Source of the DNA: Pseudanabaena cinerea FACHB-1277
GTDB lineage: Bacteria; Cyanobacteriota; Cyanobacteriia; Pseudanabaenales; Pseudanabaenaceae
DNA: 64,000 bases
Reading direction: 5' to 3'
NCBI RefSeq assembly: GCF_014696345.1
Contig: NZ_JACJPY010000002.1
Location: forward strand, 62,001-126,000
Shown: piece after piece, positions 1 through 64,000 of the stretch
How the letters are laid out: the number at the start of each line of letters is the position of its first letter
Position numbering within the stretch: position 1 is the stretch's first letter
The notes under the pieces: generated by a model
What the model was told of the DNA's origin: nothing
Databases searched by the model: none
Seen by the model: only the letters and a program-made list of their open reading frames with translations
Made by a program: the position numbers and the translations under genes

Positions 1-566
1 ACCTTGGGTTGATATCCTGGCAAATCCACCTCAGCATCAGGGTGATAGGCAAATTCTTTTTGACCGATATCCTTAGGAATGTCAATCAGTACAGGCCCTG
101 GGCGACCAGTGCCAGCAATATGAAAAGCCTCCGCCACAATCCGCGCAATATCTTCTGGGCGGCGAATCACATAGGAATGCTTGACAATGGGCAAAGTGAT
201 CCCCCAAATATCGGTTTCTTGGAAGGCATCCGTACCGATCGCATAGGAGGGAACTTGCCCCGTAATAATTACCATCGGGATCGAATCCATTTGGGCAGTA
301 GCAATCCCCGTCACCAGATTAGTCGCTCCAGGACCTGAGGTTGCCACACATACACCCACCTTACCAGTAGCTCTAGCATAGCCATCTGCTGCATGGACTG
401 CTCCTTGCTCATGGCGCACTAGATAATGCTTAATTTCTCCTCTCGCTTCTGCCTGATAAATTTCGTCATACACAGGCAAAATTGCGCCGCCTGGATAGCC
501 GAAAATATGCTTTACACCTTGTCGCCTCACACTATCGATGAGGGCGAATGCACCCGTTGTTTGCAA
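1..566 (-). CDS. ilvB: Acetolactate synthase large subunit, N-terminal part (runs off the window)
   Basis: This thiamine-diphosphate enzyme makes acetolactate or acetohydroxybutyrate in branched-chain amino-acid synthesis. The minus-strand translation begins [17 protein letters not shown] and contains the family hallmarks [14 protein letters not shown], then [15 protein letters not shown] with the catalytic Glu, then [15 protein letters not shown] and DIPKDI. The best start is TTG at 566: it has a strong GAGGAGG Shine-Dalgarno about 5 nt upstream, and the conserved TGAFALIDS block begins at once. The frame stays open to a TGA at 600-602, but no ATG lies there. About 189 codons are present, roughly the first third of the protein. 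It is divergent from petH across a 570-bp gap. The ORF track misses it because of the TTG start and the missing end. Confidence 0.93.
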
Positions 567-718
567 AGTAGCCTCCTCTAGACTCTTAATTCCGATAATT
601 CAAACTGCAATCTCCAAAAACACTGGCGAACTACGCCTTAGCCTGTGGCAATTTTCATGCTGCCGTAGTCAGTATGAAAACATGAAACCCTTGCTAGGAT
701 TATTTTTTGTTTTTAAAT

Positions 719-752
719 GATTTTGTAATAAATGTTCACTCATTACAAAATC
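719..752. promoter_or_regulatory. Perfect 11-bp inverted repeat in the ilvB-petH gap
   Basis: GATTTTGTAAT (719-729) is repeated inverted as ATTACAAAATC (742-752), around a 12-nt centre. No T-run follows on either strand, so it reads more like an operator than an intrinsic terminator. It lies between the divergent ilvB and petH starts. No regulator can be named from the sequence. Confidence 0.4.
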
Positions 753-842
753 GCAATAGTGCATCAACTTAGTGATGTTTAGCGCTGTTTAGCGATGTGT
801 CAGGTACTCCAAGGGCTTTTTGCCTGACTACAGCCTTAGTCA

Positions 843-868
843 AGCTTTACTAAAGTTATAGTAAAGCT
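843..868. promoter_or_regulatory. Perfect 10-bp inverted repeat in the ilvB-petH gap
   Basis: AGCTTTACTA (843-852) pairs with TAGTAAAGCT (859-868) around a 6-nt centre. It is the second strong dyad in the 570-bp gap between ilvB and petH. It has no U-tract, so an operator role is more likely than termination. The remainder of this gap (567-1066) shows no convincing coding frame; the short ORF at 538-720 resembles no protein. Confidence 0.4.
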
Positions 869-1066
869 GTGATACATAAGTTGTAGTTTGTTGCAAGTAC
901 CTTTAGTTGAAAATCTAAGGTTAATTGTATCCATAATAACATATGCAACCCTAGACGACTACCCATTTGCCGCCCTCCCCCCATATTTCAGCAATTTTGT
1001 TTCGGCTAAATCTTAATAAAGATATAAGTTTTGCCCCACTCAAACAGATCTTTAGGCTACATCATG

Positions 1067-1093
1067 CTGACAAGTCGCATTTGAAAATATAAT
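1067..1093 (+). promoter_or_regulatory. Candidate petH promoter (-35 CTGACA, -10 TATAAT)
   Basis: A perfect TATAAT lies at 1088-1093, with CTGACA 15 bp upstream. The spacing is slightly shorter than the usual 17. Transcription would start near 1100, about 35 nt before the petH ATG. I saw no NtcA-type GTA-N8-TAC site here, although petH in other cyanobacteria is known to have nitrogen-regulated starts. Confidence 0.4.
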
Positions 1094-1135
1094 GACATCG
1101 TGTTTCTTTGTCATACATTCCCTACATAACGTCTC

Positions 1136-2029
1136 ATGAGTGCAAATTCAGAAAAAGATATTCCCGTCAACATCTACCGCCCAGCTAGCCCCTTTACAGC
1201 CAAGTGCATTCTCAATGAAGTATTGGTCAGACAAGGTGCGGCTGGCGATACCCGCCACCTCAAGTTCGATATTTCTGGTGGCAGTCTACGCTATTTAGAA
1301 GGTCAGAGTATTGGTGTAATTCCTCCTGGTGAGGACAAAAATGGCAAGCCGAACAAGCTCCGTCTCTACTCGATCGCCTCTACCCGTCTAGGTGATGATC
1401 TCGATGCCAAAACCCTGTCTCTCAGCGTCAAACGTCTGGAATACACCAACGAAGCTGGCGAGTTGGTGAAGGGTGTCTGCTCTAATTTCTTAACCGATCT
1501 TAAACCTGGCGATGAGGTGAAGCTGTCAGGTCCTGTGGGCAAAGAAATGTTGCTACCCGATGATCCTAATGCCACAATCATCATGATTGCCACTGGCACA
1601 GGGATTGCTCCTTTCCGCGCTTTCCTATGGCGGATGTTTAAGGAACAGCATGAAGATTACAAATTCAATGGCTTGGCTTGGCTCTTTTTTGGTGCGCCCA
1701 CCGACAGCACCGTTTTGTACAAGGCTGATCTGGAGTGGATGGCTTATAAGCATAAGCGCAACTTCCGCTACGATGTGGCACTCAGCCGTGAACAAAAGAA
1801 TGCCAAAGGCGAAAAGATGTATATTCAAAACCGCATGGCTGAATATGCCGATGAGCTTTGGGAAGTGCTGCAAAAGCCCACCACTCATACCTATATGTGC
1901 GGTTTGCGCGGTATGGAAGATGGTATTGCTGAATTCATGACCAAGACTGCGGAAAAGAATGGCGCAAATTGGAAAGAATTTGAAAAGCAAATGAAGAAGG
2001 ATGGACGCTGGCACGTTGAAACTTATTAA
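1136..2029 (+). CDS. petH: Ferredoxin-NADP+ reductase, two-domain (short) form
   Basis: The enzyme transfers electrons from photosystem I-reduced ferredoxin to NADP+, or the reverse in respiration. The 297-aa product has the FAD domain with RLYSIAS (about 76-82) and GVCSNFL (113-119). The NADP domain carries [10 protein letters not shown] and [10 protein letters not shown], and the chain ends in the invariant WHVETY with its C-terminal Tyr that stacks on FAD. The usual cyanobacterial PetH is about 400 aa because a CpcD-like phycobilisome-linker domain precedes these domains. That domain is absent here: an in-frame TAA at 1127-1129 lies 6 bp before the ATG, and no CpcD-like frame is visible upstream. 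The product therefore matches the soluble FNR-S isoform. A hairpin and heptamer repeats follow. Confidence 0.95.
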
Positions 2030-2034
2030 TTGGC

Positions 2035-2055
2035 TGTTAGCTGTTAGCTGTTAGC
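2035..2055 (+). repeat. TGTTAGC heptamer, three tandem copies
   Basis: Three perfect TGTTAGC units begin 6 bp after the petH stop codon. They differ by one base from the GGTTAGC/AGTTAGC units in the ndh operon near 55.5 and 57.3 kb. As there, an AAGCTAA-type heptamer array follows downstream. Confidence 0.85.
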
Positions 2056-2067
2056 TGGATTTTTTAC

Positions 2068-2090
2068 TAGGCGGCGCATTGCGCCGCCTA
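2068..2090 (+). terminator. GC-rich hairpin after petH
   Basis: TAGGCGGCGC (2068-2077) and GCGCCGCCTA (2081-2090) form a perfect 10-bp stem with a 3-nt loop, 38 bp after the petH stop. The T-run (GATTTTTTA) is on the upstream side, so intrinsic termination would work better for minus-strand transcripts. It may be a terminator, an mRNA-stabilising hairpin or a dispersed palindrome. Confidence 0.5.
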
Positions 2091-2163
2091 TTCTGCGAAT
2101 AAGCAACAGCTTAAAGTCAAAAAAACTCAATTTTAAAGTAGCACTAAGCGCTGTAAAAACTAA

Positions 2164-2212
2164 AAGCTAAAGGCTAAAAGCTAAAGGCTAAAAGCTAAAA
2201 GCCAAAAGCTAA
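2164..2212 (+). repeat. AAGCTAA / AGGCTAA heptamer array, seven units
   Basis: Seven in-phase heptamers read AAGCTAA, AGGCTAA, AAGCTAA, AGGCTAA, AAGCTAA, AAGCCAA, AAGCTAA. The array ends 18 bp before the GTG start of the sensor kinase. It is the same repeat type as the arrays in front of ndhD3 and cupA. Confidence 0.85.
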
Positions 2213-2230
2213 ACTCTATAGGCATATTAA

Positions 2231-3541
2231 GTGGAATTACTTTGGCTGACAGTGGGAATTGTGATTGGCGCGATCGCTACCAGTGCTTGCTGGTTTAGCT
2301 GGAGTTATGCCAAGCGGTTGCGCGATCGCAAATCACGTCAGCGATCGCGTCATGTTTCTAAGATAAAGTCGATCCGCAGTTTCCAATCTTGGGCATATGG
2401 TTTGCAAAGGGATATTAAACAAAAATATCGTCAAAAATTTGACCCGAAAGAGATATTGATAACTGAGCAGGAGCAATTGCAGAAGCAAATGCTATGGGAA
2501 ACAATTGTGGAGTCGGCTCCCATTGGCTATTTGCAAGTTGATCAAGACAATCGCCTCACGGTTTGTAATCAAAGGGCTGCTCAAATGATGGGGATCAATA
2601 ACCTTCAGCAAGGGTTGCAGCGCAAACCATTTTTGTTACAAATTATTCGTTCCTATGAGTTAGATGCGTTGGTAGAACAGACGCGATCGCAGATGCAAGG
2701 CGCTCAAATTGATTGGGTATTTCATCCTGCGATTCCCGATCCTGCTGATCCTGTGCCGCAGACTAGTAAGCCCATCCGCGCTCACAGTATCTACTGCCCC
2801 AATAGACAAGTGGGGATCTTTTTGGAAGATCGCCAAGAAGCAGTACTAATTGCTCAACAGCGCGATCGCTGGACTTCTGACGTTGCCCATGAGCTAAAAA
2901 CGCCCCTAACTTCAATCCGTTTGGTTGCCGAAACCATTGAGACACGTGTTGATCCTTCTGCCAAAATTTGGGTAGAACGTTTGCTCAACGAAATAGAAAG
3001 AATTACAAATCTCGTTAACGATCTATTAGAGCTAGGACAAATGGATGTGGGGATTACGCCCTGCTTACATAAGAGTGAAATTGATCTAGAGAATTTGATC
3101 AAAGCGGTATGGACAAACCTAGAGCCGATCGCCAATCGGAAAAAGATATCCTTAAATTATCATAGCGATGGTCAGATCAGGCTCCATGGTGATGAGTCAC
3201 GCCTCTATCGGCTATTGCTCAATATTATCGATAATAGTATCAAGCATAGTCCAACCCTTCAAAGTATAACTGTGGCAGTGGCAGCGATCGATGATTTTGT
3301 GCAGATTGAAACTATTGATGCGGGGGATGGGTTCCCTGAAGAAGCATTGCCCCATATTTTTGATCGGTTCTATCGTATTGATCCATCACGTACAAGGTCG
3401 GGCTTAGATCGTGGCGGTAGTGGGCTAGGTCTGGCGATCGCCAGTCAGATCGTGCAACTCCACGAAGGCACTATTTCGGCTCACAATCACCCCGAAACAG
3501 GGGGCGCATGGATCATTATCAAGTTGCCTAAGCATCTATGA
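2231..3541 (+). CDS. PAS-domain sensor histidine kinase (SphS/PhoR-like)
   Basis: This is a membrane-anchored two-component kinase. The 436-aa protein starts at GTG with one N-terminal hydrophobic helix (LLWLTVGIVIGAIATSACW) and then a basic stretch. A PAS domain follows (about residues 90-200; WETIVESAPIGYLQVD). The HisKA box is DVAHELKTPLTSIRL, with the phospho-accepting His near residue 220. The HATPase domain shows the N box (NIIDNSIKH), G1 (DAGDGFP), F box (IFDRFYR) and G2 (GGSGLGLAIA). All catalytic motifs are intact. The single-helix-plus-PAS layout and the helix sequence resemble cyanobacterial SphS, the phosphate sensor. No response regulator is adjacent, so the signal is inferred only from this likeness. 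Confidence 0.85.
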   Translation: MELLWLTVGIVIGAIATSACWFSWSYAKRLRDRKSRQRSRHVSKIKSIRSFQSWAYGLQRDIKQKYRQKFDPKEILITEQEQLQKQMLWETIVESAPIGYLQVDQDNRLTVCNQRAAQMMGINNLQQGLQRKPFLLQIIRSYELDALVEQTRSQMQGAQIDWVFHPAIPDPADPVPQTSKPIRAHSIYCPNRQVGIFLEDRQEAVLIAQQRDRWTSDVAHELKTPLTSIRLVAETIETRVDPSAKIWVERLLNEIERITNLVNDLLELGQMDVGITPCLHKSEIDLENLIKAVWTNLEPIANRKKISLNYHSDGQIRLHGDESRLYRLLLNIIDNSIKHSPTLQSITVAVAAIDDFVQIETIDAGDGFPEEALPHIFDRFYRIDPSRTRSGLDRGGSGLGLAIASQIVQLHEGTISAHNHPETGGAWIIIKLPKHL

Positions 3542-3615
3542 TATTTTACGATATCTTCAATTGCTCTGGCAACTCGCTTTAATGTTTCTTTGAGGTTATT
3601 TTCGTTATATCTGTA
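3541..3615 (-). pseudogene. Short relic of an Rpn-family protein
   Basis: On the minus strand this stretch reads YRYNENNLKETLKRVARAIEDI. It resembles NPEETLRQVAQKIENISDRQ in the Rpn-family pseudogene 2.5 kb away. Only about 24 codons remain, between the kinase stop and the pilin gene. The assignment rests on this one short match. Confidence 0.35.
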
Positions 3616-3668
3616 TTTTATTTGTATTTTATTTGCATCTTATTTTTATTATGTACATATTTTGGCAA

Positions 3669-4271
3669 TCATTGATTGCAGGATGAATTCTCAGCTAACC
3701 GCATTGAACCTAGGAGCGTGGAAATAATGACACATCTTTTGCGATCGCCACCTGCTCTGTTCGCAAATGTGATACGTCCCAATTCTCCAATTCCATTTGG
3801 GTTGCCCTGGGGCTTAAATTGAACGCGATAAATATCTGGCTCAGGCACTGCTGTCAGTTTTGTTAGGGTTGTGCGAGGTTGAGACTCGGTATTATCCACA
3901 ATTCTCACGCCTTGATCAAAATTTTGCCAAGGCAGACTATCCCAATATTCTGCGGTCATTGATGATGGCGGCGACTGATGTACTGCATATTGAGAAACAT
4001 TGGGAGTATTTCTAAAGGTTGCTTGCCACATGGTTTGGGTGCGCTTGGCATTGCTCTGGGCTAAGCGCAAGGTGCTGAGGGCTGTACTCTGTGCGGAGGT
4101 TAGTCTCTGATTGTTCAAAAATCCTAGCCAAGATGGTGCAGCGATCGCTGCCAGAATACCCGCTATCACCATTACTACTAAGACCTCTAGCAAAGTGAAG
4201 CCAAGGTTGTTATAAATACCTGCGTGAACGCGATCGCGTCTTTGCCGATAATTATTCCGCATCCGCATCAT
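3669..4271 (-). CDS. GspH/FimT-type prepilin-like protein
   Basis: This is a type IV pilin-like (pseudopilin) protein, processed by prepilin peptidase and assembled in the inner membrane. The 200-aa product has a 27-residue basic leader and then a class III cleavage site, G/FTLLEVLVVMVIAG, with the conserved Glu at +5. The hydrophobic helix runs about residues 28-48, and the amphipathic segment carries QRLTSAQSTALSTLRLAQSNA. The size and the C-terminal TLLGSMRL block match the paralogue at 6.5-7.1 kb (TLLGAVVT). The two genes probably arose by tandem duplication and were separated by the Rpn pseudogene and its insertion. The N-terminus has two adjacent ATG codons, and the first was kept. Confidence 0.85.
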   Translation of the reverse strand: MMRMRNNYRQRRDRVHAGIYNNLGFTLLEVLVVMVIAGILAAIAAPSWLGFLNNQRLTSAQSTALSTLRLAQSNAKRTQTMWQATFRNTPNVSQYAVHQSPPSSMTAEYWDSLPWQNFDQGVRIVDNTESQPRTTLTKLTAVPEPDIYRVQFKPQGNPNGIGELGRITFANRAGGDRKRCVIISTLLGSMRLAENSSCNQ

Positions 4272-4395
4272 ATTTCTTTGTTGTTTTTAACTACAATTAT
4301 CTTGCAAGAGTAGCATTTATTTCTTAATTTGTTCCTATATTAATGCCCATTTAGGCATTGCTACTTATAACAACACCTTTGGATATTGAAAACGC

Positions 4396-4761
4396 TTACT
4401 GAGGTTTTGCTGAACGTTTAGCCCTTGGCGATTTAGGATTTTGGGATTGTTTTGCAGAAAGCTGTTGTAATTTTTGGACTTGCTTGAGGGTTAGTCCTGT
4501 AAATTTGGTGACTAGATCAGGGGAAATATGATCATTGAGCATATTGATCGCAATTTGGCGGGTAGCTTTCGCTTCACCCTTAGCTAAACCCTGAGCCTCA
4601 CCTTGAGCGATGCCTTGAGTGATGCCTTGAGCGATGCCTTGAGCGATGCCTTCGGCTTTGCCCTCCAGTAAAATTTCTTGGTAAATCACGGATGTCTTCA
4701 TGATTTCGCTCCTTAAAAGTCTTTGGATGATTTCTTTGTTTAGGGCTATGCCCGATATTAT
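4396..4761 (-). pseudogene. Rpn-family nuclease-like protein, C-terminal fragment
   Basis: The frame reads IISGIALNKEIIQRLLRSEIMKTSVIYQEILLEGKAEG and then a repeat-rich tail (GIAQGIAQGITQGIAQG). This is the C-terminal part of the recombination-promoting nuclease / PD-(D/E)XK-type transposase family common in cyanobacteria. It continues exactly in frame from the N-terminal half at 6084-6486 once the tnpB element is removed. An internal ATG at 4701 has a good AAGGAG upstream, so a 101-aa tail protein might still be made. The ORF-track start at 4797 lies inside the element and is an artefact of the insertion. Confidence 0.85.
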
Positions 4762-4867
4762 CAGAAAAATGGGTTTAAAAACCCGTGCTTCTAGCACGGC
4801 TTTATATTAATTGTATCAATATGTCGCATCTTATGTTAGAATATACTACATAAGATTAGATAAATCC

Positions 4868-6013
4868 ATGTTAGTCCTCGAAGCAAAACTAAAAGGCAAA
4901 ACAGAGCAGTACAACCTCATTGATGAGGCTATCCGTACTGCTCTGTTTTGTCGTAATAAGGCTTTGAGGTTCTGGATAGATAATCGCGGCGCTGACAGAT
5001 ATGACCTCAATAAGTTCATGGCTGTGCTTGCAAAAGATTTTGATTTTGCGAATAAATTAAACTCTCAAGCAAGACAATCAAGCGCTGAAAGGGCATGGTC
5101 AGGCATTGCCAGATTTTTTGATAACTGCAAGAAGAAAGTATCAGGCAAGAAAGGATATCCAAAATTTAAAAAACGTGGTCATTCCGTTGAGTATAAAACT
5201 ACAGGGTGGAAGCTTTCTGAAGATCGTAAATACTTAACTTTGACTGATGGTTTCAAAATTGGCAGACTCAAGCTAGTTGGCAGTCGTGACCTTAACTTCT
5301 ACCAGATAGAGCAAATTAAACGTGTCAGACTGGTAAAACGGGCTGATGGTTACTACGCTCAATTCTGTGTAGATGTTGACCGTAGAGAAGATATAGAACC
5401 AACTCAAACCACGATTGGTTTAGATGTTGGGTTGAACCACTTCTACACTGACTCCAAAGGTAAAGTAGTCGAAAATCCTAAATTTCTTAGAAAGTCAGAG
5501 CGTCAGCTTAAAAAGTTGCAACGCAAAGTTTCTAAGCGTAAAAAGGGATCGGCTAATCGGAGGAAAGCAATTAAGCGGTTAGCAAAAAAGCATTTGCAAG
5601 TAATTAGACAGCGTAAAGACTTTGCGGTAAAGACTGCAAGGTGCGTAGTTCGGTCTAACGACCTGATTGCCTATGAAGATTTGCAAGTGCGGAATATGGT
5701 CAAGAATCATAAATTGGCTAAGTCTATTTCAGATGCAAGCTGGTCTATGTTTCGAGATTGGGTTGAGTATTTTGGCAAAGTATTTGGCAAGGTCACGGTT
5801 GCAGTGCCGCCACAATATACAAGCCAAAATTGCTCAAATTGTGGAACAACGGTCAAGAAATCGCTGAGTGAGAGATCTCATCAATGTAGCCATTGCGGTA
5901 CGGTTTTAGACCGTGACCACAATGCTGCTTTGAATATCTTGGCTATTGGATTAAATAGGGTAGGGCATACCCAAATTTCTACGCCTGTGGAGAGTTCGAC
6001 CTCTGCCATTTAG
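4868..6013 (+). CDS. tnpB: TnpB, RNA-guided nuclease of IS605-type element
   Basis: TnpB is an omega-RNA-guided DNA nuclease that helps retain the element by cutting emptied donor sites. The 381-aa product, counted from ATG 4868, has an N-terminal helical part (MLVLEAKLKGKTEQ). The RuvC residues all appear intact: Asp in GLDVGLNHF, Glu in AYEDLQVRN and Asp in DRDHNAALN. The zinc ribbon is CSNCG...CSHCG. The track begins 19 codons earlier at 4811 with residues that fit the family less well, so ATG 4868 is preferred. It lies on the strand opposite to the gene it interrupts. No frameshift or stop is seen, so it is probably functional. Confidence 0.92.
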   Translation: MLVLEAKLKGKTEQYNLIDEAIRTALFCRNKALRFWIDNRGADRYDLNKFMAVLAKDFDFANKLNSQARQSSAERAWSGIARFFDNCKKKVSGKKGYPKFKKRGHSVEYKTTGWKLSEDRKYLTLTDGFKIGRLKLVGSRDLNFYQIEQIKRVRLVKRADGYYAQFCVDVDRREDIEPTQTTIGLDVGLNHFYTDSKGKVVENPKFLRKSERQLKKLQRKVSKRKKGSANRRKAIKRLAKKHLQVIRQRKDFAVKTARCVVRSNDLIAYEDLQVRNMVKNHKLAKSISDASWSMFRDWVEYFGKVFGKVTVAVPPQYTSQNCSNCGTTVKKSLSERSHQCSHCGTVLDRDHNAALNILAIGLNRVGHTQISTPVESSTSAI

Positions 6014-6083
6014 ATTTAGGTCTATTTGGTAAGTTGTCTCACTGAATCAGGAATCCCCGTCACTTCAGTGCGGGGAGTGTCAA
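5930..6083 (+). ncRNA. Predicted omega-RNA (reRNA) scaffold of the tnpB element
   Basis: In characterised IS200/IS605 elements the guide RNA comes from the 3' end of tnpB plus the right end, and its guide is the flanking host DNA. Here the right end contains a strong hairpin (CCCCG-T-CACT-TC-AGTG-CGGGG, one bulged base) ending 9 nt before the element terminus. The predicted guide would start at 6084 with AGCTGTCGATGCGGCT. The 5' limit given is approximate. Expression is inferred from the family. Confidence 0.5.
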
Positions 6084-6486
6084 AGCTGTCGATGCGGCTA
6101 CATTACTTTGGACTTGTCGATCGCTAATATTTTCAATTTTTTGGGCGACTTGCCTTAATGTTTCTTCGGGATTATCGGTTTGAGATAGGGCGGCAAAGGG
6201 TAATAGTCCTGAATAGTTTTGAAATATGGCTGTTGGCTGTTCCCAGAGGCGAATTACATCGATAGTCCGCCATGCGGAAGGGAATATTTCTATTCGGCTC
6301 GGTTTGAAATTCGATGTGCAGGATTAGGTCTGATGCTTCGAGAAATATTACTGAGTCGGCACGGATCGGTTCTACCAAAAGCTCTGATGGTTCGAGTTTG
6401 GTTAATTCAATGGGTTTGCCCAATAGCCAACTGGCAAAGTCTGACGAAAAGCTTTCTGCGAGAAATTTACAGATATTGTCTATCAT
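6084..6486 (-). pseudogene. Rpn-family nuclease-like protein, N-terminal fragment with internal deletion
   Basis: The frame starts MIDNICKFLAESFSSDFASWLLGKPIELT and runs through HIEFQTEPNRNIPFRMADYR (76 codons), which is the family N-terminus including the nuclease-core region. After DYR (about 6260) the reading jumps frame to IDVIRLWEQPTAIFQNYSGLLPFAAL and on to QSNVAASTA. Full-length relatives carry roughly 45 residues between these two blocks, so an internal deletion with a frameshift is inferred. The gene starts 13 bp after the upstream pilin gene stops. It is therefore broken twice, by this deletion and by the tnpB element. Confidence 0.85.
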
Positions 6487-6499
6487 TGCAGGAAGTTAA

Positions 6500-7096
6500 C
6501 TATAGCGTGCAATTGCCTTCACCTGTAACAACAGCACCCAATAGGGTTTGGATTTTAATCCACTTAGTCTTACCAGTGCTATTCGTCAAATTAACGCAGA
6601 TTGGCACTAATCCAGATTGTGTCGGTGGTAAAAAGCCTCTGGAGTCAAATTCTAGATATTTATCACTACCAGATACAGGCAAAGTTCCAGAACTAGTAAC
6701 GGATAAAGTAATTCCATCTTCTATTTTCTGATCTTTCCCAGCATTAGCTTTGACGTTATCTAATCTAATTGCGTTACTTTTAAAAGTAATTCTGGTTCTA
6801 TTGCCACTGGAGTTTTTGCTATCACTAACTTTACGAGTTTTTGCTTCTGACTGTGCTGTTTTAATTGCTTGTAAGACCAATGTTTGTGAAGAGTTCATGC
6901 GTTGACTATTGATAAAGCCAGACCATGCGGGGGCAGCGATCGCTGTTAGTACACCGACCATCACCATTACAACTAGAACTTCAATTAGGGTAAAACCCTG
7001 CGATTTGCGATTTTTACGGTATTGTGGGGCGATCGCTTTTGGCAATGATTTAAACATCATATTTAAAATATTTAAATGGGAATTAATATTAAGCAT
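6500..7096 (-). CDS. GspH-type pseudopilin of the hps cluster (HpsD-like)
   Basis: This minor-pilin-like protein probably belongs to the hormogonium-polysaccharide secretion machinery. After a basic leader it has the prepilin site G/FTLIEVLVVMVMVG with Glu at +5, a hydrophobic helix, and an N-terminal amphipathic helix with NSQRMNSSQTLVLQAIKTAQSEA. The C-terminus (ICVNLTN...TLLGAVVTGEGNCTL) contains two Cys that may form a disulfide. ATG 7096 is preferred to the track's TTG at 7102 because AAGGT lies about 7 nt upstream. It follows the PilW-like gene on the same strand and is a paralogue of the pilin at 3669-4271. Confidence 0.82.
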   Translation of the reverse strand: MLNINSHLNILNMMFKSLPKAIAPQYRKNRKSQGFTLIEVLVVMVMVGVLTAIAAPAWSGFINSQRMNSSQTLVLQAIKTAQSEAKTRKVSDSKNSSGNRTRITFKSNAIRLDNVKANAGKDQKIEDGITLSVTSSGTLPVSGSDKYLEFDSRGFLPPTQSGLVPICVNLTNSTGKTKWIKIQTLLGAVVTGEGNCTL

Positions 7097-7137
7097 GATC
7101 AATTTACCTTGATGATTTGATCTACGTTTTAGTGTTA

Positions 7138-7204
7138 ATCCCCCCTTTGTAAAAGGGGGGAGGATTTTCTGCTTCCCCCTTCACAAGGGGGATTGAGGGG
7201 GATC
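7138..7204. repeat. CCCCC/GGGGG palindromic dispersed repeat
   Basis: Two adjacent inverted repeats, ATCCCCCCTTTGTAAAAGGGGGG and CTTCCCCCTTCACAAGGGGGATTGAGGGGGATC, fill the gap between the GspH- and PilW-like genes. The AAGGGGGATTGAGGGG part recurs at about 63.0 kb. This is a common type of cyanobacterial intergenic repeat. It could also attenuate transcription within the pilin operon. Confidence 0.7.
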
Positions 7205-7216
7205 AATCAAGATTTT

Positions 7217-8620
7217 TTATCTTGTGATACCGATCGCACTACGTCCAAAACTACGCACGTTAGCAGTGGGGAAAAAGGCGGTGTTGGCCGTGGTGGGCTG
7301 TCTGAAGTTACGCGGTTGTGGGCGATCGCCTAGTCTGGCTAGGGCATTGCCCCTCAAAAATAGCCGTACAGTTGTATTGTTAGGGGCAACACAGGCATAA
7401 AAGCTGCTCAATCCCGCAGGGTTGGCAGTGGTGCTTGTAAAGTCGGCAGGTACGCGCTGCGTAAATGTCCCTGCGGCGTTACTAGCGGTTACAGGATTGG
7501 TATTGCCCACGCCGATCGACGGATCATCACAGTCGGGATTGGTAACTACGCCTGCAATGGTGACATTTTTGCCAATGGGAATGCGTAAGGCAGCAGTGGC
7601 GGTTGAGGCTGTGCCTGCATCATTGTTGCCGCCTTGGTTTACGTTATAGGCTGTGTCATCCATGAAGTCAACAAGGGGGACAAACTCAGTAGCGGGACGG
7701 GCTGGAAGCACCGAAGGAGGATTATTGTCTAGTTTATAATCAGTGAATTTTCTCCAACTTAAAATGCTGGTAGCACTGGAAAAATCTGGGCGATTGAAGC
7801 CTTTATCGGGTGGAATAAAGTAATCGCTATCATCTGTTGCCGCAGGCGAAATAGCTGGATTGTTACTGCTAACTAATGCAGATGGAGTTCCGCCATCTCT
7901 ATTGAAAGCTATTGTGGTTGGGCAGTTAGCAGTATCAGTGATAGTGCCACCAGTGCTGCAATACCAAGGATAGCCGTCTTTAAGTTCCCATCGCAAAATT
8001 CGGGCGGTGTTTGACCAGCTAGAACTACCAAGATTTGTATCATTTTTGAGGTAGTAAGCAACTAAGGAATAGCCATAAATCTCGCGTCCAAAGGCTGACT
8101 GAAACGGATTTGTTGTTGCATTATTAGATTCACAGGCGGCAAAGTCTTTGTAAGGCATACATCCTAACTTTCGCGTCTGTAATGTACTATTCGGATCAAA
8201 GGATGTTCTTTTCCAGAAGACTAAAATGGGTGTGCAGTTGCTGGAAGTGCATTGGGTGTTGGTCTGCATATGGGGTAATTGAGCATTGATGCCCGCAATG
8301 CCTTCAGCGCCGTAGATATACATTGCTTCTTGCAGGTCGTCAGCAATATAGGCGATCGCCGATTGTAGTTCTTCTTGGGCGTTGGACTTGGCAGTTTCCT
8401 TACGATCGCTTTCTAACACTCCCGTCAAAAAACTCAGCATTACCACCACCATAAAGGAGGCAATCAGTGCTGATACCAATAATTCTATCAATGTAAAACC
8501 AGCTACTAGGTGACGATCGCGCCGTAGTTTAGAGCGCCGCTTTGATGGCTTATTAGCGATCGCTGCTATTTTAAGAAACAACCTGCGAAACCAGCTTTTC
8601 ATATAACTTCCAGACCCCAT
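7217..8620 (-). CDS. hpsC: PilW-type pseudopilin of the hps cluster (HpsC-like)
   Basis: The 467-aa prepilin-like protein has a basic leader of about 40 residues and then G/FTLIELLVSALIASFMVVVMLSFLTGVLE with Glu at +5. Next comes a conserved QEELQSAIAYIADDLQEAMYIYG segment typical of PilW-like minor pilins. The long C-terminal domain is rich in Asn, Thr and Ser and has several Cys (CTSSNCTPI, NPDCDD, SFYACVAP). In filamentous cyanobacteria, proteins of this layout (HpsB-D) follow HpsA and are needed for hormogonium polysaccharide export and gliding. The order here (HpsA, PilV-like, PilW-like, GspH-like) fits that locus. It lies 23 bp after the PilV-like gene, so co-transcription is likely. 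Confidence 0.8.
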   Translation of the reverse strand: MGSGSYMKSWFRRLFLKIAAIANKPSKRRSKLRRDRHLVAGFTLIELLVSALIASFMVVVMLSFLTGVLESDRKETAKSNAQEELQSAIAYIADDLQEAMYIYGAEGIAGINAQLPHMQTNTQCTSSNCTPILVFWKRTSFDPNSTLQTRKLGCMPYKDFAACESNNATTNPFQSAFGREIYGYSLVAYYLKNDTNLGSSSWSNTARILRWELKDGYPWYCSTGGTITDTANCPTTIAFNRDGGTPSALVSSNNPAISPAATDDSDYFIPPDKGFNRPDFSSATSILSWRKFTDYKLDNNPPSVLPARPATEFVPLVDFMDDTAYNVNQGGNNDAGTASTATAALRIPIGKNVTIAGVVTNPDCDDPSIGVGNTNPVTASNAAGTFTQRVPADFTSTTANPAGLSSFYACVAPNNTTVRLFLRGNALARLGDRPQPRNFRQPTTANTAFFPTANVRSFGRSAIGITR

Positions 8621-8643
8621 TCTTTCTAGTTGTTTTTTGTGAA

Positions 8644-9447
8644 TTAATTTCTTGAACCGATACCTGTTTTAATGTCATCAAGGTTATTTGCATTTACCGT
8701 GGGCATTATTTGCGATCGCATTGTCACCAATGGGCAGAGAATCGAGGCTGTGCTAGAAAATGGGGTTTTGCTTCTGGCACATTCTGGTTCAGTGCCTTTT
8801 TTGAGAGTATTTGCACCATTGAGCGCATCGGCACGATAGACCCGCACCGCCAACCAAAAGCCCTGACGTTGTAGATCTGTTGCTGCTGTTGCTGAAGAAC
8901 TCAAAGGGCCACTTCGCATCGGTTGGATCACCAGATCTTGAGGATCGTTAACACTAAATCCATTACCATCGGCATCAATTCTAATGCCGCGTACTGGGTT
9001 GGCCGCCGAGGTGCTATCTAGGGTGATTAGGGTGGCTGTGGGCGGAGCAATACTTTCAAAAACGTACTGCCCTTGAGCATTTTGGCTACTTGAGATCGGC
9101 GGCAACACGATATTGTTAGGAAATGTGCTGACATCAATCACACCACCGCGCACTGCGTCTATGTAGGATCGGGCGGCTTGAGTGGCTTGGTCGATACGGC
9201 GAGCATTAACACGGGCAGAGGTCGACAGTGCCACCATCGGCGCGATCGCCACAATCAAAACGCTTACCACTGCCGCCGCTACCAATGACTCGATCAATGA
9301 AAATCCTGCTTCTGGGTTGGCTTTTTGATCTGGCGATCGCTTAGCTAAATTAGAGGCAATGACATTCACTAGCGCTAGCCTTGGCGATCGTGTTGACATA
9401 TCTGAACAGTGGCAATTTGACATTAGATTTGACATTTGCTTAGACAT
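8644..9447 (-). CDS. hpsB: PilV-type pseudopilin of the hps cluster (HpsB-like)
   Basis: The 267-aa prepilin-like protein has a 47-residue leader and then G/FSLIESLVAAAVVSVLIVAIAPMVALS with Glu at +5. The ensuing helix carries RRIDQATQAARSYIDAVRGG. A globular C-terminal domain follows with a Cys pair (CARSKTPF...ILCPLV). A GGAGG Shine-Dalgarno precedes ATG 9447 by about 9 nt. It lies between the hpsA-like gene and the PilW-like gene on the same strand. The assignment to HpsB depends on gene order and the hydrophobic N-terminus. Confidence 0.78.
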   Translation of the reverse strand: MSKQMSNLMSNCHCSDMSTRSPRLALVNVIASNLAKRSPDQKANPEAGFSLIESLVAAAVVSVLIVAIAPMVALSTSARVNARRIDQATQAARSYIDAVRGGVIDVSTFPNNIVLPPISSSQNAQGQYVFESIAPPTATLITLDSTSAANPVRGIRIDADGNGFSVNDPQDLVIQPMRSGPLSSSATAATDLQRQGFWLAVRVYRADALNGANTLKKGTEPECARSKTPFSSTASILCPLVTMRSQIMPTVNANNLDDIKTGIGSRN

Positions 9448-9551
9448 TGGTTGTCATCCTCCGCTTAAATGTTCGCTAATACTGATAGACACTGATAGAC
9501 AAAATAGTATTGCCATTTTGTCTATCTCAAAACCCCGTAGGGTTAAATTAA

Positions 9552-12500
9552 TTATTGATACACGTTGGGAATTGTGCCATCGGTAGCCGCCGCCCCGCCA
9601 TAGAATGAGCTATTGCAGCTAGACTTGAGGTCAGTACCGCGTAAGGTGCGGCGGCGATAGTTGGTTGGTAGGACACCGATACCTTTTCTTGTATTTTCAT
9701 CGATTGTTGATGGCTCCAGGGCGCATAGTAATCCCTCTACCCATTTATCATCGGCGCTAACCTCTCTAAAGAATTCATTAGCCCCTGGAATCGGTACGGC
9801 AAAACGTTCGGCAAAGCGATCGGGTTGCTGGGTCAATAAGCCCACATCATAGCCCCATAGGCGGTTAGGTGGAGCATAGTAAGGAATACGGCTACCTGTA
9901 AATGATTGATATTGGAGATTATAGCCGCCCGAAATACGGCCGTCAGTCGTGCCTGTACCAGGATGAGCGGGATTGAGGAAGACAGTGGTGGTGTCGCTGA
10001 TACCGTCAACTTGTGGCGTAGTTGGTGCAAAGGGGGCGGTAGCAAATCGGCTCTTTGTATTTTGGATAAATCCACCTGTGATCTTAATTGGTATATCTGC
10101 CCAATTTTCCAAGAACCTCACAAAGTTTGCCAAGCCGCCACCTGCCTCAGCGATATTAGCTTGGGCGGCTGTGCCAGTGGCAGTGCTGCCAAATAGGGTG
10201 CTAGAGGCGCGGTATGGTACTTCATTTCGCGCAGGGCTGTTACCTGCGACAAAGTAGATATTAATTTCGGTTCTGACGGGGCGAATTGTCCATTGTCCTG
10301 ATCGCACAGAACTAACGCCAGTGCCTTGGGGTGTACCATTGATACCACCTTCGGTAGTTATAGATGCGGGTTGTTGGATCGTGGTTGTGCCATCGGCTAG
10401 GGCATTAGGCACACTAAGCTGTACCACTGGCAACAGTTGCGGTTGCTCAACTGAGGTCATCGCCACAAATAGAGTTTCGCTATTAACTTTTTTGGCATCT
10501 CCCCATAGACCCAAGAAGCGCACACCTCTGAAGGAGTTGTAGTCTTTGCTGGTTGTCGGATCGAGTCTAGTTGTGAATACGGAAGTATTATCTTCAGTGG
10601 GAGTGCCAGTACCTATGGTATAGCCCAAGAAATTACCAGTAATAATATTCGGTCTGCCCTTCATCCCTTCAAATACGAATGCAGGCTCAGCCCCTAGTTT
10701 AAACTCTGCATCACCATCAATGTTGACTTCATTTGCAACACTGTTGCAGTTGTATCCACCAGCAGGCGGCGGAACTAAGGATAGCTTGACCTTAGCACCA
10801 GCTTCACAAGCAATGTAATAGGGTGTACCTGCACTCAACCCTGATGGCAAAGTATTAGTACCATCAGAAAATATAATGCGTTTACCAATTTTTATACGCT
10901 GGCTATTAGGATTGCTAGGGAAAAGAATAAAGTTATTGTTGGCAGGGTTTCCTGTTGCTGCCGTCGATTTGACAGGATCTAGCCTTTCTTCTGCCCTTGA
11001 CGATACCCAGAAAATGTTATTGGGATCAACGCCGTCTAGCTTGATTTGCAAGCCCTTAAATTCGATACTTTCATTGGGCAAGCCTCTGAAAATGAATACG
11101 GGGCTAGGTCCACGGCGGATGCTGGTGGGGGTGCAAGCACTATCTGCATTTGTTACAGGGTCGGCACAGTTGGCTCTGAGGGTCAATGTGCCTGATAGCG
11201 ATCGCAGATCTGGCGCTACTGCAGGATCGCCTGTGGGCTCAGTTGTGCCGAGGCTGCTGATGTTATAGACCTGAACGCGATTGTCGGCAAAGGTGTTTCT
11301 GGCTCTGACGATCGCATCCATACTAAAGGCAAATCTGCCAATCCCCACCTTGGTGTTATCAGTCCCAAGTTCTTCGTCAACGATATTTAAGGCAGCGCCG
11401 CCCGAGGTTTTGGCAATCTTAAAGCGATTGTTAAATCCAGTTTGAATTTCGCGGACGTAGTAGGTTGACTTAACATCTAGCCTTCTGACAATGATGCCAT
11501 TGCCACTTAGAAGTGGCACATTCACAAATGTTAGCGGATCACCATTAAGGGTGTCAGATAAACCAAACTGAGTACCAGAGCGATTTACCACATAATAATC
11601 AGTATCAACGGTTAGAGGAACGGGCAGTAGGGGTAGAGTGCCTGTAAACCTGATTAAGTCGCCATTTACTAGGTCTGCGCTAGATACCAAACTATTGGCG
11701 ATCGCTCCTCCTGTAAAGCTGAATGACTCAGTATATTTAGGTAACTGTCCATTTTTGCTGACAGGGAAGACGCGCAGGGGCTGATTTTCGGTAAATGTTA
11801 CGCCTGTTGTATTAACATCGGCGGTAAGGAGGTCGTTGGTTGTGGGGACAAAGGGAATTGCGCCACGCACAAGGGCATCGGCAGTGGCTGGCAGTGGCAC
11901 AACGCCAGTACTGTTGGTAACGTTAGGCACTAAACCAATAAAGGCATCGGCTCCTGTATTTCCAGGATTAAGCTTGGCGCTCAGCAAGCCAGTACCGCCT
12001 GTTAAGGTTGTGCCAGTATTGGGATTGGGTAATGTTCCGACAAAGTTCCTAATTGCTTGACCAGGACTATTTGCACCTTGAGGACAACTGCCAGCGCTGA
12101 TGTCGGTTTTGCTTAGGGATGGACGCTGGATCGCTTGATAATTGCGGGTGTTGCCCGTGCCGCCGCAGACTGTAAAGCTAGTGGCAGGTTGGACTGAACT
12201 AGTTGCGTTAATACGACTAACATTGTCGGATGGGAAGTGGGGGTTGTAGGGAAGATTGAGGTTGAGCAGGGTGACGGTGCTATCGGGATCTGGAGCTTTG
12301 ACGATGCTAGTATTAAAGTCATAGGGCTTGGTGGTGCAGCGATCATCGACAGTGCCATTGCTGAGGTTGATGCAGGGGGTGGGCGGCAATACTAAGCTGC
12401 CTGTGGAGTTTAGATTTGCCCTAAAGCTATTAGCACCACTGCCAATAACAGGGAAACTGAGGTTATTGATAAACAGGTTGTTATTGTTTTGATAGCTGAT

Positions 12501-15500
12501 GTTGCCACCTTCACCAAGATAGTTGGCATTGCTTACTGCTGTCCTAAACCATAGACTACGGTTTGCGCCAGTGGGGCGATCGCGCCGCATTTGCCGATTA
12601 TTAGCGTTAGTAGCATTATTCTCAGAAATTGCTTGCGTGAAGTCACCAGGCAGCATGGGAATTTCGCCGCCAGAGGCTGGACGGGGTGGAATATTCGGGA
12701 AGATATTCTCATTGGGATCTGTTATATCAATAGTGCCATCACCATTGACATCTTCGCCCCATACATATCGTCCGCCCTGTGTTCCGCCATTTTCTAAATT
12801 AGAGGGTGGATTAAATGGACGGTTAAAAATATCGCCAGAGGCATGGGGGAATGGATAGGCAGCCGCAGGAGATGAGATCATTGAGAAGGGTAAGCCCGAT
12901 GGCTTGGGCAAGCTGGCAAATACTGGAGGAGTAATTGAGTTAAGAATAGGTCCACCACCACCAGGCGTTGGCGTTGGCGTGGGTGTTGGTGTTGGCGTTG
13001 GCGTTGGCGTTGGCGTTGGCGTGGGTGTCGGTGTCGGTGTCGGGCAAGGCCCTGATGGAATTTCGCGATCATCGTTATTTGTATTAGTTAATCCCGATTC
13101 ACAAGTGGGAGATTGATTCTCTTCGGGATCTCGAGAAAGGATTCGTCCGCGCCTCGTGCGATTACTACCGTAGGTGGCTTGAGGTCCCCGAATATTATCA
13201 AGACGAATCTCAAAATCTTCATTATTTGGCTCGTCAGCGCTATCGCGAACCACCAACACAGTCACAGTTTTGACAGTCGGATCGTCGGCTGTACCAGTGG
13301 GACCAGTCCAAGTCAGTACAGTACAGTAACGATCTGCTTCACAAGTGGCTTGTTCAGGTATAACAGTTTCTGGACTACTTGCGCCAATTCTCAGGCGAGG
13401 ATATTGTCCACCGTTGGCAGTAACTGGAATGCTGGCGGAGATAGTACCTGTACCTGCGGTGACTGCGCCAGTTGTACCGTCTAGCGTCTGAATATTGACA
13501 GCACTAGGCACAGTCATAGCTAGTGCTGTTGATGATGGATTGACTAGACGATTAAGATAGTCAGCTTTAGTTTGAGGATCAGCGTCATTTATAGTTGGGA
13601 ACTTGGAAGGTAAGCCTGGGAAATTGGAAGCCCCTATTTCACCTGGTTGAGCGGTTCCAGTCCTCCTGAGCGTGACCCTAACCCGTATTGTTTCTCCTGC
13701 GGCGAGGGTGGCTCTGTCAGAGCCTTCTATCTGGACATTAAAGTTAAATCTTCTGTAAACAGCATTATTCGTACTACGAGATCTATTAGTGGGGTTATTA
13801 GTAGGATTGGTAGCGCTAGTACTACTCTGACCACTCTCGTTGTCAGGAGAGTTGGTTACACTGCCTTCTGCTGTATTAGGACTGGGGATAGTTGTTACAC
13901 CATTATTGTCACCAGTTCCCCAAGTGACTGTGGGTAGATTGTCGGACCCAAGCTGATCTTCAAGAGCGCCAATAGCAGCGCCGCCAGTTGCTTGGTTCTG
14001 ATCGCGTCTACGACCTTCTGCAATATCTTGGTTGCCACTGCTAATCGTTACCCTGATACCACGCTCAGGACATGGCACAGTGCCATAGCTACTATTATTG
14101 TTGTTGTTGCTAAGGTCAAAAGGAGTGAGGCGATCGCCCATCACATGGGGGAAAGTATAGCCAGTTGTGGCATTGTCACCATTAATAACCCCAATACCAA
14201 GCGGGAAAATCACAGGGGGGCTAGCAGGATTTCTACAGCTACTAGCAAAAAGTAACTGTTGATTGCCATCTTTGTAAATATCATCAAAGCGCAAGAACGA
14301 AACCCTGCGGGCATAGCGAGAATTATCATTAGAAATAAATCTAGGTGCGCCTGCTGCTGTCGAGACAACTCCAGTCGTGGCATCAAACGCAGGTAAAGTG
14401 GTTGTACCCGCGCCAGCCTTCACCCAATCGGAGAAAGTACATTCACCAACAGGGAACTTGCGGCACATCTCCATGCCATATTCAGGGAAATTGACCCGCC
14501 GTTGAATTGGTGTAACCCCATTGGCATTGTAACTAGCAAGGTTGCCATTATTTGGAGGGGTCGCGGCGGGATTAGCAGGCCAGAAATTAGAATCGTCAAC
14601 GGCGGCTCCATCAGAGTTACGGCGATTGAGCCAGAGGGCGCTCGTGGCAAAATTATTATTAAAGAAACCAGAACGGCGGCGCTCAAGCACATAGGTACTA
14701 TCCTTGGGCGGATCATTGGGATAGCGTACAGGATTTAATTGCGATTGCCAGTTAATGCTAGTTGAAGTATTGGCATTATTTCGCAGGTCAAAATCGCCAT
14801 CGGTGCGATAGCCATCGCGGAAATTAGCAGATAGCACCGTGACCGCATCCGCCAAAACCGTGGCTGGTCGCCATTGATCTCCCAAGGTGCAAGTGGGGTT
14901 TTGACCAGGACGACAGGCAAAGTTAGGATCAAGCTCGTCATTATTGCCATTATTAGCGTGGCGGCGATAAAAATTGCTCCAATCATCTTGCAATAGCTGC
15001 GTAAACTCTTCGCGAGTATGCCTATTAAAGGCAGGAACCTCATTAGCAAGTGTGGTGGAGTTAGTGGGATCTCTTTGCGCCCTGACATAGACAGGCAGGT
15101 TAGACACAAGGGTTAAACCCTTTTCGCCCTTAGTTGCTTCTGTCCAAGGATAACTGGCATAGGTAACATCTGAAACTGGCAACTCATTGTTGACTCTATT
15201 GAGGTTGGCAGTATTGGTGAGAGCGCTGCGCCAGAGACGATAGCCATTGATCAGGCGGATCGCGCTAGGCTTGCGGGTAGGATCGAGGAGGAAGTCGGTA
15301 GAGCTTAGGTTTTTGCGCTTGGCTAGAGGTGTGGCGATCGGATCGAGGGTGGTAGAGTCGCGATCGTAATAGCTGAGGTCTTCGAGCGCATCTTCACGGG
15401 TAGCATAGACAACGCCACTATAGGGGAGTAAATAGTCAGTGGCAACCCCCGTGTTATTGCCGCCAACAAGCCTAGACCCACGCAGCCGATCCATGTCAAT

Positions 15501-18500
15501 ATCTGTGGTACGAATTTCCAGAGGTTGACGCTGCTCCAGTTCCAAATCGTAAATATCGCCACGATTTTTGGCGACTAGAGCTAAGCCCTGTGATCCAGCA
15601 GTATCAGTAACTCGTGGCTCATTACCAACAGCCGCCTCGGTCAATGACTCATTGCGATTGAGCGATTTTACTTCCCGTCCATCTAGAAACGCACTCTCTT
15701 TGAAAGCGCCGTGGGGAATTTGCACTGAGGTGAGGGCGGTGCTGCCTGAGGCGGCGGCGGGGGTAATACTAGCAGAGGCGGCGTTGGTGTTGGCAAGGGT
15801 GATCGAGCTGTCCAGAATTTGGAGGGCGCAGAGGTTAGAGTCAATGGTGGATTGCTGCGGTAGGGTCAATCTCGCTACGGCAGGGTTAGCTGAGTTGCTA
15901 GTAATAATCTTTTTGAGAGCCTCACGCAATGGCTCATTGGCAAAGCGTCCGTTAGGGAAGATTAGGTTCGCCTGATATGCCAATTTTTCGCCATAGGAGC
16001 CTGTCGTGGTTAGGGTTCTCGCAGCATTAGTAAATCTAAAAATGCCACTGCCTACGGTGCTAACACTGGTGTCATAGAATAAGCCCGATGCTGTGTCATA
16101 CCGAATATTGGTAAAGGTGACATCGGTGGAGGATGCTGTCCTGCCAACATTGTAGACTAGCCCATTATTAGAACGTCCTTGAGCATCGGCATTCCAAGGG
16201 GCAGCCGTTCCGCCAATGGGTGCATTTCTGGCAGTAATGGCATTGGAAGGATCGTAGTAGCTGCTGACACAGGCGATCGGGGCTTGGTAGTTGGTTGGTG
16301 CGCCGATCGCATTATAAGCGTCATATTTGTAGTGATAGATCGCCGATGCCCGCATTTGCAGATCGCCTTTGCGATTGTCAACGGTCGTACTCCAGCCATC
16401 AACATCATTCCCTGCATCGGGGTAATAGTAACCTGCGGTTGACCTCGGAGGGGTGGTGGCATTATTGAGCCAGCGCACATTCCCTGTCATGGGCATGGAG
16501 TCTTGCCAAACCACATAGTTGCGATTGTCATCAACGCATTCTTTGGTGGTGGTGTTGCAGCTAAGCTGGGCAAATTTGCGCTCATCAATGTCGCCTGTAA
16601 TGGGGTTGTCAATAGGCTTGCCATTCCATAGCGGCATACTCGACTCATCAAGATCTAGCACTGTGCCAGTGGAGCTGCTGCGATCGTCGGAGAAACCTGT
16701 ATGGAAGCGGGGTAAAAATGTGTCATTGATACTGCGGCTGTAAATACCTGCATTGGTGACAACACGCAAGCCACCAGTACGGGGTGATGGTTCTGGCGTT
16801 TTGATGGTGGGGTTAGTCGGATCGGTGATGGAGGGGTCAAGGGCGGCGGAGATTTCCCAGAAACCACCGCGATCGGTTACGCCAAGATTGCTAAGGGGGG
16901 TTGATCTAGTGAGGCGATAGCGCTCAGTACTGCTTACAGTTGCACCGCTAGTATCACTAGCGTTGTTCCAAAATACAGAAGCATTGGTGGTGAGGGGGTT
17001 TGGCTCAGTGTCACCAACAAATTCTAAGGAGCCTGAAACGGTATTAAGCTTTAGCCATTTTGCGGGTAAGCCATTGCCCACGAGAACGCGATCGCCCAAA
17101 AATCTTTCATTGTTTTTAGCAACCTCGGTTGGATCTGCCGCAAAGATAGATAGGCGATTGGCTGAGCTGGGAGTGAGCAGTGACACGCCATTGGTCGAAT
17201 CCAGAATCGCACCCTTGCCATCAAAGCCTGTCCCCGAAGGTAAGGAAAAACTGGCAATACCCTTACCAAAGTTGGCATTGGCATAGGCGGGCAACATCCA
17301 AGCGATCGGTGGCGCTAACTCATTAGGCTGTCCTGGGACGGGAATTGGAGTTAAGAGCGTAGTCGGGTCGGCAATTATGGGCGGGATTGCAGTGGTAAAG
17401 GGAACATCTCGGAAGGACACCTTACGGGTGCGTTCACCAAAATAGGCGGTTAAGGCAGCGCGTCTTGCCACTTCCACCTCATCATTAGAGGATAGAGCTT
17501 CGTCTAAAATGCGCTTGACTAGATCTTCTCTAACAGAAGTGGGATCGCCTTGGCTAGCAGGGCTGTAAGTTAGATTGGTCGATGTAAAGTTGCTGGGAAT
17601 TGGAGAAGGAATTGTCACCGTGCTACGGGCGATCGCCGCATCAACTAAGCGCCCAATCCGCCGATTAAATTCAAAATCGTTGAGTGCCAAACCTGAACTA
17701 CGGTTTTTCGGAATATTGACACTGCTATTGACGCTAACTGTGGAAGTATCGGCACTGCCAGTATCAGTAATTGTTAGCCTGCCCCCTGCAACAGTGTCAG
17801 GTGGTACACCAGCACCTCGGAAAAGATCCACTGATACATCCGTACCATTTGATAGCGTGGCAGGATCATCAAAAATTGCATTCCCTTCAACCACATTACC
17901 CGCAACCGCAATTTCACCATTCTTCTTTTCGTAATAGCAAGAACCGTATAAATCGGGATTTGTCGTGGTGGTTGGGGTACTGTCTAAGCTGCCCCCTGAG
18001 CTACTAACTTGATAGAAACTGATCGGGTTTTGCGATGCAGCCCCCACCATCAAATTACCAGCGCTATATATCCGTCCATTAATACGGAAGGTGGCAATAT
18101 TAACGAGTTCCGTATCTCCTTCAAAGAATACAGCATTGTTATTTTGTGGCGATCGCGCCCGATCCTGTTGCAACTCAACCGCACTAATGGAAGTAGTACC
18201 GTTATAAATCTCGTAATTGGTCGAATTAGCAGGAAAACTTCTGCTATCTGTAATGGGTAAAGTAACGGCATAGACAAAAAATGATTTGCGAAGTCGATTG
18301 TCACTAGATACCGTCCAACCGCCATCACTGGCAATGTTTGTTACGCTCCCAGTAGAGACGCAAGCCCCTGAAAGCGTTGTCTCATCCATTGGTAAAGTCC
18401 TTGACTCAATGGGTGTGATCGGGCGGTTCGCAATTGTGGGTGGACGGGTGCGGAAGAGAATGCTGTATAAACCATAGGAATCAAATTTGCCATTGTTATC

Positions 18501-19073
18501 GGTGTCAATGGGAAACTTCCATGCCGTTGACACATATTCCCGATTCTCAATTTGGGCGGCAGTAACGTTAATATTGCCATCAGGAGTCGTGGCTGATGAT
18601 GTGCCGCGAAAATCGTAGACTAGTTGCAGCCTCGTCTCATCGGGCAGAGTATATTTGCCGCTATCGTTAGTAATAACACTATCAAGGGTGAGTTCGGGTG
18701 GTGTGGTACGCGGCAGCTTGCCATCACTGAGCAAAGCATCAATTTTTGCCCTTGCGCGATCGACTATGGGCGTGGCTGCACTTCTAAAAACTTGCTCTTG
18801 TCTGGCACTAGCGGCACTTTGCGCCCTTTCTGAAGATCTAGATACGGTCGTAACCACGAGCAAAGTTACCACAAGGGTAACAAGTGTCACTGTTGGTAAT
18901 ACAAAGCCAGCCGCCGCCCCCTTGCCACGCCCCCGCGTTGCATTTAATAACTGCCGCACAAAGCGTCGACTAATCCTTACAGGACTACCGATTTTATTCA
19001 GCCATTTTCTTAATTTGGCAATAAATTCTGCAAAAAAACGATTAATTTTGCGGCTTTGATTAGAATCAGACAT
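9552..19073 (-). CDS. hpsA: Giant HpsA-like hormogonium polysaccharide protein
   Basis: HpsA is needed for hormogonium polysaccharide and motility in filamentous cyanobacteria. This 3173-aa copy opens with a basic cytoplasmic region and then a pilin-like helix, GFVLPTVTLVTLVVTLLVV (about 56-74). The family block RSAATPIVDRARAKIDALL with LPRTTP follows. The long exported part is rich in Asn, Thr, Ser and Asp and low in Lys. A Calx-beta-like stretch lies at about 1775-1960 (VRVTLRRTG, NEDFEIRLDNI). It is followed by a Thr-Pro linker of 13 TP units (about 2011-2036) and a C-terminal region of about 1100 aa. That region holds at least two copies of a G-x-x-YYV/I...L-S motif (near 2500 and 2760). 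I recall HpsA proteins as roughly half this size, so the TP linker and C-terminal block look like an extension. It heads the pilin cluster. Confidence 0.8.
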   Translation of the reverse strand: MSDSNQSRKINRFFAEFIAKLRKWLNKIGSPVRISRRFVRQLLNATRGRGKGAAAGFVLPTVTLVTLVVTLLVVTTVSRSSERAQSAASARQEQVFRSAATPIVDRARAKIDALLSDGKLPRTTPPELTLDSVITNDSGKYTLPDETRLQLVYDFRGTSSATTPDGNINVTAAQIENREYVSTAWKFPIDTDNNGKFDSYGLYSILFRTRPPTIANRPITPIESRTLPMDETTLSGACVSTGSVTNIASDGGWTVSSDNRLRKSFFVYAVTLPITDSRSFPANSTNYEIYNGTTSISAVELQQDRARSPQNNNAVFFEGDTELVNIATFRINGRIYSAGNLMVGAASQNPISFYQVSSSGGSLDSTPTTTTNPDLYGSCYYEKKNGEIAVAGNVVEGNAIFDDPATLSNGTDVSVDLFRGAGVPPDTVAGGRLTITDTGSADTSTVSVNSSVNIPKNRSSGLALNDFEFNRRIGRLVDAAIARSTVTIPSPIPSNFTSTNLTYSPASQGDPTSVREDLVKRILDEALSSNDEVEVARRAALTAYFGERTRKVSFRDVPFTTAIPPIIADPTTLLTPIPVPGQPNELAPPIAWMLPAYANANFGKGIASFSLPSGTGFDGKGAILDSTNGVSLLTPSSANRLSIFAADPTEVAKNNERFLGDRVLVGNGLPAKWLKLNTVSGSLEFVGDTEPNPLTTNASVFWNNASDTSGATVSSTERYRLTRSTPLSNLGVTDRGGFWEISAALDPSITDPTNPTIKTPEPSPRTGGLRVVTNAGIYSRSINDTFLPRFHTGFSDDRSSSTGTVLDLDESSMPLWNGKPIDNPITGDIDERKFAQLSCNTTTKECVDDNRNYVVWQDSMPMTGNVRWLNNATTPPRSTAGYYYPDAGNDVDGWSTTVDNRKGDLQMRASAIYHYKYDAYNAIGAPTNYQAPIACVSSYYDPSNAITARNAPIGGTAAPWNADAQGRSNNGLVYNVGRTASSTDVTFTNIRYDTASGLFYDTSVSTVGSGIFRFTNAARTLTTTGSYGEKLAYQANLIFPNGRFANEPLREALKKIITSNSANPAVARLTLPQQSTIDSNLCALQILDSSITLANTNAASASITPAAASGSTALTSVQIPHGAFKESAFLDGREVKSLNRNESLTEAAVGNEPRVTDTAGSQGLALVAKNRGDIYDLELEQRQPLEIRTTDIDMDRLRGSRLVGGNNTGVATDYLLPYSGVVYATREDALEDLSYYDRDSTTLDPIATPLAKRKNLSSTDFLLDPTRKPSAIRLINGYRLWRSALTNTANLNRVNNELPVSDVTYASYPWTEATKGEKGLTLVSNLPVYVRAQRDPTNSTTLANEVPAFNRHTREEFTQLLQDDWSNFYRRHANNGNNDELDPNFACRPGQNPTCTLGDQWRPATVLADAVTVLSANFRDGYRTDGDFDLRNNANTSTSINWQSQLNPVRYPNDPPKDSTYVLERRRSGFFNNNFATSALWLNRRNSDGAAVDDSNFWPANPAATPPNNGNLASYNANGVTPIQRRVNFPEYGMEMCRKFPVGECTFSDWVKAGAGTTTLPAFDATTGVVSTAAGAPRFISNDNSRYARRVSFLRFDDIYKDGNQQLLFASSCRNPASPPVIFPLGIGVINGDNATTGYTFPHVMGDRLTPFDLSNNNNNSSYGTVPCPERGIRVTISSGNQDIAEGRRRDQNQATGGAAIGALEDQLGSDNLPTVTWGTGDNNGVTTIPSPNTAEGSVTNSPDNESGQSSTSATNPTNNPTNRSRSTNNAVYRRFNFNVQIEGSDRATLAAGETIRVRVTLRRTGTAQPGEIGASNFPGLPSKFPTINDADPQTKADYLNRLVNPSSTALAMTVPSAVNIQTLDGTTGAVTAGTGTISASIPVTANGGQYPRLRIGASSPETVIPEQATCEADRYCTVLTWTGPTGTADDPTVKTVTVLVVRDSADEPNNEDFEIRLDNIRGPQATYGSNRTRRGRILSRDPEENQSPTCESGLTNTNNDDREIPSGPCPTPTPTPTPTPTPTPTPTPTPTPTPTPGGGGPILNSITPPVFASLPKPSGLPFSMISSPAAAYPFPHASGDIFNRPFNPPSNLENGGTQGGRYVWGEDVNGDGTIDITDPNENIFPNIPPRPASGGEIPMLPGDFTQAISENNATNANNRQMRRDRPTGANRSLWFRTAVSNANYLGEGGNISYQNNNNLFINNLSFPVIGSGANSFRANLNSTGSLVLPPTPCINLSNGTVDDRCTTKPYDFNTSIVKAPDPDSTVTLLNLNLPYNPHFPSDNVSRINATSSVQPATSFTVCGGTGNTRNYQAIQRPSLSKTDISAGSCPQGANSPGQAIRNFVGTLPNPNTGTTLTGGTGLLSAKLNPGNTGADAFIGLVPNVTNSTGVVPLPATADALVRGAIPFVPTTNDLLTADVNTTGVTFTENQPLRVFPVSKNGQLPKYTESFSFTGGAIANSLVSSADLVNGDLIRFTGTLPLLPVPLTVDTDYYVVNRSGTQFGLSDTLNGDPLTFVNVPLLSGNGIIVRRLDVKSTYYVREIQTGFNNRFKIAKTSGGAALNIVDEELGTDNTKVGIGRFAFSMDAIVRARNTFADNRVQVYNISSLGTTEPTGDPAVAPDLRSLSGTLTLRANCADPVTNADSACTPTSIRRGPSPVFIFRGLPNESIEFKGLQIKLDGVDPNNIFWVSSRAEERLDPVKSTAATGNPANNNFILFPSNPNSQRIKIGKRIIFSDGTNTLPSGLSAGTPYYIACEAGAKVKLSLVPPPAGGYNCNSVANEVNIDGDAEFKLGAEPAFVFEGMKGRPNIITGNFLGYTIGTGTPTEDNTSVFTTRLDPTTSKDYNSFRGVRFLGLWGDAKKVNSETLFVAMTSVEQPQLLPVVQLSVPNALADGTTTIQQPASITTEGGINGTPQGTGVSSVRSGQWTIRPVRTEINIYFVAGNSPARNEVPYRASSTLFGSTATGTAAQANIAEAGGGLANFVRFLENWADIPIKITGGFIQNTKSRFATAPFAPTTPQVDGISDTTTVFLNPAHPGTGTTDGRISGGYNLQYQSFTGSRIPYYAPPNRLWGYDVGLLTQQPDRFAERFAVPIPGANEFFREVSADDKWVEGLLCALEPSTIDENTRKGIGVLPTNYRRRTLRGTDLKSSCNSSFYGGAAATDGTIPNVYQ
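12964..13041 (-). repeat. Hexanucleotide repeat encoding the (TP)13 linker
   Basis: Thirteen in-frame hexamers, GGCGTT with GGCGTG, GGTGTT and GGTGTC variants on the + strand, encode alternating Thr-Pro within the hpsA-like gene. Hexamer slippage would change linker length without a frameshift. On the protein side a CPTP motif precedes it and GGGG follows. Confidence 0.9.
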
Positions 19074-19299
19074 ACACTTTTACCAACCTGACTGCAATAT
19101 ACTACCCAAGCCAGAGGCAAAAATTGCAAAAGCTTTGATCTAAGTTTGCAGTTAATTTGTAGATTTAGAGCAACTTGATTGACTATGCAGTCTCCCAATT
19201 TTGCCTAAGCTTTGTCTAAGCAATGATTAACCTAGATAAAATCTATCTAAAAACTCACACCCCAATTCGAGGTTATTTAACAATTCTCTAGAGGATTTT

Positions 19300-20394
19300 A
19301 TGCCACCCAAATCATCCATCCCCAAAACACAACAACACTTCTCAACGTTTGATCCGCGTTACTTTTCGCAACAAATTCAAGTTACTTCAGCGCCCATGAC
19401 CGATGAGCTGAGGCGTTGGATCGCGGACAACAAATTTGCTGGGGTTGGCGATCGCTGGCTTGTGCAGGAGCTAATAAATCACGGTATCAGCCCTAGCGCG
19501 GCTAACCGAGAAGTAACCACAGTTAGTCAAAATCCTTATTTTCAAGCGGGGCAGAAATTTCTGCAACTACTAAAAAAACACGAATCCCACGCTAGCATTC
19601 TTGCTGACCTAGCATCACTATCCCCACAATCACAATCGATTGAATGCAGAGAAAAGATTAGCCGCAACGATTTTCTAGAAAATTATTATGCTAAAAATGT
19701 GCCTCTAATCCTTACTGGGATCACCAATAACTGGGCAGCCCTTTCACTTTGGAATCCTGAATATCTAAAAACTAATTTTGGACAAGTTGAAATAGAAGTT
19801 CAGAGCGATCGTAACAGCGATCGCCTTTACGAAATCAATATCGAAAAGCATCGCCAAAAAATGCAAATGGCAGATTATGTGGATGCTGTTGTAAAAGGTG
19901 GGGCAACTAATGATTATTATATGGTGGCAAATAACGGCAATCTTGAAAAAACAGCACTGCGCGGATTGCTCAATGATCTAGAGATATTTCCTGAATATCT
20001 CGATCCTCAGGATACCGATGGTAAAGCTTTCTTTTGGTTTGGCTCAGGGGGAACAATTACGCCTCTGCATCACGATCCTGTAAATCTGATCTTTGTGCAG
20101 GTTTATGGTCGCAAGGTATGGCAAATTATTTCACCACATTACACCCATATGTTGTACAACTATCGCGGTGTATTCAGCGAAGTGGATATCGAAAATCCCG
20201 ATTATGAAAAATATCCCCTATTTCAAAGGATTCCTATTATTGAAGTCACCCTCGAACCAGGGGATGCGATCTTTATGCCCGTTGGTTGGTGGCACGCTGT
20301 CAAATCCCTCGACATTAGTATTTCTATGTCCTTTACTAACTTTGTATTTCCCAATAAATATGACTGGAACTTTCCATCTATTACTTATACTTAA
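19300..20394 (+). CDS. Cupin/JmjC-like (cupin_8) Fe(II)/2-oxoglutarate oxygenase-type protein
   Basis: The 364-aa protein has an N-terminal helical region (about 1-110) and a C-terminal cupin_8/JmjC-like domain. The iron-binding facial triad is visible as HxD in TPLHHDPVNL and a distal His in PVGWWHAVKS. FQRIPIIEVTLEPGDAIFMP is the usual strand before the second motif. Relatives hydroxylate Asn, Asp or other residues in proteins or peptides; the substrate here is unknown. ATG 19300 has an AGAGGA Shine-Dalgarno. It is divergent from the hpsA-like gene across 226 bp and precedes a glycosyltransferase block. Confidence 0.85.
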   Translation: MPPKSSIPKTQQHFSTFDPRYFSQQIQVTSAPMTDELRRWIADNKFAGVGDRWLVQELINHGISPSAANREVTTVSQNPYFQAGQKFLQLLKKHESHASILADLASLSPQSQSIECREKISRNDFLENYYAKNVPLILTGITNNWAALSLWNPEYLKTNFGQVEIEVQSDRNSDRLYEINIEKHRQKMQMADYVDAVVKGGATNDYYMVANNGNLEKTALRGLLNDLEIFPEYLDPQDTDGKAFFWFGSGGTITPLHHDPVNLIFVQVYGRKVWQIISPHYTHMLYNYRGVFSEVDIENPDYEKYPLFQRIPIIEVTLEPGDAIFMPVGWWHAVKSLDISISMSFTNFVFPNKYDWNFPSITYT

Positions 20395-20470
20395 AACGCA
20401 GACTGTCGTGCCAACCGCTAAGCGGGCGACAAGGCATCTGGGTTTAGTTTATAACTATGTTGAGATACTT

Positions 20471-20589
20471 AATTATGTTAACCAAACAAGGTCAGTACAA
20501 TTGGCTATTAATCGGGGGAGGGTTATTGGTATTTCTAGCCTCTCTTTTTTCAATTATGGGATTTTGATCGCTTTCCCTATCCTGTATTT
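20471..20589 (+). repeat. Left copy of a ~120-bp direct repeat (5' end of the PMT gene)
   Basis: This stretch matches 21981-22101 over its whole length at roughly 85-90% identity with a 2-bp net indel. It runs from AATTATGTTAACC to CCTGTATTT. The two copies flank the AT-rich mannosyltransferase gene at 20598-21977. Confidence 0.9.
20475..20567 (+). pseudogene. Truncated duplicate of the PMT mannosyltransferase start
   Basis: The frame reads MLTKQGQYNWLLIGGGLLVF and then a stop after 30 codons. The intact gene at 21985 begins MLTKQGQYNWLLIVGGLFVF. Only the 5' end is present and it is shifted out of frame by an indel, so it is a dead fragment. It probably keeps the original upstream region of the PMT gene. 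Confidence 0.85.
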
Positions 20590-20597
20590 AGTCTTAT

Positions 20598-21977
20598 CTA
20601 AAATACTCGTGATAACGAGAACTGTATACAGTAAAAACAGAGAAGCATGGTTGTAATAAAATCCAGATATTTCTCAAGATGTTTATACTTGGAAACAAAA
20701 ATTGCCAACATTATGTATAGGGTAAACATTCCCGTAATGTAGCGAGATCCACTTAACAGCCATGTTGGCGAAAATGATATAAGAATGTAAGCAAAGGAAA
20801 ATAATGCATAGGATATTCTCATGTTTCTAAATGTATGTATAAGTATTGAGAAGGATAAAAAAAATAGAAATGTTTGTGGAATCCATACATTTATAGCCAT
20901 AATTTTACCTAGGGCAAAGATATTTATAAAGCCATTTTTTAAGTTCTCTGCAAAAAAGCCAAAATTTTGTATCCAATGCTCTTTTTGATAGGTTAGAAAC
21001 GTCAACCATTCACCAGACACAAATTTGTTGAGTAATAGATACCCAAACGTGCCAAATGGAACAAGTAGTAAACTAATCATCATTTGCAAATATGTCACAA
21101 AATATTTTTTATTAATGCTGGGTTGACTTTTTTTATTTAAATTGTTTAAATTTTTACATTCATAGATTATTTCAGTGATAATAGGTATCAGTAAAAGGAT
21201 TCCCTGCGTTCTTGTAAGAGCAGCTAGTAAACCTAGAAATCCTGACAAAAGCCAATTTTTCTCCCTTAAAAAATAGAAAGTCATAATACATAGACACATG
21301 AAAAGACTTTCTGTATAGACTATACTAAAGAAAAATGAAAAAGGAAATATTAGGATATATTTTATTGTATTAAATGCTATTTCATCATTTTTTAGTTCCA
21401 TCAGAATAAGTCGATAAACATAAAATAAAGCGACAATTAAAAATATATTAGATACAACTAATCCTGACAGGAAATAATCATTTATAAGTCTGTTGAAAAT
21501 ATTTATTAAGAGAGGATATAATGGATAAAAAACAATTAAGAATCTTTCATCTCCAGTATTTTGATAGCCATGCTGTGCAATTGAAAGATAATTTGCTGTA
21601 TCCCACTTACTCCATATTGCTTTAAGATGTTCAAGTATAGATAGTTTGCCACTATTTTCTGATATATAAAATGTAAAGTTGAGTATAAAAATTGTCATTC
21701 TATTCACAAAGAAAAAAGGCAAAATTTTAGTTAGAATATCTAAATTTTCATATAGTCTAAAATTTGAAAATGGAAAATTAAGATAGTTTAATCGTTTGAT
21801 TAGCTTGCTATCAGATTTAAATTTATTGACAGTAATATAGTTAGTCTCATTGTTATTAACTATAGGCAATATTTTGTCTGTATTGGAGTTCAATATTATC
21901 CTTTGAATCAGCAATATCAAGCATAGTAAAGTAATAAGCAAAGCTAAAATAGCGGTAGAATTAGCAAAAAAATTCAT
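20598..21977 (-). CDS. PIG-V-like integral membrane mannosyltransferase
   Basis: This is a multi-spanning GT-C type protein of about 459 aa. It has the family signature WDTANYLSIAQHGYQ followed by FYPLYPLLINIF, typical of PIG-V/GPI-mannosyltransferase-2-like bacterial proteins that use a polyprenyl-phosphate sugar. At least eight hydrophobic helices are seen. The preferred start is ATG 21977 (MNFFANSTAILALL), because the track's upstream codons lie inside the repeat shared with the PMT gene. The DNA is strikingly AT-rich compared with all its neighbours, and a ~120-bp direct repeat flanks it, so it looks horizontally acquired. Its ATG is only 7 bp from the divergent PMT ATG. Confidence 0.75.
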   Translation of the reverse strand: MNFFANSTAILALLITLLCLILLIQRIILNSNTDKILPIVNNNETNYITVNKFKSDSKLIKRLNYLNFPFSNFRLYENLDILTKILPFFFVNRMTIFILNFTFYISENSGKLSILEHLKAIWSKWDTANYLSIAQHGYQNTGDERFLIVFYPLYPLLINIFNRLINDYFLSGLVVSNIFLIVALFYVYRLILMELKNDEIAFNTIKYILIFPFSFFFSIVYTESLFMCLCIMTFYFLREKNWLLSGFLGLLAALTRTQGILLLIPIITEIIYECKNLNNLNKKSQPSINKKYFVTYLQMMISLLLVPFGTFGYLLLNKFVSGEWLTFLTYQKEHWIQNFGFFAENLKNGFINIFALGKIMAINVWIPQTFLFFLSFSILIHTFRNMRISYALFSFAYILISFSPTWLLSGSRYITGMFTLYIMLAIFVSKYKHLEKYLDFITTMLLCFYCIQFSLSRVF

Positions 21978-21980
21978 ACA

Positions 21981-22101
21981 AATTATGTTAACCAAACAAG
22001 GTCAGTACAATTGGCTGTTAATCGTAGGGGGGCTATTTGTATTTCTAGCCTCCCTCTCTTTAAGGTTATGGGATCTTGATCGCTTTCCCTATCCTGTATT
22101 T
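21981..22101 (+). repeat. Right copy of the ~120-bp direct repeat
   Basis: This is the first ~117 bp of the intact PMT gene plus 4 bp upstream. The partner copy is at 20471-20589. See the entry for the left copy. Confidence 0.9.
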
Positions 22102-23391
22102 GATGAGGTGCATTTTCCTAAGTTTGCCGAGAACTATTTATTGGGGATACCATCCAACGATGCACATCCGCCCTTAGGTAAATACTTGATTGCTTTGGGA
22201 ATTGTGTTATTTGGACATAACGAAATAGGCGATCGCGTTGCCAGTGCGGTCATCGGTGCGGCGATTCCTTTGCTAGTGACGGGGCTAGTCTATCGTCTTA
22301 CCTCAAAGACTTTTTTAGCCATATTGGCGGGGATAATGACCTTTGCCGATGGTTTGCTTTTGGTAGAGTCGCGCTATGGATTATTAAATGTCTTTCTGGT
22401 AGCACTGGGACTAGGATCACAAATTTTTCTGTTGACAGGTTTAGAAAGTCAATTAGCACATCAAGCAAAGTCACGTTGGCTAATGCTGAGTTTGTCAGGG
22501 ATTATGCTTGGTTTTTGTGCTGGGGTCAAATGGAATGGTGCTGGTTTTTGGTTAATGACTTGGATTTTGATCGCGATCGCCTTATTGGCAAGAAATCCAC
22601 TAATTCAAAAATTATTATCAAAGATGAATATAAATCTCAGCATCAAACTCGGTAAATTGGCAGACCTAGGGACTTTGCCTTGGTATCAATACTTGGTTTG
22701 TTTTGTGATTATGCCTGCGATCGCTTACATCCTCCAATGGACTCCCCACGTAATCATGGTACTAAAAACCTTTGCTCCTAATGCCACAGGCTGGCAATGG
22801 CTTCAGGCTTTTGGTAAACATTTAGCGATGAGTAACCAATATATTTACCAATGGAATACATCGCCTAGTTCTATTGGCACACCCGATCATCCGATCCATC
22901 CATACTGCTCAAGCGCTCTGTCATGGGCTTTGTCGATGCGTCCTGTTGCTTACTATTTCCATGCCGATGGCGATGTTTGGCAGAATGTCCATGCTTTGGG
23001 CAATCCGATTTTGTGGTGGCTATCGACCTTAGCGGTCATCGCGATCGCCTGTTGGGGAATTGTGAAAATGCGTCCAGCCCTAATCTATGTATCAGTGGGC
23101 TATGCCGCCAACTATTTCCCTTGGTTTATCGTCAAGCGTTGCCTATTTATTTACCATTACATGAGTCCTTCGGTATTTAGCTTCATTGCTCTAGCCATAT
23201 TAACTAATTCCCTCTATCAACAAAAGCAGATTTGGGGCAAAATTCTCGCTGTCATAATTATGACGGCGATATTTTCAGCACAAATATTTTTCATGCCGAT
23301 CTGGTTGGGTCTGCCCCTATCACCCCAAGCCTTTTATCAAAGAATGTGGTTTTTACCGAACAGCCCATTTTCAGGATTTAACTGGATCTAG
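21985..23391 (+). CDS. PMT-type (GT39) dolichyl/polyprenyl-phosphate-mannose protein mannosyltransferase
   Basis: The 468-aa polytopic GT-C glycosyltransferase carries the PMT signature: acidic FDEVHFPKFAENYL in the first extracytoplasmic loop, then AHPPLGKYLIALG and FADGLLLVESRYGLLN. The C-terminal part has WSLRPVAYYF-like and IYHYMSPS motifs of the four-TM PMT domain (SMRPVAYYFHADG, CLFIYHYMSPSVF). Family members move mannose from a lipid carrier to Ser/Thr of exported proteins. Its 5' end is duplicated upstream, and the original promoter has probably been separated from it. It overlaps the convergent gene at 23371 by 21 bp. Confidence 0.88.
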   Translation: MLTKQGQYNWLLIVGGLFVFLASLSLRLWDLDRFPYPVFDEVHFPKFAENYLLGIPSNDAHPPLGKYLIALGIVLFGHNEIGDRVASAVIGAAIPLLVTGLVYRLTSKTFLAILAGIMTFADGLLLVESRYGLLNVFLVALGLGSQIFLLTGLESQLAHQAKSRWLMLSLSGIMLGFCAGVKWNGAGFWLMTWILIAIALLARNPLIQKLLSKMNINLSIKLGKLADLGTLPWYQYLVCFVIMPAIAYILQWTPHVIMVLKTFAPNATGWQWLQAFGKHLAMSNQYIYQWNTSPSSIGTPDHPIHPYCSSALSWALSMRPVAYYFHADGDVWQNVHALGNPILWWLSTLAVIAIACWGIVKMRPALIYVSVGYAANYFPWFIVKRCLFIYHYMSPSVFSFIALAILTNSLYQQKQIWGKILAVIIMTAIFSAQIFFMPIWLGLPLSPQAFYQRMWFLPNSPFSGFNWI

Positions 23392-25380
23392 AAAATTTGC
23401 GCGCAAAACAATGTAAATCAAAACCATAGCCATCGCCCAACTAATCTTGCTTCCCCATTGTTCGGCTTGAGTACCGACATACTGCAACCGCAATAAATGT
23501 CGACCTTGAGGAATGGCAACCTGTACTTGTCCCTGCGAGTTTGCATCTAGGAGAGCGCTTTTATCATCAATCCACACTTGCCATGCAGGATAATAAAACA
23601 TTCGCAAAGTTAAATATTTATTAGATTGATTAGGATCGCCTTCATTGCCCAGAGATTGATTCTCCACCAAAATTTGCCTCCGTCCAAACTGCCATGACTG
23701 AATTTGGATCGACTCTGCGGTATCGGGCTCGGCATAACTCGCTAGTGGATAAGTGCGATCGGGGGGCATCGGCATTGTTACTTCCTTAGCGCGATATTCA
23801 GGCACATCAACGATCGCCAAACCATCAGCAAAGCGCCAATGCCACCAGAGTATCGATGTACCTTGCCCTTCCACATTTGGTTCTTTGGGAAATTCTTTTT
23901 GACTAGCAAGAGTTGTAAATTTAGTCACCAAGGCGGGATCGAATCCAGTATGTTGAAATACGATTTTGTCTGTGAATATATAGCTAGTCAATGTCAAACC
24001 AATGATGAGAACTGTGATAAATATTTGGGTTGATTTTCTTAATAAGAGCTGCACCATAATACAAGGAACTAATTTTTGGTGATGCGGCGAAGCCACGTCA
24101 CCAAAAGTTTGGTTCCATATTTGCCAACCTAGACCACCCAAAATCATCGGTATTGTCGTGACCGTAAGACCATACCACCGCCAAGAAAATTGAATTTTTT
24201 GCAATATGGGAACAAATGAATAGAGCCATGCCCCTAAGTCAGTTGTCATTAGTAAGGCGATCGCACTGATGCTCAACCATAAGCCCATAGAGTCATTGCG
24301 GTTAATTAGCCAAGCGATCGCCCCAATTAGCAGCACCGTCACGATTAGTCCAAAGTAGGGAATCATGCCTGAACTGGTTTCAAACCAATGGCTAGCGAAA
24401 TGAGGATGTAAGCTATGTAAGCCATCTAGGAGCAGGCGATTTTGTGGTAAATATTCAGGTGAGAAATTGATCGATGCAATTTGGACCAGTTGCTGATCGC
24501 AGATAATCGGCAATAGAAAAAAGCTAATTCCCACAAAGCCCAAAATGGCACTGAGATAGCAGCGTCCCACGGCAACAACATAATTGCCGATATTAACGAT
24601 AAATCGCTGGCGCGTCCTACTAGCCCCCTCTGTTTGATCTTGTTGATCTTGATGCTTGAGTAAGTCTTTGAGCAACCACAGAGGGATTAGTAACCAGACT
24701 AAAAAACTAATCAACAGAGTTGGTAGATGCGATAGCCCCATCATTCCCCAAGCGATCGCTAAACTGATGGCATGGTTGGGTTGACTGAACGTTACAGGAG
24801 CTTGATTAACTTGATTAATTATTTGATCGATGAGTTTGTAAGTGGCTCGCAATACCCAAGGAATGAAGGCGATCGCCCAAACCTCAGCGATCGCCCCACG
24901 CTGATAAATATCAATCAAAAAATAGGGCGAAGCTACTGCTAAACCAGCAATCACTAAAGCCAACCAAGAGGGGAAGTACAGTTTTGCGTAGAGGTATATC
25001 CCCCAAGCAAGGGTAAAAGCTGCTAATACCATGCTCCCTATCAAAGATGAAGGCACATCCATTCCCAAAAGACTAAAGGGCAGAGTAGCAATCATTAACA
25101 TTGGTGGATAGAAGACAAAAGTGGCATTACCGAAGCCAAAATTAGAAAACTCTAACCAGCGCGGATAAAGCTGTCCACTTGCAAATTGACGTTGATATTG
25201 AAATGCCCAACTTAGATTAAATTGCGTGGAATGGGTAATCGGATAGCCGTGGATAAGCATTGGTATAATTGCGATCGCGGCAATTCCCACTAAAACCAAG
25301 CCAAGCAATAATCCATTAATAAGTTGTCTTAAATTTAACTGTTTTGAGTGGAAATCTTGCTTTAGATAACTAAGCCCCAT
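23371..25380 (-). CDS. PTPS-related GT-C-like integral membrane protein
   Basis: This large polytopic membrane protein (about 669 aa from ATG 25380) shows the signature of the '6-pyruvoyl-tetrahydropterin synthase related' membrane family. That signature is LYPRWLEFSNFGFGNATFVFYPPML, followed by DIYQRGAIAEVWAIAFIPWVL and a C-terminal soluble beta-rich part (LTLRMFYYPAWQVWID). The family resembles GT-C glycosyltransferases, but its substrate is unknown. The track's start is a TTG at 25491 that overlaps the methyltransferase by 28 bp. ATG 25380 gives a more natural N-terminus, though neither start has a clear Shine-Dalgarno. It is probably co-transcribed with the methyltransferase and the GT2 upstream. 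Confidence 0.8.
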   Translation of the reverse strand: MGLSYLKQDFHSKQLNLRQLINGLLLGLVLVGIAAIAIIPMLIHGYPITHSTQFNLSWAFQYQRQFASGQLYPRWLEFSNFGFGNATFVFYPPMLMIATLPFSLLGMDVPSSLIGSMVLAAFTLAWGIYLYAKLYFPSWLALVIAGLAVASPYFLIDIYQRGAIAEVWAIAFIPWVLRATYKLIDQIINQVNQAPVTFSQPNHAISLAIAWGMMGLSHLPTLLISFLVWLLIPLWLLKDLLKHQDQQDQTEGASRTRQRFIVNIGNYVVAVGRCYLSAILGFVGISFFLLPIICDQQLVQIASINFSPEYLPQNRLLLDGLHSLHPHFASHWFETSSGMIPYFGLIVTVLLIGAIAWLINRNDSMGLWLSISAIALLMTTDLGAWLYSFVPILQKIQFSWRWYGLTVTTIPMILGGLGWQIWNQTFGDVASPHHQKLVPCIMVQLLLRKSTQIFITVLIIGLTLTSYIFTDKIVFQHTGFDPALVTKFTTLASQKEFPKEPNVEGQGTSILWWHWRFADGLAIVDVPEYRAKEVTMPMPPDRTYPLASYAEPDTAESIQIQSWQFGRRQILVENQSLGNEGDPNQSNKYLTLRMFYYPAWQVWIDDKSALLDANSQGQVQVAIPQGRHLLRLQYVGTQAEQWGSKISWAMAMVLIYIVLRANFLDPVKS

Positions 25381-25463
25381 AGTTTTAGATAAATAATTAC
25401 TTTGTAGAATGGACAGTCTATTGAGGCTTTGAGGAATACAAAAATATCTCCAATCTGCTTTGT

Positions 25464-26201
25464 CTATGGGAAGCGATTTTTTGCCAAACAAACAATCGAA
25501 ACACCAAAAGGCAATGATATTTGTGATAGTAAATTTTTTTCCAGTTTAAACACTTGATAAAGCAGATTATTTATTAAGGTTGATGGGAGCTTAGCATCGG
25601 AGCTATGGTGACGCTGATTGAGATTGCCAACTAAACGAGTGATCACAATCAGAGGAAATAGAAATGTATTGAGATAGGACACAAATACGATTTCATATCC
25701 TGCTTGATTTAACAATTCCGTAAGACTTTTTTTAGTATAGCGGCGTTTGTGGTGGTGAATCTCGTCATGGGCGCTCCAAAGAAACTGATAGGCAGGGACT
25801 GTAATTAATATTTGACCTTGGGGCTTGAGATAATGCTTCGCCATGAGCAAAGCTGATAAATCATGATCCAGATGTTCAATCATATCGAGAAACATTACGA
25901 GGTCAAAATCATGCTCTGGCAAACTATTTTTTTCGAGAACCCCCTGCGTAACTTGAGTTAAACCCTTATCATGGCAAACCTGAACTGCGATCGCCTCAAT
26001 ATCTATTCCCCAAGCTTCATATTTACTAGCAGATTCAGTTTTAAAAGCTTCCAAAATAAAACCTGTACCACAGCCAACATCAAGGATCTTGCCTTGGGGC
26101 AAATATTGCCAAATTAGACTGGTCAGAATCTCGCGGCGGGCACGAAACCACCAATGCTGAGACTCTAATTCATACATTTCTTGATAAAGTTTAGTTTCCA
26201 T
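25464..26201 (-). CDS. Class I SAM-dependent methyltransferase
   Basis: The 245-aa soluble enzyme has motif I ILDVGCGTGFILEAF (about 39-53), the acidic residue of motif II in WGIDIEA, and FDLVMFLDMIEHLDH for motif IV. The HDEIHHHKRRYTKKSL block is typical of methyltransferases found in polysaccharide and glycolipid clusters. The substrate cannot be read from sequence, but the position between two glycosyltransferase-type genes suggests a sugar or polyprenyl-linked glycan. Confidence 0.85.
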   Translation of the reverse strand: METKLYQEMYELESQHWWFRARREILTSLIWQYLPQGKILDVGCGTGFILEAFKTESASKYEAWGIDIEAIAVQVCHDKGLTQVTQGVLEKNSLPEHDFDLVMFLDMIEHLDHDLSALLMAKHYLKPQGQILITVPAYQFLWSAHDEIHHHKRRYTKKSLTELLNQAGYEIVFVSYLNTFLFPLIVITRLVGNLNQRHHSSDAKLPSTLINNLLYQVFKLEKNLLSQISLPFGVSIVCLAKNRFP

Positions 26202-26278
26202 GTGAGTAGCTCAACATAAATTAAAATCTAAACCCAGAAATAGTTCCGTCCGCTACGCGGGCAAAATTATCTCTTGGT

Positions 26279-27061
26279 TTAGCTACTTAATACACTTGTT
26301 TCTGTGTAGTTTTCTAGTAGATGTTTGCGGACTTGGCGCTTCATTTGTACTAAGACATAAAACATTTCCCAAGAGTCTCGCAATGGGGACACACTAGAGT
26401 TAGGTGAATTATGCCAAGTTATCGGCACTTCGCAGATGGAGATACCTAACTCTCGCGCTATTAATAATATTTCGACATCAAAAGCAAAGCGCGTAGTTTG
26501 TAGTAACCCAAAAATTTGCTTTGCAGTATGGGCGCGGAATACTTTAAAGCCACATTGCGTGTCATGGATACCATTAATTACAAATAGACGCACTAGCATA
26601 TTAAAAATTCTGCCCATCAACTCGCGATAGAGGGGCTGATGCTGCACAATCTGAGACTGAGGTAAAGCCCTTGAACCAATGGCGATCGCGTAGTCGTTTT
26701 GAACTGCCGCAATTAATTTGGGTAATTCCGTAATTGGGGTCGATAGGTCAGTATCCATAAATGAGACATATTTGCCCCTAGCGGCTTCTATGCCAACTTT
26801 GACTGCATAGCCTTTGCCCATATTGTGCTGAAGATTGATCAATCTCAACTCAAAATCAGGAAATTGGCTAATGTACGCACTTACAATTTCTCCAGTGCGA
26901 TCGCCGCTACCATCATTGACCACAATCACTTCAAATCGATCGCCCAATTGTTTCCCCTCAATTGCGGGCAATATCAATGGCAACTCCACCCTAAGTTGAC
27001 TAATAGACGACAAAATTCGTTCTTCTTCATTGTATGCAGGTAAAATAATAGAAGTAAGCAT
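26279..27061 (-). CDS. GT2 glycosyltransferase, dolichyl-phosphate-sugar synthase-like
   Basis: The 260-aa GT-A fold enzyme has SIILPAYNEEERI, VIVVNDGSGDRTGE (nucleotide-sugar Asp), the catalytic FMDTDLSTPI block and HDTQCGFKVFRA. This pattern is that of polyprenyl-phosphate glucose or mannose synthases (Alg5/Dpm1-like). It would charge a lipid carrier on the cytoplasmic side, which GT-C enzymes such as the two mannosyltransferases nearby then use. There is no C-terminal membrane domain. It heads the minus-strand set with the methyltransferase and the PTPS-related protein. Confidence 0.85.
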   Translation of the reverse strand: MLTSIILPAYNEEERILSSISQLRVELPLILPAIEGKQLGDRFEVIVVNDGSGDRTGEIVSAYISQFPDFELRLINLQHNMGKGYAVKVGIEAARGKYVSFMDTDLSTPITELPKLIAAVQNDYAIAIGSRALPQSQIVQHQPLYRELMGRIFNMLVRLFVINGIHDTQCGFKVFRAHTAKQIFGLLQTTRFAFDVEILLIARELGISICEVPITWHNSPNSSVSPLRDSWEMFYVLVQMKRQVRKHLLENYTETSVLSS

Positions 27062-27096
27062 AGTTTACGATCGATGAATAGAAAAGCACAATAGGT

Positions 27097-27187
27097 TAAG
27101 ACTTACGCAAAACGGTCAAAATTAGGGGCAATTTATGAATTGCCCCTACGATAGAATCAGGATTTCAAGGTCTCTTGCGTAAGTCCT
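27097..27187. mobile_element. Small MITE with terminal inverted repeats and 6-bp direct repeats
   Basis: The ends AAGACTTACGCAA and TTGCGTAAGTCCT are inverted repeats that match at 12 of 13 positions. The inner part forms a hairpin (GGGGCAATT-TATG-AATTGCCCC). ATAGGT occurs directly outside both ends (27091-27096 and 27188-27193), consistent with a target duplication. The element is about 91 bp with no coding capacity. A degenerate relative is at about 60.93 kb. Confidence 0.75.
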
Positions 27188-27274
27188 ATAGGTACGGGAT
27201 CAAGTATTCACTTTTTCACAACTATCCTCTCAGAATTTAGTGCTTAGCGATTGTGTTTGCGAAAGGCGATTTGA

Positions 27275-27784
27275 TCAATAGCCTAGACTTTCATTATGAT
27301 TTTGTTTTGGCACTTCGGAAACTGTCGCAGGCACCTCCCGCTTAGGACGCAGGGGCGCGGCTTGCAAAAACAAAGACTGCTCAGGACGTTCGCGTACTAA
27401 CTCCCCTGGCTTATTTTGAATAGACTGTAATCTCTCATTATCAAAAGCACCAGTGGCATTGGTTAGCTGTCGCTCTTGGCGCTTTAGTTGTTCTAACTTT
27501 TTATATTGCTGATTCCATTGTTCTTGGGCATAGACTGTCCAGCCGTAAATCGCAAAAACCGCCACAGTCAATAACACCGTTGAGGCGATCGCTAACTTTT
27601 GAGTGGTAATTAGCAGCTTTAACCATAAAGGCAAAGGAAACTGATTAGTCCTTGGCAAACGCTTGAGATTGCGGTTAGGATTGCGAGTTTTCACCTGTTG
27701 AGGGGTGGGCAGACGCTTACCTTGGCGATCGCGAGGTTGAGGATATCGCTGCGGTTCGGAGACTCTGGCTCTGCTTGCTGTCAT
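27275..27784 (-). CDS. Conserved cyanobacterial single-pass membrane protein, function unknown
   Basis: The protein is about 169 aa from ATG 27784; the track start at 27808 is a TTG. It has a long basic, Pro- and Arg-rich N-terminus (about 1-65), then one transmembrane helix (KLAIASTVLLTVAVFAIYGWTVYA). A short predicted coiled coil follows (QQYKKLEQLKRQERQL), with a Pro-rich tail. This N-in topology, with a helix and then a coiled coil, resembles FtsL/DivIC-type divisome proteins, but I cannot show homology. It stands alone between the GT2 gene and the DUF192 lipoprotein. Confidence 0.65.
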   Translation of the reverse strand: MTASRARVSEPQRYPQPRDRQGKRLPTPQQVKTRNPNRNLKRLPRTNQFPLPLWLKLLITTQKLAIASTVLLTVAVFAIYGWTVYAQEQWNQQYKKLEQLKRQERQLTNATGAFDNERLQSIQNKPGELVRERPEQSLFLQAAPLRPKREVPATVSEVPKQNHNESLGY

Positions 27785-27906
27785 TTTTTTAACTCTACGC
27801 TCACTCAAATTTCACCACTGCTACTTTTACCATACTCAAGAGAGATGCCTAAATCAAGACCCTAGGGTCTAAACCATGAAAATTTGCAATCTTAGAATTA
27901 TAGTGA

Positions 27907-28494
27907 TTATTGGTTTTTTGGCAATAAAAATTTAATCATTACCTGATCGCCTTCTTTTAAGCCCAACTCCTGAGTTAGTCCAGCGCGTACCTCAATTACA
28001 TTATCCGCCATAACCCCACCTTCAGGATAGATCGGACAAGGATCGCTCACACACATAGTGGCATTGCGGGCGATCGCCTGTACCTGGCCATTTAGCAGAA
28101 AGATCATATCCAGTGGTGAAGGCGTATTTTTCATCCAAAAAGCAACAGGACGCGCAGGCGTAAAAGGAAATAACATCCCGCGATCGTCGGGCAGAGGCGG
28201 ACGAAACATTAGCCCTTGAGCTTGTTGTTGGGCGGTGGCTGCCACCTCTAGCTGGATTTCACGTCCAGCAATATTGACTGTCGCCGCAATCGGTAAATAT
28301 TGGGCGGGATCAACCACTGCATTAGGTTGAGTAGGTGCGGTGGTTTTGATCGGTTGTGAGTCAGGGGTTCTAATTTGATCCGAAGCCACAGGTGTGTCGC
28401 AAGCCATCAATAGAAAACTTAAACAGGCTGCCAAGGCTAATGATAATTTAGGCTTGATGCCAATCTCAGGTTTGTATTTGGAGGTTTTTACCAC
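27907..28494 (-). CDS. DUF192 lipoprotein
   Basis: The 195-aa protein starts at GTG and has a lipoprotein signal peptide ending in LSFLLMAC, so it is probably anchored by that Cys. After a Thr/Pro-rich spacer comes a full DUF192 domain (about 80-190). Its signature elements are AQGLMFRPPLPDDRGMLFPF, PVAFWMKNTPSPLDMIFL and VIEVRAGLTQELGLKEGDQV. The function of DUF192 is not established. It is divergent from the GH57 gene. Confidence 0.85.
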   Translation of the reverse strand: MVKTSKYKPEIGIKPKLSLALAACLSFLLMACDTPVASDQIRTPDSQPIKTTAPTQPNAVVDPAQYLPIAATVNIAGREIQLEVAATAQQQAQGLMFRPPLPDDRGMLFPFTPARPVAFWMKNTPSPLDMIFLLNGQVQAIARNATMCVSDPCPIYPEGGVMADNVIEVRAGLTQELGLKEGDQVMIKFLLPKNQ

Positions 28495-28663
28495 TTTTTT
28501 GTTTTTTTATCTTTTTTTAGTTGAAAAATAGAGTTTGATCATCTTAATGTTTCAGCATCACCTGTTGTGCCATGGATCACTTAAATATTGTCTTTAGATC
28601 GAACTAGGATGAGGTATGTCACAATTTTTAGAAGTCCTGACCAGCAATATCGCCAGTTAAACT

Positions 28664-30883
28664 ATGTCATATCCTTTACATATCGCATTCATCTGGCATC
28701 AACATCAACCCCTCTACAAAAGCGCGATCGCTGGTAAATATCACTTGCCTTGGGTACGCTTGCATGGAGTCAAAGACTATTTAGATATAGCGCTATTACT
28801 GTCAAGATACCCCAAGCTCCATCAAACGATCAACCTCGTCCCATCCCTGATTTTGCAACTTCAAGACTATGTATCAGGAGATGCCTTTGACCCTTATCTA
28901 GCACTTACCCTTACACCTGTCGATACCTTAACGCGATCGCAAAAGCATTTTATAGTTGAGCATTTTTTTGATGCCAATCACCAGACGATGATCGAGCCAT
29001 ATCCCCGCTATGCCGACCTACTGGCACAACGTCAAGCCTATGGCATTGAATGGTGTGTGAATAATTGGCAAGCCCCCGATTTTAGTGACCTCTTGGCTTG
29101 GCATAACCTGACATGGATTGATCCCCTATTCCGCGAAATTGATCCCGAAATTGCGGCATGGTATGAGCGGGGCAAAGACTTCACCCTAGCCGATCGCCAA
29201 CGCATTTACAGTAAACAACGGGAAATTATTGCGCGAATCTTGCCGCAACATCGGCAAATGCAAAATAACGGGCAGTTAGAAATCACCACCACTCCTTACA
29301 CCCACCCAATCATGCCCCTATTGGCGGATACCCAAGCGGGGCGCATTGCCGTACCGCAAATGTATCTCCCCAACAACAGATTTCGCTGGGAGCAAGATAT
29401 TACTTTACAACTAGAAAAAGCTAAAGATCTTTACCGTCAACACTTTAGCCGCGATCCCAAGGGGCTATGGCCCTCGGAGCAGTCAGTCAGCCCCGCGATT
29501 CTGCCCCATGTGTCCAAGCAGGGCTTTTCTTGGTTATGCTCCGATGAAGGGGTCTTAGGCTGGAGCCTAGGGCATTATTTTCGCCGCGACGAGAGGGGAT
29601 CGATCAATGCGCCCCATCTGCTCTATCAGCCCTATCGCCTTGAAACTGTGCATGGTGACTTGGCAATTGTTTTTCGCGATCGCCTGCTCTCTGACCTGAT
29701 TGGCTTTAACTATGGCGCACTACTGCCCCAAGCCGCCAGCGATGACCTATGCGATCGCCTCCTCAAAATTCAGCAACAGCAAAATGAATATCTAGCCGAG
29801 CATCCCGAAGGGCAGCCTTGGCTGGTCACGATCGCCCTTGATGGTGAAAATTGCTGGGAATTTTATCCCCAAGATGGCAACCCCTTTTTAAATACCCTTT
29901 ACACTAACCTTTCACAAAATCAAAACTTCCGACTTGTCACCGCCTCTGAATATCTAGAAAAATATCCGCCCATTGAAAAAATCCCCCCCCACCAACTCCA
30001 TAGCGGCTCATGGATTGACTCCAGCTTCACCACTTGGATTGGCGATCCCGTCAAAAATCGGGCTTGGGAGTTACTCAGTGAAGCCCGCCAAGTCCTTGCC
30101 AATCACCCCGAAGCTACCCCTGAAAATAACCCTGAAGCATGGGATAGCATGATGGCAGCCGAAGGCTCAGACTGGTTTTGGTGGTTTGGTGAAGGGCATA
30201 GCTCCAATGACGATGCCATGTTTGATCGCTTATTTCGCGAACATCTGCAAGTCCTGTACCGTGCTGTCAATGAACCCGTACCCCATGCCCTGCTCTATCC
30301 CCTCGAACCCCATGATGTTCCTAGCAGCGATCGCCCCACCAACCTGATCAACCCGAGCATCAATGGCAAATTAGACAAAGATGACTGGCAGGGCGCAGGA
30401 CAGATCGAAATCAGTGGCGCTAGGGGAACCATGCACCAAACATCTCCCGTCAAGCGTCTGTGGTATGGATACGATCATTTTTATTGTTACTTACGCCTAG
30501 AATTTAGTAATCTAGAGAATGTATTTCCGAGTCAACTGCATCTATTGTGGTTTTATCCCCAAAGGATACACCCCAATAGTCCAGTGAGACTAAGGGATAT
30601 GCCTGATGTATCGCCACTAAACTATTTGTTTCGCCATCATTTAGCGATCAATTTTGCCGATAAATCAGTTCATCTGCAAGAATCCTTGGAAGACTTTCGT
30701 TGGAAAACGATCGCAACTCACACAAAGATTGGGTTTGAGCAATGCTTAGAAATTGCTATCCCTTGGAGCGACTTGGCAGTCAAGCCTCAATCGATCGCCA
30801 GATTAGTTTTAATGCTTAGCCAAAAAGATCATTTCCAAATGTCTTTGCCTGAGTACACCATTATCCCTATTGAAGTACCATAG
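28664..30883 (+). CDS. Glycoside hydrolase family 57 enzyme
   Basis: The 739-aa protein is of the GH57 alpha-glucan-active type (amylopullulanase / alpha-amylase / 4-alpha-glucanotransferase-like). The N-terminal conserved region is FIWHQHQPLYK. LWPSEQSVSPAIL holds the likely nucleophile Glu, and FSWLCSDEGVLGW and VTIALDGENCWEFY match later conserved regions, the last with the candidate acid/base Asp. A C-terminal beta-rich extension (about 560-739) follows the catalytic part and may bind glucan. No signal peptide is seen, so it should act on cytoplasmic glycogen or maltodextrins. Exact specificity cannot be read. Confidence 0.88.
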   Translation: MSYPLHIAFIWHQHQPLYKSAIAGKYHLPWVRLHGVKDYLDIALLLSRYPKLHQTINLVPSLILQLQDYVSGDAFDPYLALTLTPVDTLTRSQKHFIVEHFFDANHQTMIEPYPRYADLLAQRQAYGIEWCVNNWQAPDFSDLLAWHNLTWIDPLFREIDPEIAAWYERGKDFTLADRQRIYSKQREIIARILPQHRQMQNNGQLEITTTPYTHPIMPLLADTQAGRIAVPQMYLPNNRFRWEQDITLQLEKAKDLYRQHFSRDPKGLWPSEQSVSPAILPHVSKQGFSWLCSDEGVLGWSLGHYFRRDERGSINAPHLLYQPYRLETVHGDLAIVFRDRLLSDLIGFNYGALLPQAASDDLCDRLLKIQQQQNEYLAEHPEGQPWLVTIALDGENCWEFYPQDGNPFLNTLYTNLSQNQNFRLVTASEYLEKYPPIEKIPPHQLHSGSWIDSSFTTWIGDPVKNRAWELLSEARQVLANHPEATPENNPEAWDSMMAAEGSDWFWWFGEGHSSNDDAMFDRLFREHLQVLYRAVNEPVPHALLYPLEPHDVPSSDRPTNLINPSINGKLDKDDWQGAGQIEISGARGTMHQTSPVKRLWYGYDHFYCYLRLEFSNLENVFPSQLHLLWFYPQRIHPNSPVRLRDMPDVSPLNYLFRHHLAINFADKSVHLQESLEDFRWKTIATHTKIGFEQCLEIAIPWSDLAVKPQSIARLVLMLSQKDHFQMSLPEYTIIPIEVP

Positions 30884-31020
30884 TTTAGGAAAATGCGTGA
30901 AAATGTATTTATATGTATTTATACTTTCATGGGTTTCACAAGCGTAAAGTGCTGTAAGCGGTTATAACCAATTGAGAGATGTCAGCCATCTTTTAATTGC
31001 AAAACCCTTACTGAGTTTGG

Positions 31021-31068
31021 TTGTTAACTCGCAAAAGTGTCGTCAAGCTTTAGTGAATTGGTATTACG
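31021..31068 (+). repeat. 48-bp dispersed repeat, copy A
   Basis: TTGTTAACTCGCAAAAGTGT begins a 48-bp stretch that matches copy B at 32176-32223 at about three quarters of positions. In copy B the two halves form an imperfect hairpin; in this copy the pairing is eroded. It lies upstream of the ComFB-like gene. Confidence 0.6.
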
Positions 31069-31132
31069 ATTTTCAAAATGAAATCTAGCTCTATTTTGAA
31101 AGTTGATATTAGCGTTATTAACAGAGATCACA

Positions 31133-31690
31133 GTGGAAAATCAAGAAAAGACTAGCATTGAGTTGATCGTTGAGCAGGCTTTGCAGGATGGCTACCTAAC
31201 TCCAGCCATGGAAGCCGAAGTGGGGCGGATCTGTGACAGTGCTTTTGAACTGTCTGTCCAAGAGTACATGGCGTTAGATCGTTTGATGGGGGCTTTGCTG
31301 ACTGGGGAAGTGGTGGCAGTACCGCGCAAACAATTTATTAACGTAATGGAAGAGTTGGTACTAAGTGAGGCAGTGGCGCGGGTTGCCGAGATTGAGGCAA
31401 CTACCAATAAGGTTTTAGATTTGGGGGATATTGCCGCCTATGCCCTCAATCGCCTGCCACCCCTCTATGCCACCACCGAGCAGGGCGCAAACTATCAAAG
31501 GGAAAGGGCATTAGCTGATCTTCAGCATTTGATCTCCCAACAGGTCAAAGAGGCGATCGCCCGTAATATTGATCGTCCTGAATTTTTCCCCGATCGCTCA
31601 ACCTTTGGCTCTAAAAACAAAGATTCAGTCCTATCGCAGCTTAGTACCCTGTTACAGGCATATGCCCCAGACTTTGAGGAAAAGTCGTAA
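31133..31690 (+). CDS. ComFB-domain (late competence-type) protein
   Basis: The protein is about 185 aa and resembles the cyanobacterial ComFB family. It contains VEQALQDGYLTPAMEAEVGRICD, then EYMALDRLMGALLTGEVVAVPRKQFINVMEEL, followed by AAYALNRLPPLYATTEQG. ComFB-like proteins are reported to be cyclic-di-nucleotide-responsive factors tied to type IV pili and competence in cyanobacteria. The GTG at 31133 (VENQEKTSIE) is preferred to the track's TTG at 31103 because the conserved part starts there. It stands alone, between the GH57 gene and a small hypothetical ORF. Confidence 0.75.
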   Translation: MENQEKTSIELIVEQALQDGYLTPAMEAEVGRICDSAFELSVQEYMALDRLMGALLTGEVVAVPRKQFINVMEELVLSEAVARVAEIEATTNKVLDLGDIAAYALNRLPPLYATTEQGANYQRERALADLQHLISQQVKEAIARNIDRPEFFPDRSTFGSKNKDSVLSQLSTLLQAYAPDFEEKS

Positions 31691-31763
31691 ACCCATAAAA
31701 CTTGGTAATGCCAGGTTTTAGCTCACACACCAAAGCTCCGTACTATATCCATTTACAGGATGA

Positions 31764-32117
31764 GTGACGGAAGCCTCCAAGTTTAAGATTATTGGTCAAT
31801 CCCAAACACCCCTAAAAAATATGTTTGATTTACTTATAAGCGCAGCCGTCACTACTAATCAGGTTCAAATTATTTCTCAAGCTAAATTAACAACTGTTTA
31901 CCTACCAGTCTCAACCAAACAATCTAATCAATCAGGCTGTGTTGCTTTTACAGCTACCAATAATACTGGTAGAACTGTTAAAGATGTTAATGCTAATCTT
32001 CGTGACAATAAGGGGGTAATCACGAAGCGGTTTTTGGTTTCATCTTTGGGTAATGGTAAATCTACGACATTTCTCGTATGCAACAGTGGTTTTTCTAGTG
32101 TTGAAGCCCGACAGTAA
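31764..32117 (+). CDS. Small hypothetical protein
   Basis: This is a 117-aa frame starting at GTG. I do not recognise it. The middle and C-terminal part (GCVAFTATNNTGRTVKDVNANLRDNKG, then GNGKSTTFLVCNSG) looks like a small beta-sandwich or FxLYD-like fold with two Cys. The N-terminus has a weakly hydrophobic stretch (MFDLLISAAVTT) that is too short for a clear signal peptide. It may be a remnant of a longer secreted protein. Confidence 0.4.
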   Translation: MTEASKFKIIGQSQTPLKNMFDLLISAAVTTNQVQIISQAKLTTVYLPVSTKQSNQSGCVAFTATNNTGRTVKDVNANLRDNKGVITKRFLVSSLGNGKSTTFLVCNSGFSSVEARQ

Positions 32118-32175
32118 GTTGTGAAGATATCATTTCTACAGGGATTTAGTTTCTGTACGTCAGGATTATCATTGG

Positions 32176-32223
32176 TTTTTAACTCACAAAAGTGTTGTCT
32201 CATTTTTGTGAATTAGTATTAAA
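32176..32223 (+). repeat. 48-bp dispersed repeat, copy B, hairpin-forming
   Basis: AACTCACAAAAGTG and CATTTTTGTGAATT form a 14-bp stem with two mismatches around TTGTCT. The copy overlaps the stop region of the convergent ABC ATPase gene and may act as a two-way terminator. Copy A is at 31021-31068. Confidence 0.6.
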
Positions 32224-32968
32224 TATGCCCTAAATTTTCAGGTGCTAAGCGATCGTTCACAATTTGACCATCCCGAAACCAAATAATGCGGCGAGTATTT
32301 CTTGCCACATCCGCCTCGTGAGTCACCATCACCACCGTAATGCCACTGGCATTCAACTCGCCAAATAGCTCCATGACCTCAGCAGTGGTGTGAGAGTCTA
32401 GCGCCCCTGTCGGTTCATCGGCAAGCAGCATTACAGGATTATTCACCAACGCCCTCGCGATCGCCACCCTTTGCTGCTGTCCACCCGACATTTGGTTAGG
32501 ACGATTATTCATGCGATTGCCCATAGCCACACGCTCTAATGCTAGCGCCGCCCGTTCGCGCTGCTCCTTGGGGCGCACATTAGCATAGGCCATCGGCAAC
32601 ATCACATTTTCGATCGCCGATAATTGTGGCAATAAATGATATTGCTGAAACACAAATCCCAATTTCAGATTCCGCACCCGCGCTAAATCCGCATCCTGCA
32701 TCCCTGATACATCCTGTTCATCCAAAAAGTAATGCCCTGCGGATGCAGTATCGAGACAGCCAATAATATTCATACAGGTAGATTTACCTGAACCCGAAGC
32801 GCCCATAATTGCACAATATTCGCCCTCTTGGATCGTAAAACTAACACCATCCAGCGCCTTCACCAAGGTGTCATCTTGACCGTAATATTTGCAAACATTG
32901 ACCAGATTGACGATATTGCGTTTGGATTCAGTTTTTTCTAAGGGTAGGGGTAAGGAGGTGGTAATCAT
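32219..32968 (-). CDS. MacB-type ABC transporter ATP-binding protein
   Basis: The 249-aa ATPase of the MacB/LolD/DevA type has Walker A GASGSGKST, the Q-loop in GFVFQQYHLLPQ, the signature MSGGQQQRVAIARAL, Walker B LLADEPTGALD and the H-loop in VTHEADVA. It pairs with the permease gene upstream on the same strand, 58 bp away. Such exporters are driven from the inner membrane and export peptides, lipids or siderophores. The periplasmic adaptor (MacA/HlyD type) is not in the window. Confidence 0.9.
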   Translation of the reverse strand: MITTSLPLPLEKTESKRNIVNLVNVCKYYGQDDTLVKALDGVSFTIQEGEYCAIMGASGSGKSTCMNIIGCLDTASAGHYFLDEQDVSGMQDADLARVRNLKLGFVFQQYHLLPQLSAIENVMLPMAYANVRPKEQRERAALALERVAMGNRMNNRPNQMSGGQQQRVAIARALVNNPVMLLADEPTGALDSHTTAEVMELFGELNASGITVVMVTHEADVARNTRRIIWFRDGQIVNDRLAPENLGHI

Positions 32969-32992
32969 TGTTTAGGGATGGATAATGAATAT

Positions 32993-33025
32993 TATTATGG
33001 TCAGCGCGAAGCGCTGACCATAATA
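32993..33025. repeat. Perfect 15-bp palindrome with GCGC-GAA-GCGC core
   Basis: TATTATGGTCAGCGC and GCGCTGACCATAATA flank a GAA loop between the ABC permease and ATPase genes. It shares only its core with the palindromes at 41134-41162 and 58759-58789. It may attenuate transcription between the two ABC genes or be a REP-like element. Confidence 0.8.
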
Positions 33026-33026
33026 T

Positions 33027-34253
33027 CTAAATGCTTCTCAAAGCCACGATCGGATCGAGTCTGGCGGCTTGGCGAGCGGGGAAAATACCAAAAAATAGAC
33101 CGATACCCCCTGATACGCCCACGGCTAGGGCGATCGCGCCGATGGATATGCCTGCTTGTAAGGGGGTGACAACGGATAAAAGTAAAACCCCACTGATGCC
33201 GATACCTGTGCCGATCGCGCCGCCTAGGAGTGACAGGATCACCGCTTCGATCGTGAATTGGGTGAGAATGTCACTGGGGGATGCGCCGATCGCTTTGCGG
33301 AGTCCGATTTCTTGGGTGCGTTCGGTGACAGATACGAGCATGATATTCATAATGCCGATGCCGCCAACTAACAGGGAAATGCCAGCGATCGCCGCCAATA
33401 AAATTGTTAGCGCCCCAGTGATATTGCCCACAATTTCTAACGCATCTTGCTGGGTGCGAATGGTGAAGGTATCCTCCGCATTCATATCAGTGCTACGGTG
33501 ACGCAATCGCAATAGATTAGCGATTTGAAACTGCGCGGCATCAACATTGTCGTTACTAGTGGCGGATACATTAATCACTTGGATGGCAACGCCATAGGGA
33601 GAGGTGCGTCCCGTTAGTTGATTAGTCATGGTGGTGATGGGCATAAAAATAGTGTCATCTTGGTTGGTTCCCAAAAATGCACCTTTCTCTGACATGAGAC
33701 CGATCACTTCGTAACTAGTGCCACGAATGCGGATTAGTTGCCCGATGGGGTTGCCTTGGGGAAATAGTTCCTTAGCGATCGCTGCCCCCAAAGTTACCAC
33801 CCGCGCATTGCGCTTGATGTCATCATTGCTCAAAAATCGGCCAGAGCCAACCTCAGCATTCCGCACGATCGCATAGCTGTCGGTTGTACCGATCAGGGTT
33901 GCCCGTTTGGTATTATTGCCAGCGATCGCCAACTCAGAGCCATTGATTTGCGGTGCAACACTGCGGACTGTGGGGACTTGTTCGGCGATCGCATCGGCAT
34001 CAGCCAACACAAGGCGATTGGGCGGTGCAATCACATTACGCCTTGCATTATCTGTCCCCGTAATCACAAAAATTACATCCGTACCAAGGGATTGAAATTG
34101 CTGCGAAGCATATTTCTGTGCGCCCTGCCCCACCCCCACCATCAAAATTACAGAGGCATTGCCGATAATAATACCAAGCATCGTCAATGTGCTACGCAAT
34201 CGATTGGCGGCAAGGGTTTTGCCTGCCATCTTAAAACTTTCCCAAGTGTCCAT
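33027..34253 (-). CDS. MacB/FtsX-type ABC transporter permease
   Basis: The 408-aa permease has an N-terminal transmembrane helix after MAGKTLAANRLRSTLTMLGIIIG and a long MacB periplasmic core (about 45-270; SVAPQINGSELA, GAAIAKELFPQGNPIGQ). Three C-terminal helices form the FtsX domain (IAGISLLVGGIGIMNIMLVSVTERTQEIGLRKAIGA). All features are intact. It lies immediately upstream of its ATPase gene, so the two should form one exporter of unknown substrate. Confidence 0.9.
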   Translation of the reverse strand: MDTWESFKMAGKTLAANRLRSTLTMLGIIIGNASVILMVGVGQGAQKYASQQFQSLGTDVIFVITGTDNARRNVIAPPNRLVLADADAIAEQVPTVRSVAPQINGSELAIAGNNTKRATLIGTTDSYAIVRNAEVGSGRFLSNDDIKRNARVVTLGAAIAKELFPQGNPIGQLIRIRGTSYEVIGLMSEKGAFLGTNQDDTIFMPITTMTNQLTGRTSPYGVAIQVINVSATSNDNVDAAQFQIANLLRLRHRSTDMNAEDTFTIRTQQDALEIVGNITGALTILLAAIAGISLLVGGIGIMNIMLVSVTERTQEIGLRKAIGASPSDILTQFTIEAVILSLLGGAIGTGIGISGVLLLSVVTPLQAGISIGAIALAVGVSGGIGLFFGIFPARQAARLDPIVALRSI

Positions 34254-34423
34254 TTCCCGAAATTACTAAGCAACTGCAAAGAATCTATCAAAGTCTCGCC
34301 TTAAACGCATCGTCACATAGAGCGAAAGTTACCACTAATGGCAAAAGCCAAAATGGCGTAGTCATTTTGGCTTTTGCTGTGAAATAATAAATTTTTGTAA
34401 CATTAATTTTCCCACCGCCACCT

Positions 34424-34669
34424 ATGCCCAAGCTGTCGAAACCGCCCGATCCTAATGATCCTGAATACCAAAGCCTAGAGCGCAGAGTCAACTTTTATCT
34501 GCACCTTGCCATCTATTCAGCTTGCAGCACCTGTATGTGGTTTATCCAATCCATTACTGATAAATTGTGGATATGGTCAGTTTGGGTAGCTGTAATTTGG
34601 GGCATAACTATTCTTGGACATGGCATTTGGGTATTTTCTCAAGAAAATATTTTCAAACCCAAGAGCTAA
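34424..34669 (+). CDS. 2TM-domain protein
   Basis: The 81-aa protein has an N-terminal hydrophilic part with ERRVNFYLHLAIYS and two transmembrane helices (IYSACSTCMWFIQ and WSVWVAVIWGITILGHGIWVF). It fits the small 2TM-domain family often seen alone or fused to regulators. It is convergent with clpX, and the stop codons are 3 bp apart. Confidence 0.7.
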   Translation: MPKLSKPPDPNDPEYQSLERRVNFYLHLAIYSACSTCMWFIQSITDKLWIWSVWVAVIWGITILGHGIWVFSQENIFKPKS

Positions 34670-34672
34670 AAA

Positions 34673-36010
34673 CTACGCCGATTCAGGCTTAGGGATCGAA
34701 GCAGGGTGCTGTAATATCTCGGCTGTGGATAATTTTTCCACCATATCGCGGGTAATTAAGCACTTTGTGACATCCTTACGGGAGGGTAACTCATACATCA
34801 TATCTAACATCAAATGCTCAACAATGCCGCGTAAAGCCCTTGCCCCCGTTTTGCGGCGATAGGCTTCCTTGGCGATCGCCTGAATCGCATCGACTTGAAA
34901 CTCAAGCTGCACATTGTCCATTTTTAGCAACTTCTTGTACTGCTTGATCAATGCACTGCGCGGCTCAGTCAGGATCGCAATCAAAGCTGGCTCATCAAGG
35001 GGATCAAGCACGGCGGTAACAGGTACACGCCCAATAAATTCGGGAATCATGCCAAACTTAACTAGATCATCGGGCTGCACATTTTTGAGGGTTTCGGAGG
35101 TGCGCTTCTCTCGCGGCATTGCTTCCCCCTGCTGCACAAATCCCATCGATTTTTTGCCAATGCGTTGTTCGATAGACTTTTCCAAGCCCCCAAACGCGCC
35201 GCCGCAGATAAATAAGATATTTTTCGTATCGATCTGAATACAGTCTTGGTAAGGATGCTTACGTCCACCCTGCGGCGGCACATTAGCGATCGTCCCTTCC
35301 AACATTTTTAGCAAAGCTTGCTGCACGCCCTCTCCCGACACATCACGGGTAATCGATGTATTCTCGCTCTTGCGGGCAATTTTATCGATTTCATCAATGT
35401 AGATGATCCCGCGTTGCGCCTCTTCCACATCCAAGTCCGCCACCTGCAAGAGTCGCAGGAGAATATTTTCCACATCCTCGCCCACATAGCCCGCCTCGGT
35501 GAGGGTGGTTGCATCTGCCACCGCAAAAGGCACATCGAGCATTTCCGCCAGAGTTTGCGCTAAGAGGGTCTTACCGCAACCCGTTGGACCAATTAGGAGA
35601 ATATTGGATTTTTGTAACTCAATGCCATCTTCTGACAGCCCCTTACCATTGGATTCTAAAAAGCTGAGCCGCTTGTAATGGTTATAGACCGCCACAGACA
35701 GGACTTTTTTTGCTTCATCCTGCCCAACCACATTCTCATCAAGATAGCGCTTGATGTCGCGGGGCTTGGGGATTTGGTTGAGGTTGAGATTTGCCGCAGT
35801 TTTTGTTTTGCGCTTTTCATTGGCATTATCTTTGCGCTGTACAGCTTGCGGCGGAGCGCTGTTAAACAACTCTTCGTCAAGGATTTCATTACATAAATCC
35901 ACACACTCATCACAAATGTATACCCCAGGCCCTGCGATTAGCTTGCGTACCTGTTCCTGTGATTTACCACAAAAAGAGCATTTAAGATGAGAGTCATATT
36001 TACTGGGCAT
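34673..36010 (-). CDS. clpX: ATP-dependent Clp protease ATPase subunit ClpX
   Basis: The 445-aa AAA+ unfoldase delivers proteins to ClpP. The N-terminal zinc domain is [10 protein letters not shown]...[10 protein letters not shown]. Walker A is [14 protein letters not shown], Walker B is [11 protein letters not shown], and the [11 protein letters not shown] pore-loop region and sensor segments are present. The ClpP-binding IGF-type loop appears as IGKKSMGF. It follows clpP by 33 bp on the same strand, in the usual tig-clpP-clpX order. Confidence 0.97.
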
Positions 36011-36043
36011 AAGCTGCTATCTCAATGGGTTGGTTACGCGGAG

Positions 36044-36754
36044 CTAAACGAGGGCGAGAGGAGAGGTTTGGGGACTATTGGCATTAGCTAAAACTTGGTC
36101 AATTAAACCATATTCCAATGCTTCTGCGGGAGACATGAAGAAATCACGCTCAGTGTCTTGCTCAATTTTATCTAAAGGCTGACCTGTGCTGGCAGCAAGC
36201 ATCTCATTCAGCGATCGCTTGATGTATAAAATTTCCCTTGCCTGAATCTCAATGTCAACCGCCTGTCCTTGAGCGCCGCCAAGGGGTTGATGGATCATAA
36301 TCCGTGAATTGGGGAGAGACATCCGCTTGCCCTTTGCCCCTGATGCCAACAAAAATGCCCCCATACTAGCCGCTAATCCCATGCAAATTGTGCAAATATC
36401 TGGGCGGACATGGTTCATTGTGTCGAGGATCGCCATCCCTGCATAGACAGAGCCACCAGGGGAATTGATGTAAAGGTAAATATCTTTTTCGGGATCTTCA
36501 GCTTCTAAAAATAAAAGCTGCGACATGATCAAGTTAGCACTGGTGTCATCTACCTGAGAACCCAAAAATACAATCCGTTCCCGCAGTAAGCGCGAAAAAA
36601 TATCAAATGCTCGCTCACCCTTTCCCGACTGCTCAATCACCATCGGTACAACTTGATTTTGGATCTGTTGTTGGTGTTGGACTGAGGCGATCGCGTATTG
36701 ACTAGGCCTAATTTGGCTGGAAATCTGGCTGTTTTGACTATACAGAGAGGACAT
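36044..36754 (-). CDS. clpP: ATP-dependent Clp protease proteolytic subunit
   Basis: The 236-aa serine protease has its catalytic triad intact: Ser in [13 protein letters not shown], His in [13 protein letters not shown] and Asp in [10 protein letters not shown]. The N-terminal extension of about 35 residues ([18 protein letters not shown]) is longer than in E. coli, as in some cyanobacterial paralogues. It is co-oriented with tig upstream and clpX downstream. The gap to tig is about 300 bp and contains the tig terminator, so clpP-clpX probably have their own promoter. Confidence 0.97.
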
Positions 36755-37030
36755 TCTTTTTGGATTGATGTTTGAATTTATTATTGGTTTAACGCATTAT
36801 TTTAGGCAGGTTTATTAGATTTTCACCATACCTCATAGGATTTATTATAGCTTTTCCTACGGTAGCACCCCTGATTGATTGATCAATCTCCCTCAAAAGC
36901 AGCAAGCAGGATGCCCGCGCTACAGGGCTTTTAAATTAAAATTTATAGGGTATAGATATTGTCTGATGAGGACTTTAGATTTTGATTTTAAATCAGGATT
37001 TTAAACATTTTTGTCAGTAGCACCAAGTAA

Positions 37031-37061
37031 TAAAAGAGGGATGCTCTGCATCCCTCTTTTA
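37031..37061 (-). terminator. Intrinsic terminator of tig
   Basis: TAAAAGAGGGATG (37031-37043) and CATCCCTCTTTTA (37049-37061) form a 13-bp stem directly after the tig stop codon, with a T-rich 3' arm in the minus direction. The rest of the 36755-37030 gap is AT-rich, with a small GATTGATCAATC palindrome and no visible gene. Confidence 0.8.
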
Positions 37062-38489
37062 TTATTCAGCGTCCGAAGCAGTTGCTTCAATGGTGACAGT
37101 GCCATCAGGAGCAACTTCAGTCTCAGAAATTTGGGGGGGCTGAGCCTTTTCAGCAAGGGAGCCTTCAGCTACTAGCTCAATTTCTGAATTTTCCACAAGC
37201 CAATCAAGGGCATTCTCAGTCAAAATTTCTTCAGTGACCACCGCGATTAATTTTTTGCGATCAATAGTTTGACTTTGCCCCTGCTCCCTAAAATATTCCA
37301 TGGCATTGTCAACCTTTTCTTTTAACTGCACTTGATCGACCTGCAAACCTTCCCGCTTGATGATTTCATCAAGGGCTATTTTACGCTTAATGCGAGTGAT
37401 GGCTTCGGGGTAGCTGAGGCGGCGCATTTCTTCAACCAACTCTTTGGTGAAAAGTTGCTTGAGCATCGTTGGATCAACCTGCTGCTCTAGAAAATTTACT
37501 TGCTGACGCACCAAAAAGTCCAGCTCTTGCTGGATGAGGGTTTTGGGGATATCAAATTCAATTTCAGCCGTAATCGCATTAAGCACGGCATTTTGTTGGT
37601 TGGACTTGGTTTTTGACTCCGCCTCTTCAATTACTTGCGTTTCTAATAATTCCCTGAGTTCAGCGATCGTTTGCTTGTCGCTAATAGATTGGGCAAACTC
37701 ATCGTCAAGGGCAGGTAACTCACGCCCTTTGATGGTTTTGATCGTAATTACATAGCGAATTGGTTTACCAACATATTCTTCAGGATAATATTCTTCAGGA
37801 AAAGTGGATTCTAGCTCGATCACTTGGTCAAGATTTGCGCCAATGATGGCTCTAACCACTTCAGGAATAAAGGCTTTTTCATTAACATCTAGTTGAAAGT
37901 CTTCTTCCCCTGCATCTTCTATGGGTTCACCTGTCTCAAGATCAATTACTTTGAGATCAATTGTCGCCACGTCATCGACTTGGATAGGGCGATCTTCTAC
38001 AGGTACGAGGGTGGACTTACGTACCTGAAAACTGTGCAATGTGCTGTCAACCTTGGCAAAGTCTGGTTTGATCTCTTCGGCGTGGACAGTGAAACCTTTG
38101 TGTCTAGGGAGTGTCACTTCAGGATCAACATCGATCGCTGCCTTAAAGGAAATTTCTTGTCCAGGGACAAAACCCACTACCAATTCAGTCAAGTCAGAAA
38201 CTAGCTCAAAATTGCCTAATGCTTTTTCTTGAACTTCCTTATTCTCTTTAAGGGCTTCTTCGAGGGCTTTTTCAATTAATTCTTCAAGTACATTTACCCT
38301 GATGCGATCTGTGCCAACCTGCCTCAGGACTAGCTGTTTTGGGGCTTTGCCCTTGCGAAAACCAGGTACTTGAATGGTACGGGTTAGATCTTTAACGATG
38401 CGATCGTATATTGCTTGAGACTTAGCCCCTTCAACTTGAATATCAAAACCAATTTGACTAGCGGGAAGTTTCTCTAAAGTAACCTTCAT
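37062..38489 (-). CDS. tig: Trigger factor
   Basis: This is the ribosome-bound chaperone and peptidyl-prolyl isomerase. The 475-aa product has the N-terminal ribosome-binding domain with the signature PGFRKGKAPKQLVLRQVG (about 42-59). An FKBP-like PPIase domain follows (about 165-250; VATIDLKVIDLETGEPIEDA), then a helical C-terminal domain. The C-terminus has an acidic extension after LVENSEIE. It precedes clpP and clpX in the common cyanobacterial order, linking folding and proteolysis. Confidence 0.96.
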   Translation of the reverse strand: MKVTLEKLPASQIGFDIQVEGAKSQAIYDRIVKDLTRTIQVPGFRKGKAPKQLVLRQVGTDRIRVNVLEELIEKALEEALKENKEVQEKALGNFELVSDLTELVVGFVPGQEISFKAAIDVDPEVTLPRHKGFTVHAEEIKPDFAKVDSTLHSFQVRKSTLVPVEDRPIQVDDVATIDLKVIDLETGEPIEDAGEEDFQLDVNEKAFIPEVVRAIIGANLDQVIELESTFPEEYYPEEYVGKPIRYVITIKTIKGRELPALDDEFAQSISDKQTIAELRELLETQVIEEAESKTKSNQQNAVLNAITAEIEFDIPKTLIQQELDFLVRQQVNFLEQQVDPTMLKQLFTKELVEEMRRLSYPEAITRIKRKIALDEIIKREGLQVDQVQLKEKVDNAMEYFREQGQSQTIDRKKLIAVVTEEILTENALDWLVENSEIELVAEGSLAEKAQPPQISETEVAPDGTVTIEATASDAE

Positions 38490-38738
38490 TATTAAATTAT
38501 GCCTAGATTGAGTATGCCCAGACCGATGCTGATCTAAAGGGCGAATTTATTGCAAACGATATCAGCGATCGCAGATCATACCATATCGTTGCCAAGTTTT
38601 GGCGAGATTTTGGCAAAGCTGCATGGGCTTAATTTTATGTCAAATTTATGACAGATGAATAATACTACATCAAATTTGATCCAGAAATTGCGTCTCAATA
38701 TGTCTCAATATCTCAATATATTGATATTGTCTAGCGGT

Positions 38739-39134
38739 TTAACGCCGCGACATGATTGTGGATCGACCATCAGCAGATTTAGTTGTTTTGGGCTGTGCAG
38801 CAGATTCACGTCCAGAAGGGGTCATTGACTCTGAGGCATCTAGAATAATTTGCAGCCTTGGTCCTGTGGTGGCAAGGCGAATAGTCATGCGATCGCGCAC
38901 TCTTTCTTTGTCAATCTGTTGATCATCTATGTAAGTACCATTTGCGCCGAGATTGACTAATTCCCAACCCAACGGCTGACGGTGCAGTTCTACATGGTAG
39001 CGGGAAACAACGGAACTGTAGAGGATCACATCATTGTCTCCCGATCTGCCAATTCTGATTGTTGATTCAGAGTCAAATTTCCAAGTTTGAATTGGGGTTG
39101 CCTCAATAGGATGCAGCAGGTTAAGCGTAATCAC
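38739..39134 (-). CDS. FHA-domain protein
   Basis: This small phosphothreonine-binding protein is about 131 aa. The FHA motifs are clear: IRIGRSGDNDVIL, then VVSRYHVELHR and LVNLGANGTYIDDQQI. The tail after the domain is basic and Ser-rich. The likely start is the GTG at 39134 (VITLNLLHPIEATP); the residues added by the track's start at 39182 look non-coding. A partner kinase is not nearby. It is divergent from the FAD oxidase gene. Confidence 0.8.
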   Translation of the reverse strand: MITLNLLHPIEATPIQTWKFDSESTIRIGRSGDNDVILYSSVVSRYHVELHRQPLGWELVNLGANGTYIDDQQIDKERVRDRMTIRLATTGPRLQIILDASESMTPSGRESAAQPKTTKSADGRSTIMSRR

Positions 39135-39222
39135 GGCTTTAGTCGCAGGGTATGAGTACAAGCATGAAGCTATAATGCCCATGTAGTGGGTATTCTATCA
39201 CTATCCGTAAAGTGCGTAAGGA

Positions 39223-40398
39223 ATGCAAAATATAAATATCATTGGTTGCGGCGTGATTGGCGCAGCGATCGCCTACCAACTCAGCAAAACCTGTCAGGAG
39301 ACAAAATGCAACGCGAGTATTAAGGTTTTTGAAGCAAATCCTGCGCCTGCGATGGGGGCAACGGGGGCAGCTTTGGGGGTGCTGATGGCTGCCTGTAGCT
39401 CTAAGGCAAGGGGCGATTTGGTAAGTCTGCGGTTGGCGAGTTTGCAGATGTATGATCGCTTGATTGATGAATTAATTGCTCAAACCAATTTGCCAATTCT
39501 TTACAATCGGTTAGGCATTTTAAATTTGTATCGCTCGCCTGTAATTAACAAGATGCGATCGCTAGTTGAAATTCGCCAAAGCCAAGGATTTGACTTGCAA
39601 TGGTTAGAGCGATCGCAGGTTTTGGCAGATTTCCCGCAATGCCTAGGGGATGGTGCATTATTTAGTCCATGCGATCGGGCGGTGCATCCTGTGCAGCTAG
39701 TTCAGGCGCTGGTGGCGGCGGCGGCTCAGAATGGGGTGCAGTTCCATTGGCAAACGCCGATTTTAGATTTAGAAGCCCTAATAATGGGCGATCGCGCCAC
39801 AGCAGCCGATGTAACCGTGATTGCCTCAGGCATGGGCGCAAATGCCCTAGTTGCCGATTTTCTGCAAAAAACTGTTAATGCTGATGCGCCAAGCGGCGAT
39901 CTCTTGCAGCCTGTGGGTGGGCAAGCATTGCGGGTACGAGTTCCCGATCTTAATTTGAGCGCGGTGATCCATGCCGAAAATCCTGATGCTGGTACTGCGA
40001 CTCTCAATGATTTTAATATTGTGCCGCTAGGTAACGATCACTATTGGCTAGGGGCAACGGTGGAGTTTGAGAGATCGCCCCTACCCGATCCCGAAAATGT
40101 GACGCTGTTGTTAGAGGTGGCTAGGGCATGGTGTCCAGCTTTTGCAAAGGCGGAAGTTATAGCAACATGGGCAGGCGATCGCCCCAGACCACAGGCGGCA
40201 AAAGCGCCGATTTTAGGCTTTTTATCAACCCAGCCCCAAGTCTTGCTGGCAACAGGGCATTATCGCAATGGGATAATGATGGCTCCAGTTACGGCACAAA
40301 TTATTAGTGATTTAATTTGGCATGGCAGCAGCGATTTACCTTGGCAGTCTTTTTCCCCAATTGTCAAAAATCGTAACGAATGTAGCGATCGTCACTAG
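39223..40398 (+). CDS. FAD-dependent oxidoreductase, glycine oxidase (ThiO)-like
   Basis: The 391-aa DAO-family flavoprotein starts with the dinucleotide-binding motif IIGCGVIGAAIAYQLS, followed by an Ala/Gly-rich ATGAALGVLMAA that contacts FAD. Later it has GGQALRVRVPDL, HYWLGATVEFE and the C-terminal LLATGHYRNGIMMAP block of D-amino-acid/glycine oxidases. A ThiO-like role (glycine to iminoglycine for thiamine synthesis) is likely, but no other thiamine gene except the MoaD/ThiS-like protein 2 kb on is nearby. The substrate is uncertain. Confidence 0.82.
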   Translation: MQNINIIGCGVIGAAIAYQLSKTCQETKCNASIKVFEANPAPAMGATGAALGVLMAACSSKARGDLVSLRLASLQMYDRLIDELIAQTNLPILYNRLGILNLYRSPVINKMRSLVEIRQSQGFDLQWLERSQVLADFPQCLGDGALFSPCDRAVHPVQLVQALVAAAAQNGVQFHWQTPILDLEALIMGDRATAADVTVIASGMGANALVADFLQKTVNADAPSGDLLQPVGGQALRVRVPDLNLSAVIHAENPDAGTATLNDFNIVPLGNDHYWLGATVEFERSPLPDPENVTLLLEVARAWCPAFAKAEVIATWAGDRPRPQAAKAPILGFLSTQPQVLLATGHYRNGIMMAPVTAQIISDLIWHGSSDLPWQSFSPIVKNRNECSDRH

Positions 40399-40543
40399 CG
40401 ATAAGCGTTATGTTAGTAATGCCGAATCATAAAAGCCACCACAGCCCCAAGATGACTGTCATGCTTTTATGGGTTAAAAAATAAACCCAGCAAGGGGTTT
40501 TAAAGCACAAGATGGGTGCGCGACAGCCCCTATTTGTTAAAAC

Positions 40544-41080
40544 ATGAAAAAATCTTTTTTCTATCGCACATTACAGGTTGCGAGCATTATTGCTGCGTAC
40601 TCAGCCATTTACATTTGGGCATCGACTACCCACGTCGAGCCAATATACAGCATCCTTACGGATCTAGATGCACTACTAGTATCCTTAGCGCTCGCCATTG
40701 CCCTGCCCTTCTTTTGTTTTAAAGTACTACGCAAACTTTATACGCCGCCCCAGTCTTTGCAACTGCAAAATTTGCCTCAATCTAAAAATAGAGTCACCGC
40801 AACGGAGAGTTATTTAGACAACGATGAGCTAGATGTTGAGACGATGCAATATCGAGGAATGCGCTATAACCCCGATGAGTTACTTACCAACTCAGACCTA
40901 ACGCAACAACAGGGTATTGACAATGCAGAGTCCAAAACTGTTATTAAGTATCGTGGTGTCAGTATCGAAAGCGAAAACAAGCCACAAAATATACCAGCTT
41001 CCGAGCCAAAGCTGCCAAGCCAAGAAACAACGCGAAAATTAAAGCAAAAAATCAAGTATCGCGGCGTTTACATTGATTAA
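40544..41080 (+). CDS. DUF4278-type membrane protein with YRG repeats
   Basis: The 178-aa protein has two N-terminal hydrophobic helices (TLQVASIIAAYSAIYIW and LLVSLALAIALPFFC). Its soluble tail contains three copies of a YRG motif (QYRGMRYN, KYRGVSIE, KYRGVYID), typical of the cyanobacterial DUF4278 family. The motif function is unknown. It lies downstream of the FAD oxidase on the same strand, 145 bp away; that gap shows no other gene. Confidence 0.7.
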   Translation: MKKSFFYRTLQVASIIAAYSAIYIWASTTHVEPIYSILTDLDALLVSLALAIALPFFCFKVLRKLYTPPQSLQLQNLPQSKNRVTATESYLDNDELDVETMQYRGMRYNPDELLTNSDLTQQQGIDNAESKTVIKYRGVSIESENKPQNIPASEPKLPSQETTRKLKQKIKYRGVYID

Positions 41081-41133
41081 TTGCACAATTTGGTTACAAC
41101 GCTTTGCGCTTCCTTAATAATCCAGCAATATTT

Positions 41134-41162
41134 TTGAAAATGGCGCGAAGCGCCATTTTCAA
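41134..41162. repeat. Perfect 13-bp palindrome with GCGC-GAA-GCGC core
   Basis: TTGAAAATGGCGC and GCGCCATTTTCAA flank a GAA loop between two convergent genes (DUF4278 and the small membrane protein). It could serve as a two-way terminator. It shares its core with 32993-33025 and 58759-58789. Confidence 0.8.
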
Positions 41163-41196
41163 GTTCTGTACTGCTTATAGCCTCAGTAGGCTGCAT

Positions 41197-41436
41197 TTAG
41201 TTTTTATCTAGCTTTTGCCTGATTTTTGCAATTATGCCACTGGCGATCGCCCCTGCCATCACGATGCCTAGCACAGGCTGGATCATGGGTTGCCACAGTT
41301 GCCGCCATAGCGCTAGCCCCAAATTTAGGTGCATACTGTCGCCAGCCAAAGCTGCCACAAACCAAGCAAAAAAGAAAAATACTAAAAACAAGTTAAACAT
41401 TAAGAACTTGTTAACCCAATTGCCAATAGTTTCCAT
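41197..41436 (-). CDS. Small conserved membrane protein
   Basis: The 79-aa protein has two hydrophobic helices (FLMFNLFLVFFFFAWFVAALAG and QPVLGIVMAGAIASGIIA). It has a short basic C-terminus (KIRQKLDKN). I do not recognise a named family; small proteins of this type are common in cyanobacteria. It is convergent with the DUF4278 gene. Confidence 0.6.
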   Translation of the reverse strand: METIGNWVNKFLMFNLFLVFFFFAWFVAALAGDSMHLNLGLALWRQLWQPMIQPVLGIVMAGAIASGIIAKIRQKLDKN

Positions 41437-41480
41437 AGTTCAAATAACGCTAAAAATTTCGAGCTAATGGCGATCTAATA

Positions 41481-41511
41481 GATATTGGTAGATCTTCGTC
41501 CTACCAATATC
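41481..41511. terminator. Hairpin downstream of psbK (first of two)
   Basis: GATATTGGTAG and CTACCAATATC form an 11-bp stem with a 9-nt loop. It lies 6 bp from a second, stronger hairpin. Confidence 0.5.
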
Positions 41512-41517
41512 CCGACA

Positions 41518-41552
41518 AAAGAATCGGGGCAACGTAGTTGCCCCGATTCTTT
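41518..41552. terminator. Strong 16-bp hairpin between psbK and the small membrane-protein gene
   Basis: AAAGAATCGGGGCAAC and GTTGCCCCGATTCTTT form a perfect 16-bp stem with a GTA loop. The flanks are A-rich on one side and T-rich on the other, so it can terminate in either direction. psbK transcripts (minus strand) would meet it about 120 bp after the stop. Confidence 0.65.
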
Positions 41553-41672
41553 GGCGTTTCTTATCTTTTTTTAATAAACGGGTCAAACAGTTTGGTTAAT
41601 TAAATTTGTAAATTTTGTAAATTTATAATGCAGATGATGATATTAATCTTCTGCAAGAAAATTTATTTAAAA

Positions 41673-41810
41673 TTACTTAAAACCAACAGCCGCTTGCCAT
41701 ACGAAGGCAAGAAGCAAGAAAAATACGGGAATAACAGGAAGAACATCCACCAATGGATCAAAAAATCTGTAGGCTTCAGGTAATGTTGCGATTAGTAGGG
41801 AAAATTGCAT
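41673..41810 (-). CDS. psbK: Photosystem II reaction center protein PsbK
   Basis: The 45-aa single-helix PSII subunit sits in the thylakoid near CP43 and helps bind plastoquinone and PsbZ. The mature part [18 protein letters not shown]-like (here [20 protein letters not shown]) and the C-terminal [10 protein letters not shown] are near-invariant in the family. A short propeptide MQFSLLIA precedes it. ATG 41810 has an excellent GAAGGAGG Shine-Dalgarno about 8 nt upstream. The track's longer ORF to 41897 includes non-coding upstream sequence. Confidence 0.95.
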
Positions 41811-41867
41811 TAAAAATAGACCTCCTTCAAGAGCTAAGATGAATTCTACCACTCTAAGGGTATTTAT

Positions 41868-42374
41868 ATGACGATCGCAAATTATCGAATTCAGCATCCA
41901 GATCAGCTTAGTAAAACTAAACCCGTTGCAAGTTTATGGCGATCGCTGCAAATAGCCTGTCTATCTTTACTTATTTGTTTACCAATTAGTCTGAGCATAT
42001 TTGCTTTCAGCGCCCCCGCTTGGGCAACCGTACAAATAAAGCTTTCGGATTTAACCTATATTCCCTGTGAAGGTGATATTGGCAAAAACATGGTGATTGG
42101 CGGCGGTGTCATGTCCGCTAATTGCTATGTCATTAAAGGTATGGCAAATAATGTATCTGGCAAGCCTGTTTACAATGCCGATATTTTTGGTAGAATCTAT
42201 GATGCTAATGGCAATGATGCAATGCCAGAACGCACCAGACTGGGTTCTGTCGATGAGCTCCCCCCAGGTAAAAGTGAATTTCAGCTTATCGTGGCGATCC
42301 CTGCGGATCAACCCGAACCGCTAGATCTCAAGCAGTTCAAAGCATCAGGCTTTGCGGGTAAAGTCAGAAGATAG
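41868..42374 (+). CDS. Conserved secreted protein, FxLYD-like
   Basis: The 168-aa protein has a signal peptide with a hydrophobic core ([21 protein letters not shown]) and a likely cleavage site SAPAWA/TV. The mature part has two Cys ([17 protein letters not shown]) and [22 protein letters not shown], which resembles FxLYD-type beta-sandwich domains. The function is unknown; a periplasmic or lumenal location is inferred. It is divergent from psbK across 57 bp, so the two may share a control region. Confidence 0.7.
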
Positions 42375-42479
42375 CAAGGTTTGGCGGCATTTTGCCAAGA
42401 TGTCTAAAAGTTGCTACTTGTACAGGACTGACCGTGAATATGGCAGAATCAAAATCTAACAAAATTAATCAAAAAACAT

Positions 42480-42755
42480 ATGGCAGTTAAAGTTCTAATT
42501 CCTACGGCTCTTCAGAAATTTACCGATAACCAAGCGCTCGTTGAGTGTGAAGCCGCTTCGGTGAACGAAGTGATTGATTCGCTGGAAGTTAAGTTTAATG
42601 GTATTAAGTCGCGCATTTGCGATGAAGCGGGTCATCTTCGCCGCTTTGTAAATTTTTATGTCAATAGCGAAGACATTCGCTTTCTTGAGGGAGCAAGCAC
42701 TACCCTCAAGGATGGCGATGAGGTGAGTATTGTGCCTGCGGTTGCTGGGGGCTAG
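42480..42755 (+). CDS. MoaD/ThiS-family ubiquitin-like sulfur carrier protein
   Basis: The 91-aa beta-grasp protein ends in the obligatory Gly-Gly (VPAVAGG), which is adenylated and thiocarboxylated in this family. The body has [31 protein letters not shown], the usual MoaD-like strand pattern. The partner could be molybdopterin synthase, thiamine synthesis or a Cys/Met sulfur pathway. No E1-like enzyme lies nearby, so the pathway stays open. Confidence 0.85.
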
Positions 42756-42762
42756 TCAGCAT

Positions 42763-42789
42763 AAAAGGGTTCGCATTGCGAACCCTTTT
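42763..42789. terminator. Bidirectional terminator hairpin
   Basis: AAAAGGGTTCGC and GCGAACCCTTTT form a perfect 12-bp stem with an ATT loop between two convergent stop codons. The A-rich and T-rich ends suit termination in both directions. Confidence 0.8.
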
Positions 42790-42790
42790 G

Positions 42791-43111
42791 CTAGGCACTC
42801 AGCATGATTTGGGCTATGTAAAGCATCCAAATTAAGGATTGTTTTTTGGGATCAGATTCGAGCTTTGGGTCAACCTTGACGCGACCGCCCCATGATTGAA
42901 ACCACTGTCCTAGATTGGTAAAAAAGGCGGTTGTCCATTTGCTGATTTGCTCAAAAATTTGCTGTGGCCCCACGCCCGTCAATACTTGAACTGTAAAAAT
43001 CACAGCAACGATCAAAAATGCGGTTTTAAAGCTGGCTTTGATGACGCTCATGAGCCACCATAGCAATAGTATTGAAACTAGTAATGCGCCAATAACGAGG
43101 GGCAAATTCAT
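42791..43111 (-). CDS. Small membrane protein, function unknown
   Basis: The 106-aa protein has two N-terminal hydrophobic segments (LVIGALLVSILLLWWLMSVI and AFLIVAVIFTVQVLTGVG). A polar middle (QQIFEQISKWTTAFFTNLGQWFQSWGGRV) and a hydrophobic C-terminus follow. I do not recognise the family. It is divergent from the phosphopantetheinyl transferase, with only about 29 bp between starts. Confidence 0.6.
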   Translation of the reverse strand: MNLPLVIGALLVSILLLWWLMSVIKASFKTAFLIVAVIFTVQVLTGVGPQQIFEQISKWTTAFFTNLGQWFQSWGGRVKVDPKLESDPKKQSLIWMLYIAQIMLSA

Positions 43112-43140
43112 AAATTTTCCTAGATTTTTTCTCAGTTGCT

Positions 43141-43803
43141 TTGCTAAATAATTTAACCCGTTTACCCAATTTATACTTTACTCAAGCCCAATTAAATATC
43201 AATATCGATGAATATGATCGCCTAAGGATGTTGTTATCCCTTGACGAACGCGATCGCGCTGATCGGTTGCGGCATCACTCAGCGCGACAAAATTTCGTGG
43301 CGGCTAGGGGCAATCTGCGGGAGATTTTGGGGGAATGGCTAGACTGCGAGCCTGAAGATATTCAGTTTGGCTATGGCGATCGCGGTAAACCATTTGTGCA
43401 GAATCACAGTGTATATTTTAATTTGGCACATTCCCAAGATTTAGCAATTTATGTAATTAGCAATGACTATGCGGTGGGCATCGATCTGGAATATGTGGAT
43501 CGCGGGCGCGATGTAATCAAAATTGCCAAACGTTATTTTGCCGAAGCGGAACAGGCATTAATTATGGGCGCGGGCGATCGCTATGTACAACAACAGACTT
43601 TTTTTAAAGCTTGGACATTAAAGGAGGCTTACGCAAAGGCAACAGGTCAGGGCATCGCCAATATTTTAAATGTAGATGTTGCAGTGTTGTTAAAGGGTGA
43701 TTGTCATACATTGCAAATTGGTGAGTGGCAATTAAAATTAATTGAGCATGAATTGGCGATCGCCCCAGATTTTGTGGCAGCTATATGCTGGGGATGCCCC
43801 TAG
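43141..43803 (+). CDS. 4'-phosphopantetheinyl transferase (Sfp/HetI superfamily)
   Basis: The enzyme attaches phosphopantetheine from CoA to carrier proteins (ACP, PKS, NRPS). The 220-aa product has YAVGIDLEYVDRGRD with the Mg-binding Asp, and FFKAWTLKEAYAKATGQGI with the WxxKEA catalytic motif. SVYFNLAHSQDLAIYVI is the conserved substrate-binding strand. The start is a TTG, and the N-terminal region (SLDERDRADRLRHHSARQNFVAARGNLR) belongs to the family, so a shorter ATG start would cut it. Cyanobacteria usually have one such enzyme serving all carriers. Confidence 0.88.
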   Translation: MLNNLTRLPNLYFTQAQLNINIDEYDRLRMLLSLDERDRADRLRHHSARQNFVAARGNLREILGEWLDCEPEDIQFGYGDRGKPFVQNHSVYFNLAHSQDLAIYVISNDYAVGIDLEYVDRGRDVIKIAKRYFAEAEQALIMGAGDRYVQQQTFFKAWTLKEAYAKATGQGIANILNVDVAVLLKGDCHTLQIGEWQLKLIEHELAIAPDFVAAICWGCP

Positions 43804-43900
43804 TTTAAAAAATGGGTTATTTCACTTTTTGTTATCGAAGTCAAAGAATATTCGTACATAAATCTATGCTTTTGGGCTAAATAAAGTTAAACTAATTATT

Positions 43901-44701
43901 ATGTCAAGTGCAAATACTGGAATTGAGTGGACGGACAAGACTTGGAACCCGACCACTGGCTGTGATAAGGTCAGTGCTGGGTGCAAGTATTGTTACGCTG
44001 AGGCGATTACAGAAAGATTTACTCATAACTTTCCGAATGGGTTCAACCTAACTCTGCATGAAGATCGCATTGATCAGCCTAGACATTGGCGAAAGCCTAG
44101 CCGAATTTTTGTAAATTCAATGAGCGATCTCTTTCATGATGACGTTCCTCTAGAATTTTTGCATAGGGTCTTTAAGGTTATGCAAGAAACTCCACAACAC
44201 ATTTACCAGATTTTGACTAAACGCCATGAAAGACTTGAACAAATTGCAGATAAGCTAACGTGGTCGCCGAATATCTGGATGGGAGTATCAGTTGAGAGCC
44301 AAAGATATGTTGATCGTGTAAATTCTTTAAGAAATATTCCTGCTGCGGTAAAGTTTTTGTCTTGTGAACCATTGCTAGGATCTTTAAAACTAGACTTAAC
44401 TAATATTGATTGGGTAATCGTGGGCGGTGAGTCTGGACGGAACCATAGACCAATTGAGAAAGAGTGGGTTGAAGATATTTTGCAGCAATGTCAACACAAA
44501 AATGTTGCTTTCTTTTTCAAGCAATGGGGTGGCTTAACACCAAAATCAGGCGGAAAAATACTTAATGGTGAAACTTGGCAAGAGATGCCCATTGCATGGG
44601 AACAGCATCTTGCTAGGCTTTCACTTATGTCTATTAGGGAAAAACAAGTAATCGCCAAGCAGCCAGTTCCATCAAAAGTTAAAGCCGTGATTCTTGTGTA
44701 A
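43901..44701 (+). CDS. DUF5131 (phage Gp37/Gp68-type) three-Cys-motif protein
   Basis: The 266-aa protein opens with GIEWTDKTWNPTTGC and has a CX6CX2C cluster (GCDKVSAGCKYCYAE), spaced unlike the CX3CX2C of classical radical-SAM enzymes. It continues with IFVNSMSDLFHDDVP, YQILTKRHERL, WMGVSVESQRYVDRV and WVIVGGESGRNHRPIE, the standard DUF5131 blocks. The family occurs in phages and mobile DNA and is paired with TcmP, as here (36 bp downstream). The biochemical role is unknown; a radical-SAM-like Fe-S chemistry is inferred from the motif. Its AT-rich composition hints at transfer. Confidence 0.88.
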   Translation: MSSANTGIEWTDKTWNPTTGCDKVSAGCKYCYAEAITERFTHNFPNGFNLTLHEDRIDQPRHWRKPSRIFVNSMSDLFHDDVPLEFLHRVFKVMQETPQHIYQILTKRHERLEQIADKLTWSPNIWMGVSVESQRYVDRVNSLRNIPAAVKFLSCEPLLGSLKLDLTNIDWVIVGGESGRNHRPIEKEWVEDILQQCQHKNVAFFFKQWGGLTPKSGGKILNGETWQEMPIAWEQHLARLSLMSIREKQVIAKQPVPSKVKAVILV

Positions 44702-44737
44702 TTTATCCAAGTCCTTATAAGTTAACAATTCTAAGCT

Positions 44738-45994
44738 ATGAGTAAGTTGCTATGGTCTGCTGATGGAAGTCATATTCCAACAATTGATCCACATACGAAA
44801 GCTAAGCATTTGATTATAGAGAAGTATGTAGAGGATTTGATATGCACTCTTTATGGCAAAGGAAGACGTGGTGTTGATACATTTACTTTTATCGATGGAT
44901 TTTCTGGTGGGGGAATATATAAAGATGACGAAAGTGAAAATAAGGAATGGTTGGGTTCCCCAGTTAGGCTTATTAAAGCTGTTCAGGAAGGATTTAAAAA
45001 AGCAAAACGGGAATATCCCATTAACGTTAAATTTATTTTTATAGATGATAAACAAGATCATATTGATTGCTTGAAAAACTATGTAATGCCAAAATCAGGG
45101 CTTGATGAACTTTCTCAACCTAAAGATTGTGAATTTAATTACGAATTCATTTGTGGAGAATTTGAAAAAAATATCAATTATTGTGTCTTTACAGCAGAGC
45201 AAAGAAAGGGGCATTCTTTCTTTTTGCTTGATCCTCAAGGATGGACTGATGTATCTATGCAGAGCATCAGAAAGATAACGGATATGAAGAAATCAGAGAT
45301 ATTGTACACTTTCATGATTGATTACATAATTAGGTTTATTGCAGGGAGGGAAGATAGTTTAAAACGTGGATTTGAAGATGTCTTAGAAGCTGACGGCTAT
45401 TATCAAGAGGCTCGTAATTCTAAGTTGACAAGCTCATCAGTTCAATTGTATTTAAGACAGGAATCCATGAGATTATTTAGAGAAAAAGGCAAGGCAAAAT
45501 ATGTTTTTAGCTTTGCTGCTGTTCCTAAAGGCGATACCAGAGTTTTATATTATCTTCTCCACTTATCCAAAAATCTTACTGCACTAGAAGTAATGAAAGA
45601 TAGTTTCTGGGAAGAAAATACACTAGGCTATGAATATTTTTTTAATGTCTATGGCTTCGGATTTAGAACGGTAGATTATTACGAAAGAAACCAGATGAGG
45701 CTTAAGTTTGAGAAATCTAAAGATCAAGAATGTATTGAATTACTTGATCGAGATTTAGGAAGAATATTAGAAAGTCATCCAGATGGTATTACTTTTCGAG
45801 AGGCAAGTGAAAAAACAATGGAATTGAATCCCGCTAGAAAATCTCACTACGAGCAATATATTAGACAACTGCGAGAAGACCAACTGATCGAAATCGTGAG
45901 AGAAGGGAAGGTAATTAATAGCAAAAGTCCTGATTTAAGGCGTAAGGATATTATTAGAAAGAGCCGAGCAAGACAGTTGATATTACCTTTCTAA
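44738..45994 (+). CDS. tcmP: Three-Cys-motif partner protein TcmP
   Basis: The 418-aa protein has the TcmP landmarks FTFIDGFSGGGIYKD, EWLGSPVRLIKA, IKFIFIDD-like VKFIFIDDKQDH and FFLLDPQGWTDV. These resemble a Rossmann methyltransferase-like fold. The C-terminal part carries a winged-helix-like stretch (GITFREASEKTMELNPARKSHYEQYIRQLREDQLIEIV). TcmP is named for its pairing with a three-Cys protein, which is exactly the gene before it. The function is not established; the pair is found in mobile or defence-like contexts. It ends 3 bp before the priA ATG and is more AT-rich than priA. Confidence 0.88.
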   Translation: MSKLLWSADGSHIPTIDPHTKAKHLIIEKYVEDLICTLYGKGRRGVDTFTFIDGFSGGGIYKDDESENKEWLGSPVRLIKAVQEGFKKAKREYPINVKFIFIDDKQDHIDCLKNYVMPKSGLDELSQPKDCEFNYEFICGEFEKNINYCVFTAEQRKGHSFFLLDPQGWTDVSMQSIRKITDMKKSEILYTFMIDYIIRFIAGREDSLKRGFEDVLEADGYYQEARNSKLTSSSVQLYLRQESMRLFREKGKAKYVFSFAAVPKGDTRVLYYLLHLSKNLTALEVMKDSFWEENTLGYEYFFNVYGFGFRTVDYYERNQMRLKFEKSKDQECIELLDRDLGRILESHPDGITFREASEKTMELNPARKSHYEQYIRQLREDQLIEIVREGKVINSKSPDLRRKDIIRKSRARQLILPF

Positions 45995-45997
45995 AAT

Positions 45998-48655
45998 ATG
46001 AAATTAATAGATTCACCGCCAATTTGCGATCGCCATTCCCAACGTTTTGTGAATGTAATTGTTGATTGTATTGGTATTAATGATTTATTGACCTATCGCA
46101 TTGCTGATGAAATGGAAGTGGCGGTGGGGGATATTTTGAGTGTGCCTGTGGGCGATCGCCAAGTGGGAGCGATCGCGCTGCAAATTACGGATACTTCAAA
46201 AATTGCGACAAGGGATATAGAAATCAAATCCGTTACCGCGGTGATTAGTTCGGGCATATTCCCCAAAGCCTATTGGGAATTATTAACTCGCACTGCTGAA
46301 TATTATCGCACGCCCTTGATGCAAACTGTGAAAACGGCTTTGCCGCCGAAGTTATTAGATCAATCCCATTATCGGATCAAGGTTAAGGAGATAGAAATAT
46401 TACCTCTACCTGCACAAGAGGAACCGCAGGATAAATTAGCAGCAGATGGTTTACTTGGGCATGGGGAGCAGTTTAGTTTAATCAATTGGGAAGATGAACT
46501 TGAAAATGGCGATCACGGATCTATAGATTCAGATCCAAAGTCAGATCGTAAGAATATTCCCAAATTGCCCAAAGCCGCACAAATTGTTTGGGATTTCTTC
46601 CAAGAACATCGGACTAAATCTAAAGGAATTAGCCGCCGTTATATTTATCAAAAACTAGGCAAATATGCAGGGGCTGGACTAAGGGATTTACAACAGCGGG
46701 GATGGGTTGAAACGGTTTTAGAACTGCCGCAGCGTCCGCAACCTAAATATGAAGATGTGGTGACACTAAATCAATTGGCTTATGGCGATCAAAAGTTCAC
46801 GCCTAAGCAAATGGAAGTATTGAAAATATTGCAATATCAGGGAGGAGAATGCCTGAAAGCAGAATTGGCGAAACTTGCTCAAGCTTCAACTTCCGTAATT
46901 CAGGGGTTAGCCAATAAGGGCTATGTTTCTATTTCTAAAAGGGAATTACTGCGGCTAGGGGGCAAAAGTCATCAAGTGCTGCGCGATCGCCCCAAGATGC
47001 TTACTGAGCATCAAGATCTAGCTTTGCAGAGAATTTTGCAGGCGATCGCCGAAGGACAATCTGCTCAACTATTGCTGCATGGGGTCACAGGCTCTGGCAA
47101 AACCGAAGTATATTTGCAAGCGATCGCCTCTGTGTTGGAAATGGGTAAGTCGGCTCTAGTCCTAGTTCCTGAAATTGGTTTAACCCCCCAATTAACCGAT
47201 CGCTTTCGTGCCAGATTTGGCGATGCCAAGGTAAATGTCTACCATAGCCAACTGTCAGAAGGGGAGCGCTTTGATACATGGCGCTTGATGTTGACCCCAG
47301 AGGCACAGGTGGCAATCGGGACGCGATCGGCGATATTTGCGCCATTACCCAATTTGGGCTTGATCGTGATGGATGAAGAGCATGATTCTAGTTTTAAGCA
47401 GGATCAGCCCCAACCCTGTTACCATGCGCGGACGGTTGCCCAATGGCGATCGCAGTTGGAACAAATCCCCCTTGTGTTAGGTTCGGCAACCCCATCAGCA
47501 GAGATGATCTATGCCCAAAAAGAAAATTCGGTCATTTATTTAGAACTGCCCGATCGCATTGGCAACAGACCGATGCCACCCATTGAAATTGTCGATATGC
47601 GAATGGAACTTAAGGATGGTAACTATTCAATTTTTAGTCGCAATTTGCAAGAGGCGATCGCCGCAATGTTAGACAAAAAACAGCAGGGCATTCTCTTCAT
47701 TCATCGGCGCGGCTACAGCACCTTTGTTTCCTGTCGTGCCTGTGGCTATGTTGCCGAATGTCCACACTGTGATGTTTCTCTCTCCTATCACGATCCTCTT
47801 ATTCCCACTGCCCACCAACCCAAGAGCGCTCATCTACGCTGCCACTATTGCAACCACACAGAAATGCAACCGCAAAACTGCCCCCAATGCGGCTCCAGAT
47901 ATTTCAAATATTTTGGTAGTGGCACACAAAAAGTAGAACAGGAATTAGTCAAGTTATTTCCCAATATTCGCCTAATTCGCTTTGATAGCGACAGTACCCG
48001 CAACAAGGATCAACATCGGTTATTGATCGACCAATTTCGGGCGGGAGAAGCGGATTTATTAGTGGGAACGCAAATGCTTACAAAGGGATTGGATATTCCC
48101 CAAGTCACCTTGGTGGGCGTGGTGTCTGCCGATGGGCTGCTCAATTTCTCTGATTATCGCGCTGGCGAACGGGCTGCTCAAACCCTATTGCAGGTGGCAG
48201 GACGGGCTGGGCGTGGCGATGAATTAGGTCATGTAATCATCCAAACCTACACCCCCGAACATCCTGCCATTCAAGCAGTGCAGCAATATCGCCTTGATGA
48301 ATTTATGCAAATGGAACTGGAAATGCGTGAGGCTTTGCGCTATCCACCGATGGGACAAATGGTCTTAATTCATCTCAGTAGTGAAAATCCTGAAGCTGTG
48401 GAATTGGCGGCGCATGGTTTGGCAGAATATTTGCGGCAACTTGAGCATGACTGGGATGTATTGGGGGCAGTACCTGCGGCGATCGCCAAGGTGTCAAATC
48501 GCTATCGTTGGCAAGTCCTCCTCAAGTTTATGCCCAGTATGCTTGTCGATGTGCCAGATCTGGAAGAACTAAAAATGCTAGTCGGTTCCCTAATCGATGC
48601 CGCCACAAAACAGGTGCGCGTTTCCATTGATGTCGATCCGCTTACAATTTTGTAG
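45998..48655 (+). CDS. priA: Primosomal replication protein N' (PriA helicase)
   Basis: PriA restarts stalled replication forks. The 885-aa product has an N-terminal 3' DNA-binding domain (about 1-110) and a winged-helix region that is longer than in E. coli. The helicase core has Walker A GVTGSGKTEVY, DEEH in IVMDEEHDSSF, VLGSATPSAE and the late motif VAGRAGRGDELG. Eight zinc-binding Cys are visible (CRACGYVAECPHCDV...CHYCNHTEMQPQNCPQCG). With only 3 bp after tcmP and no obvious Shine-Dalgarno, it seems to depend on readthrough or coupling from the cassette upstream. That is unusual for this housekeeping gene. Confidence 0.96.
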   Translation: MKLIDSPPICDRHSQRFVNVIVDCIGINDLLTYRIADEMEVAVGDILSVPVGDRQVGAIALQITDTSKIATRDIEIKSVTAVISSGIFPKAYWELLTRTAEYYRTPLMQTVKTALPPKLLDQSHYRIKVKEIEILPLPAQEEPQDKLAADGLLGHGEQFSLINWEDELENGDHGSIDSDPKSDRKNIPKLPKAAQIVWDFFQEHRTKSKGISRRYIYQKLGKYAGAGLRDLQQRGWVETVLELPQRPQPKYEDVVTLNQLAYGDQKFTPKQMEVLKILQYQGGECLKAELAKLAQASTSVIQGLANKGYVSISKRELLRLGGKSHQVLRDRPKMLTEHQDLALQRILQAIAEGQSAQLLLHGVTGSGKTEVYLQAIASVLEMGKSALVLVPEIGLTPQLTDRFRARFGDAKVNVYHSQLSEGERFDTWRLMLTPEAQVAIGTRSAIFAPLPNLGLIVMDEEHDSSFKQDQPQPCYHARTVAQWRSQLEQIPLVLGSATPSAEMIYAQKENSVIYLELPDRIGNRPMPPIEIVDMRMELKDGNYSIFSRNLQEAIAAMLDKKQQGILFIHRRGYSTFVSCRACGYVAECPHCDVSLSYHDPLIPTAHQPKSAHLRCHYCNHTEMQPQNCPQCGSRYFKYFGSGTQKVEQELVKLFPNIRLIRFDSDSTRNKDQHRLLIDQFRAGEADLLVGTQMLTKGLDIPQVTLVGVVSADGLLNFSDYRAGERAAQTLLQVAGRAGRGDELGHVIIQTYTPEHPAIQAVQQYRLDEFMQMELEMREALRYPPMGQMVLIHLSSENPEAVELAAHGLAEYLRQLEHDWDVLGAVPAAIAKVSNRYRWQVLLKFMPSMLVDVPDLEELKMLVGSLIDAATKQVRVSIDVDPLTIL

Positions 48656-48711
48656 GGATCTGCATTGTTACAGCTTTCCCCTTGCGGCTGTGGTCGGATC
48701 AGTGAAATCTA

Positions 48712-48888
48712 TCAAACTGACTGTAAATTACTAAGCTTTTCTTCCCCCGTAAGTTCCCCAAGCAGAGTCAACATAAAAGGATTATTCACTCGACTTAGGC
48801 ATGGCTCAGTCAGCATTAGGAATAGCGATCGCCCATTTTCAACATCATTTCGACTAATTGCGATACACCATTGCAAGGATTGGAGTAT
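48712..48888 (-). pseudogene. Possible short coding relic
   Basis: An open minus-strand frame of about 58 codons without a convincing start reads ILQSLQWCIAISRNDVENGR, then LFLMLTEPCLSRVNN, and ends in GELTGEEKLSNLQSV. It looks protein-like but I do not recognise it. It lies between priA and the AbiJ-like gene and could be the end of a deleted gene or chance. Confidence 0.25.
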
Positions 48889-48913
48889 TCAGGTAAGTGT
48901 GTGCAGCTACCGA

Positions 48914-49888
48914 CTATTCTCTCTCTCTACATTTAGCTTTATATGCTTCTACGAGAAAAACTATATTTGAAGCAGTAAGATGCAATATGTAAGAAGCTAA
49001 ATATTCAGGCACACCTCTAATTTCAGTACCTTGACCATGACCAGCTTCTTTATTACGAACAGTAGGAACTCCAGCTTCAAGGACTTGCCTTAAACCTGAA
49101 AAATGGTTTTGTAGATAACTAGGTACAAGTTCTTCTCTTTTTAGGATAATTTCTATAAGTTTTGAAGCAGTGGCAGTTTTGTCATAAGCCCAACTAAATT
49201 TGTCGCAAATAGTTTTCATTGTGCTTTCAAAGGCTTTCAGGGCTTCAACAATTGATGCTTCATATTCTTGATTTCGATAATATTTATGAGCGCTTCGGAA
49301 CTCTTGCTCAGCTCCAATAAAACCTTCATCAGAAATTAGAGTGAGTGCTGGGATGACAGCCTCAGCATGAATAAAATACGAATCAACACGAATAATCTGA
49401 CCATTGTCGTACTGATATCCAATTCCATGCTCACGAAACCGATGATTTAATTCATTAATAGCATCAGTAGGTTTTTGCGATATACCAAATCCAGTTATTT
49501 CTCTTTCTGGTAGCTTTGGTACACCTCTTTCAATATGTAGACAAGTTAGCTCAATTACATCAAGAAGATTATCTGTATGTGTATTAGGATCGAGAAAGAA
49601 AGTCATACACTCCTCATTTGGTGTTGAACTCTCAGGTAGTCCCAGTTCTTTAGCTAATGATTTATAGATTGATTGCCATATCCAGTTAACATGTGGTTCT
49701 ACTGGTCTTCCTTTAAACTTAATATCAGCGTAGATATTCTTTGACCCATAAGTTCCTATAGCATCTTCCCAGATATATATTACCTGCCGCCGAAATTGAA
49801 TTGGTAAACTTGTGTATTGATAAATTTCTGCTTGATCACTAAGTTCAGCAGCTTTTTTTCTCTTGGAATATATATCAATAATTGCCAT
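48914..49888 (-). CDS. AbiJ-like abortive-infection protein (STM4504/CBY_0614 family) with HEPN motif
   Basis: The 324-aa protein has an N-terminal AbiJ-NTD4-like domain (IDIYSKRKKAAE, then SLPIQFRRQVIYIWEDAIG). Its C-terminal part resembles the Abi_C / HEPN fold (FESTMKTICDKFSWAYDKTATASKLIEII, then RNKEAGHGQG). RNKEAGH near residue 290 fits the R-x4-6-H motif of HEPN ribonucleases, so the product may cut RNA during phage infection. This is inference from the family. It stands alone on the minus strand, downstream of priA, and no antitoxin is adjacent. The composition is AT-rich. Confidence 0.82.
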   Translation of the reverse strand: MAIIDIYSKRKKAAELSDQAEIYQYTSLPIQFRRQVIYIWEDAIGTYGSKNIYADIKFKGRPVEPHVNWIWQSIYKSLAKELGLPESSTPNEECMTFFLDPNTHTDNLLDVIELTCLHIERGVPKLPEREITGFGISQKPTDAINELNHRFREHGIGYQYDNGQIIRVDSYFIHAEAVIPALTLISDEGFIGAEQEFRSAHKYYRNQEYEASIVEALKAFESTMKTICDKFSWAYDKTATASKLIEIILKREELVPSYLQNHFSGLRQVLEAGVPTVRNKEAGHGQGTEIRGVPEYLASYILHLTASNIVFLVEAYKAKCRERE

Positions 49889-49929
49889 GTTTATATTCTA
49901 ATTAATGTTTCAATCGGGATAGTAGGTGA

Positions 49930-50190
49930 TTATAAGCCCTCTAAAACTTTTGCAAGTGATAGCCTTCCGTTGATTGGCTCAAACTCATCTTCTAATAACC
50001 ATAATTGCGCTTCTTCATAGTTTTGGCTAGTCAGAACAACCTTATAATTTTCCACAGGATCGCAAACACGACATACACCCCTGCGATCGCCCATCAGCAT
50101 TAATAGATAAGGTGGCGACTACATTGGATCGATCCAAACCTCAAGAAAATTCCACTCATCCTTCACTGGGGCGAGTGCGGGGGATAACAT
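49930..50190 (-). pseudogene. Small conserved cyanobacterial gene with in-frame amber codon
   Basis: The frame runs MLSPALAPVKDEWNFLEVWIDPM, TAG, SPPYLLMLMGDRRGVCRVCD and continues through EEAQLWLLEDEFEPINGRLSL to a TAA. Both halves lie in the same frame and look like one conserved protein of about 86 aa. The TAG (50119-50121) interrupts it at codon 24. Restart at a downstream Met (LMLMGD) is possible. The gene is absent from the ORF track because of this stop. The rest of the gap to 50316 shows nothing recognisable. Confidence 0.65.
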
Positions 50191-50315
50191 GGTATCGTTT
50201 GTTTACCTCTACATAGTTGAGCCACCTCAATAATACCTGACGAAATAGTTAGTGATTAAAATTATCATGATTTTACTTGGCTCTATCAGACTTTCCAAAA
50301 ACTAGTAATCGACAA

Positions 50316-50771
50316 CTAATCAGAAAAATCATCATCTTCCCAAATTGTATATTTTTGTTTAAAAACCTCATCCCAACTTAGCGCCGTGATTTCGGCTTTC
50401 TTGCCCATCTCATCCCTAGCATCCTGTTTCGCCGCCGCAAAGCACTTATCCCAAATCGAATTAAAAAAATCTCTATTCAGACTTGGCATCTCTCGCTGAC
50501 TTTCTGCAATCTCACGCCGCGCTGAACGAATTGAAATTACGCAACTGGCACTAGGTTTTTCAGGTTGACATTTCCACTTGATGACGTGCAGCATCAACCG
50601 AGTTAACTGACTGCTTACACCCCTTCTTTCCGATCGCCCCATTGACTCCTCTAAACTCTCCAAAAGGCTGTAGGCTTCAGTCATCTGTCCCTCTTGCAAC
50701 AATTGCTTTGCTGTCACCACAGCTAAGTATGGTGACTCAAACACCAGATTATCCCATGTTGTTTTTGCCAT
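50316..50771 (-). CDS. DUF29-family protein
   Basis: The 151-aa cytoplasmic protein has the DUF29 signature: SLLESLEESMGRSERRGVSSQLTRLMLHVIKWKCQPEKP, followed by SIRSARREIAESQREMPSL. DUF29 proteins are abundant in cyanobacteria, often near repeats or toxin-like genes, and have no established role. The C-terminus is acidic (IWEDDDFSD). It is divergent from chlD. Confidence 0.8.
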   Translation of the reverse strand: MAKTTWDNLVFESPYLAVVTAKQLLQEGQMTEAYSLLESLEESMGRSERRGVSSQLTRLMLHVIKWKCQPEKPSASCVISIRSARREIAESQREMPSLNRDFFNSIWDKCFAAAKQDARDEMGKKAEITALSWDEVFKQKYTIWEDDDFSD

Positions 50772-50904
50772 GACTGCTTATATTTTTAATTGAGTGCGCC
50801 AGATCTCAATCTTAGCTTAGACTACTAAACGCTATAATTGGAAGGAAGCTTAAAATTTCACTTCTTAAAACTTTTATATTTTTTTTAACCTGTAACCCGA
50901 TCGC

Positions 50905-52959
50905 ATGGTATCTTCTCCTCCTTTAGCCCCATCAACTCCAAATATCTTTACACCGATCGCCTTTCCCCTAGCCGCAGTCGTGGGACAAGAGGCGATTAAA
51001 ACGGCCCTGTTGCTTGCCGCGATCGATCCTGCGATCGGCGGCATTGCCCTTGCAGGGAGACGCGGTACTGCCAAGTCTGTGCTGGCGCGGGGTATTCATG
51101 CCCTCTTGCCTCCCATTGAGATCGCCGTTGAGTCCATCAGTAATTGCGATCCCACGCAGCCCGATACTTGGGATGATGCGCTGGTCAAGGCGATGCGGGG
51201 GAAAGATCATAGCGAAGTAGTGACGAAAGTAATTCCTGCGCCATTCATTCAAATTCCTTTGGGAATTACCGAAGATCGCTTGATTGGTTCAGTGGATGTG
51301 ACTCGTTCTGTAAAAGAAGGGCAGACCGTTTTCCAGCCAGGGCTTTTGGCAGAGGCGCATCGAGGCGTTCTCTATATTGATGAGATTAATTTATTAGATC
51401 CGCAGATTTCTAATTTGTTGCTATCAGTTCTCTCTACGGGCTATAACCAAGTAGAAAGAGAAGGGATTAGCTATCAGCATCCCTGTCAGCCTTTGTTAAT
51501 TGCCACTTATAACCCAGAGGAAGGTGCGCTTAGTCAGCATTTGATGGATCGCATTGCTATTAATCTTTCGGCGGATGGAGTTCTATCCCTCGATCAGCGT
51601 GTGGAAGCGGTGGATATGGTATTGGATTATGCCAGTTCCCCTGAAGCGTTTTTAAGTGGTTACGATACGGATATTGAAGACTTGCGGACACAGATTCTCT
51701 TGGCGCGTGAATGGCTGCGGGATGTAACGATTTCGCGGGCGCAGATTCAATATCTAGTGGCGGAAGCAGTGCGTGGTGGTGTGCAGGGACATCGTGCCGA
51801 GTTGTTTGCGTTGCGGGTTGCTAAGGCGGCGGCGGCATTGGAGAGTCGGACACAGGTAAATGCTGATGATTTGCGTCAAGCGGTGGAATTGGTAATTGTA
51901 CCGCGATCGCCTCTTTCGCCAGAGCAACAGCAAGCCCCTGAACAGCAGCAGCAAGCGCCACCGCCACCACCCCAAAATCAGAATGAAGGGGAGCAGGAAC
52001 AACAGGAAGACCAAGAGGAGCAGGATCAAGATCAGGAACAACAGGAAGATGAATCGCCCGAAATTCCTGAAGAGTTTATTTTCGATCCTGAAGGCGTGAT
52101 TCTCGATCCTGAAGTTCTCTTTTTCGCGCAATCGATGCAAAAGCAAGGGCGATCGGGTACGCGCAGTTTGATCTATTCCCAAGAGCGGGGGCGCTATATC
52201 AAGCCTATTCTGCCCCAAGGCAAGAGCGATCGCATTGCCGTTGATGCCACCCTTCGCGCTTCGGCTCCCTATCAAAAGTCACGCCGCTTGCGTCAGCCCC
52301 ACCGTAAGGTCATCGTGGAGAATATTGACATTAGAGCCAAGAAACTGGCGCGTAAGGCTGGGGCGTTGACGATTTTTCTAGTGGATGCTTCTGGCTCGAT
52401 GGCGCTGAATCGGATGCAGTCGGCAAAAGGGGCGGCTTTAAAAATGCTGACGGATAGCTATCAAAACCGTGACCAGATCTCGTTGATTCCCTTTCGTGGT
52501 GAAAAAGCCGATGTGCTGTTACCGCCCACCCGTTCTATTGAGGCGGCAAGGCGGCGTTTGGATACGATGCCCTGTGGTGGTGGTTCGCCCTTAGCTCATG
52601 GGCTGACCCAAGCGGTGCGGGTTGGTTTGAACGCACAGCAGTCAGGGGATGTTGGCTCGGTGACGATTGTGGCGATTACCGATGGGCGCGGCAATGTGCC
52701 ACTGGCGCGATCGCAGGGTGAACCTATCGATCCAGATAATAAGCCCGACATTAAGGGCGAATTAATCGATATTTGTCGCAAAATTCGTGCCCTGAAATTG
52801 GGGCTTTTGGTAATCGACACGGAAAATAAATTTGTATCCACAGGTTTTGCCAAGGAACTCGCCGCCGTAGGGGGTGGTAAGTATTACCATCTGCCCAAAG
52901 CCACGGATCAGGCGATCGCTAATGTTGCCTTGAGTGCGATCGCGGATTTACGAAACTAA
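50905..52959 (+). CDS. chlD: Magnesium chelatase subunit D
   Basis: With ChlI and ChlH, ChlD inserts Mg2+ into protoporphyrin IX, the first step of chlorophyll synthesis. The 684-aa product has an N-terminal AAA+ domain ([49 protein letters not shown]). A Gln/Pro/Glu-rich linker (about 345-390) follows. The C-terminal von Willebrand A domain has the MIDAS motif [11 protein letters not shown] plus [11 protein letters not shown]. The architecture is complete. No other chlorophyll gene is in the window; chlD is usually unlinked from chlH and chlI in cyanobacteria. A terminator follows. Confidence 0.96.
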
Positions 52960-52971
52960 GGGTTAAAGAGG

Positions 52972-53006
52972 CTTTCGATAAGACCGCTTAGCTGTCCTAT
53001 CGAAAG
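52972..53006 (+). terminator. Terminator of chlD
   Basis: CTTTCGATA and TATCGAAAG form a 9-bp stem 12 bp after the chlD stop, followed by a T-rich CCTTTTGGGTTTT. Confidence 0.6.
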
Positions 53007-53074
53007 TCCTTTTGGGTTTTAATTCAGCCCAAAGCGCTGTAAAGTTAATTTTTATTAACTTTTGTTGTCAACAT

Positions 53075-53479
53075 ATGAACTTACCCCTTAGTCCATCGCA
53101 AATCTTGATCTATGGTGTGGCGATCGCCGCAGGATTAGTTTATCTGCCCTATATGGTGGTTGCCTTTGCGCGGGTGAGCGTGGGCTTTGACATGAATGCC
53201 CCCAGAGCAATGTTTGATCGCCTGCCCGACTATGCCAAACGCGCAACATGGGCGCACCAAAATTCCTTTGAAGTATTTGGGCTATTTGCCGCCGCCGCCC
53301 TCACTGCCTATGTTACTGATGTCGCTTCTGAGCAAACTACTCTCTATGTCTTGGCATTTTTAGCCGCGAGGGTTTTGTTTAGCTTCTTTTATATTGTGAA
53401 CTTGCCTTGGCTGCGATCGCCAATGTGGGCAATTAGTATGACCTGCATCGGTGGTTTATTTTTGGCTAGTTTCCGCTAA
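53075..53479 (+). CDS. MAPEG-family membrane protein
   Basis: The protein is about 134 aa with four hydrophobic helices, of the MAPEG (membrane-associated eicosanoid/glutathione metabolism) superfamily. It shows RATWAHQNSFEVFGLFAAAALTAY and FLAARVLFSFFYIVNLPWLRS, the conserved motifs of bacterial members. The start is ATG 53075 (MNLPLSPSQ), since the track's upstream residues lie in the intergenic hairpin region. Bacterial members may have glutathione transferase activity, but the substrate is unknown. Confidence 0.85.
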   Translation: MNLPLSPSQILIYGVAIAAGLVYLPYMVVAFARVSVGFDMNAPRAMFDRLPDYAKRATWAHQNSFEVFGLFAAAALTAYVTDVASEQTTLYVLAFLAARVLFSFFYIVNLPWLRSPMWAISMTCIGGLFLASFR

Positions 53480-53530
53480 TTTCCTTAAGAGCATGGTGTG
53501 GCTAAGCTTTGAGTAATCGAGAAAAATCTA

Positions 53531-53561
53531 TAATAACCATAGATATTCTCTATGGTTATTA
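53531..53561. promoter_or_regulatory. Palindrome 1 upstream of the ndhF3 operon
   Basis: TAATAACCATAGA (53531-53543) and TCTATGGTTATTA (53549-53561) form a perfect 13-bp inverted repeat with a 5-nt centre, about 77 bp before the ndhF3 ATG. A near-copy follows 56 bp on. In other cyanobacteria this operon is controlled by a LysR-type repressor (NdhR/CcmR); this dyad is a candidate operator, which is inference. Confidence 0.55.
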
Positions 53562-53587
53562 ATGTTTTCATTTAGATAAATCTTTGC

Positions 53588-53617
53588 AATAATCATAGAA
53601 TATTAACTATGATTATT
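53588..53617. promoter_or_regulatory. Palindrome 2 upstream of the ndhF3 operon
   Basis: AATAATCATAG (53588-53598) and CTATGATTATT (53607-53617) form an 11-bp inverted repeat, 20 bp before the ndhF3 ATG. Its arms match those of palindrome 1 (AATAACCATAG) at all but one position, so the pair looks like one duplicated operator. Confidence 0.55.
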
Positions 53618-53637
53618 TAAAAACCAATAGATTTAAA

Positions 53638-55476
53638 ATGATAAACAACTGGCTGGACAAAATCTGGTTAATTCCTTGTTACTCGCTTTTAGGGGCGATG
53701 CTATCGGTAATTTGGTTTCCTGGCATCACCCACAAAACAGGACCAAGACCAGCAGGCTACATCAACATTTTGATGACCCTGATCTCCTTTATTCATGCGA
53801 TCGCCGCTTTGACTGTAGTTTGGTCGCAGCCAGTCTCATCTATTTCCTTCCCTTGGTTAGAGGTTGGCGGTCTGAAATTTAGTTTCGATCTGCAAATATC
53901 GGCGCTATCCGTTGGCGCGATCGCCTTAATTACAGGCTTAAATCTCCTCGCCCAAATTTATGCCGTTGGCTATATGGAAATGGATTGGGGTTGGGGCAGA
54001 TTTTTTGCTTTGCTTGCTCTGTTTGAAGCAGGGATGTGTGCCTTAGTTTTGTGCGACTCCCTATTTTTTAGCTACATGATTTTAGAAATCCTCACCCTTG
54101 GCACTTACTTGTTAGTGGGGATGTGGTACAACCAATCCTTAGTGGTGACAGGGGCGCGAGACGCATTTTTAACCAAACGGGTCGGCGACTTGTTCCTACT
54201 CGTCGGCGTGGTGGGAATACTGCCCCTCGCTGGCACTTGGAATTTCTCAGAACTAGCGGTATGGGCAAGCAATACCGATATTAATGTCACCAATCCCACG
54301 GCGATCGCTCTTGTGACATTGGCGCTATTAGTGGGACCAATGGGCAAATGCGCTCAATTTCCACTGCACCTATGGCTAGATGAAGCGATGGAAGGACCAT
54401 TACCTAGCACTGTTATCCGTAACTCGGTGGTAGTTGCCACAGGCGCTTGGATATTAGTAAAAATTTATCCTCTGATTGCCCTATCACCAGTTACTCAACA
54501 GGTGGCGATCGCCGTGGGAGCAGCCACAGCCCTCGGTACAGTTTTAATCTCAATCGCCCAGATCGATGTCAAGAGAGCGCTATCCTATCTCACCAGCGCC
54601 TTTATGGGCATCATCTTTATAGCAGTTGGTACTGGCGAAACCCAAAGTGCCTTGCTGCTCATATTTAGTCATGCGATCGCGATCGCCTTACTACTTATGT
54701 CCATTGGCAGCATCATTTCCAACACCATCAGCCAAGACCTCACACTCATGGGCGGTCTATGGAGTCGCCGCCCCATTTCAGGCTTATGCTTTCTAGTGGG
54801 AATGTTTGCTCTCATTGGCTTTCCGCCCCTATCAGGATTTTGGGCAATGGCAGGTTTAATTTCCCATCTGTGGGAACAGCATCCCGCCTTAGCAGAATTG
54901 TTGTTACTGCTGAACGGACTGATCGCTTTCAGCTTAATGCGTGTATTCGGCTTAATTTGGGGCGGTCAACCCAAACAAATGACCCTTCGCGCCGTCGAAC
55001 CCCTTTGGCTCATCGTCCTGCCCATGACACTTTTGGCAGGTGTTGCCTTACATACACCACAAATTCTCAATGCTTTAGGGCTAATTACCGATTGGCGAGA
55101 CTTAATCAACGCAAACTCATTAACCTTACTAGGCTCTAGCGTTTTGGGCTTAACCGCAGGTGGCTATCTCTATCTCAATACTCAAATTGTCAAACCAATC
55201 CAGCTACCTTGGCTAGGTTTACAGAAATTTCTTGCCAATGATTTCTACACACCCAAACTTTACAAAGTTACAATTGTCGGCTTAGTCGATGGCATTTCTC
55301 AAAGAATGTATTGGTTCGATCGCTTCTTTGTCGATGGCGTGGGCAATTTCTTTGGTTTAGCCACATTATTTAGCGGTCAAAACCTACGCTACAGCACCTT
55401 CGGACAGTTGCAGCTATATACCCTAACCATAGTTTTAGGCATTGGCGTATTGGTTTTACTGCTGCTTAATAATTAA
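53638..55476 (+). CDS. ndhF3: NDH-1 subunit NdhF3 (CO2-uptake complex)
   Basis: This proton-antiporter-like subunit belongs to the inducible NDH-1MS complex that drives CO2 uptake and hydration at the thylakoid. The 612-aa polytopic protein has the Nqo12/NuoL-type blocks FDLQISALSVGAIALITGLN, GDLFLLVGVVGILPLAG and LHLWLDEAMEGPLPSTVIRNS. It then has IDVKRALSYLTSAFMGIIF, with conserved Lys residues in membrane helices. It is shorter than the respiratory NdhF1, as expected for F3. The operon order ndhF3-ndhD3-cupA-cupS confirms the type. Two palindromes lie upstream and a 203-bp heptamer array follows. Confidence 0.93.
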   Translation: MINNWLDKIWLIPCYSLLGAMLSVIWFPGITHKTGPRPAGYINILMTLISFIHAIAALTVVWSQPVSSISFPWLEVGGLKFSFDLQISALSVGAIALITGLNLLAQIYAVGYMEMDWGWGRFFALLALFEAGMCALVLCDSLFFSYMILEILTLGTYLLVGMWYNQSLVVTGARDAFLTKRVGDLFLLVGVVGILPLAGTWNFSELAVWASNTDINVTNPTAIALVTLALLVGPMGKCAQFPLHLWLDEAMEGPLPSTVIRNSVVVATGAWILVKIYPLIALSPVTQQVAIAVGAATALGTVLISIAQIDVKRALSYLTSAFMGIIFIAVGTGETQSALLLIFSHAIAIALLLMSIGSIISNTISQDLTLMGGLWSRRPISGLCFLVGMFALIGFPPLSGFWAMAGLISHLWEQHPALAELLLLLNGLIAFSLMRVFGLIWGGQPKQMTLRAVEPLWLIVLPMTLLAGVALHTPQILNALGLITDWRDLINANSLTLLGSSVLGLTAGGYLYLNTQIVKPIQLPWLGLQKFLANDFYTPKLYKVTIVGLVDGISQRMYWFDRFFVDGVGNFFGLATLFSGQNLRYSTFGQLQLYTLTIVLGIGVLVLLLLNN

Positions 55477-55483
55477 TTTTTGC

Positions 55484-55686
55484 GGTTAGCGGTTAGCGGT
55501 TAGCGGTTAGCGGTTAGCGGTTAGCAGTTAGCGGTTAGCAGTTAGCGGTTAGCAGTTAGCGGTTAGCAGTTAGCGGTTAGCAGTTAGCGGTTAGCAGTTA
55601 GCGGTTAGCGGTTAGCAGTTAGCGGTTAGCGGTTAGCAGTTAGCGGTTAGCGGTTAGCAGTTAGCGGTTAGCGGTTAGCGGTTAGC
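55484..55686 (+). repeat. GGTTAGC/AGTTAGC heptamer array, 29 units
   Basis: Twenty-nine contiguous heptamers fill 203 bp. With G for GGTTAGC and A for AGTTAGC, the order is G six times, then AG five times, then AGG four times, then G. The second-order period is therefore 14 bp and then 21 bp. The array starts 7 bp after the ndhF3 stop codon. Confidence 0.97.
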
Positions 55687-55700
55687 TGGTAAATCCGAAA

Positions 55701-55777
55701 AAGCTAAAAGCTAAAAGCTAATAGCCAATAGCTAAAAGCCAATCCCCAATTACCAATTATCAATTACCAATTACCAA
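55701..55777 (+). repeat. AAGCTAA to TTACCAA heptamer array, 11 units, before ndhD3
   Basis: Eleven in-phase heptamers read AAGCTAA three times, then TAGCCAA, TAGCTAA, AAGCCAA, TCCCCAA, TTACCAA, TTATCAA, TTACCAA, TTACCAA. The array is followed by ATTCACC and then the ndhD3 ATG. A 14-bp spacer separates it from the GGTTAGC array. No Shine-Dalgarno is visible. Confidence 0.93.
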
Positions 55778-55784
55778 ATTCACC

Positions 55785-57284
55785 ATGCTCAGCACCATCC
55801 TCTGGCTACCCGTAATCGGCGCTTTGGCGATCGCCTTGTTACCCAAGCCTCAATCCAAAAATATCGCCATAATTACATCTAGCCTTGTTGTAGTCCTGAG
55901 TCTAGGCTTACTCACACAATTTGATATTCATAATCCAGATTTTCAACTGTCAGAAAATTTACCTTGGCTCGAAAACTTAGGATTGAACTATAGCCTTGGT
56001 ATTGATGGTTTATCTCTGCCATTAGTCCTGTTGAATGGTCTATTAACTTGGCTGGTAATTTGCTTCGGCGATCGCCAGATCAAAGAGCGTCAACAACTTT
56101 TTTACAGCTTGATCCTGCTAATTCATGCAGGGGTTAATGGCGCAATTTTGGCAACAAATACTTTACTATTTGTGCTGTTTTATGAATTGGAACTAATCCC
56201 GCTTTATTTGGCGATCGCTGTTTGGGGAGGCGCACAGCGCAGCTATGCCGCCACTAAATTTTTGATTTTCACTGCCATCTCTGGCATTTTGGTATTAGTA
56301 GGAATTCTTGCCCTTGGCTGGCTGTCTGCCAATCCTATTCCCAACTTTGACTATCACACCCTGCAACATCTTTCCTTACCCATAGATGTCCAAATAACTT
56401 TGCTCCTAGTGCTATTGCTAGGCTTCACGATCAAAGCCCCTTTTGTTCCCTTCCATACATGGCTGCCCGATACCTATGTCGAGTCCACCACCCCAGTGGT
56501 GATGATGCTCGGCGGCATCGTTGCCAAACTTGGAACTTACGGACTATTCCGCTTTTGCTTGGGGCTGTTTCCTGAAGCTTGGGCGATCTTAGCTCCTTGG
56601 ATTGCATTGTGGGCGGGCTTAGGCATTCTCTATGGGGCAATGACAGCGATCGCCCAAAAGGATATCAAACGCATGGTTGCCTATAGCTCTATCGGACATA
56701 TGAGCTACATTCTGCTTGCCGCCGCCGCCGCTACCCCCCTTAGTCTTGTTGGGGGCATCACGCAAATGGTCAGTCATGGCTTAGTCTTAGCGCTGCTATT
56801 TTATTTAGTTGGCGTGATCGAAGAGAAGGTCGGCACAAGGGATCTCGATGTTCTCAATGGTTTGCTCAACCCTTTACGGGGCTTACCAACCACCAGCGCC
56901 CTCTTGATTTTGGGAGGCATGGCAAGTGCAGGCATTCCTGGATTAGTGGGATTTGTCGCTGAATTTCTCGTATTCCAAGGTAGCTTTGCCAAGTTCCCCA
57001 TCCCCACCATCTTCTCCATTATCGGCTCAGGACTCACCGCCGTCTATTTCGTGATCCTGCTCAATCGCACCTGCTTCGGCAAACTCGACAACAACACCGC
57101 CTACTATCCCAAAGTAACTGGACTAGAGCAATTACCCGCCCTAATTTTGACGGGAATTATCATTTTTCTGGGCATTCAGCCCATCTGGCTAACCCGTTGG
57201 AGTGAAGCTATCACCGTACCAATGGCAGACCAAATTGTAAGTTTCGCTGAAGTTTCGCTTGAATTATCTGAAATTAACGATTAG
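55785..57284 (+). CDS. ndhD3: NDH-1 subunit NdhD3 (CO2-uptake complex)
   Basis: The 499-aa NuoM-type antiporter-like subunit works with NdhF3 in the CO2-uptake NDH-1MS complex. It has LNYSLGIDGLSLPLVLLNGL, the Glu in LLFVLFYELELIPLYLAI, KAPFVPFHTWLPDTYVEST and IAQKDIKRMVAYSSIGHMSYI, all classic for the family, with about 14 helices. The 'D3' type follows from the operon partners. Its TAG stop codon is already part of the next heptamer array (GATTAGC AGTTAGC), so the repeat abuts the reading frame. Translation starts directly after a heptamer array. Confidence 0.93.
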   Translation: MLSTILWLPVIGALAIALLPKPQSKNIAIITSSLVVVLSLGLLTQFDIHNPDFQLSENLPWLENLGLNYSLGIDGLSLPLVLLNGLLTWLVICFGDRQIKERQQLFYSLILLIHAGVNGAILATNTLLFVLFYELELIPLYLAIAVWGGAQRSYAATKFLIFTAISGILVLVGILALGWLSANPIPNFDYHTLQHLSLPIDVQITLLLVLLLGFTIKAPFVPFHTWLPDTYVESTTPVVMMLGGIVAKLGTYGLFRFCLGLFPEAWAILAPWIALWAGLGILYGAMTAIAQKDIKRMVAYSSIGHMSYILLAAAAATPLSLVGGITQMVSHGLVLALLFYLVGVIEEKVGTRDLDVLNGLLNPLRGLPTTSALLILGGMASAGIPGLVGFVAEFLVFQGSFAKFPIPTIFSIIGSGLTAVYFVILLNRTCFGKLDNNTAYYPKVTGLEQLPALILTGIIIFLGIQPIWLTRWSEAITVPMADQIVSFAEVSLELSEIND

Positions 57285-57285
57285 C

Positions 57286-57348
57286 AGTTAGCGGTTAGCA
57301 GTTAGCGGTTAGCGGTTAGCAGTTAGCGGTTAGCGGTTAGCGGTTAAC
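57286..57348 (+). repeat. AGTTAGC/GGTTAGC heptamer array, 9 units
   Basis: Nine heptamers in the order A G A G G A G G G, the last one changed to GGTTAAC, follow directly on the ndhD3 stop codon, which itself lies in a partial unit (TTAGC). It has the same units and the same drift from AG to AGG as the larger array at 55.5 kb. Confidence 0.95.
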
Positions 57349-57363
57349 TAATAAATTCAAAAA

Positions 57364-57433
57364 AAGCCAAAAGCTAATAGCTAATAGCTAATAGCCAAAA
57401 GCCAATCACCAATCACCAATCACCAATTACCAA
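57364..57433 (+). repeat. AAGCCAA to TCACCAA heptamer array, 10 units, before cupA
   Basis: Ten in-phase heptamers read AAGCCAA, AAGCTAA, TAGCTAA, TAGCTAA, TAGCCAA, AAGCCAA, TCACCAA three times and TTACCAA. Two bases separate the array from the cupA ATG. A 15-bp spacer separates it from the AGTTAGC array. Confidence 0.93.
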
Positions 57434-57435
57434 TC

Positions 57436-58752
57436 ATGACCACGATCGCCCCATCAAAACCAACCCAACTCCCTCCCTCCACCCATCCCTACGCCGAAGT
57501 GATCCATCGCCTAGAGGCGGGTGGTTCGATGCTGCCCGATACGCCCGAAAACTTGATGCAGATTATTGGGCTATACAAGGCATATGCCGTGCCGATGGAT
57601 TTCTACTGGCGAGATTTGTTGTACATAGCCGAACAGGTATTTTTAGAACCCTTACCCGCCTTTAAATATTTCTTACCCCAAGAATATCTAGACTTGTTAA
57701 ACCACTATGCAGGAGATGAGGCGGATTTAAGGATTTGGCGTGGCTATGGCACTGCCCACCATGAGCTATTAGCATTTATGGAGCGTGGTGAATTAAAAAC
57801 AAAGTTGCCCAAGATATTCCATCATCTCTATCACGATCGCATCAATATGGAGTTTGCCGAAGAATGTATGCGGGCAATGTTTTGGCATCGCAATATGGGC
57901 GGCGAATTGGAGCCATATATGGACTCTGAGGAATATCGGCAAAATGCTGATCGCGCCATCCGCGCCTACTTTCGTAATAACCCCGTGATGTTGGGGCTAT
58001 ATAAACTCTTCCCTGAAGTATTTTTAGAACAATGTCGTCAATCGACCATGACCTCTGTATTGGGGCTATTTTGGGAAGTGATGGCTCCTGTGTTTTTTGA
58101 AATGTCCGATATTTACGATGAGGGTGGTTTTAAAGGCGTACCCGATGCCATGGACTTTTTAGTGAATGGCATCTTTGCGATCGCGGGTCGTCCGATTTAT
58201 CACCGTGTCAATATTGGCGGTGAATGGATTGATATCGTTCCCAAATCCAAAGGCTTTACATGGCTCTATGAGGCAGCTTTCCCCTATGTCGAAGCGGTGT
58301 TCTATCGCACTTCACCTTTCCGAGGTACAAAATCCTATAATGCCCAAGCCCATGAAATTCCCAGCGATCAAAATGAATTTCACTATGGCATTCTCTATGC
58401 TGACAAATTCCCCGTTGGCTCCGCAGGTATTCCCCCCACCTTGCTACATCAGGATATGTATCACTTCTTGCCACAATACCTAATCGATTACTACAAGCAA
58501 CATTGTCGCGGTGAGGATGATATGTTGATCCAGTTAGCCGTTAGCTTCCAGCGATCGATGTATAACGTCACCTCTGCTGTTATTCAGGCAGGACGCGCCG
58601 CCTTTTATTATCCTCTGGACGATCCTAACCCCAAGCATCTCCTCGCCAATCGCCATTATTTTGAAGGGCAACTCAATCGCTTCTGCAATCCCAAATATGG
58701 CATGGACAAAACCGCAAGACTAGCCATGATCCAAGATCAGAATTATCGTTAA
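57436..58752 (+). CDS. cupA: CO2 hydration protein CupA (ChpY)
   Basis: CupA attaches to the NDH-1MS complex and hydrates CO2 to bicarbonate using the proton/redox energy of the complex. The 438-aa soluble protein is diagnostic for cyanobacterial CO2-uptake operons. Visible conserved blocks are FYWRDLLYIAEQVFL, WRGYGTAHHELLAFMERG, HHLYHDRINMEFAEECMRAMFWH and YRTSPFRGTKSYNAQAHEIP. His and Cys residues in these blocks may bind zinc, which is inferred. The length fits the family. It is the third gene of the operon, with its ATG 2 bp after a heptamer array. Confidence 0.94.
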   Translation: MTTIAPSKPTQLPPSTHPYAEVIHRLEAGGSMLPDTPENLMQIIGLYKAYAVPMDFYWRDLLYIAEQVFLEPLPAFKYFLPQEYLDLLNHYAGDEADLRIWRGYGTAHHELLAFMERGELKTKLPKIFHHLYHDRINMEFAEECMRAMFWHRNMGGELEPYMDSEEYRQNADRAIRAYFRNNPVMLGLYKLFPEVFLEQCRQSTMTSVLGLFWEVMAPVFFEMSDIYDEGGFKGVPDAMDFLVNGIFAIAGRPIYHRVNIGGEWIDIVPKSKGFTWLYEAAFPYVEAVFYRTSPFRGTKSYNAQAHEIPSDQNEFHYGILYADKFPVGSAGIPPTLLHQDMYHFLPQYLIDYYKQHCRGEDDMLIQLAVSFQRSMYNVTSAVIQAGRAAFYYPLDDPNPKHLLANRHYFEGQLNRFCNPKYGMDKTARLAMIQDQNYR

Positions 58753-58758
58753 TCAACC

Positions 58759-58789
58759 AGTGTTGTGAGCGCTTCGCGCTCACAACACT
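58759..58789. repeat. Perfect 14-bp palindrome with GCGC-TTC-GCGC core after cupA
   Basis: AGTGTTGTGAGCGC and GCGCTCACAACACT flank a TTC loop, 6 bp after the cupA stop. It is the third palindrome of this core type in the window (reverse complement GCGC-GAA-GCGC). It may stabilise or attenuate the mRNA before cupS. Confidence 0.8.
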
Positions 58790-58806
58790 ATTACACCGCA
58801 ATAACC

Positions 58807-58829
58807 CTTTTTACTTTTTACTTTTTACT
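58807..58829 (+). repeat. CTTTTTA heptamer, three copies, before cupS
   Basis: Three CTTTTTA units lie just before the cupS start (58835). This is yet another heptamer unit in a gap of the same operon. Confidence 0.75.
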
Positions 58830-58834
58830 TCCCT

Positions 58835-59302
58835 ATGCCCACCATCGTTGATATCGCCGTTAGCAATAGCGACTTCTCCACCCTCGTTACGGCTGTGAGC
58901 GCCGCTAACCTAGTTTCTGCCTTGCAAAGTCCAGGTCCTTTCACCGTCTTTGCACCCACCGATGCCGCCTTTGCCAAATTACCTGCGGGAACGATTACTA
59001 CCCTTGTGCAGAATATTCCCCAGCTATCAAGGATTCTCACTTATCATGTGGTATCAGGGAAATATACAAAGGCAGATTTACAGAATACTAAATTCTTAAC
59101 TTCCCTAGAAGGCTCTCACATTGATCTAAATATTGATGGGGATACCTTTGAGGCAAATAATGCTACCGTGATCGCCGCCGACATTGAGGCAGACAATGGC
59201 ATTATTCATGTCATTGATACGGTGATCCTGATGCGCCCCCATTGGGTCGCGTCAATTATGGAATCAGGAAGAAAGCAAGTTTTTTCTGGTGATTTGGCGT
59301 AA
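58835..59302 (+). CDS. cupS: CupS, fasciclin-domain subunit of the CO2-uptake NDH-1 complex
   Basis: The 155-aa protein consists of one fasciclin (FAS1) domain: [37 protein letters not shown], then [17 protein letters not shown] and [13 protein letters not shown]. CupS is the small fasciclin-like partner of CupA in NDH-1MS, and its place as last gene of ndhF3-ndhD3-cupA supports this over a generic FAS1 adhesin. There is no signal peptide, consistent with a cytoplasmic-side subunit. Confidence 0.9.
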
Positions 59303-59518
59303 AGATCTACATAAAGGGTTTTTACTAACAGATCACTCATTGATTTGGGCTAAACATAAATTTAAGGTGACGATCGCTTCACAGGGGCAAAATTCACTAT
59401 CTTTTAGTCTTTATTTTATAGATAGCGACTTGGATTATGTAATATTTATTATAAATGCGATTGCAATTTTGGTGAAAAATACTATAATACAGGCATAAGC
59501 TTTATCCCCATCAAAGCC

Positions 59519-60880
59519 ATGAGCGCGATCGCCACCAATCCTGCTGCTAACCAAATTTCTAAGCAAGCCCTTAGCCTCAAACCCGCACCATTAAACGTCG
59601 CGCCCGATGAGTATGGACTGCTCACTGATTTGTATCAACTGACGATGGGGGCTTGCTATGTCCATGAAAAATGCGATCGCCGCCGCGCCAGTTTTGAGTT
59701 GTTTGTGCGCCGACTCCCCAAGGGATTTGGTTATTTAATTGCGATGGGGCTGACGCAGGCGGTGGAATATCTGCAAAATATCTGCTTTAGCCCCGAACAA
59801 ATTGCCGCACTCCAAGGCACTGGGCTATTTGCCAATGCCGATCACCGCTTTTGGGAAATGTTAGCGAACTTCCGTTTTGAGGGCGATCTGTGGGCTGTGC
59901 CTGAAGGGACGGTGATGTTTGCTAATGAGCCTTTTTTAAGGATCGAAGCCCCACTTTGGCAGGCGCAATTGGTGGAAACCTATCTGTTAAATACGATCAA
60001 TTACCAAACCCTGATTGCTTCTAAAGCCGCCAGAATGCGGGATGTGGCGGGCGATCGCCTCACTTTATTAGAATTTGGTACGCGCCGTGCCTTTAGTCCG
60101 CAAGCGTCACTTTGGGCAGCAAGAGCCGCGATCGCCGCAGGTATGGATGCCACCTCCAATGTACTAGCCGCCTTGAAGCTGGGGAGACAGCCAAGCGGTA
60201 CAATGGCTCATGCCTTGGTGATGGCGCTGAGTGCCACCGCAGGCAGTGAGGCACAGGCTTTTAGTGCTTTTCACCAAGTATTTCCCGATAGCCCTTTATT
60301 GATCGATACCTTTGACACGATCGCGGCGGCGCACGATCTCGCCACAAAGATGCAAACTGGTGAGATGCAGGTCAAAGGTGTGAGGATTGATTCGGGGGAT
60401 ATTGCGGCAATTTCTCAGGAATTGAAAACGATTCTCCCTGATGTGGCGATTTTTGCCAGTGGTGATATTGACGAAGCGGAGATTTTACGGCTTAAGGCTG
60501 CACCCATTGATGGCTATGGCATCGGCACAAAGTTGGTTACAGGTGCGCCCGTCAATGGCGTTTATAAATTGGTGGAAATTGATAATATCCCTGTTGCCAA
60601 AAAATCCGTTGGCAAACAATCGCTCGCTGGGCGCAAGCAAATTTGGCGCAGTTTTGAGCATGGTGTAATCACAGGCGATCGCCTCACCCATATTTCCACA
60701 GTTCCTAAAGGCGATGAGCAACCTTTGCTAGAGTGCCTCATGCACAATGGCGAATTATTAAAACCATTGGACAGCCTAGAGGCGATCGCCCAACGTACTC
60801 GCGATTCGGTGCGATCGCTGCCAAAATCTATCCGCCATATTGCGGAACCTACAAGCTTAGAAGCAAAAATTGATATTTAA
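59519..60880 (+). CDS. pncB: Nicotinate phosphoribosyltransferase
   Basis: The enzyme makes nicotinate mononucleotide from nicotinate and PRPP in NAD salvage. The 453-aa product has LLTDLYQLTMGACYVHEK at the N-terminus, LLEFGTRRAFSPQASLWAARAAI and SGTMAHALVMALSA with the conserved His region. The core continues with GVRIDSGDIAAIS and IFASGDIDEAEI, then IDGYGIGTKLVTGAPVNGVYKLVEI, the PRPP-site elements. All are intact. The preceding gap of 217 bp is AT-rich with no gene seen. Confidence 0.95.
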   Translation: MSAIATNPAANQISKQALSLKPAPLNVAPDEYGLLTDLYQLTMGACYVHEKCDRRRASFELFVRRLPKGFGYLIAMGLTQAVEYLQNICFSPEQIAALQGTGLFANADHRFWEMLANFRFEGDLWAVPEGTVMFANEPFLRIEAPLWQAQLVETYLLNTINYQTLIASKAARMRDVAGDRLTLLEFGTRRAFSPQASLWAARAAIAAGMDATSNVLAALKLGRQPSGTMAHALVMALSATAGSEAQAFSAFHQVFPDSPLLIDTFDTIAAAHDLATKMQTGEMQVKGVRIDSGDIAAISQELKTILPDVAIFASGDIDEAEILRLKAAPIDGYGIGTKLVTGAPVNGVYKLVEIDNIPVAKKSVGKQSLAGRKQIWRSFEHGVITGDRLTHISTVPKGDEQPLLECLMHNGELLKPLDSLEAIAQRTRDSVRSLPKSIRHIAEPTSLEAKIDI

Positions 60881-60933
60881 GAGATGAGTTGTTTCGTAAA
60901 AGTAGTCTGTAGTTGATATCATGGGTTTAACTC

Positions 60934-61005
60934 AGGACTCACGTAAAAGCACCTATCGTAAGAGCAATTTATTTATTTATGAACTGCCCTTATGATGCTA
61001 AGCGG
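60934..61005. repeat. Degenerate relative of the MITE at 27.1 kb
   Basis: AGGACTCACGTAAAA, followed by GCAATTTATTTATTTATGAACTGCCC, resembles the left end (GACTTACGCAAAA) and the central hairpin (GGGGCAATTTATGAATTGCCCC) of the MITE at 27097-27187. The right end is not recognisable. Confidence 0.4.
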
Positions 61006-61095
61006 GGTTAAAACGGTTTGAGCGCAAAGCGCTATATTGGGAAATGCGAAACAAATATTTGCCATTCACAGCTTATTTGTATTGGCATAGGTAAC

Positions 61096-61920
61096 ATGAA
61101 AGGAAAACAGAATAGCAATGATTTTGTGTCAGTCGTTCAACTGACCGATACCCATTTGTTTGCAGATATTGAACATTCCTTAGTGGGCATCAAAACTGCC
61201 GCATCTTTGCAGCAAGTATTGATCGAGATGCAAAGGGTATTGCCAAGAACTGATTTGATCTTGATTACGGGGGATCTCAGTCAAGACTGTAGCGATGCTT
61301 CGTATATGCACCTGCGCGAAATGATCGATCGCCTTGAAATTCCCACCTATTGTCTAGCGGGTAATCATGACAGTCTGGCATTGATGCGATCGCATTTATC
61401 TAGCCCATTCATCAGCTTAGAATCTGCCTTGAATATTGGCAAATGGCGCATTCTATTACTTAGTTCAGTGGTAGAAAATGCAGTCTATGGGCGGCTTGAT
61501 CTGTCAGAGCTAGAAAAGCTAGAAGCCATGCTGCAACAGGAACCAGACCGCCCTACCTTAATAGCCTTTCATCACCCTGCTATTTCCATTAACTCGCAAT
61601 GGATGGATCAAATCAGTTTGGAAAATCAAGATGAATTTTGGGCAATTTGCGATCGCTATCCACAGGTGCAGGTTGTGATCAATGGTCACGCCCATCAAGA
61701 CTTTCAACAGATTTATGAAACTCTCCACAACTCCGTAATTTGTCTAGTCACACCTTCCACCTGCATTCAATTTACGCCGCAAAATTCTAAGTTCCAAATC
61801 GATCATCAATCTCCAGGGTTCAGACATTTACGGCTTTATAATGATGGCAGTATCGAAACAGAAGTATATCGTCTCAAGGTGAATAGCTTCAGTCCCGATC
61901 TCACCGCGATCGGCTATTGA
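61096..61920 (+). CDS. CpdA-like cyclic-nucleotide phosphodiesterase / metallophosphoesterase
   Basis: This calcineurin-like metallophosphoesterase is about 274 aa from ATG 61096. The metal-binding motifs are in order: DTH in QLTDTHLFA, GDLSQD, GNHD in YCLAGNHDSLA, AFHHP and GHAHQ. The spacing and the DLILITGDLSQDCSDASYMHLRE block match 3',5'-cAMP phosphodiesterase CpdA. The track's start 26 codons earlier adds residues before the conserved core that look non-coding. Cytoplasmic cAMP hydrolysis is the likely role. Confidence 0.85.
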   Translation: MKGKQNSNDFVSVVQLTDTHLFADIEHSLVGIKTAASLQQVLIEMQRVLPRTDLILITGDLSQDCSDASYMHLREMIDRLEIPTYCLAGNHDSLALMRSHLSSPFISLESALNIGKWRILLLSSVVENAVYGRLDLSELEKLEAMLQQEPDRPTLIAFHHPAISINSQWMDQISLENQDEFWAICDRYPQVQVVINGHAHQDFQQIYETLHNSVICLVTPSTCIQFTPQNSKFQIDHQSPGFRHLRLYNDGSIETEVYRLKVNSFSPDLTAIGY

Positions 61921-61934
61921 TAACAAAACCCAAT

Positions 61935-61982
61935 GGCACAAAAAGAAAGGGCAATTCATGAGTTGCCCTTTCTTTTTGTGCC
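61935..61982 (+). terminator. Strong intrinsic terminator (20-bp perfect stem)
   Basis: GGCACAAAAAGAAAGGGCAA and its perfect complement form a 20-bp stem with an 8-nt loop, 14 bp after the cpdA-like gene. The 3' arm is T-rich (CCCTTTCTTTTTG). It is a clear end of the transcription unit. Confidence 0.9.
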
Positions 61983-62140
61983 GTAATTAACGGAAACCCG
62001 CAATAACATGATTAAGTGATCTTTGGTAACTAAAGATACGACAACCAAAAGTCAAGTGTATTAAGAATAAATAGAACGATCTATTTAATAGATATTTATA
62101 GATATTTCGATCAAACACCCCCTCACTGGAAACAACGGTA

Positions 62141-62992
62141 ATGGAAACTAAAGTACTAATTAGTCCATCTGAGCTTATCGCTTTGCAAGAACAAGAACCT
62201 GTTGTCATAATTGATACGCGCGACAAGAGTGAATATGACATCGCTCATATCCCCAACGCTGTAAATATTCGAGACATCTTTACCTATCTAGCCACATCTA
62301 GTATGGAAGGAATTGAGAACTTGCAAGCTCATTTTGCTGAATTATTTGGAGCTGCTGGACTGTCAGGTAATGAAACAGCAGTGATCTATGAAGATGCAAT
62401 GAATAAAGGCTACGGGCAGTCATGTCGGGGTTATTTTCTGCTCAAATATCTAGGCTATCCCAAGGTTTGTATTCTGCACGGTGGCTTCAAGGCATGGCTT
62501 GCCGAAGGATATCCCACTACAACCGAAACTCCTACTCCGCAACAGCAAGTTTTCCCGTTGAATGTGGACGACTCAATTATGTTGACTGCGCCACAGATGT
62601 TAGATGTTTTAGGAAATAAAGCGATCGCTCTTTTAGATGTCAGGGATAAAGACGAATGGATGGCAGAAAGTTCTTCTCCCTATGGGAAAGATTTCTGTCC
62701 ACGCATGGGTAGAATCCCTGGCTCTGTCTGGATTGAGTGGTATGACTTTATGGTTCCCGATGCTGAAGTTCCCTCCTTCCGCCCTCAATCTGAAATTTTA
62801 GACATTTGCAGCAAGGCTGGAATTACACCAGATATTCCAGTGTACATTTATTGTTTCAAAGGCTCTAGAGCCTCGAATACGATGGTTGCTTTGAAAGAAG
62901 CTGGCTTCAAAGATGTCAGAAATTACTTTGCCTCTTGGAATGAGTGGTCACGGGATTATGCTTTACCAATTGAGTCTGGTGCACCCGCTTAA
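62141..62992 (+). CDS. Two-domain rhodanese-type sulfurtransferase
   Basis: The 283-aa protein has two rhodanese domains. The first (about 1-130) contains VVIIDTRDKSEYDIAHIPNAVNI and LGYPKVCILHGGFKAWLAEGYP. The second (about 145-283) has IALLDVRDKDEWM and the active-site loop YIYCFKGSRASNT, whose Cys carries the persulfide. Thiosulfate or 3-mercaptopyruvate is the likely donor. The first domain has YGQSCRGYF in the loop position, so a second Cys is present there. No signal peptide is seen. Confidence 0.88.
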   Translation: METKVLISPSELIALQEQEPVVIIDTRDKSEYDIAHIPNAVNIRDIFTYLATSSMEGIENLQAHFAELFGAAGLSGNETAVIYEDAMNKGYGQSCRGYFLLKYLGYPKVCILHGGFKAWLAEGYPTTTETPTPQQQVFPLNVDDSIMLTAPQMLDVLGNKAIALLDVRDKDEWMAESSSPYGKDFCPRMGRIPGSVWIEWYDFMVPDAEVPSFRPQSEILDICSKAGITPDIPVYIYCFKGSRASNTMVALKEAGFKDVRNYFASWNEWSRDYALPIESGAPA

Positions 62993-63017
62993 TTTTGACG
63001 TTCATATAAGGATATAG

Positions 63018-63060
63018 ATCCCCCCAGCCCCCCTTTTTAAGGGGGATTGAGGGGAATATC
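63018..63060. repeat. CCCCCC/AAGGGGG dispersed repeat
   Basis: GATCCCCCCAGCCCCCC and TTAAGGGGGATTGAGGGG form an imperfect hairpin. The second half matches the repeat at about 7190. It sits between the sulfurtransferase and GST genes and may terminate transcription. Confidence 0.65.
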
Positions 63061-63125
63061 TTAGATAGAAATAGAAAACTGTTTTCTTACAGCCTATTAA
63101 AGCCTTGAGTAGTACAGAAATATAA

Positions 63126-63722
63126 ATGATTAAACTATACGATTATTGGCTGTCAGGCAACTGTCACAAGGTTCGCTTGATGCTCTCTATATTAAAACTA
63201 GAGCATGAGTTGATCCCCATTAATATCAAAGAGCTAGAGCAGAAATCCCTTGACTTTCTCCAATTAAATCCTTTTGGTATGGTTCCCGTATTGACTGATG
63301 GAACAGAAATATTACGAGATTCTCAAGCAATTTTGTTTTACTTAGGCATGAAATATGGAGGAGATTGGCTACCAAGAGAGGCGGTGGCGATGAGTAAGGT
63401 GGTACAGTGGCTGTCAACATCGGCTCAAGATATTCAAAATAGTCTTGCGGCGGCAAGAGTACATTTCCTGCTAGGTAGAGATTTAAATATTGGGTTGGCA
63501 CAACAAAGGGCGCATAATTTACTTAAAACTATGGATAAGCACCTTGAAACTCGCCACTGGTTAGAAGGCGATCGCCCCACAATTGCTGATATTGCTTGCT
63601 TTCCCTATATAGCTTTAGCTGGAGATGCCAAGGTTTCTCTTGATGATTATCTAAACGTAGTTACATGGCTGGAAAGAGTAAAACAGATAGAGGGTTTTGT
63701 GTCTATGCAAGGTATGCTTTAA
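63126..63722 (+). CDS. Glutathione S-transferase
   Basis: The 198-aa GST has an N-terminal thioredoxin-like domain: IKLYDYWLSGNCHKVRLMLSIL with a Ser/Cys-containing active-site segment, then LQLNPFGMVPVLTDGTEILRDSQAILFYL, the cis-Pro and glutathione gamma-Glu (DS) motifs. The all-helical C-terminal domain has the N-capping RPTIADIACFPYIAL motif. It fits bacterial beta/theta-type GSTs. The likely role is detoxification in the cytoplasm. Confidence 0.9.
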   Translation: MIKLYDYWLSGNCHKVRLMLSILKLEHELIPINIKELEQKSLDFLQLNPFGMVPVLTDGTEILRDSQAILFYLGMKYGGDWLPREAVAMSKVVQWLSTSAQDIQNSLAAARVHFLLGRDLNIGLAQQRAHNLLKTMDKHLETRHWLEGDRPTIADIACFPYIALAGDAKVSLDDYLNVVTWLERVKQIEGFVSMQGML

Positions 63723-63782
63723 CCCCAAGTTAGCCATCAGATGCCCATAGATTCTGGGTTCGTTACTCTCTTCTTACTCAAA

Positions 63783-63819
63783 AATTAGCGGTACATCGCA
63801 AAGGGTTGTACCGCTAATT
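63783..63819. terminator. Bidirectional terminator between GST and the right-end gene
   Basis: AATTAGCGGTAC (63783-63794) and GTACCGCTAATT (63808-63819) form a perfect 12-bp stem between convergent genes. Confidence 0.75.
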
Positions 63820-63834
63820 CCTGAGTTTTCATAT

Positions 63835-64000
63835 CTATAGCGCCAACATTTTTGACGTAACCATTAGACTTTCTTCGTATAACACTTCACGCCCCCAACG
63901 CTGCAACTGTTGCCCTAGTAAAGTATCAGCACTCTGATCTGACATAGGTGATACTTGATGTACACGATAGTTTTGGGCAGCTCCACCTGCTTCCATACGC
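63835..64000 (-). CDS. C-terminal end of an unrecognised protein (runs off the window)
   Basis: About 54 codons are present, ending LGQQLQRWGREVLYEESL, then MVTSKMLAL and TAG. An upstream part reads MEAGGAAQNYRVHQVSPMS. The codon use looks like real coding sequence, and the stop is followed by a strong hairpin that suits a gene end. I cannot name the family from this fragment. The ORF track does not list it because its start lies outside. Confidence 0.55.
   Translation of the reverse strand, partial: RMEAGGAAQNYRVHQVSPMSDQSADTLLGQQLQRWGREVLYEESLMVTSKMLAL

Follow-up and report, generated by a model that had tools for sequence, protein, structure and literature searches.

In Pseudanabaena cinerea FACHB-1277, an AT-rich fragment of presumably foreign origin, holding a single gene, probably entered the start of a PMT-family gene that formed a pair with JmjC, and some 120 bp of the target was duplicated, so that one copy lies on each side of it. 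The locus is part of a 64,000-nucleotide stretch of contig NZ_JACJPY010000002.1 (the window), in which all positions are numbered. It was composed of the following features.

19300–20394, forward strand: JmjC/cupin_8 gene, the left neighbour (ORF; Cupin_8, 1.7e-43; synteny)
20391–20471, no strand: incomplete copy, somewhat degenerate, of the palindromic interspersed repeat of ~105 bp, AAGTAGCT...AGCTACTTA (copies in relatives)
20471–20589, forward strand: left repeat copy L, the PMT 5' end (repeat search, alignment)
20590–21980, no strand: inserted segment, 1,391 bp, ~28% GC (composition; missing in the empty-site relative)
20598–21977, reverse strand: PIG-V-like gene, predicted GT-C type membrane glycosyltransferase-like, 459 aa from ATG (Pfam, homologue, codon-position conservation)
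20606–20619, reverse strand: hairpin resembling a terminator, 3' end of the PIG-V-like gene, weak match to the consensus (hairpin scan)
21981–22101, forward strand: right repeat copy R, the start of the intact PMT (repeat search, alignment)
21985–23391, forward strand: PMT-family protein mannosyltransferase-like gene, intact, 468 aa (PMT_4TMC, 3.2e-27; PMT, 4.3e-25)

Structure of the locus

The repeated unit consisted of the first ~117 bp of PMT and the 4 bp upstream of it, and the starts of L and R were offset by 1,510 bp. A single end-to-end alignment of the copies gave 121 columns with 11 substitutions and one 2-nt deletion, located in L. An independent repeat search paired 20471–20553 with 21981–22063 and, past the 2-nt gap in L, 20542–20589 with 22054–22101, both at 88%. 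When L was used as a query against the whole genome, R was the sole other strong match (BLAST E = 2.7e-39), which is far beyond chance. The alignment and the BLAST search confirmed the original prediction that the 5' end of PMT (~117 bp) occurs twice around the PIG-V-like gene. An assembly artefact or a chance repeat deserves almost no credence: no point was found in its favour, the copies differ by 9–12%, the junctions fall within a contig of 133 kb, and the E value is as given above.

L began with the same ATG as PMT and reached a stop after 30 codons, reading MLTKQGQYNWLLIGGGLLVFLASLFSIMGF up to the stop; with this stop and the 2-nt deletion, its earlier description as a dead 30-codon fragment held. 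On the right, L stopped immediately ahead of the PMT Asp-Glu codons. Had PMT been duplicated in tandem long ago, and had the duplication afterwards been interrupted by the PIG-V-like gene and cut back to a remnant, a 5' fragment of PMT would likewise be expected on the left, but such a history is highly improbable: L ended 8 bp from the stop codon of the PIG-V-like gene, no PMT sequence past codon 39 was left in the insert (20590–21980), and no relative with two full PMT genes at the site was found.

The start codons of PMT and the PIG-V-like gene were 7 bp apart and divergent, so that the promoter of either gene would have to sit inside the other gene or farther away. Consensus scans of the region gave little above chance. 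Three terminator-like hairpins were found in the region against 1.9 expected, and hence the single match behind the PIG-V-like gene was not significant on its own.

Composition and coding content of the insert

The PIG-V-like ORF filled nearly the whole insert, with at most ~10 bp to spare per side. Its GC content was 27.8%, against 41.7% for JmjC and 43.1% for PMT, as expected from the prediction that it is far more AT-rich than its surroundings, and its third-position GC was 25%. A two-breakpoint likelihood fit, run as the proposed composition scan, placed the steps at ~20450 and 21999, where they had been predicted, with 28% GC inside and 43% outside. Neither an unshifted composition nor two full PMT genes in relatives, the outcomes named beforehand as contrary to the original prediction, was seen.

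The PIG-V-like protein matched PF04188 with 23.7 bits over residues 122–319 only, a marginal score that just exceeds the Pfam gathering cut-off of 22.4. A PMT_2 match (Pfam) was below threshold, and PIG-V was matched by 4 of the 11 aligned homologues. A polytopic GT-C-type glycosyltransferase is a reasonable label for the predicted product. When the gene was compared with its nearest homologue, identity at codon positions 1, 2 and 3 was 70, 81 and 53%, respectively, and 48% at fourfold sites, a pattern that shows the PIG-V-like gene to have been under purifying selection. A mannosyltransferase of the PIG-V family would have a GT-C fold and take its mannose from a polyprenyl-phosphate donor; the AlphaFold2 model, computed from the single sequence, had a pLDDT of 45 and was too poor for any claim.

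The PIG-V-like protein had no match among PDB sequences, NCBIfam gave sub-threshold matches only, and Rfam gave no match. PADLOC also returned no match, and the cargo was not a restriction-modification or similar selfish gene. In the ORF list and by Pfam, no transposase or integrase ORF was found between JmjC and the YfhO-like gene, and the repeat search found no inverted repeats at the ends of the insert.

Empty site and age of the duplication

Among relatives, the nearest PMT was that of Pseudanabaena mucicola FACHB-723 (locus L046), with 76–78% amino acid identity. The two genomes shared the gene order large pilin-like – JmjC – PMT – YfhO-like – methyltransferase – GT2. In P. mucicola the JmjC stop was 12 bp from the PMT ATG, the PIG-V gene was absent from the locus, and one PMT start without a repeat was present, which is the arrangement that had been proposed as a check for a relative lacking the gene. 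The JmjC and PMT genes therefore appear to have formed a close and probably co-transcribed pair, now split by the insertion. The empty site supported the predicted integration with partial duplication of the target, the PMT frame being kept whole at one junction. A single genome with the empty site was found, and its nucleotide divergence in these genes is 17–37%, which makes the junctions unreadable to the base.

In the window, the large pilin-like gene was a very large ORF of 3,173 aa (9552–19073, reverse strand) with a prepilin-like hydrophobic N-terminus (GFVLPTVTLVTLVVTLLVV), and it was also located beside JmjC in P. mucicola. It presumably resembles HpsA-type pseudopilins.

The body of PMT was 75% identical to that of P. 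mucicola at the nucleotide level, the neighbouring genes were 63–83% identical, and the divergence was flat along the gene. As PMT was no more diverged than its neighbours, it looks resident. A foreign origin of PMT was considered and was unsupported, given the flat divergence from P. mucicola.

When L and R were compared with each other, 11 of 119 aligned bases differed (9%), whereas each copy differed from P. mucicola at 29 of 119 (24%). These differences show L and R to be sister copies, made by a duplication in this lineage that postdates its split from P. mucicola. The age of the duplication corresponded to ~40% of the raw divergence from P. mucicola. With P. mucicola as the outgroup, four substitutions and the deletion were assigned to L and four substitutions to R, and three were undecided. 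Three of the four substitutions in L were at codon positions 1 or 2, and the fourth was in a stretch of doubtful outgroup alignment. Together with the 2-nt deletion, these three are as expected of a dead, decaying fragment.

The differences between L and R were clustered in the middle of the alignment, with 36 columns at its start and 26 at its end identical (simulation P about 0.001). Such clustering could be due to partial gene conversion or to one complex mutation in L. It is not predicted by simple drift following one duplication and counts against the best explanation, the in-place duplication. Patchy identity of this kind agrees with a Campbell-type single crossover, in which a small circle carrying the PIG-V-like gene and ~120 bp of PMT homology was integrated, so that one copy came from the donor and the other was resident, and the 9% difference partly predated the event. 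This route also yields the exact A-B-X-B-C structure. It is nevertheless unlikely, as L and R were equally distant from P. mucicola, a circle consisting of one ORF and precisely the PMT 5' end would be an unlikely cargo, and the plasmid searches described below found no plasmid carrying the gene or the region.

Homologues and possible sources

A close homologue of the PIG-V-like gene was present in only one of 26 genomes of the genus, that of Pseudanabaena FACHB-1998 (G002, L051), with 60–61% amino acid identity and 27.9% GC. It was found at a different locus, with a small coiled-coil-type gene on one side and a protein kinase gene on the other. The same pair occurred without PIG-V between the two genes in 13 other Pseudanabaena genomes, which makes this a second, separate insertion in FACHB-1998. 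Distant homologues (~30%) were found in a few Pseudanabaena and in other genomes of the phylum. A plasmid collection searched with the DNA of the 4-kb region gave no match, tblastn with the PIG-V-like protein found no relative in plasmids and phages, and a first contig scan with the protein gave no confirmed match.

In three genomes (G012, G006 and G038; L049, L050 and L057), a distant PIG-V-like gene was located divergently upstream of PMT, in an orientation like that of the window, and in G012 and G006 a DedA/TVP38-like gene, named from sequence, was located between the two. This arrangement lends itself to replacement from a donor that already had the PIG-V-like gene and PMT as divergent neighbours. 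Homologous exchange in or beyond PMT on one side would have been combined, on the other, with illegitimate joining to the 5' end of the resident PMT (homology-facilitated illegitimate recombination), with no duplication in place. The PIG-V proteins of these genomes were only 28–31% identical and their PMT only ~50%, however, and the divergence of PMT from P. mucicola was flat and like that of its neighbours, which makes a donor replacement quite improbable. The shared neighbourhood in G012, G006 and G038 is a hint that the gene is functionally linked to PMT, and no hint of a shared ancestry for this locus.

A palindromic repeat at the duplication edge

The first reading of the locus was right about the insertion and missed the palindromic repeat that ends at the left boundary of L. 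The ~80 bp from JmjC to L was a partial copy of this repeat and not unique sequence, and its left part overlapped the end of the JmjC ORF. The terminal TACTTA of the repeat occupied 20466–20471, so that the end of the repeat met the start of L within one base. Dozens of related copies were present in other Pseudanabaena genomes, against at most about three matches in this genome. A chance coincidence of so rare a repeat with the exact edge of the duplication is unlikely, and the few copies and the exact match at the edge make it probable that the repeat predated the insertion event or was present while it took place.

This position suggests a break at the palindrome as the start of the event, which is sensible and not proved. 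A specific causal role is a rather doubtful proposal: nicking or hairpin cleavage at the right end of the palindrome (directly after TACTTA) and a second cut ~120 bp into PMT would fix the left edge of the duplication. A REP-type transposase as mobiliser of the repeat was rejected for its misfitting distribution; the repeat-rich genomes G038, G021 and G006 had no Y1_Tnp match, and therefore no nicking enzyme can be named. No consistent simple target-site duplication of the palindromic repeat was found. ATACTTAA was matched at each end of the copy in the window, and may itself belong to the palindromic repeat.

The ~105-bp palindromic repeats (L061–L074 and related loci; 20391–20471 and about 26205–26238 in the window) had conserved ends and a conserved CCGCCCGC..GCGGGCGG centre, and their inner stems varied greatly while staying complementary within each copy, as in the pairs ATTGCCATG/CATGGCAAT, ATTACTGTG/CACAGTAAT and AGCGAGTAC/GTACTCGCT.

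The FACHB-1998 homologue was likewise located 5' of palindromes, and no long direct repeat was found at that locus. Perfect palindromes with 30-bp and 29-bp arms occupied 9620–9686 and 9730–9790 of L051, starting 32 bp past the PIG-V stop.

Elsewhere in the window, heptanucleotide tandem arrays were located at 55482–55777 and 57281–57436 (GCGGTTA x29, TTAGCGG x9, and CCAATTA and AAAAGCT blocks). We take them to be of the kind called short tandemly repeated repetitive sequences in cyanobacteria.

Proposed course of the insertion and known systems

In the insertion favoured here, the ends of a break in the PMT start would have been offset by ~120 nt, or repair would have copied ~120 nt twice. 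The fragment would then have been joined between these ends without a dedicated recombinase. The PMT reading frame would have stayed whole in R, and L would have been left beside JmjC as a remnant that subsequently decayed. No donor or intermediate is known.

Integrase islands, formed by tyrosine or serine integrases, enter the 5' or 3' ends of genes, with att repeats that as a rule fall far short of 120 bp. As in such islands, the target gene was whole at one junction and a fragment at the other; unlike them, the locus had no integrase, a ~120-bp repeat and a cargo of one gene. It also differed from a classical transposon, with its short fixed target duplication, terminal inverted repeats and transposase, in its duplication of ~120 bp and in the lack of inverted repeats and transposase.

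The structure of the locus corresponds to insertion with long target duplication (ILTD), a form known from restriction-modification genes in Helicobacter pylori (Nobusato et al. 2000, which PMC1643837 cites and illustrates). PMC3031569 refers to 'long and variable target duplications', and PMC4978471 to a restriction-modification insertion flanked by direct repeats. As in ILTD, the accessory gene was present or absent between relatives, with an empty allele and conserved flanks in P. mucicola, and the long direct target repeat (119/121 bp here) was single-copy in the empty strain, with no transposase. The cargo differed, being one glycosyltransferase-like gene; restriction-modification genes are usual in ILTD and not obligatory. 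In contrast to the H. pylori cases, the host was a cyanobacterium, the repeat began at the end of a palindromic repeat, and the copies were older and diverged.

In Arabidopsis, transposed genes with flanking host-derived repeats have been explained by circles from tandem arrays (PMC2869330). The locus resembled them in that a moved gene lay between direct repeats whose sequence is not that of a transposon and also occurs at the orthologous site without the gene. Unlike that eukaryotic case, it gave no sign of circles from tandem arrays.

Significance

This route for the insertion of single genes into bacterial chromosomes is uncommon and already described. The lone glycosyltransferase-like cargo is new, as is a duplicated unit that starts exactly at the end of a palindromic repeat. 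The locus provides a clean, relatively dated case with an empty site, in which a lone gene other than a selfish restriction-modification system is flanked by a target duplication of ~120 bp without a recombinase, and it extends the Helicobacter restriction-modification pattern to a cyanobacterial gene of surface-glycan type. The coincidence of the duplication edge with the palindrome end offers a hypothesis on the opening of such sites that can be tested, and it is the sole part that might lead further. If a break at the palindrome did start the event, palindromic interspersed repeats in Pseudanabaena would be places where single foreign genes can land.
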